Assembly: GCA_013812565.1 (NCBI GenBank)
Contig: JACCTF010000232.1
Span: 1 to 21,452, forward strand
Length of the DNA: 21,452 nt
Direction: 5' to 3'
Source of the DNA: Pyrinomonadaceae bacterium
GTDB lineage: Bacteria; Acidobacteriota; Blastocatellia; Pyrinomonadales; Pyrinomonadaceae
Below the pieces are notes generated by a model. The model saw nothing but the letters and a program-made list of their open reading frames with translations. It made no database searches and was not told where the DNA came from. Every line of letters begins with the position of its first letter. Within the stretch, counting starts at the first letter, position 1. Shown here piece by piece: positions 1-21,452 of the stretch. The translations under genes and the position numbers were made by a program.

Positions 1-869
1 GCGCCGAGGGCGTCCTTCATTGCAGTGCCGATGTCGGCGGGCGAGTGTACGACGCGAATGCCTGCCGCTTCTAACGCTTTCATCTTTTCGTCCTCCGTGC
101 CGTGACCGCCGGAGATAATCGCACCGGCGTGTCCCATGCGGCGTCCTGGCGGGGCGGTCTGCCCGGCGATGAAGGCGACGATGGGCTTGGTGACGTTCGC
201 TTTCGCGTAAGCAGCCGCGTCTTCCTCCGCCGAGCCGCCGATCTCGCCGATCATCACGATGCCGTCGGTCTCCCCGTCATCCTGAAACATCGCGAGCGCA
301 TGAAGGTGCGTTGTGCCGACGATGGGATCGCCGCCGATGCCGATGGCGGTTGACTGGCCCAGCCCGAGCGCCGTCAACTGGCCCACCGCTTCATACGTCA
401 GTGTTCCGGAGCGCGAGACTACGCCGATGCGCCCTTCTTTGTGAATGTGGCCGGGCATGATTCCGATCTTGCATTTGCCGGGCGAAATGATTCCCGGACA
501 ATTTGGGCCGATCAGCCGGGTTGGTTTATCGCTCAGATACTCTTTGACACGCACCATGTCGAGCGCCGGGATGCCTTCGGTGATGCACACTACGAGCGGA
601 ACGCCTGCATCGGCGGCCTCCATAATCGCATCTGCGGCAAAGGCCGGCGGCACGTAGATAACAGATGCATTTGCTCCTGCCTCGTTCACCGCTTCAGCGA
701 CAGTGTTGAAGACAGGAACGCCTTCATGCGTAGTCCCGCCCTTGCCCGGCGTGACGCCGCCGACGACCCTGGTGCCGTATTCGACCATCTGTTTGGTGTG
801 GAATGTGCCTTCTTTTCCGGTAATACCTTGCACAACGAGGCGGGTGTTTTTATCAACGAGAACGCTCAA
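1..869 (-). CDS. sucD: Succinyl-CoA synthetase alpha subunit (3' end cut by window edge)
   Basis: Binds CoA and carries the phosphohistidine in the reversible TCA-cycle step succinyl-CoA + NDP/ADP + Pi to succinate + CoA + NTP/ATP, as partner of SucC. Translating the minus strand gives an uninterrupted frame of 289 codons running off the window. Visible are a CoA-binding Rossmann start ([17 protein letters not shown]), the [11 protein letters not shown] segment, the GIGGDP loop and the active-site [11 protein letters not shown], whose histidine is residue 247 (codon 129-131). The family is about 290 residues, so only a few C-terminal codons should be missing. I chose a TTG start at 869 because GAAGGAG lies about 9 nt upstream and no in-frame ATG fits. 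It lies downstream of sucC but is separated from it by a metallo-hydrolase gene, an unusual order. The identification is secure; the start codon is inferred. Confidence 0.95.
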
Positions 870-898
870 TGCTGCTTGCTCCTTCACAAAGCGCTGAC

Positions 899-950
899 AA
901 GTGATAGTTAACGGGTAACAAGATAAAGGCTTGTTATTAACTCGTCACTT
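899..950. repeat. Imperfect inverted repeat in the metallo-hydrolase/sucD gap
   Basis: The left arm 899-922 (AAGTGATAGTTAACGGG then TAACAAG) and right arm 930-950 pair imperfectly around a 7-nt loop. The arms share AAGTGA, AGTTAA and TAACAAG in inverted order. It lies between two minus-strand genes. No T-run follows on either strand, so a classical Rho-independent terminator is not supported. It resembles the other short-unit intergenic repeats in this window. Confidence 0.55.
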
Positions 951-1017
951 ACCACTGTCTTAAAAGACTGCGGAGTATAACATGGGGCAACTGCTGCGCT
1001 CTATGCAGGCCACATTT

Positions 1018-2415
1018 TCAAAGTTCGACTTTGTCGCCGTATTGTGGCACGTCAACTGCCCATCCGAATCGTTCGACGATGTGATCGCGCATTGCGCTGG
1101 CGGCTTCCGGCTCGCCATGCGTTACGAAAGCGCGCACAGGCGGTGTGGTCATTCCTTCCAACCAACCTAAAATTTCACGCCAATCAGCGTGCGCCGAAAA
1201 GCCGCCGATGCGTTCAATGCGGCAACGCACCGGCACCGGGCGCTTGAAGATCGGGACTTCCCGTTCGCCATCGAGCACGCGCCGCCCAGTGGTTCCGGCA
1301 GCTTGATAACCGACGAAGACCACCGTTGCGTTGGGGTCCGGCAACATCCTCTGCGCATGATGCAGCACGCGCCCGCCCGTCATCATCCCCGCGGCGCTGA
1401 TGATAATGCGGCTTCCGTGTTCATCATTCAAACGCTTCGATTCCTCGCGCGATGAAGTCGTTATCATCGAGCCTGTACGCAGCGGGTGTCGGCGCTCGGC
1501 GAGCACGCTCGCGTAATCTTCGTCATGCTCTTCAGGGCGATTGTTGTAGATTTGCGTGGCGGCTGCGGCCATCGGTGAATCGACGCGCACCGGCAAAACG
1601 GGAATGCGTTCTTCGTCTTCGAGTTCGCGGATGAGGTAGAGCAATTCCTGTGTCCGACCGATGGCGAAGGCCGGGATCAGCACCGGCCCACCGCGCTCGG
1701 CCGCGTCGTTGATGATGCGCGCGAGAATATCTTTCGGGTCTTCAGGGTCATGCAGGCGGTTGCCGTAAGTTGATTCAACCAGGAAGTAGTCGCAAGCGGG
1801 CGGCACGACCGGATCGGGGATAATCGGTTGATTGTGATGTCCGAGGTCGCCTGAGAAGAGCACGCGCCTTCCAACTCCCTCACCCGTATCATTTATCTCA
1901 ACCAGCACCAGGCTCGATCCCAAAATGTGACCGGCAATGCGGAATCCAGCTGCAATACCCTTTGCCACCTCCACCGATTCGCCTGTGTTTGGAATCGGTT
2001 TGATAAGTTTTAAGGCGCGGCGGGCATCATCTTCCGTATAGAGCGGCAGCGCCGGAGAGTGGCGTGAAAGGTTATAGCGATTGCGGTAGTCAGCATCTTC
2101 TTCCTGCAAGCGTCCTGCATCCGGCAGCAGTATCTTCAACAAATCCGCCGTGCCACGCGAACAGTAGACCGGCCCATCAAATCCATGCGCAACAAGGCGC
2201 GGCAAGTAGCCGGTATGATCGATGTGCGCGTGCGTGATAATAACGGCATCAATCGACTGCGGATCAAACGGCGGCTCTTGCCAGTTGCGTTCGCGCAGCT
2301 CCTTCAATCCTTGAAACAAACCGCAATCAACGAGCACACGCCGCCCGCCGGCTTCGAGCAGGTATTTCGATCCTGTGACCGTCCCGACGCCACCCCAGAA
2401 CCCGAGCGTTGCCAT
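1018..2415 (-). CDS. Beta-CASP metallo-beta-lactamase-fold RNA hydrolase (465 aa)
   Basis: Predicted cytoplasmic metal-dependent nuclease of the MBL/beta-CASP family, related to CPSF73/Ysh1 and bacterial RNA-degrading homologues. All metal-binding motifs are present: THAHIDHTG (His62, His64, Asp66, His67), His163 in AGHILGSS, Asp190 in FSGDLGHH, His409 in GFSAHADW and His433 in FVTHGEPE. The beta-CASP cap lies between about 210 and 390, with IPAFAIGRTQELLY and SAAGMMTGGR. Length is normal. The start ATG is preceded by GAGGAG. It lies 72 nt after sucC and 148 nt before sucD on the same strand, so it may be co-transcribed with them. Family assignment is firm; the substrate (RNA rather than DNA or a small molecule) is known only from the family. 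Confidence 0.93.
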   Translation of the reverse strand: MATLGFWGGVGTVTGSKYLLEAGGRRVLVDCGLFQGLKELRERNWQEPPFDPQSIDAVIITHAHIDHTGYLPRLVAHGFDGPVYCSRGTADLLKILLPDAGRLQEEDADYRNRYNLSRHSPALPLYTEDDARRALKLIKPIPNTGESVEVAKGIAAGFRIAGHILGSSLVLVEINDTGEGVGRRVLFSGDLGHHNQPIIPDPVVPPACDYFLVESTYGNRLHDPEDPKDILARIINDAAERGGPVLIPAFAIGRTQELLYLIRELEDEERIPVLPVRVDSPMAAAATQIYNNRPEEHDEDYASVLAERRHPLRTGSMITTSSREESKRLNDEHGSRIIISAAGMMTGGRVLHHAQRMLPDPNATVVFVGYQAAGTTGRRVLDGEREVPIFKRPVPVRCRIERIGGFSAHADWREILGWLEGMTTPPVRAFVTHGEPEAASAMRDHIVERFGWAVDVPQYGDKVEL

Positions 2416-2439
2416 TGCTCCTCCTCATAGACTAAGAGA

Positions 2440-2482
2440 AGAAGGCAGTAAGCAGTCACGTGTTTTCTGCCTTCTGCCTTCT
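2440..2482. repeat. Small inverted and tandem heptamer repeat (AGAAGGCAG / CTGCCTTCT)
   Basis: AGAAGGCAG at 2440-2448 is the exact reverse complement of CTGCCTTCT at 2467-2475, and the latter is repeated in a 7-nt step at 2474-2482. The element fills the short gap between sucC and the metallo-hydrolase gene and could fold into a hairpin in the transcript. It belongs to the same kind of short-unit intergenic repeat seen elsewhere in the window. Confidence 0.6.
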
Positions 2483-2487
2483 GTTCT

Positions 2488-3660
2488 TCAAGCGGCCTGT
2501 TGTTTAGCGAGCGAAACGACTTTCTCCGCCGCATCCTTCATGCCATTGGCGACGGTGAAGTTCATGCCGGAGTCGCGGATCACGCGTTGCCCTTCTTCGA
2601 CATTGGTGCCTTCGAGGCGGACGACGACGGGGACTCCGATGCCGAGGTTCTGGGCTGCGCCGACCACGCCGCGCGCCACCATGTCGCAGCGCACAATGCC
2701 CCCGAAGATGTTGATTAGAACGGCACGCACGTTCTTGTCACCGAGCAAAATCTTGAATGCCGCTTCGACGCGCTCTTGTGACGCGCCGCCGCCAACATCA
2801 AGAAAGTTAGCGGGTTCGCCGCCCGCCAGTTTGATGATGTCCATTGTCGCCATCGCGAGTCCTGCGCCATTGACCATGCAGGCGATGTTGCCGTCGAGCT
2901 TGATGTAGTTCAGATCGTACTTCGAGGCTTCGATCTCCAGCGGCTCTTCTTCATTTAAGTCGCGTAAGTTCAAAAACTCTTTGTGGCGGAAGAGAGCGTT
3001 GTCGTCGAAATTTATTTTCGCGTCGAGTGCGATCAGCCGGTTGTCCTTCGTTAGGAGAAACGGATTGATCTCCAAGAGCGAGGCATCCATCTGCTCGTAG
3101 GCGGTGTAGAGGTTCTGCATAAACTTCGCCGCTTGATTGATGAGGTCAACCGGAAGGCCGAGGGCGAAGGCGAGCTTTCTCGCTTGGAACGAGCGAAAGC
3201 CGACGGCCGGAACAATCGTCTCTTTCACAATCTTCTCGGGCGTGTGCGCCGCGACTTCTTCGATGTCCATGCCGCCTGCCGCCGAAGCCATAAAGACGAG
3301 TCGGCCGGTTGCGCGGTCGAGCACAATGCTCAGATAAAACTCCTTATCAATCGGCAAGCCTTCTTCAATGAGCAGGGTACGCACCTCCCTGCCCTCTGGC
3401 CCGGTCTGATGTGTGACCAGATTCATGCCAAGCATAGCTTGCGCGATCTGTTGCGCTTCCTCCGCGCTGCGGGCGAGTTTGACGCCGCCGCCCTTGCCAC
3501 GTCCGCCGGCATGAATTTGTGCTTTGACAACAACCACTTCGGTGCCTAAATCCTTCGCCGCGCGAAAAGCTTCTTCGGGCGAGCGCACGGTAATGCCGCG
3601 CGGCACGGCAATGCCGAAGTTCTTCAACAACTCTTTGCCTTGATATTCGTGAATCTTCAT
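2488..3660 (-). CDS. sucC: Succinyl-CoA synthetase beta subunit (390 aa)
   Basis: ATP-grasp subunit that binds nucleotide and Mg2+ and, with SucD, interconverts succinyl-CoA and succinate in the TCA cycle. Begins [12 protein letters not shown] as in the family. Lys46 and the glycine-rich GGRGKGGGV (52-60) bind nucleotide; Glu197 and Asn199 (LLEINP) and Asp213 (LDAKINFDD) form the metal site; FLDVGGGAS (287-294) and [10 protein letters not shown] (317-326) belong to the ligase domain that contacts SucD. The length matches E. coli SucC (388 aa). The ATG is preceded by CGGAGA. It is first of three same-strand genes, followed by the metallo-hydrolase and then sucD. Confidence 0.97.
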
Positions 3661-3691
3661 CTTAATCTCCGCTTCGGTTGATGACCTTTAC

Positions 3692-3709
3692 GACACTCTA
3701 TATTGTGTC
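3692..3709. promoter_or_regulatory. Candidate operator: GACAC-N8-GTGTC palindrome upstream of sucC
   Basis: GACAC and GTGTC form perfect 5-bp arms around TCTATATT in the divergent gap between sucC and the osmC-like gene, 32 nt upstream of the sucC start. Position and symmetry suit a repressor or activator site, but 5-bp arms are weak evidence. I could not fit a good -35/-10 pair around it. The rest of the 225-bp gap shows nothing further. Confidence 0.25.
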
Positions 3710-3885
3710 ACTTAAAGCGCAGGAGTGTAGTCGCATGAAGCATACGGCTGCAAGCCACCCGGCAACAGACGCGCACGAGGTAAACATTGCCTGAAGGAGT
3801 TACTAAAGTTACCCTCCACTCTGTGCGATCACGTCTCGTCGCCACTTGCCCGCATGTCTTAGGTAGATGAAAGGAAACAATTCCG

Positions 3886-4317
3886 ATGAATGACGTAACA
3901 GTTACTTCGCTCGTGAACCTTCAGAACGAAGTGCGCTATGGGGATGGGAGCGATGGTCACTCCTTTATCACCGACGAACCAAAAACGGTCGGTGGTGATG
4001 ACCGCGGGCCAGACCCTTATACGTTGCTCATGGGCGCGCTCGGCAGTTGTATTTCGATGACCGTCACGATGTATGCGCGCCACAAGGCGTGGCCGCTTGA
4101 GCGCGTCACGGTGCGCCTGCGTCAGCAAAGGGTGCACGCCAAGGATTGCCAAGAATGCGAGATGATGGAGGGTTTTGCGCTTCGCATCGAGCGAGCCGTG
4201 ACTGTCGAAGGCGAACTGAGCGATGAACAGCGTGCTCGCCTTATTGAGATTGCCCTGAAGTGCCCGATCCACCGAACGCTTACATCTGAAATCGTCATTA
4301 CTGAGATGCAGGTTTGA
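3886..4317 (+). CDS. OsmC/Ohr-family protein (143 aa)
   Basis: Small cytoplasmic protein of the OsmC-like fold, whose characterised members reduce organic hydroperoxides with a pair of cysteines. The two conserved cysteines are visible: Cys55 in GALGSCISMT and Cys126 in ALKCPIHRTL. The N-terminal strand region with DEPKTVGGDDRGPDPYTLL is typical of the YhfA-like subgroup. An extra CxxC (Cys88, Cys91 in KDCQECE) sits in the middle region and could bind metal or take part in redox exchange; this is not part of the core motif. GAAAGGA lies upstream of the ATG. It is divergent from sucC and followed by a glycosyltransferase 192 nt downstream, with no clear operon link. A peroxidase role is a family-level inference. 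Confidence 0.88.
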   Translation: MNDVTVTSLVNLQNEVRYGDGSDGHSFITDEPKTVGGDDRGPDPYTLLMGALGSCISMTVTMYARHKAWPLERVTVRLRQQRVHAKDCQECEMMEGFALRIERAVTVEGELSDEQRARLIEIALKCPIHRTLTSEIVITEMQV

Positions 4318-4509
4318 AGGATTCGGTTGAATCCATAACGCGCCGCCCGGCCGCGCGAGGGCGTGCGTAACAGTCGGCGGCGTGTAAGCCGTTCAATCTT
4401 AGTGGCGTTATACGGACGGGGCGCCGGTACTATTGTAAATAAAGATGTCTCTCCAAACTGTTTATGATGCTGGATGAAATAGAGACGCCATACCCGGTAG
4501 AGGAATCAA

Positions 4510-5451
4510 ATGGTTAACAAAGCGTTAGTTTCTATTGTCACGCCTTTCTATAATTGTAAAAAATTCTTCCAGGAAACTATACAAAGCGTTTTCACCCAGA
4601 CCTATGAGAACTGGGAGCTTCTGCTAGTAGATGATAATTCGATTGACGGTAGCACCGAAATCGCCCTGCGGTATGCCGCGGAGTACCCACAGAAAGTACG
4701 TTATTTCGAGCACGAGGATCATCAAAATAGAGGTCAAAGCGCTTCGCGTAATTTAGGGGTTCGTAACGCCACAGGCGAATACATTGCCTTCCTGGACCAT
4801 GATGACGTGTGGCTGCCGGACAAGCTGGAGAGGCAGGCGAGCATCATGGATTCGCTGCCCGAAGCTGGCATGATTTATGGGGCAACTCAGTACTGGCACA
4901 GCTGGACGGGTAAGCTCGAAGACAAACACCGTGACCACGTTCCCGAGCTTCCGGTCAAACCCGGCACTCTGGTCGCGCCCCCAAAGCTACTTCTGGACTC
5001 CTATCCTCTGGGAACCGGTAACGCCCCATGTACGGGTAGCCTCCTGATGCGGCGTGAGGCGGTAGAGCGCGCCGGCGGTTTCGAAGAATCTTTCAAAGGC
5101 GAACGTTGCTTGTACGAGGATCAAGCCTTCTTGGTCAAGGTTTACCTTAATGAATTCGTTTACGTGGCGGGCGAGTGCTGGGACAAGTACCGGCTGCACC
5201 CCGACTCCGCGATGGCTACCGCGCTTGAAGCGGGCCGGTACCAGTCTACACGCTTCTTCTTTTTGGAATGGTTTGAAAGGTACTTGGTTGACAAAAAGAT
5301 TCAAGATGAAGAGATCTGGTTAGCTCTGAAGAACGCACTCTGGCCGTACCGACACCCGGTGTTGTCCAAGCATCCACGCTTGTACCGACTGCTGGTGAGT
5401 GCCCGCCAGCTTATTACACAGGGCGAAAGCAAAACACAGAAACATCATTGA
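4510..5451 (+). CDS. Family 2 glycosyltransferase (313 aa)
   Basis: GT-A fold, inverting glycosyltransferase that transfers a sugar from a nucleotide-sugar donor, probably to a surface polysaccharide or lipid. The N-terminal VSIVTPFYNC, the nucleotide-binding LLVDDNSIDGSTE (DD at 41-42) and the metal-binding FLDHDDVW (96-100) are all present. The later YEDQAF (202-207) supplies the usual catalytic ED pair, and KYRLHPDS closes the fold. No membrane segments are evident, so it is probably a peripheral cytoplasmic enzyme. The 5' part of the gene is visibly more AT-rich than its neighbours, which could mean transfer, and no other polysaccharide gene is adjacent. Donor and acceptor cannot be told from the sequence. 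AGAGGA precedes the ATG. Confidence 0.92.
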   Translation: MVNKALVSIVTPFYNCKKFFQETIQSVFTQTYENWELLLVDDNSIDGSTEIALRYAAEYPQKVRYFEHEDHQNRGQSASRNLGVRNATGEYIAFLDHDDVWLPDKLERQASIMDSLPEAGMIYGATQYWHSWTGKLEDKHRDHVPELPVKPGTLVAPPKLLLDSYPLGTGNAPCTGSLLMRREAVERAGGFEESFKGERCLYEDQAFLVKVYLNEFVYVAGECWDKYRLHPDSAMATALEAGRYQSTRFFFLEWFERYLVDKKIQDEEIWLALKNALWPYRHPVLSKHPRLYRLLVSARQLITQGESKTQKHH

Positions 5452-5507
5452 GGTCTGCAGAGAAGTGTTTATTGCCTAAGCCCCCAGTACGATGGAAAGC
5501 GATATAG

Positions 5508-5541
5508 GTCAGTGCCGCCCGCGGTAGCGGGCAGCACTGAC
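5508..5541 (+). terminator. Strong 34-nt hairpin after the glycosyltransferase
   Basis: GTCAGTGC-c-GCCCGC, loop GGTA, then GCGGGC-a-GCACTGAC: 14 paired bases with one internal mismatch and a tetraloop, starting 56 nt after the stop codon. No T-tract follows (AAACAAGACT), so it is either a hairpin that stabilises the 3' end of the message or a non-canonical terminator between this gene and the convergent tRNA. Confidence 0.5.
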
Positions 5542-5663
5542 AAACAAGACTGTTCTGGGTAACGTAGGTTACTCATCAAGCGCGGCGCATTTAAAGGCAC
5601 ACAAAAGCTTATGGATAGTAAGTTCCGACCATCCGTAAGCAAGTTTAGCTGGCGGGTTTATAA

Positions 5664-5737
5664 TCGGCGCGAGAGGATTTGAACCTCCGACCCCCTGAAC
5701 CCCATTCAGGTGCGCTACCAGGCTGCGCTACGCGCCG
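5664..5737 (-). tRNA. tRNA-Pro(GGG), 74 nt, CCA not encoded
   Basis: The minus strand folds as a full cloverleaf. Acceptor CGGCGCG pairs with CGCGCCG (7/7). The D arm is GCGC/GCGC with AGCCTGGTA in the loop. The anticodon stem is CCTGA/TCAGG around ATGGGGT, giving anticodon GGG (proline CCC/CCU). The variable loop is 5 nt and the T arm is GGAGG/CCTCT with TTCAAAT. The discriminator base is A and is followed by TTA, so CCA must be added after transcription. It lies downstream of a MerR-type gene on the same strand; I recall the same pairing in other bacteria near pheST/ihfA, but those genes are not in the window. Confidence 0.97.
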
Positions 5738-5749
5738 TCGATTTGTTCT

Positions 5750-5779
5750 TTAATATGCCTTAGATGGGTTGCTTGTCAA
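5750..5779 (-). promoter_or_regulatory. Sigma-70-type promoter for tRNA-Pro
   Basis: Read on the minus strand, TTGACA (5774-5779, perfect -35) is followed after 18 nt by TATTAA (5750-5755, 4/6 match to -10), about 13 nt before the tRNA 5' end. This suggests the tRNA is transcribed independently of the MerR gene upstream. Confidence 0.65.
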
Positions 5780-5842
5780 ATGGTCTGTGACATGCGTTGC
5801 AGAGTCCCGGCAGAAGCGTGAAACTTAGCTTTCCACTTACTC

Positions 5843-6358
5843 TTACCTGCGCTGCGGTTCGTTCGCATCCAACAACCCTAACAGCTCATACAACTGCTCT
5901 TTCAACCGACGCATGGCGACGCGTCGTCCCTCCGACACGCCTGCACTTGCATCAGCCAATACGGTTTCTTCGGAGGGCGACCGGGGCTGTGCCGCAATTA
6001 CCGGCGATGTACTCGATGGTGGAGGCGCGACGCTCGGCGGCGCAGCAGGCGCTGCCTGGGTGCTCATCTCCGGCGTGACAACCTTGAGCTTGCTCGCCCC
6101 ACGCAGTTCGCTGGAAAGCTTCTTTTTCGCTCCAGCGATTGTGTACTGATCTTCATAAAGCAATTCCTTGATGCGTAGCGCCATTTCTACATCGCGTCTG
6201 CGGTAGGTTCGTTGCCCGGCGCGATTTTTCTGCGGCGCGAGCATCGGGAATTCTGACTCCCAGTAGCGCAGCACATGCGCCTGCACGCCCGTGATCTCAC
6301 ATACTTCGCCGATTTTGAAGAAGAGTTTTTCGGGGATTAAGACGGCCGCTCGATTCAT
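5843..6358 (-). CDS. MerR-family transcriptional regulator (171 aa)
   Basis: DNA-binding regulator with an N-terminal MerR winged helix-turn-helix (about residues 12-80): [22 protein letters not shown], then [18 protein letters not shown] and [19 protein letters not shown]. The last of these leads into the dimerisation helix. The remainder (about 95-150) is a proline/serine/alanine-rich linker of low complexity, with a short C-terminal helix ([13 protein letters not shown]). There is no effector-binding domain and no cysteine cluster, so a metal or drug sensor is unlikely. It resembles the MerR group often found beside tRNA-Pro. The sequence does not reveal its targets. A TTGACA-17-TAACAT promoter lies upstream. 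Confidence 0.9.
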
Positions 6359-6442
6359 AATGTTTTCTCGAAGGCACTTGCCAAATGCTGCTATGAAGCT
6401 GGGGCGGAAGTGTTTAAGCAGACTGAGGCGCTTTGCGGCGCA

Positions 6443-6471
6443 ATGTTACTTAGGGGCCACTCCCGTGTCAA
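6443..6471 (-). promoter_or_regulatory. Sigma-70-type promoter for the MerR gene
   Basis: On the minus strand TTGACA (6466-6471) and TAACAT (6443-6448) are separated by 17 nt. The predicted start would give a leader of about 75-80 nt before the MerR ATG at 6358. The perfect -35 and ideal spacing make this one of the better promoter matches in the window. Confidence 0.6.
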
Positions 6472-6481
6472 CGTCCTGTAA

Positions 6482-6593
6482 AGTACGGAGCAAAGAGTAC
6501 GGAGCAAAGAGTGCGGAATGCAGAGTTTAGAAGTAAAGCACGACCTTGCTCTTTAACTCCGTACCTCGTACTTCGCACTCTTTACTTTGGCGC
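6482..6593. repeat. 14-bp tandem repeat AGTACGGAGCAAAG with inverted copies
   Basis: AGTACGGAGCAAAG occurs at 6482-6495 and 6496-6509, with a degenerate third copy at 6510-6523. About 20-70 nt later the same words return inverted (TTGCTCTTTAACTCCGTACC and GTACTTCGCACTCTTTACTT). The block can therefore fold into a long imperfect stem-loop. It lies between the MerR promoter and the aminotransferase promoter, in a gap of about 330 bp holding no gene. The short ORF that crosses it (from 6546) begins upstream of the promoter and is not a credible start. Confidence 0.7.
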
Positions 6594-6611
6594 ATACTTT
6601 TTCTCGCATCG

Positions 6612-6641
6612 TGGACGGGGCAGGTTTCCGGCAGCTATAAT
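6612..6641 (+). promoter_or_regulatory. Promoter for the truncated aminotransferase/thiL unit
   Basis: TGGACG (6612-6617) and a perfect TATAAT (6636-6641) are 18 nt apart. The expected transcript would start near 6648, some 40 nt before the proposed GTG start at 6687. This rules against the longer reading frame opening at 6546. Confidence 0.5.
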
Positions 6642-6686
6642 CTCATCACTCTCACCACAAAGTTTCCAGGAGGTTCACCGCTCATC

Positions 6687-7373
6687 GTGTCCACGTCCGC
6701 AGATGGCTTCCAGCTTGCCGCGCGTCTTGATAAAGTCGGATTCTCCGACATCGTTAAAACTCGCAACCGAGTAATGGAATTACGTGCCGCGGGAGCAACA
6801 GTCCACGAGTTTCAAGGCGGCGAACCTTTCCAGTGGACGCCCGACTACATCAAAGAAGCGTTGGTGCGTGCTCTACAGGACAACAAAACTCGCTACGCCC
6901 CGTCGTCGGGCATCTCTGAACTTCGCCAAGCGATTGTCGAGAAAGTGCGCACGCGCAACCGCATCCCGCACAATGATGAAAACGTAGTTGTTCTCAACGG
7001 CGGCATGCAGGGTCTGTTCGCTGTGTTTCAGTCCGTGGTCGATCTCGGCGAGGAGGTGCTGGTTTTTTCTCCGTACTGGACACCGATCAAGGATTTGATC
7101 GCGCAGTGTGAGGGCGTGTCCGTACTGGTGCCGACGACGGAGGCGCGCCGTAACGGTTTCGCCAAAACACTTGTGCGTTACGCTTCATCGAGGACGCGCG
7201 CCATCTACTACAACACGCCGCAGAATCCATCCGGGGTGGTTTTCACACGCGCTGAAGCGGAAGCGGTTGCCGCCCTCGCACGCGAGCGCGACCTCATTGT
7301 GATCGCCGACGAAGCTTATGAGGATTTTGTGTACGACGGCCGGCATGTCTCAATCGCTTCGCTCGACGGGTGA
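6687..7373 (+). pseudogene. Truncated class I/II PLP aminotransferase, lacks the catalytic lysine (228 aa)
   Basis: N-terminal 60% of an aspartate-aminotransferase-like, fold type I enzyme. Recognisable are GGEPFQWTPDYI (near 44-55), TRYAPSSGISELR (68-80), NGGMQGL, the FSPYW segment (128-131), NTPQNPSG (Asn180 contacts PLP) and VIADEAYEDFVYDG (Asp208 and Tyr211). It stops right after HVSIASLDG. Full-length relatives (about 390 aa) continue with the SKSYAMTG segment carrying the PLP Schiff-base lysine and then the small domain; none of this occurs in any frame before thiL, 9 nt downstream. The enzyme should be inactive. I chose the GTG at 6687 because AGGAGG (6668-6673) precedes it and it fits the family N-terminus. 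A deletion joining the middle of this gene to the start of thiL, or an assembly gap, would explain the structure. Confidence 0.8.
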
Positions 7374-7382
7374 GCCACACGC

Positions 7383-8432
7383 ATGCGCGGAGAATTCGAT
7401 TTTATAAACTTTGTTCGGCGACAAACCGAGAAGAAACAGCGTCCGAGCGGGCTTGCGATGGGGATCGGTGACGACGCGGCTGTTGTCACCGCGCGTCCGG
7501 GAAACACGTCCGTCGTCACGACCGACCTACTAATAGAAGATATAGACTTCCGCCGCCACTGGACGCCGCCACGCCTGCTTGGTCACAAAGCGCTTGCGGT
7601 ATCGCTCTCGGACATCGCCGCGATGGGCGCTCGCCCGCGATGGACCTTAATATCAATAGGTGTACCCAGCAGCGTTTGGAAAACGAACTTCCCCCAGGAA
7701 TTTTATCGGGGTTTCTTCGCGCTGGCTGACCAGTACGATGTCGCGCTCATCGGCGGCGACATCTCCGGCACTCCTGATCGCATCGTTGTCAACTCAACCG
7801 TGATAGGCGAAATGAAGCAGCAGCGTCACGTGCTACGTGCGGGCGCACGCTCCGGCGATCTCATCTTTGTGACCGGCAAGCTCGGCGGCGCGAGCGCGGG
7901 CCTTCGTTTGTTGGAAGCGGGCGGGCAGGCGCCCGACAACCATCCCAGTTCGCGGCCGAGTAAACGACGCGGATTTAATGCGCGCGAACTCGTCATGCTT
8001 CGACAGCTTTCCCCAACTCCGCGCGTAGGTTGGGGCATCCGGCTTGGCGAGCAGCGCTTGGCAACCGCAATGATCGACATCAGCGATGGGCTTTCGTCAG
8101 ACCTCACCCACCTGACTCAAGCGAGCGAAGTCGGCGCGACCATCGAGGTAGAGCGCATTCCCGTTGATCCGCTCGTTGAACAAGTCGGGATGAAAAACCA
8201 TGAGGCGCTGGCGCTTGCGTTGCACGGCGGCGAAGATTTCGAATTATTGTTTAGTGTGCGCCCACGTAACCGCGCTCGCGTGCCCAAAGAAGTTGACGGC
8301 GTGCCCGCGACATTGATCGGCGAAATAACAGATGAAGCCGGGCGTCTACAACTTCAGGAAGGTGGCCGCACACGCGTTTTGAAGCCACAAGGGTTTGTCC
8401 ACTTTGCCGGTAGAGGCCCGTCTCAAAAGTGA
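7383..8432 (+). CDS. thiL: Thiamine-monophosphate kinase (349 aa)
   Basis: Phosphorylates thiamine monophosphate to thiamine pyrophosphate with ATP, the last step of cofactor synthesis. Family motifs appear in order: MGIGDDAAVV near 26-35, TTDLLIED, the KALAVSLSDIAAMGARP helix, IGGDISG, VTGKLGGASAG, ATAMIDISDGLSSDL and HGGEDFELL. Length is slightly above the usual 310-340. The TTDLLIEDIDF segment differs from the commoner GVHF variant, but the metal-binding aspartates are kept. The start has no strong ribosome-binding site, and the gene begins 9 nt after the truncated aminotransferase stops. Translation may therefore depend on coupling with that reading frame, which could explain why the remnant's promoter and start are retained. 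Confidence 0.95.
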   Translation: MRGEFDFINFVRRQTEKKQRPSGLAMGIGDDAAVVTARPGNTSVVTTDLLIEDIDFRRHWTPPRLLGHKALAVSLSDIAAMGARPRWTLISIGVPSSVWKTNFPQEFYRGFFALADQYDVALIGGDISGTPDRIVVNSTVIGEMKQQRHVLRAGARSGDLIFVTGKLGGASAGLRLLEAGGQAPDNHPSSRPSKRRGFNARELVMLRQLSPTPRVGWGIRLGEQRLATAMIDISDGLSSDLTHLTQASEVGATIEVERIPVDPLVEQVGMKNHEALALALHGGEDFELLFSVRPRNRARVPKEVDGVPATLIGEITDEAGRLQLQEGGRTRVLKPQGFVHFAGRGPSQK

Positions 8433-8458
8433 TGAGTGATGAGTGATGAGTGATGAGT
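8431..8458. repeat. Tandem heptamer (GATGAGT)x4 overlapping the thiL stop codon
   Basis: Four perfect copies of GATGAGT at 8431-8437, 8438-8444, 8445-8451 and 8452-8458. The first overlaps the TGA of thiL (8430-8432). Copy-number change would not alter the protein, since the stop lies in the first unit. Confidence 0.9.
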
Positions 8459-8502
8459 CGGAAGGCAGCAGTGCAGGGTTTAAATGATGTGCTGACATAT
8501 CA

Positions 8503-8564
8503 AAGTCCGAAGTCGAAACCATTCTTGCCCTCACTTCGGACATCGGACTTCCTACTTCGGACTT
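8503..8564. repeat. Inverted repeat AAGTCCGAAGT / ACTTCGGACTT
   Basis: AAGTCCGAAGT (8503-8513) is the exact reverse complement of ACTTCGGACTT (8554-8564), and a partial copy (ACTTCGGACATCGGACTT) starts at 8533. It lies between convergent thiL and the SH3 lipoprotein gene and may serve as a bidirectional transcription-ending hairpin. The word AGTCCGAAGTCG recurs at the far right end of the window, after 21418. Confidence 0.75.
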
Positions 8565-8614
8565 ATTTGCTTGGTCCGCGTCACAGTCTTGAGGGGCGGC
8601 GAAGAAACGCGAGA

Positions 8615-9796
8615 TCACTTCTTTTTATTCTTTGGTATCACGCTTATTGACTCAATTTTGAGCGATCCTCTTTCGTTTCGGAAAACCTTAAATGCCGCTT
8701 CATGCTCCTGACCATCATCTTTTATAAATCTTACAGTGAATATCTTGCCGCCATTGCGTTCTTCCACACGCAGCGGTAACCGACCGCGTACGTCCGGGCT
8801 ACGGTAAGCCGTATAGTGCTCTTGTTTATTTTTGTCGTAACCGAGGACATAGATCCGATCAAAATCCACCTGATCCGCCGTTGTGGAATCACTGGAGCTA
8901 CTTTTCTCAAGAATCACCCAACTGCCCGGTTGAGTATCGCTTGTTGTTTCTTTGTTTTTGGAGACCGAAGGCACACCGTTTACACCATCATTGTCAAGTC
9001 TTTGCCAAGCGACGAACTCGCGTCCCGTGCGGTAGAAGATAATATCGCTCGGGACGGTTAACTCAACCTGCTTACCAAAGATCCAACCCGCGGGAGCAGG
9101 TGAGATGGGCGGCGTAGCGAGCGGGAGCCGCACTTTGTACCACAACTCGTTCGAATCTTCCGGAACTTTCGGAGCCTCAATATCACCCCGCCTTCCGCCG
9201 CGCCGTGCGGCCCCCGGCTTCGGCGCATCATCGCTTTCGGCCGCCTCAGAAGTTCGAGGCTTGGGCACATACTTCCAGCCGACGATGTCAAACTCAACGC
9301 CCGCGTCTAGTTTCATCAGGATGTTGTCATCCGCGTTCCTGTCCGGTGATAAACGTAGATTCGTGTTGGCGCGAAGCTGGCCGGTTGCTTGGGTTGGCGT
9401 GTTCTCGTCTTCACTCGCCAGCCGCCGCGAACGGTCAAGCAACTCTTCGGACATGATGTTGCGCGATTCAATCCAGCCCTCCGTGTCATCCGCCCGAACG
9501 CGTAACCATTGTTCGCCATTCTCTGTGGTAGTCGCCTCAAGAATGTCTACCATATCGCCGCGCTCGACTGCTAATAGATCGGCCGCCACAACCGCCGTCG
9601 AGCTGCGGATCTGCGCGCGGCGAGCTGTCACAGCGCCGGTGCTCTCTTTTTTGGCGAACGTCTCACACCCACTAACGCCGACGGCAGTCACACACAGAAG
9701 CAACCATGCCGCTCCGTTCATGCTGCTTTGCCGACGACGGAAGACTTTCAATCTTAATAAGAACGTTTGTTCACCGAATGTCATACCTCTAAACAT
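8615..9796 (-). CDS. SH3-domain lipoprotein (393 aa)
   Basis: Predicted membrane-anchored periplasmic or outer-membrane lipoprotein. A signal peptide (WLLLCVTAVG) ends in the lipobox VSGC, with Cys44 as the lipidated residue. Two bacterial SH3-like (SH3b) segments follow: about 58-115 (LLAVERGDMVDILEA ... WLRVRADDTEGWIESR) and about 138-250 (LRANTNLRLSP ... GWIFGKQVEL). The second is interrupted by a charged, low-complexity insert near 178-215 rich in Glu, Asp, Arg and Gly. The C-terminal part is a beta-rich region of unknown type. SH3b domains usually bind peptidoglycan peptides, suggesting a wall-associated role. Several starts are possible (ATG at 9796, 9784 or 9721); none has a well-spaced ribosome-binding site. 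It lies downstream of a secreted peptidase with a small overlapping ORF between. Confidence 0.8.
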   Translation of the reverse strand: MFRGMTFGEQTFLLRLKVFRRRQSSMNGAAWLLLCVTAVGVSGCETFAKKESTGAVTARRAQIRSSTAVVAADLLAVERGDMVDILEATTTENGEQWLRVRADDTEGWIESRNIMSEELLDRSRRLASEDENTPTQATGQLRANTNLRLSPDRNADDNILMKLDAGVEFDIVGWKYVPKPRTSEAAESDDAPKPGAARRGGRRGDIEAPKVPEDSNELWYKVRLPLATPPISPAPAGWIFGKQVELTVPSDIIFYRTGREFVAWQRLDNDGVNGVPSVSKNKETTSDTQPGSWVILEKSSSSDSTTADQVDFDRIYVLGYDKNKQEHYTAYRSPDVRGRLPLRVEERNGGKIFTVRFIKDDGQEHEAAFKVFRNERGSLKIESISVIPKNKKK

Positions 9797-9989
9797 CCTT
9801 TGTGCCTCGACTCAACAACTCGTTATAGCTTTCAAGAAAACGGGTTTGGAGCGTTGCCTTCGGGCGGGTTGTGCGACGTGGGAAAGCATCTCGAATAAAG
9901 TCGGTACTCCAAACCGTTATCCTTCTAATCTTTCGCTTGAAATCTATACCTTCACGCTTTTTACTCAGCTCTTCCTTTGTTCGACTCAC
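9789..9989 (-). CDS. Possible small protein (66 aa) bridging the peptidase and the SH3 lipoprotein
   Basis: A GTG-initiated frame whose GTGA start overlaps the TGA of the upstream peptidase by 3 nt (GTG 9989-9987, stop 9988-9986). Its TAG stop overlaps the first possible ATG of the SH3 lipoprotein by 8 nt. GGACGGA lies just upstream of the start. The product is basic and helical (KEELSKKREGI, then KRKIRRITVW, FIRDAFPRRTT, FLESYNELLS), with no signal peptide and no family I recognise. The exact tiling between neighbours suggests translational coupling, but a short chance ORF cannot be excluded. Confidence 0.35.
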   Translation of the reverse strand: MSRTKEELSKKREGIDFKRKIRRITVWSTDFIRDAFPRRTTRPKATLQTRFLESYNELLSRGTKDV

Positions 9990-11455
9990 TCCGTCCTTTC
10001 CTTCAAAACAGAGCTTGCTCTTACGTCGTAGCCGAACTGCTTTAGTAGCTCGCGTTGCCGACGATCTAGTGGCTCGGCGACGGCGATGCGGGTCTGTGCG
10101 CCCGGTCGTTCTGCCCTCAAGCCGAACAACGTGATAATCTTTTCCAACTCAATCACATCAACATTTTCGATGTACCGCCGCGTGATCTCCCGCATACCAC
10201 TCTCACTATTCAAAGCTTCCAGCACGGCAGAGTTTCCTTCCGTTCGCCGGCTCTCTGTCGCATGGCGACGAAAGAGGTTTCGGTAAACGTCGTCCAGCGA
10301 TCTCTTTCCTTTTGTCTGCTGCCGTAATGTTAAGTCGTAGAGGAATGCGACCAACATGCCCTTATTGTAAACAAGCGCCGCGTTCCCGTTCCAACGTTGC
10401 CGCGAAGCATCAAGCAAACTTATCTTCTCGCGATGGCTTGCCGATAAATAACCGTCGAACGCACGCCCCATCGCGTTGAGGTAGTCGTGGAAAAACAACT
10501 GGCCCAGACGCATGCTCATACGCATCGCTTGGTAGAGCGTGAATCCTTCATAAAACCAATCGTATTGACCGTCCAGAGCGAGCTTGTTTGGCACCCACAA
10601 ATGAAACAGTTCGTGGGCTAACGGCACGCTCAATCTGGCTAACGCCTCGTGTTTAGAGGCCGCTTGCCCGGCGAGAAATATCACGGTCGAGCCGCGCGTT
10701 TCGGCGCTCCATCGGTGTGGAGGCACCGGCTGGGGAAACGGCGCGAGGATCAGCATTGCCTGATGGCCTGGCGGGCTACCGGCAGCTTCTCTACACTGTT
10801 TAAGGATGTCTGATGCCGTGTTTAATACATCTTCATCTACGAAGGCCCACTTCCCCGCCGCGATCATCTTGAACTCCGTTGACTTGATGCGCGTACGCTG
10901 CTCACGCAAATCTTGTCCGACAAAGAAGACCGCTTCATCCGCATCAGTAATGTCGAACTGTCCCGCCTCGTCCTCTCGCACAACTGAGCCAACAAACCAG
11001 TTCGTCGGCAAAGTGAAGCTTACCTTAACGTTTGTTCGAACCTTGGGCAGCAGATCGCCGAGCATCAGTAAGCCATGCTCACCGGCAAGCCACGAAATGT
11101 GCGCAGCATCTGTCGGCGGGGTGGGCGGATTCAACCGAACCTCATAACGAAATGTGGTCGCCCGGCGCGCCGCTTGATACTCACCCGAAGCGATTTTACG
11201 AACCGGCACATCTGCGCCGCTCATATCAGCAAAGGTTACATTCTCGATTCTTGCGGCGATGTTCATCACGCCCGCATAAGAATCACGAAATGACAAACGA
11301 CTAACGGGTTGCTCTCCCTCGATCCGAATGCGGGGCGGATCAAGCGAAACAATTTGGATGCGCGCCTTTAAAGACTGGGCTTCTGCAATGTTCGCTGCGC
11401 AAAAGACGACGAGCAGCGTGACCATCACGCCGCGGAAGCGACTAACACCCCGCAT
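9986..11455 (-). CDS. Secreted M61-like gluzincin metallopeptidase (489 aa)
   Basis: Predicted exported zinc peptidase. Starting at ATG 11455, a basic n-region (RGVSRFRG) and hydrophobic core (VMVTLLVVFCAANIA) end at AEA-QS, a good signal peptidase I site. An N-terminal beta domain (about 30-200) precedes the catalytic part, where HELFH (about 281-285) and the downstream YEGFTLY glutamate (about 303) form the HExxH...E zinc site. The spacing is that of M1/M61 gluzincins; the HELFHLWVPN context best matches M61 (glycyl aminopeptidase-like). No PDZ domain is visible, unlike many M61 members. A longer TTG frame from 11536 lacks a ribosome-binding site and would bury the signal peptide. It heads a minus-strand run with a small ORF and an SH3 lipoprotein. 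Confidence 0.82.
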   Translation of the reverse strand: MRGVSRFRGVMVTLLVVFCAANIAEAQSLKARIQIVSLDPPRIRIEGEQPVSRLSFRDSYAGVMNIAARIENVTFADMSGADVPVRKIASGEYQAARRATTFRYEVRLNPPTPPTDAAHISWLAGEHGLLMLGDLLPKVRTNVKVSFTLPTNWFVGSVVREDEAGQFDITDADEAVFFVGQDLREQRTRIKSTEFKMIAAGKWAFVDEDVLNTASDILKQCREAAGSPPGHQAMLILAPFPQPVPPHRWSAETRGSTVIFLAGQAASKHEALARLSVPLAHELFHLWVPNKLALDGQYDWFYEGFTLYQAMRMSMRLGQLFFHDYLNAMGRAFDGYLSASHREKISLLDASRQRWNGNAALVYNKGMLVAFLYDLTLRQQTKGKRSLDDVYRNLFRRHATESRRTEGNSAVLEALNSESGMREITRRYIENVDVIELEKIITLFGLRAERPGAQTRIAVAEPLDRRQRELLKQFGYDVRASSVLKERTE

Positions 11456-11895
11456 CACTGCGCTAAGCCGATGGGCGAGTATCTGTTTACTAAGGATCGG
11501 ACAATGAGTTTGCAAGTTCACTTGTTTGGAGGGCAACCGACATAAGGAGACGTTAGCGGTTCAACCGTTCGATAACTCCGGTCATGCGGAATCATACCGC
11601 TTAAGGTCGCCGAATGTAGCACAGTGAATTACAGGATGACCAGCAACTCCGAATACCGCCGGGGTCATTCAGTTTTTCACACGATAAAGAGACCCTCAAC
11701 AGCCACGAGGTCCAAGATGCCAAGCGCACCAAGGCTTCTCAACCAGCCGTTATAATCTCGGTGTGCTTGTCGTCACGGCGGTTCATTGTTTGGAGAGTGG
11801 ATGATCCGGCTTTTTGCACGGTGTTTGACTCACCGCTTGCGCTTGCCTAGACTTCCCTGGTTAAAACCTTTGTCCCCTTGCCGGTCCAAGTAAAA
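11456..11895. other. Divergent intergenic region between the M61-like peptidase and cysS
   Basis: About 440 bp with no convincing gene. It holds the cysS promoter at 11825-11853 and an isolated TATAAT at 11751-11756 with no matching -35. CGGTG (about 11819) and CACCG (about 11830) form a small palindrome overlapping the cysS -35. No RNA element or riboswitch was recognised. Confidence 0.6.
11825..11853 (+). promoter_or_regulatory. Promoter for cysS
   Basis: TTGACT (11825-11830, 5/6) and TAGACT (11848-11853, 4/6) are spaced exactly 17 nt apart. A transcript starting near 11860 would have a leader of about 36 nt before the ATG at 11896. Confidence 0.5.
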
Positions 11896-13296
11896 ATGCT
11901 GAAATTTTACAACACACTTTCGGGTCAACTAGAAGATTTTCGCCCGCTTCGCGAAGGTGAAGTGGGCATATATTCCTGCGGCCCCACCGTCTGGAGCTTC
12001 GCGCAGATCGGCAATTTCCGCTCGTTTATCTTTGCCGACATCCTGCGCCGCTATCTGGAGTTCAAAGGCTTTCGCGTCACGCATGTGATGAACATCACGG
12101 ACGTCGAAGACCGCATCATCGCTCGCTCGCAAGAAAACGGTATCACCATTGACGAATACACCGCGCAGTATATCGAGGCGCTGTGGGAAGACTTTGATGC
12201 CCTCGGTTGTGCCCGGCCTCATGTCGTCCCGCGTGCCACACGTCATATCCCCGAGATGGTCAACATCATCGAGCAGCTTATCGAACGGAGTCACGCCTAC
12301 AAGTCAGACGGTTCAGTCTATTACCGCATCGGTTCATTTCCCTTGTACGGCAAACTATCCAAAATCAACTTGGCAGGCAACGTCGCCGGCGCGAGCGAAC
12401 GCATCGACACCGACCGGTATGAAAAAGAGGATGTGCGTGATTTCGCTTTATGGAAAGCGGCTGGCTCGCCGGAAGAGATCGCCTGGGACACGAGTCTCGG
12501 GCGCGGGCGACCCGGCTGGCACATCGAGTGCTCCGCGATGTCGATGAAGTATCTCGGCGAGACATTCGACATTCACGCGGGCGGCATCGACCTTGTCTTT
12601 CCGCATCATGAGAACGAGATCGCGCAGAGCGAAGGCGCGACCGGGAAACCGTTCGTCCGCTACTGGCTTCACGCCGAACACTTAAAAGTGGACGGCGAAA
12701 CGATGTCGAAGTCGAAGGGCAACTACTACACGTATCGCGACCTCACCGCGCTCGGGTTTTCGCCCGTCGCCATTCGCTATTTTTTGTTGAGCGTGCCGTA
12801 TCGCAAACAACTCAACTTCACGCTCGAAGCTTTGGGCGGCGTGGAGAAGACAGTCGAGAATCTCCAAGATTTCCATGCCCGCTTGATTGAAACACGCACC
12901 GAGCCGGGAACTAATTCAATACTGAATAAAGCGGTGAAGCGCGCTTTAGAAGAATTTGAACTCGGCCTCGATGATGATCTCAACACATCTGTCGCCCTCG
13001 CCGCGATTCATACGCTCTCACGCGAAGTAAACACCGCGCTTGATAATTGCCAGTTGCGCGAGGATGACAAACGCGAAGTGCTTGCCTTGATCGAACGCTT
13101 TGATTCCGTGCTGAACATCTTCGGTCGAGTCGAACCCCCGATGCTCGACGAAGAAGTTCAACGGTTAATCGATGATCGTCAAGAAGCGCGCCGACGCCGC
13201 GACTGGTCGCGCGCCGACGCGATCCGCAACGATTTATCACACCGCGGCATTCTGCTGGAAGACACTAGAGACGGCGTGCGCTGGAAACGACGCTGA
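11896..13296 (+). CDS. cysS: Cysteinyl-tRNA synthetase (466 aa) with a variant HIGH motif
   Basis: Charges tRNA-Cys with cysteine in the cytoplasm. Class I fold with the family start MLKFYNTLSGQ. Zinc-site residues are Cys28 (YSCGPTVW), Cys212 (WHIECSAM), His237 and Glu241 (FPHHENEIA). GGIDLVFPHHENE and the C-terminal DALSON-type helical region are intact. Two signatures deviate: the HIGN-type motif reads AQIGNFRS, with Gln37 in place of the first His (codon CAG), and the KMSKS loop reads TMSKS (269-273). Length is normal, and the rest of the protein shows no decay. I prefer the ATG at 11896 over the TTG at 11878 because it gives the canonical N-terminus; no clear ribosome-binding site precedes either. 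It is the only cysS in the window; whether a second copy exists is unknown. Confidence 0.95.
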   Translation: MLKFYNTLSGQLEDFRPLREGEVGIYSCGPTVWSFAQIGNFRSFIFADILRRYLEFKGFRVTHVMNITDVEDRIIARSQENGITIDEYTAQYIEALWEDFDALGCARPHVVPRATRHIPEMVNIIEQLIERSHAYKSDGSVYYRIGSFPLYGKLSKINLAGNVAGASERIDTDRYEKEDVRDFALWKAAGSPEEIAWDTSLGRGRPGWHIECSAMSMKYLGETFDIHAGGIDLVFPHHENEIAQSEGATGKPFVRYWLHAEHLKVDGETMSKSKGNYYTYRDLTALGFSPVAIRYFLLSVPYRKQLNFTLEALGGVEKTVENLQDFHARLIETRTEPGTNSILNKAVKRALEEFELGLDDDLNTSVALAAIHTLSREVNTALDNCQLREDDKREVLALIERFDSVLNIFGRVEPPMLDEEVQRLIDDRQEARRRRDWSRADAIRNDLSHRGILLEDTRDGVRWKRR

Positions 13297-13395
13297 CGCC
13301 CGGATCAGCAACTGATTCGCAGTAGCAATATATGCGGTACACCTTTCTATCAAGATAATGCCGCAGCAACCACTCACTGCTTTAGGAGATTCTTA

Positions 13396-14037
13396 ATGTT
13401 CACACGTGCTTTGTTGTTACTGCTCTGCCTCAGCGTCACGAGTTTCGGGCAAACGCAGGTCCAGCCATCAAATGCGGAAACGCGGAGTTCTACCGCGCCT
13501 GCACCAGCATCAACGGCTAATCCCAATACCGCGCAGTATGAGTATCGTGTTCTCGCCACTAGCAAAACTTCCACGCTGCAAAATGAGTTGAATGATGCCG
13601 CCCAGGCAGGCTTCCGCTTTGAGGGCGTAATGGGCGGCGCAACCAGCTTTGGTGGTTCAGAAGGGGTCGTCGTAATGTCGCGCAACACAGCCTCTAATGA
13701 AATGCGCTACGAGTACAAACTTCTGGCGACCAAGAAAACTTCTACCATGCAGAAAGAGTTGCAGGAAGCAGGCGGGGCGGGTTTTGATTACCGCGGGCAA
13801 ACTATCTTCAACACGACGTTTGGCGGTCAAGAGGTGGTCGTCGTCCTGGAACGTCCGCGCGGCGCTGATACCAGGCGTGTTGAGTACAAGTTGTTCGCGA
13901 CATCCAAGACCTCAACTATGCAGAAAGAGTTGCAGGAAGCCGGCAAAGAAGGCTTCGCTTATGCTGGCATCACCGTGGCTGAAACCTTCTTCGGCGGAAG
14001 TGAATTGGTTGTCATCCTCCGCAAACCGAGAAGTTGA
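13396..14037 (+). CDS. Secreted protein of three tandem DUF4177-like repeats (213 aa)
   Basis: A signal peptide ([15 protein letters not shown], cut before QT) and a Ser/Thr/Pro/Ala-rich linker (20-47) precede three copies of a 48-residue unit at 48-95, 105-152 and 162-209. Each unit begins [Y/V]EY[K/R], has ATxKTST-x-Q-x-EL-x-x-A in the middle and G-F-x-[YF]-x-G, and ends FGGxE-x-VV[VI] then [ML]xR or LRK. The strand-helix-strand pattern with a helix ending in AxxxGF resembles DUF4177 (YEYK...L...GWEL). Units 2 and 3 share [12 protein letters not shown] and look like the most recent duplication. GGAG precedes the ATG at a good distance. The function is unknown; export and regular spacing suggest a periplasmic or surface binding scaffold. 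It lies 99 nt after cysS with no functional link. Confidence 0.8.
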
Positions 14038-14139
14038 TGAAGTTGATCCTTCGAACAGGTTCGGGTATGCTCAACCTTGATGGTGCTTCGCGTTATGTGC
14101 AAACTTCAAATCATCTATCTTCGTCCACTTGATCGCCGC

Positions 14140-14161
14140 GTTAATCTCTTTGCGGATTAAC
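14140..14161. promoter_or_regulatory. Candidate operator GTTAATC-N8-GATTAAC
   Basis: Perfect 7-bp arms (14140-14146 and 14155-14161) about 90 nt upstream of the class III aminotransferase ATG. Symmetry and position suit a dimeric regulator, but no promoter hexamers could be assigned around it. The rest of the 212-bp gap shows nothing clear. Confidence 0.3.
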
Positions 14162-14249
14162 CGCTTGCCCTTCTCTTTCCTCTAAGCATCTTCCACGCCG
14201 TTTCCAACACACCAACGTTGCCTTGTCGCTTCGACAAAGGAGAGTATCC

Positions 14250-15605
14250 ATGTCCACACTTGCACCACCCAAGAGACCAGAAATCAAAACCGCTTTGCCT
14301 GGTCCAAATGCCAAGCAGATCATTGAAGCCGACCAGCAGTTTGTCACACCATCGTACCCACGTCCCTCTTTCAAGTTAGTTGCCGAGCGCGCCGAAGGCG
14401 TTTGGGTTGAGGACGTAGACGGCAACATCTTTCTCGACTGCAACGCCGGAGTAGCCGTCTGTTCAACTGGTCATTGTCACCCGGAAGTCGTCCGCGCAAT
14501 TCAGGAACAAGCCGCACAGCTCATACACATGTGCGGCACGGATTACTACTACCGGCATATGCCGGACCTCGCGCGCAAACTCGACGAGATCACCCCTGTC
14601 CCACGACCTACGCGCACGCACTTTGCCAACAGCGGCACCGAAGCGGTTGAAACCGCGTTGAAGCTGGCGATGCACGCCACGGGGCGCGAACGGTTCATCG
14701 CCTTCTTCAACAGCTTTCACGGGCGCACGCTCGGTTCACTTTCATTGACCTCATCAAGAGTGGCACAGCGACGCGGCTTTCGCCGTCAAGCACTTGATGT
14801 AACGCATGTGCCTTATGCTTACTGTGCGCGCTGCCCGTTTAATCTCGGTCGCTGCGCAGATGGTTCGTGCTGCTTGGGCGGACTCGACTGGATTGAGAAT
14901 CGTTTATTCAAAACTACTCTGCCGCCGGAAGAATGTGCCGCGATTGTCGTTGAATGTGTGCAGGGAGAAGGCGGCTACGTGCCTGCGCCCCGTGAGTTTC
15001 TGCAAGGTCTGCGACGCATCTGCGACGAGCATGGAATTCTGCTGATCGTTGACGAAGTGCAGTCAGGCATGGGTCGCACGGGCAAGATGTTTGCCTCAGA
15101 CCACTACGATTTGAAGCCTGACATTATATGCATTGCGAAGGGGATCGCATCGGGCTTGCCGCTCGGCGTGTGCGTGGCACGCGCTGATTTGATGGACTGG
15201 AAACCCGGCGCGCATGCTTCGACCTTTGGCGGAAATCCCGTGGCGATAGCTGCGGCGCTGAAGACAATTGAACTACTTGAACGCGAGTTGGTCAAAAATA
15301 GCCACGAGGTTGGCGAGTATCTCCAGCAAGGATTGCGTAAACTGATGGGGAAGCACGATTGCATCGGAGAGGTGCGTGGGCTTGGACTGATGGTTGGCGT
15401 TGAGTTTGTCGAGGATCGTGTTTCAATGAAACCTGCGCCCGAATTGCGTGACCGCATCGAACATGAATCGTTTGATCGCGGACTCATTCTATTAGGGGCC
15501 GGGCAGAACACAATCCGCTGGTCGCCGCCGCTCGTCATCACACGCGAGAACATCGATGTCGCATTAGAGATTTTCGATGAAGCGATTGCCGCAGCGGATG
15601 CATAA
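14250..15605 (+). CDS. Class III PLP aminotransferase (acetylornithine/4-aminobutyrate type, 451 aa)
   Basis: Fold type I PLP enzyme that moves an omega-amino group to a keto acid. NSGTEAVETALKLA (127-140) binds the PLP phosphate, and NSFHGRTLG (154-162) supplies the ring-stacking region. Asp268 in IVDEVQSGMGRTG contacts the pyridine nitrogen, Lys297 in CIAKGIASGLPLG forms the Schiff base, and STFGGNP (324-330) completes the site. An insert at 189-210 carries five cysteines (YCARCPFNLGRC, then SCC); a similar YCYRCPF segment occurs in archaeal-type ornithine/GABA aminotransferases as I recall. It probably acts on GABA, ornithine or lysine; the substrate cannot be fixed. AAAGGAGA precedes the ATG at 14250, so I reject the longer frame from 14223. 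A large palindrome overlaps its stop codon. Confidence 0.92.
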   Translation: MSTLAPPKRPEIKTALPGPNAKQIIEADQQFVTPSYPRPSFKLVAERAEGVWVEDVDGNIFLDCNAGVAVCSTGHCHPEVVRAIQEQAAQLIHMCGTDYYYRHMPDLARKLDEITPVPRPTRTHFANSGTEAVETALKLAMHATGRERFIAFFNSFHGRTLGSLSLTSSRVAQRRGFRRQALDVTHVPYAYCARCPFNLGRCADGSCCLGGLDWIENRLFKTTLPPEECAAIVVECVQGEGGYVPAPREFLQGLRRICDEHGILLIVDEVQSGMGRTGKMFASDHYDLKPDIICIAKGIASGLPLGVCVARADLMDWKPGAHASTFGGNPVAIAAALKTIELLERELVKNSHEVGEYLQQGLRKLMGKHDCIGEVRGLGLMVGVEFVEDRVSMKPAPELRDRIEHESFDRGLILLGAGQNTIRWSPPLVITRENIDVALEIFDEAIAAADA

Positions 15606-15655
15606 CGCTGCGGATAAGCTGCGGCATTGTCATGCTGCAGCTTATCCGCAGCGTT
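15604..15655. repeat. Perfect 19-bp palindrome, attC-like upstream cassette junction
   Basis: AACGCTGCGGATAAGCTGC (15604-15622) is the exact reverse complement of 15637-15655, with a 14-nt loop. It starts inside the TAA of the class III aminotransferase. Box positions follow attC: GCATAAC as R'', then 6 nt, GAT, AAGCTG; and on the right CAGCTTAT, 5 nt, GC, GTT. Unlike a functional attC, the arms pair fully, with no unpaired spacer and no extrahelical bases. Its terminal GTT is the left boundary of the cassette described next. It may be a degenerate or symmetrised attC, or just a strong 3' hairpin. Confidence 0.7.
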
Positions 15656-16814
15656 CGGCGGCTTCGCTTCACGTCGCAATGGAATATCCAATGAACCCTA
15701 CTATAAAATTCGAGTAATGATGCGCCTAAACCTACCTGTTATCGCTGATACCGCTGATTACAAGCGCCATTTTAGTAATGACGTGTGGCAACAAGCTGTC
15801 GCGATTATCTGTGATCGGCATCATCTTCCTTACACGAGTTTGCGGCGTTCGCAGCAGGGCGAAAACATCATCTTCTTTGTTGACGAACGGTTGGTTATCA
15901 AAATCTTCGCTCCGTTTCGTGAAAGCTACTTACGCGAGAAAGCGGCACTCGAATTCGCTAACGGCAAACTTGGCATTGAAACGCCAGCGATTTTATGCGC
16001 AGGAGAACTCGAAGGCTGGTCATATCTCGTGGTGACACAGCTTAGGGGGGTTCCGGCGAGAGAAGCGTGGTTAGAAATCGAATTGCACGAGCGTATCGGA
16101 ATTGTCTCCTGTCTTGGTGTGGCGCTGAAGAGTTTGCACAATCATGCCGCCCCTCTCTCACAACCCGCGCTGAATCGTGATTGGCATGGATTCATTGAGC
16201 GACAAGCAAAAATGAGTGTTGAGCGGCAGCGAGCCTGTGGCGCAAATCCTGAATGGTTGGAGAGGCTGCCCGGTTATATTGCCGCGAGACTTGAGTTACT
16301 ACCGGCAGAATATGAGCCTGCGCTGCTTCATGGTGACGTTCATCTAGGTAATTTGCTGCTCGCGCAAGAGAACGGACACTGGAAGATTACAGGCTTATTC
16401 GATTTCGGCGACTCATTTTGCGGTTTTCATGAATATGATTTTGTCGCGCCCGGTGTCCTCATGGTACAAGGAAGCCGCGAACTGCAGAGGGCGATTCTGC
16501 TCGCTTATGGTTATAAAGAATCGCAGCTTGATATGAATTTACGTGCCCGGTTGATGCTGCTAACCGTTCTTTACGAATGCAGCGATTTGCGTAAGTACGC
16601 TTTGCGTCTTATGCCCAAAGCTATTACTTTCACGCTCGACGAACTAGAAGCCGCGATCTGGACATTTGCAGCAGAGTAATAGCGGCGATAGCGTGCTCAC
16701 GTCGGACGCGCCGCCGAACAATCGCTTGCACCTGACCGCCCGGTAGCATGCTTCTCAAGCAGCCTCGTTCCTTCAGCTTGAATGCTGCTCGCGGGCGGCA
16801 GGTGAAGCGGGGCG
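15654..16814 (+). mobile_element. Integron gene cassette carrying an APH-family kinase
   Basis: The right end is a well-formed attC (16713-16820). The left end is G^TTCGGC at 15653-15659. In a cassette, the first bases derive from the same circular site as the R'' box of its own attC, so they should be complementary. Here 15653-15662 (GTTCGGCGGC) is the exact reverse complement of 16710-16719 (GCCGCCGAAC). The single gene starts 63 nt inside the left boundary and stops 34 nt before the attC, with no strong promoter of its own; both are typical of cassettes. No integron integrase or attI is in the window, so this may be a lone chromosomal cassette or part of a cluster without integrase. Confidence 0.75.
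15717..16679 (+). CDS. APH/choline-kinase-fold phosphotransferase (320 aa), cassette-borne
   Basis: Eukaryotic-protein-kinase-like small-molecule kinase that uses ATP. The ATP-binding lysine is in LVIKIF (about residue 62), with a helix glutamate at about 74. The catalytic loop LLHGDVHLGN (Asp207, Asn212) and the metal-binding LFDFGDS (Asp229, Asp232) are complete, so the enzyme should be active. The family includes aminoglycoside, macrolide and hygromycin kinases but also homoserine, fructosamine and choline kinases; the substrate cannot be named. Two adjacent ATGs (15717, 15720) follow TAA-rich leader sequence; the longer frame from 15627 crosses the palindrome and is rejected. Its position in an integron-type cassette raises the chance of a resistance or detoxification role, but this is inference. 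Confidence 0.85.
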   Translation: MMRLNLPVIADTADYKRHFSNDVWQQAVAIICDRHHLPYTSLRRSQQGENIIFFVDERLVIKIFAPFRESYLREKAALEFANGKLGIETPAILCAGELEGWSYLVVTQLRGVPAREAWLEIELHERIGIVSCLGVALKSLHNHAAPLSQPALNRDWHGFIERQAKMSVERQRACGANPEWLERLPGYIAARLELLPAEYEPALLHGDVHLGNLLLAQENGHWKITGLFDFGDSFCGFHEYDFVAPGVLMVQGSRELQRAILLAYGYKESQLDMNLRARLMLLTVLYECSDLRKYALRLMPKAITFTLDELEAAIWTFAAE

Positions 16815-16820
16815 TTAGAT
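16713..16820 (+). repeat. attC recombination site (59-base-element type), 108 bp
   Basis: R'' is GCCGAAC (16713-16719) and R' is GTTAGAT (16814-16820; fits GTTRRRY), followed by GC. After R'' come 6 nt (AATCGC), then TT-g-CACCTG-a-CCGCCC; the right arm reads GGGCGGCAGGTGAAGC. CGCTT, CACCTG and CCGCCCG pair while g and a bulge out, leaving AAT opposite GCCC unpaired. The two extrahelical bases are 6 bp apart on the L'' arm, as in aadA1 attC, and the spacing to R'' and R' also matches. The inner part (AGCAT ... CAAGC / GCTTG ... ATGCT) forms the variable terminal stem. It begins 34 nt after the kinase stop. Confidence 0.85.
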
Positions 16821-17102
16821 GCTCGCGCCTGTAAACTTTGACAAGAAACCTCGCCGTAATTGCATTGAAGTCTTCGCTGCTTTAATCTCGCCTTCGCCGG
16901 ACATTTACATCGAGAGAGAGCCAACGTCTCTGGTCTTTTCTTTTGCCTCCGCTAGATGTTGACCTGCAAGAGCGAGCACCAACTTGGCTTGTTCTTTTCT
17001 TGGTAGTCAGTTCGGTGGATAGCAGGAGTGAAGTTGCTTGTATGTTAAATTACTGGAAAGCGCGGGAGCTGGGTGAGCCTCGTTTCAACGAAAGAGTCTC
17101 TT
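16821..17102. other. Gap between attC and the TonB-dependent receptor
   Basis: About 280 bp with no supported gene. The 69-aa frame from 16943 has no ribosome-binding site or family resemblance. No convincing -35/-10 pair was found for the receptor. If a further cassette began at TTAGATGC (16815), its own attC should contain GCATCTAAC; I found no such word downstream in the window. Confidence 0.5.
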
Positions 17103-19490
17103 ATGATCCCCATTTACCAACTGCCCTTTGGGCTTTACGACAAGAGCTATAGTCGCATCACCTCAAGATACTGCTTGCGCGTGATGCTGACGCTAAAGCT
17201 AACTCTTTTACTCGCTGCGCAACCCTTACTGTTCAGCGTTTATGCTCAGTCTCGGAATCAAGCGTCGCTATCAACCTCTGTGGTAACTCTTCGCGGGCGG
17301 GTGGTTGATGCTCGAACTGGTGAGCCGATCTCGAAAGTTAAAATTATTGTCGGCGAATCCGAGCAGAGCACGACGACAGATGAGCGCGGCGCTTTTACAA
17401 TCGAGAATCTGCCGCCCGGCGAAGTCGAGCTGTACATCACAACGGTCAACTACGGCTTAACAAAGAAGACAATTCTCGTTAAAGAAGCGGAGAACACCCA
17501 GATAGAGATTGCCCTTAATCAAGAAGCCGCGACGTTGAGCGAGCAAGTCACCGTGACAGCACGCCCGTTTGAAGAAACGGAAACCAATCCGGCGTCCGAA
17601 CAAAGTCTCAACAAAAGCGAACTCCAAAAGCTTTCAACCGTGCTGCTTGGTGATCCGTTGCGTGCGGCGCAAGCCTTGCCAGGTGTGATCGCCAATGATG
17701 ACTTTCGCAGTGAGTTCGCCGTGCGCGGCGCTGGTTTTGGTCGCGTCGGCGTCTATGTTGATGGTGTCCTCACGGATAACTTTGTTCACACCTTGCAAGG
17801 CAATCCTCTCGACACAGGTTCAATTTCAGTTATCAACGCCGACACGCTCAGCACGGTGTCGCTCTTGAGCGGAGCGTACCCGGCGCGGTATGGCGACAGC
17901 ACGGCGGCAGTGCTCAATCTGGAAACCAGAGACGGCAACCGCGTTAAGCCCACCGGACGTATTGCGGCAAGCTTGAGCAATACTTCAGGAGTCGTTGATG
18001 GACCGTTTGCCGGAGGGCGCGGCTCGTACCTGTTTGCCGCACGCAAAAGCTACCTCGGATACTTAGTGCGCCGCGTCAACGATGCAAATGACAATACGGA
18101 CAACCTTTCGATCATCGAGTTTGCCGATATACACGGCAAAGCCGTTTACGATTTATCCGCTCTCCAGCAGTTCGGTATCTCAGCCATCTTCGGCAGCTTC
18201 GACTTTGATCGAAACCGTCCGCGCGAGCAATTGGGCTTGAATCGAACGCTCAATGCTGACTCGCGCAATTTCCTCCTTGATGCCCACTACAGCTATACGC
18301 CTAACTCTCGACTGTTCACGCAAACCCGCGTCTTCGGCTTACGCACAAGCTTTACAAACATGAACGCCGCTGGTCGCATTCTTGAGGATGGACTGCGCAC
18401 GCAAGCTGGTATCCGCAGTGACATCAACTTTCTCATTCGCCCATCACACCGTATTGAGGCTGGTCTGTATGTGCGCTCGTTACGCGGCGAGCGACTCAGC
18501 GAGCGCTTTCAATCTTCATCAGGCGCAGTGGTGACAGCACGCAATCTGGAAAGCTTTGCTCGCCGTGCAACAGAGCAGAGCTATTACGCGCAAGATACTT
18601 ACACGAACGAGCGTCTAGGTTTATCTCTCACCGGCGGAGGTCGTATTGAGCACATCGGATTGACGGATGAGACGGTGTTTTCTCCCCGTGCGGCGCTTCA
18701 ACTTGCATTCAGCGATCAGTGGAGAGTACGCGCAGGCTTCGGCATGCACTACCAGTTCCCGGACTTCCAGTACATCTTCGGTCAGTTTGGCAATACAGGT
18801 TTACGCGCCGAACGAGCCACACATTACAACTTGAGCGTCGAGCGAAACTTTGGGAGCAGAACGCGCGTGCTTGCCGAAGTCTATGATCGAGAAGACGCAA
18901 ACCTGATCTTCAGCCTTTCAGAACCGCGCCTTGAAGCAGGTCGCGTTACGTTCGCTCAATTTCCTTATCGCAATGCCCTACGCGGTTACGCGAGAGGCAT
19001 TGAGCTAACGTTGCAACGACGCAGCGCCAATAACCTGACCGGATGGGTATCTTACGCTTATGCCAAAACTCGCCTGCGAGATAAAAACAACAATCTCAAC
19101 TTTGCAAGCGACTTCGATCAGCGACACACCTTGAACACCCATGCGAGCTACCGCTTCACGGAAACCTTCAACTTGAGCGGGCTGTGGCGCTACGGCACCG
19201 GTCTACCTGTTCCAGGCTTCTTTCGATTGAATGAACCAACGCTGTTTCTCGCCGGTGAGCGCAATCTCTTCAGATTACCCGCCTACAGCCGCGTTGACGT
19301 GCGAGCAAGCAAAGCCTTCTTCTTTCGGAGGGTGAAGCTAACGCTTTCGGGCGAAATCCTAAATCTGCTCAATCGCGATAACTTCCGTTACACCGGCTTT
19401 GACCGGTTCACTTCGCAAGGCGCAGTGATAGGTAGCTTAGACAAGCTGCTTCCTATTTTGCCGTCGGCAGGGATAGTTATCGAGTTCTAA
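17103..19490 (+). CDS. TonB-dependent outer-membrane receptor with carboxypeptidase-regulatory-like domain (795 aa)
   Basis: Gated outer-membrane beta-barrel for energy-dependent uptake of a large or scarce ligand. A hydrophobic segment (LKLTLLLAAQPLLFSVYAQ) is the signal peptide core. The next about 85 residues form a CarboxypepD_reg-like beta sandwich (VVTLRGRVVDARTGEPISKV ... TTDERGAFTIENLPPGEVEL). A TonB-box-like stretch (LSEQVTVTARP) precedes the plug (LQKLSTVLLGDPLRAAQALP ... VRGAGFGRVGVYVDGV ... GAYPARYGDST). The remainder is amphipathic strand-rich barrel ending in phenylalanine (GIVIEF). The family resembles Oar-like receptors of Acidobacteriota and Myxococcota. AAAGAG precedes ATG 17103; the ATG at 17184 gives a tidier signal peptide, so the true start is uncertain. 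The substrate cannot be predicted. Confidence 0.88.
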   Translation: MIPIYQLPFGLYDKSYSRITSRYCLRVMLTLKLTLLLAAQPLLFSVYAQSRNQASLSTSVVTLRGRVVDARTGEPISKVKIIVGESEQSTTTDERGAFTIENLPPGEVELYITTVNYGLTKKTILVKEAENTQIEIALNQEAATLSEQVTVTARPFEETETNPASEQSLNKSELQKLSTVLLGDPLRAAQALPGVIANDDFRSEFAVRGAGFGRVGVYVDGVLTDNFVHTLQGNPLDTGSISVINADTLSTVSLLSGAYPARYGDSTAAVLNLETRDGNRVKPTGRIAASLSNTSGVVDGPFAGGRGSYLFAARKSYLGYLVRRVNDANDNTDNLSIIEFADIHGKAVYDLSALQQFGISAIFGSFDFDRNRPREQLGLNRTLNADSRNFLLDAHYSYTPNSRLFTQTRVFGLRTSFTNMNAAGRILEDGLRTQAGIRSDINFLIRPSHRIEAGLYVRSLRGERLSERFQSSSGAVVTARNLESFARRATEQSYYAQDTYTNERLGLSLTGGGRIEHIGLTDETVFSPRAALQLAFSDQWRVRAGFGMHYQFPDFQYIFGQFGNTGLRAERATHYNLSVERNFGSRTRVLAEVYDREDANLIFSLSEPRLEAGRVTFAQFPYRNALRGYARGIELTLQRRSANNLTGWVSYAYAKTRLRDKNNNLNFASDFDQRHTLNTHASYRFTETFNLSGLWRYGTGLPVPGFFRLNEPTLFLAGERNLFRLPAYSRVDVRASKAFFFRRVKLTLSGEILNLLNRDNFRYTGFDRFTSQGAVIGSLDKLLPILPSAGIVIEF

Positions 19491-19598
19491 ATTCAGGCGT
19501 TATGTTGCTTCTCTCCTGAACCTTGTGTTGTGGGGCATCGGTCATAGTGGCTGGCTAAATCAAACCACACAAGACCGGTACGCAATGGACGACCTCAC

Positions 19599-19679
19599 CG
19601 CAGAGACCGAGGAGCCGAGCCGCAGAGGTTCGCAGAGTAAGCAGGTCAATTCTCTGCGAGTCTCTGCGGGAACTCTGCG
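19599..19679. repeat. Inverted array: three CGCAGAG followed by three CTCTGCG
   Basis: CGCAGAG at 19599-19605, 19621-19627 and 19631-19637. Its reverse complement CTCTGCG occurs at 19652-19658, 19662-19668 and 19673-19679. The halves face each other around a 14-nt centre and can fold into a branched or extended hairpin. It lies between the convergent receptor gene and the 48-aa ORF, the right place for a bidirectional terminator. I recall similar CGCAGAG-type words dispersed in other environmental genomes. The rest of 19491-19715 shows nothing else firm. Confidence 0.85.
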
Positions 19680-19715
19680 TCTGCGACGGTGAAGATTGTT
19701 TCTGCGACCGTCACG

Positions 19716-19862
19716 TTACGAATAATCGAGTGTCCGCACCTTTTTGATCGCCGCCGCGTCTCGATCATTACTATTGCGCACAACTTTGCTCTCAGTCGTT
19801 TGCCCGACGACAAAAATTGGGACGGCCAAGCACAAGGCTAAAACTGCGAACGCACGTTTCAT
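19716..19862 (-). CDS. Small secreted peptide (48 aa), possibly a truncated NTF2-like protein
   Basis: ATG at 19862 follows a strong AAGGAG (19872-19877) at 9-nt spacing. The N-terminus KRAFAVLALCLAVPIFVVG with QTTES after it is a clear signal peptide, leaving about 28 mature residues. These end DRDAAAIKKVRTLDYS and then TAA. The segment AAIKKV...LDY resembles the first helix of secreted NTF2/lumazine-binding-like proteins, which run about 130-150 residues, so the ORF may be the 5' remnant of a longer gene. The CGCAGAG array lies 37 nt beyond the stop. It could equally be a genuine small secreted peptide. Confidence 0.5.
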   Translation of the reverse strand: MKRAFAVLALCLAVPIFVVGQTTESKVVRNSNDRDAAAIKKVRTLDYS

Positions 19863-20017
19863 CAGTTAGCTCTCCTTATCCGAATGGTTGTTTCTCCATA
19901 TGTGCTGTGTCAAGGAGCGGCGGAGAAATTCCGTCAAGGCGCGTTCACGCTGAAACTTCCACTCAAAGCGAAAGATCGCCGCGCAAGCCTGACATAGCTT
20001 CTCCATGATGATGAGGA

Positions 20018-20026
20018 TGATATAAT
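20018..20026 (+). promoter_or_regulatory. Extended -10 promoter (TGaTATAAT) for the nucleotidyltransferase module
   Basis: TG, one base, then perfect TATAAT. No good -35 is found, as is usual with extended -10 promoters. Transcription would start near 20033, leaving a leader of about 19 nt before the ATG at 20052. Confidence 0.6.
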
Positions 20027-20051
20027 TGCCAGTATTCGAGGGCATGACATC

Positions 20052-20237
20052 ATGAGCCGACAAGACGAGCATGTTGTTGATCCTGTGATCGAGGCGTACA
20101 AAAAGGATGTGGATCGCACACTCATCCGCGAAAATCTTCGTCTCTCCGTCGAGCAGAGATTTGAAAAGCTGATGCGGTTGCAGGAGTTCGCGACTGAGCT
20201 TCGACGCGCGGCGCTTGAGCGGGAGCCATCGCGATGA
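20052..20237 (+). CDS. Small conserved-type protein (61 aa) paired with a nucleotidyltransferase
   Basis: A charged, probably all-helical cytoplasmic protein (DPVIEAYKKDVDRTLIRENL, then SVEQRFEKLMRLQEFATEL, RRAALEREPSR). I recall similar 60-65-residue proteins starting DPVIEAYK-DVDRTL-RENL directly upstream of AbiEii-like nucleotidyltransferases in environmental bacteria. No HTH or HEPN motif is visible. Its last four bases overlap the next start (ATGA at 20234-20237), so translation of the pair is coupled. GAGG lies about 10 nt before the ATG. A regulatory or antitoxin-like role is possible but unproven. Confidence 0.75.
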   Translation: MSRQDEHVVDPVIEAYKKDVDRTLIRENLRLSVEQRFEKLMRLQEFATELRRAALEREPSR

Positions 20238-20719
20238 CTGACTTTCGCACACTGGTTCGCTTGTTGGCTCATAATTCGGTCGAGTTCATCATCATCGGCG
20301 GCGCCGCGGCCACCGCTCACGGCTCGGCTCGGCTGACCGAAGACCTAGACATCGTTTATCGGCGCACCGAGGAAAATATCTCGCGCCTGATTCGCGCGCT
20401 GGCTCCTTATGAGCCGTACCTGCGCGGCGCGCCGCCGGGCTTGCCCTTCCGTTGGGACGAATTGACCATCGAGAGCGGCCTGAATTTCACACTCACCACA
20501 ACGCTCGGCGCGCTTGATCTGCTAGGTGAAATCACAGGCGGCGGCGGCTATGAAGACTTGTTGCCACACTCAATCCAACTACAACTTTACGATGTCGAAT
20601 GCTTCTGCCTTGGCCTCGCGCGTCTCATTCACGTTAAACGCGCGGCGGGACGCCCGAAAGACTTGGAGACAATCGCGGAGTTGGAAGCAATCATGGAAGA
20701 GCAAAAGCGCCGTCTATGA
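20234..20719 (+). CDS. AbiEii-like nucleotidyltransferase (161 aa)
   Basis: Pol-beta-superfamily nucleotidyltransferase of the type used by AbiE and MNT toxin-antitoxin modules to transfer NMP to tRNA or protein. The core IIIGGAAATAHGSARLTEDLDIVY (split here as GGAAATAHGS and ARLTEDLDI, residues 22-40) has the glycine-rich turn and the two metal aspartates Asp37 and Asp39. LGALDLLGEI (about 92-101) may give the third carboxylate. The tail HVKRAAGRPKDLETIAELE is usual for this group. It is shorter than full AbiEii toxins (about 300 aa) because only the catalytic domain is present. It overlaps the preceding 61-aa gene by 4 nt. A toxin or housekeeping role cannot be told apart from the sequence. 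Confidence 0.85.
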   Translation: MTDFRTLVRLLAHNSVEFIIIGGAAATAHGSARLTEDLDIVYRRTEENISRLIRALAPYEPYLRGAPPGLPFRWDELTIESGLNFTLTTTLGALDLLGEITGGGGYEDLLPHSIQLQLYDVECFCLGLARLIHVKRAAGRPKDLETIAELEAIMEEQKRRL

Positions 20720-20749
20720 TGTTGTGAGTTCGCCGTATCAAGCTTGGTT

Positions 20750-21305
20750 TTACGGTTCAGAAAGGAATCGCAGTATCTCGCGCATCAACCGCTCTCCCTG
20801 TTCCGTCGCGAAAATGAACTGCGCGTGGGCGGAGCCTTCCAGGATCAACAACTCTTTCGGGCCAGATGCTCTCTCATACTGGTCGCGAATTTGGGGTAAT
20901 CGTGGTTTTTTGTCGTCCCCGCTGAAGTCGTCGCGGCTCAAGATGAACAACTTCCGGCCTTTTATCTGCTCGGGCTTGTCAATCGGCGAGTCTGCCAGCA
21001 GTACGAGGCGGTCTATCTCGCCTGGCTCAGCCTCAACCGACGCGTCGGCAGCAGCCCCGCCTCCAAAGCTTGCCCCATGCCCGCGCCTGCTTCTCCCAAC
21101 TCTCCTTGTTGAACCGACCTCCGTGAGCCAGCACGCCCCCCCGGTCGCCTTTTCCGTACAGGTTGGCGTAGATAAGCCCTCCGTCATGGGTCGGAAAAGA
21201 AGCGTGTTCCGGCGGCTCAGAAGCATCTTGCCTTCTGCTCTCACCTCCAAGAGCAAGAACTGACACCGTGATTGCAAGGGTGATATTAACGAGGATGCTC
21301 ATCAT
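20750..21305 (-). pseudogene. Alpha/beta hydrolase with internal deletion and frameshift
   Basis: The 5' part (ATG 21305, preceded by AAAGGAG) encodes a signal peptide (ILVNITLAITVSVLALGG) and the hydrolase start FPTHDGGLIYANLYGKG ... VLAHGGRFNKESWEKQARA. It then shifts frame near 21073-21082. In the other frame the protein resumes at GASFGGGAAADASVEAEPG, which holds the GxSxG nucleophile. It continues through RLVLLAD, LFILSRDD (acid) and EGSAHAQF (histidine) to LRFLSEP, stop at 20750. The expected segment of about 60 residues between EKQARA and the nucleophile (strands 4-5 with an IDFRGYG-type turn) is missing. The gene therefore has both a deletion and a frameshift at one junction; an assembly error is the alternative. 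It is convergent with the nucleotidyltransferase gene. Confidence 0.8.
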
Positions 21306-21452
21306 TTGATTGCTCCTTTCAGTGAATTGTTCCTATCGTTCTTTATCTCAACTGCGGGGTGTTTCGTGATTACCCGCGAGCGCCTAACGCAAATTAGGTT
21401 TTGACGCAAAGGAAAAGAGTCCGAAGTCGTAAGATGAAGTCGATAAGTGTCG

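Follow-up and report, generated by a model that had tools for sequence, protein, structure and literature searches.

A solitary gene cassette with one attC site behind an aminotransferase gene of a Pyrinomonadaceae bacterium: a probable off-target insertion

A single attC site without an integrase is termed a SALIN in PMC12690207, and the default threshold of IntegronFinder 2 for a CALIN is two attC sites, according to PMC9024848. Cassettes can be inserted at genomic sites outside attI and attC, called attG (Loot et al. 2024, as reported in PMC12444791 and PMC12901181); the account of attG insertion in PMC12444791 is of experiments in E. coli. Off-target insertion by a distant integron integrase (IntI) is one route to integrase-less attC clusters given in PMC8618304, whose phylum list includes Acidobacteriota, and the attC sites of Acidobacteria have been modelled (PMC8352920). 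Inverted repeats, attC among them, are also insertion sites for group IIC and IIC-attC introns, which settle behind them (PMC8876359). A literature search, with subscription papers mostly outside its scope, found among the papers listed none on the integrons of Pyrinomonadaceae or Blastocatellia.

The locus described here looks like a natural, cleanly bounded example of this known kind of mobile DNA. As in a SALIN, there is one attC and one cassette with no adjoining integrase, but the host genome holds an IntI fragment and further attC matches, and the target is a definable gene-end hairpin. Like an attG insertion, in which crossovers take place at the G before a T-rich core, it presents a cassette in the genome outside both attI and attC; unlike the attG experiments, it offers the natural end product only, with the target at the end of a near-perfect hairpin. 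The attC is of the same family as those in the arrays of relatives, some of which lie beside IntI, as in the CALINs and chromosomal integrons of Acidobacteriota, from which it differs in being solitary and outside an array. Group IIC introns move by RNA-based retrohoming, whereas this locus contains no intron, and a group II reverse transcriptase gene is found beside the host's IntI fragment on contig C1068. The preliminary description had considered an undescribed cassette; such novelty is modest, given that SALINs are already named, Acidobacteria attC sites are modelled and the family of the kinase carried here occurs in 22 of 162 genomes of the class. The locus is of interest as what looks like a single cassette inserted in nature, whose two junctions can be read to the base and whose target can be identified; attC matches are frequent in its phylum. 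It gives a concrete case for asking whether the off-target insertion seen in the E. coli experiments of PMC12444791 shapes natural genomes and whether hairpins attract insertion.

The window, i.e. the whole stretch of 21,452 nucleotides that was analysed, is the entire contig C804 of a 5.34 Mb genome in 1103 contigs (90.7% complete). The predicted cassette (1161 bp, TT...G, positions 15654–16814, plus strand) lies between two genes of the same strand. On its left is a class-III aminotransferase of the acetylornithine aminotransferase family (14223–15605; PF00202 388 bits, NF004426 582 bits against a cut-off of 552), the start codon of which is uncertain, its homologues beginning ~9 residues later. 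On its right, after a flank outside the cassette (16815–17072) with TTAGAT as its first bases, comes a TonB-dependent receptor with a carboxypeptidase-regulatory domain (17073–19490; PF00593, PF13715, PF07715). The relatives of the aminotransferase are from Pyrinomonadaceae or Acidobacteriota (class Blastocatellia), in keeping with the Acidobacteriota-type chromosome proposed earlier for this integron cassette. Rfam models at gathering thresholds match nothing in the whole window except one tRNA. The cargo is an APH-fold small-molecule kinase of 320 residues (15717–16679, plus strand, starting at ATG 15717 or 15720; PF01636 82 bits). Its flanks within the cassette are short, with 63 nt before ATG 15717 and 33 nt from the stop codon to R'', and a simple scan of 15550–17100 found no sigma-70-like promoter against 1.1 expected in shuffles; both features had been noted before and stand. 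Expression of the kinase would rest on read-through from the aminotransferase gene or on a promoter missed by such a scan.

The attC site (108 bp, positions 16713–16820, plus strand) scores 66.8 bits with a covariance model, R1, described below. It consists of R'' (16713–16719), a spacer (16720–16723), L'' (16724–16741), a loop, L' (16793–16808), a second spacer (16809–16813) and R' (16814–16820). R'' reads GCCGAAC and R' reads GTTAGAT, with AAC and G^TT in place; L'' and L' form 4+6+6 pairs with unpaired spacers, and the L'' arm carries two extrahelical bases, G at 16728 and A at 16735, with a spacing of 6 bp. The boxes, spacers and extrahelical bases in sequence and fold are those that the preliminary description had claimed. 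R'' differs at position 4 from RYYYAAC, the consensus quoted in PMC12901181, and the matching change is present at the cassette start. A crude scan for R'', R' and arms, which is blind to variants with C at R'' position 1 and whose zero counts on other contigs are left out for that reason, gives one site in the window (score 32), and 20 single-base shuffles give one match (score 20).

The bottom strand of 16705–16830 folds as DNA with an energy of -34.7 kcal/mol (z -3.0), a stability reached by none of 200 shuffles; this fold had been proposed as a check on the attC. In the lowest-energy fold of the integrated attC (117 nt), the outer four L pairs, GCTT/AAGC, are unpaired. The integrated site gives -33.9 kcal/mol for the top strand and -32.3 for the bottom strand, and the attC of an excised circle (120 nt) gives -42.6 and -43.7 kcal/mol, respectively. 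The fold energies of circle and integrated site show no preference for the bottom strand, which counts against an insertion. The greater stability of the bottom strand in the excised circle (-43.7 vs -32.3 kcal/mol) counts for a cassette, and R'' and R' pair at 4 of 7 positions in the integrated form vs 7 of 7 if circular.

Gene cassettes start with TT, end with G, and their first bases complement their own R''. The window cassette follows this rule at 7 of 7 positions, with an extension to 10 nt. At the left junction (15653–15662, plus strand), G 15653 belongs to the host and TTCGGCGGC is the cassette start; together they read GTTCGGCGGC, the exact 10-nt complement of 16710–16719, as had been reported. 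This 10-mer occurs in the window at these two arms and at no third place (2 found against 0.14 expected); when the 111-nt leader 15606–15716 was shuffled base by base 20,000 times, one shuffle contained it. The 7-mer alone is not rare in the window (7 found against 5.1 expected). The assignment of 15654–16814 as the cassette follows from the G^TT at both ends and the complementarity to R''/R'. A separate R''-like sequence, GCGCCTAAC, is present at 21380–21399, about 70 bases from the contig end, and has no R1 match at E<=0.5.

R1 is an attC covariance model that was built here from sequences other than the host's; it is distinct from IntegronFinder's model. A species-genome collection was scanned with a 3'-arm pattern common to the window site and a site on contig C142 of the host, and 11 stretches matched, on records labelled Synechococcaceae, Competibacteraceae, Acidobacteria, Chloroploca, Chromatiaceae and others. 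Four of these (L083, L086, L089 and L091) have no 5' arm beside the matched 3' arm, may be chance matches, and were left out. The training set comprises 11 aligned sites from the other seven stretches (L081, L082, L084, L085, L087, L088, L090), seven of them pattern matches and four picked up when these stretches were rescanned with relaxed settings. Its covariation is reached by none of 500 shuffles, a control that ignores relatedness. IntI scores above the curated cut-off in five of the seven genomes that hold eight of the 11 stretches; the best IntI of one of them, G164, has an internal stop.

In the whole host genome, the window attC has an E-value of 4.4e-13 and is the best of 12 R1 matches at E<=0.01 on nine contigs (15 matches at E<=5), which makes the covariance test, proposed earlier, significant. 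Part of this score is built in, as the 3' arm of the window and C142 sites served to find the training set. The circularity is answered in part, because R1 then finds arrays beside IntI: matches in relatives form runs, often spaced 0.3–1.5 kb, with genes between them in the two loci examined (L084, L194). The second-best host site (C142, L042, 425–779, 58.6 bits) is located behind what look by eye like two small genes, one of which was tested and has no Pfam match. Another host contig, C657 (L043, 4420–5163, minus strand), carries a DUF433/DUF5615 pair behind a gene that by eye resembles 2-oxoglutarate dehydrogenase E1. An attC-like site precedes the pair (R1 23.7 bits, E 0.065 in the genome) and half an attC, unreported by R1, follows it; the pair is possibly a second cassette outside an integron.

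We favour the reading, at a rough probability of 0.68, that 15654–16814 is a single cassette (a SALIN), made up of the kinase gene and its attC, which was put off-target by an IntI acting in trans at the G^TT of a hairpin end. In this reading, the cassette circle, with its attC folded, would have been recombined by an IntI of the host lineage into the G^TT behind the aminotransferase gene. Such an event would be attG-like and its product a single-attC element; an IntI acting in trans could also excise the cassette again.

The hairpin in question (15604–15655) has arms of 24 nt (96% complementary) and a 4-nt loop, overlaps the stop codon of the aminotransferase, and has a right arm ending in the G^TT that is the likely insertion point. 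It was considered as a second attC and rejected, having no R1 match at E<=0.5, no unpaired spacers and no extrahelical bases. That the hairpin guided the insertion is a conjecture from one case. In the rebuilt empty site, ...CCGCAGCG|TTAGATGC, the extra pairing of the palindrome is equalled by 34 of 726 GTT sites and is not significant. Among 12 other single-site loci (eight in relatives and four on the host's own contigs), the left junction is clear in three (L221, L241, L253), and none of these three has a hairpin, judged by eye, in the 30 nt before it; a further locus (L151) has two equal candidates for its left junction. Hairpin insertion as a rule is not borne out by the three clear loci. 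It is doubtful that IntI in Pyrinomonadaceae puts cassettes singly at gene-end hairpins that mimic attC by their AAC...G^TT stem ends. If it were true, gene-end hairpins would be dispersed landing pads, and the clade's own genes would circulate as cassettes without an integron platform.

The cassette might also be a remnant that was never inserted singly, either the last survivor of a longer array or a piece that a rearrangement separated from an integron. PMC8618304 counts rearrangement and the loss of intI among the routes to integrase-less attC clusters, and arrays are commoner than single sites in the family. In a survey of ten relatives, covering the top match of every contig among the first 40 listed and up to 6 kb on either side, 30 of the 40 top-scoring sites have another R1 match at E<=0.01 in the stretch. 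The remaining 10 have none, from which solitary cassettes appear to be a regular minority; four of these 10 have a contig end no more than 2.6 kb away, including one that is 1.5 kb from an IntI. Against a remnant, the cassette here has an ordinary single gene on either side, and its left junction directly follows the near-perfect hairpin at the gene end, which has neither unpaired spacers nor extrahelical bases. There is no second R1 match in the 21 kb at E<=0.5, short of the two attC sites of a CALIN, and the contig has no match to the integrase model TIGR02249, and with it no intI beside the cassette as in a complete integron. Taken together, a remnant is rather unlikely, yet it is the alternative that we take most seriously. 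The high fragmentation of this metagenome-assembled genome (1103 contigs) would suit an assembly chimera, in which an unrelated cassette contig was joined to host DNA. This is hardly credible with a GC content that is nearly flat across the cassette junctions (0.51–0.56 in 1-kb windows), kinase relatives at the level of the class that come from the host's family, and junctions exactly at G^TT.

The preliminary description had reported no integrase nearby. This holds for the 21-kb contig and fails for the genome, where the search for intI and attC that it proposed gave an IntI fragment and, beyond the window, 11 attC matches at E<=0.01, spread over eight contigs. The IntI pieces lie at positions 2–836 of contig C1068, where they occupy two frames and run off the contig (TIGR02249 225.8 and 146 bits); they share 78–80% identity with the IntI from an Acidobacteria MAG. 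As the gene is split and cut by the contig end, it is a predicted integrase only, which counts against an insertion. Within 2–2524 of the same contig (L039), the two-frame IntI stands beside the group II intron reverse transcriptase gene (RVT_1, GIIM), whose orientation would suit an intron on the cassette side of an integron; further on are a second phage-type integrase and an IS91-type transposase.

In the class, R1 matches at E<=1e-4 are present in 88 of 162 genomes, the host included (27 candidates were scored per genome). IntI at E<=1e-40 is present in 63 of 162, and 51 of 162 exceed the cut-off; a limit of E<=1e-3 is unspecific (14 of 14 control genomes match, against none of 14 at 1e-30 and 1e-40). 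Both attC and IntI are found in 51 genomes, attC alone in 37, IntI alone in 12 and neither in 62, with an odds ratio of 7.1 (p 5e-8) that is inflated by shared ancestry. In one member of the family, G018, an IntI of 453.8 bits (positions 1–313 of 315) is divergent to eight R1 matches that start 1.1 kb away. Contig C103 of G146 has more than 20 R1 matches in ~16 kb (73341–89550), and at least nine other contigs of this genome carry matches. G001 and G026, of different genera, have IntI at identical coordinates (18949–19890), which hints at shared contigs or cross-binning. Outside the phylum, plasmid pMESIL01 of Allomeiothermus (NC_014213.1, 343297–343399, L192) carries a site 80.6% identical to that of the window over 103 nt (R1 48.2 bits). 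This is a Deinococcota hot-spring plasmid with a tyrosine recombinase gene near the attC-like site; it was dropped as a full integron with the same attC, its adjoining integrase having no TIGR02249 match.

A further alternative is that the kinase gene is native to the chromosome and that the palindrome arose or landed behind it. Orthologues of the aminotransferase (E<=1e-150) are found in 56 of 60 genomes, the host included, and 30 of these loci, the host and 29 relatives, were compared; the 26 further matches were left out. Conservation of the kinase in place, raised earlier as a check, is rejected for the relatives compared: within 1.5 kb behind the aminotransferase, or up to the contig end, neither the kinase nor the receptor is found in any of the 29. 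By eye, the gene-end sequences of these relatives have no visible alignment, and several also carry an inverted repeat of other sequence at the aminotransferase end. No empty site was found among the relatives compared, and the 60 genomes include no relative of the host's genus; this counts against an insertion. In metagenomes, the lengths of the contigs that carry three near kinase homologues (21001, 126277 and 43666) are absent among those of the 120 aminotransferase homologues listed, which is weak evidence on synteny.

Of the 162 genomes of the class, 22 have an orthologue of the kinase (E<=1e-20), again with the host counted, and the relatives at this level belong to the host's family. 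A native kinase would fit the 19 of these 22 loci in which the 1.5 kb around the kinase is free of R1 matches at E<=1. It would also fit the rankings of G011 and G035, which are at or nearly at the top for both the aminotransferase and the kinase, among the six relatives in which both genes were compared and the kinase is 67–72% identical, as expected from vertical descent. An R1 match near the kinase is present in three of the 22 loci, those of the host, of G011 and of G082. The order in G011 is an acetyltransferase gene, the attC and then the kinase, and the kinase adjoins a class-I tRNA synthetase gene (leuS by eye); because G035, of the same genus, has the same tRNA synthetase neighbour, the kinase of G011 looks native. 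In G082, of another genus, the genome carries a near full-length IntI, and the kinase, 68% identical to that of the window, begins directly after the fourth attC of an array. Its start, GTTCGACGGC, recurs as the complement GCCGTCGAAC behind the stop codon, but the final 156 bp of the contig contain no recognisable complete attC, which counts against an insertion. The protein starts ~16 residues later than that of the window. In the tree, it falls inside the window kinase's clade of eight rows (100/100), apart from the kinases of the four other members of G082's genus. From the arrangements in G011 and G035 on the one hand and G082 on the other, the kinase family exists as an ordinary gene and also directly behind attC sites. 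Against a native kinase at the window locus stand the 10-nt junction match, the attC score, the arrangement in G082 and gene neighbours that differ among the relatives examined, and we regard it as very improbable.

The kinase translation contains HGDVHLGNLL and FDFGDS, which we take to be its catalytic motifs. With its APH fold, its weak similarity to the hygromycin-B 7''-O-kinase 6iy9 (E 1.5e-9) and JGI labels naming this enzyme on many relatives, the cassette might carry working aminoglycoside resistance. The scores with NCBIfam APH models fall far below their cut-offs, with 35.7 bits against 205 for APH(3'), 33.3 against 640 for APH(7''), and 19.2 against 625 and 18.8 against 400 for two others. 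A search of the plasmid collection at E<=1e-5 also gave nothing for the kinase, and the idea of a plasmid gene was dropped. Resistance as the function of the cargo is thus highly unlikely; judged from sequence, a small-molecule kinase of metabolism is the likeliest cargo. Some distant homologues adjoin a kynureninase gene (five loci) or a gene of FAD-binding monooxygenase type (four loci), which also speaks against resistance. A test of nine such neighbours, which had been picked by eye in seven loci, gave a fit for all nine; these seven loci (L108, L112, L113, L114, L115, L117 and L119) suggest a link to the kynurenine pathway.
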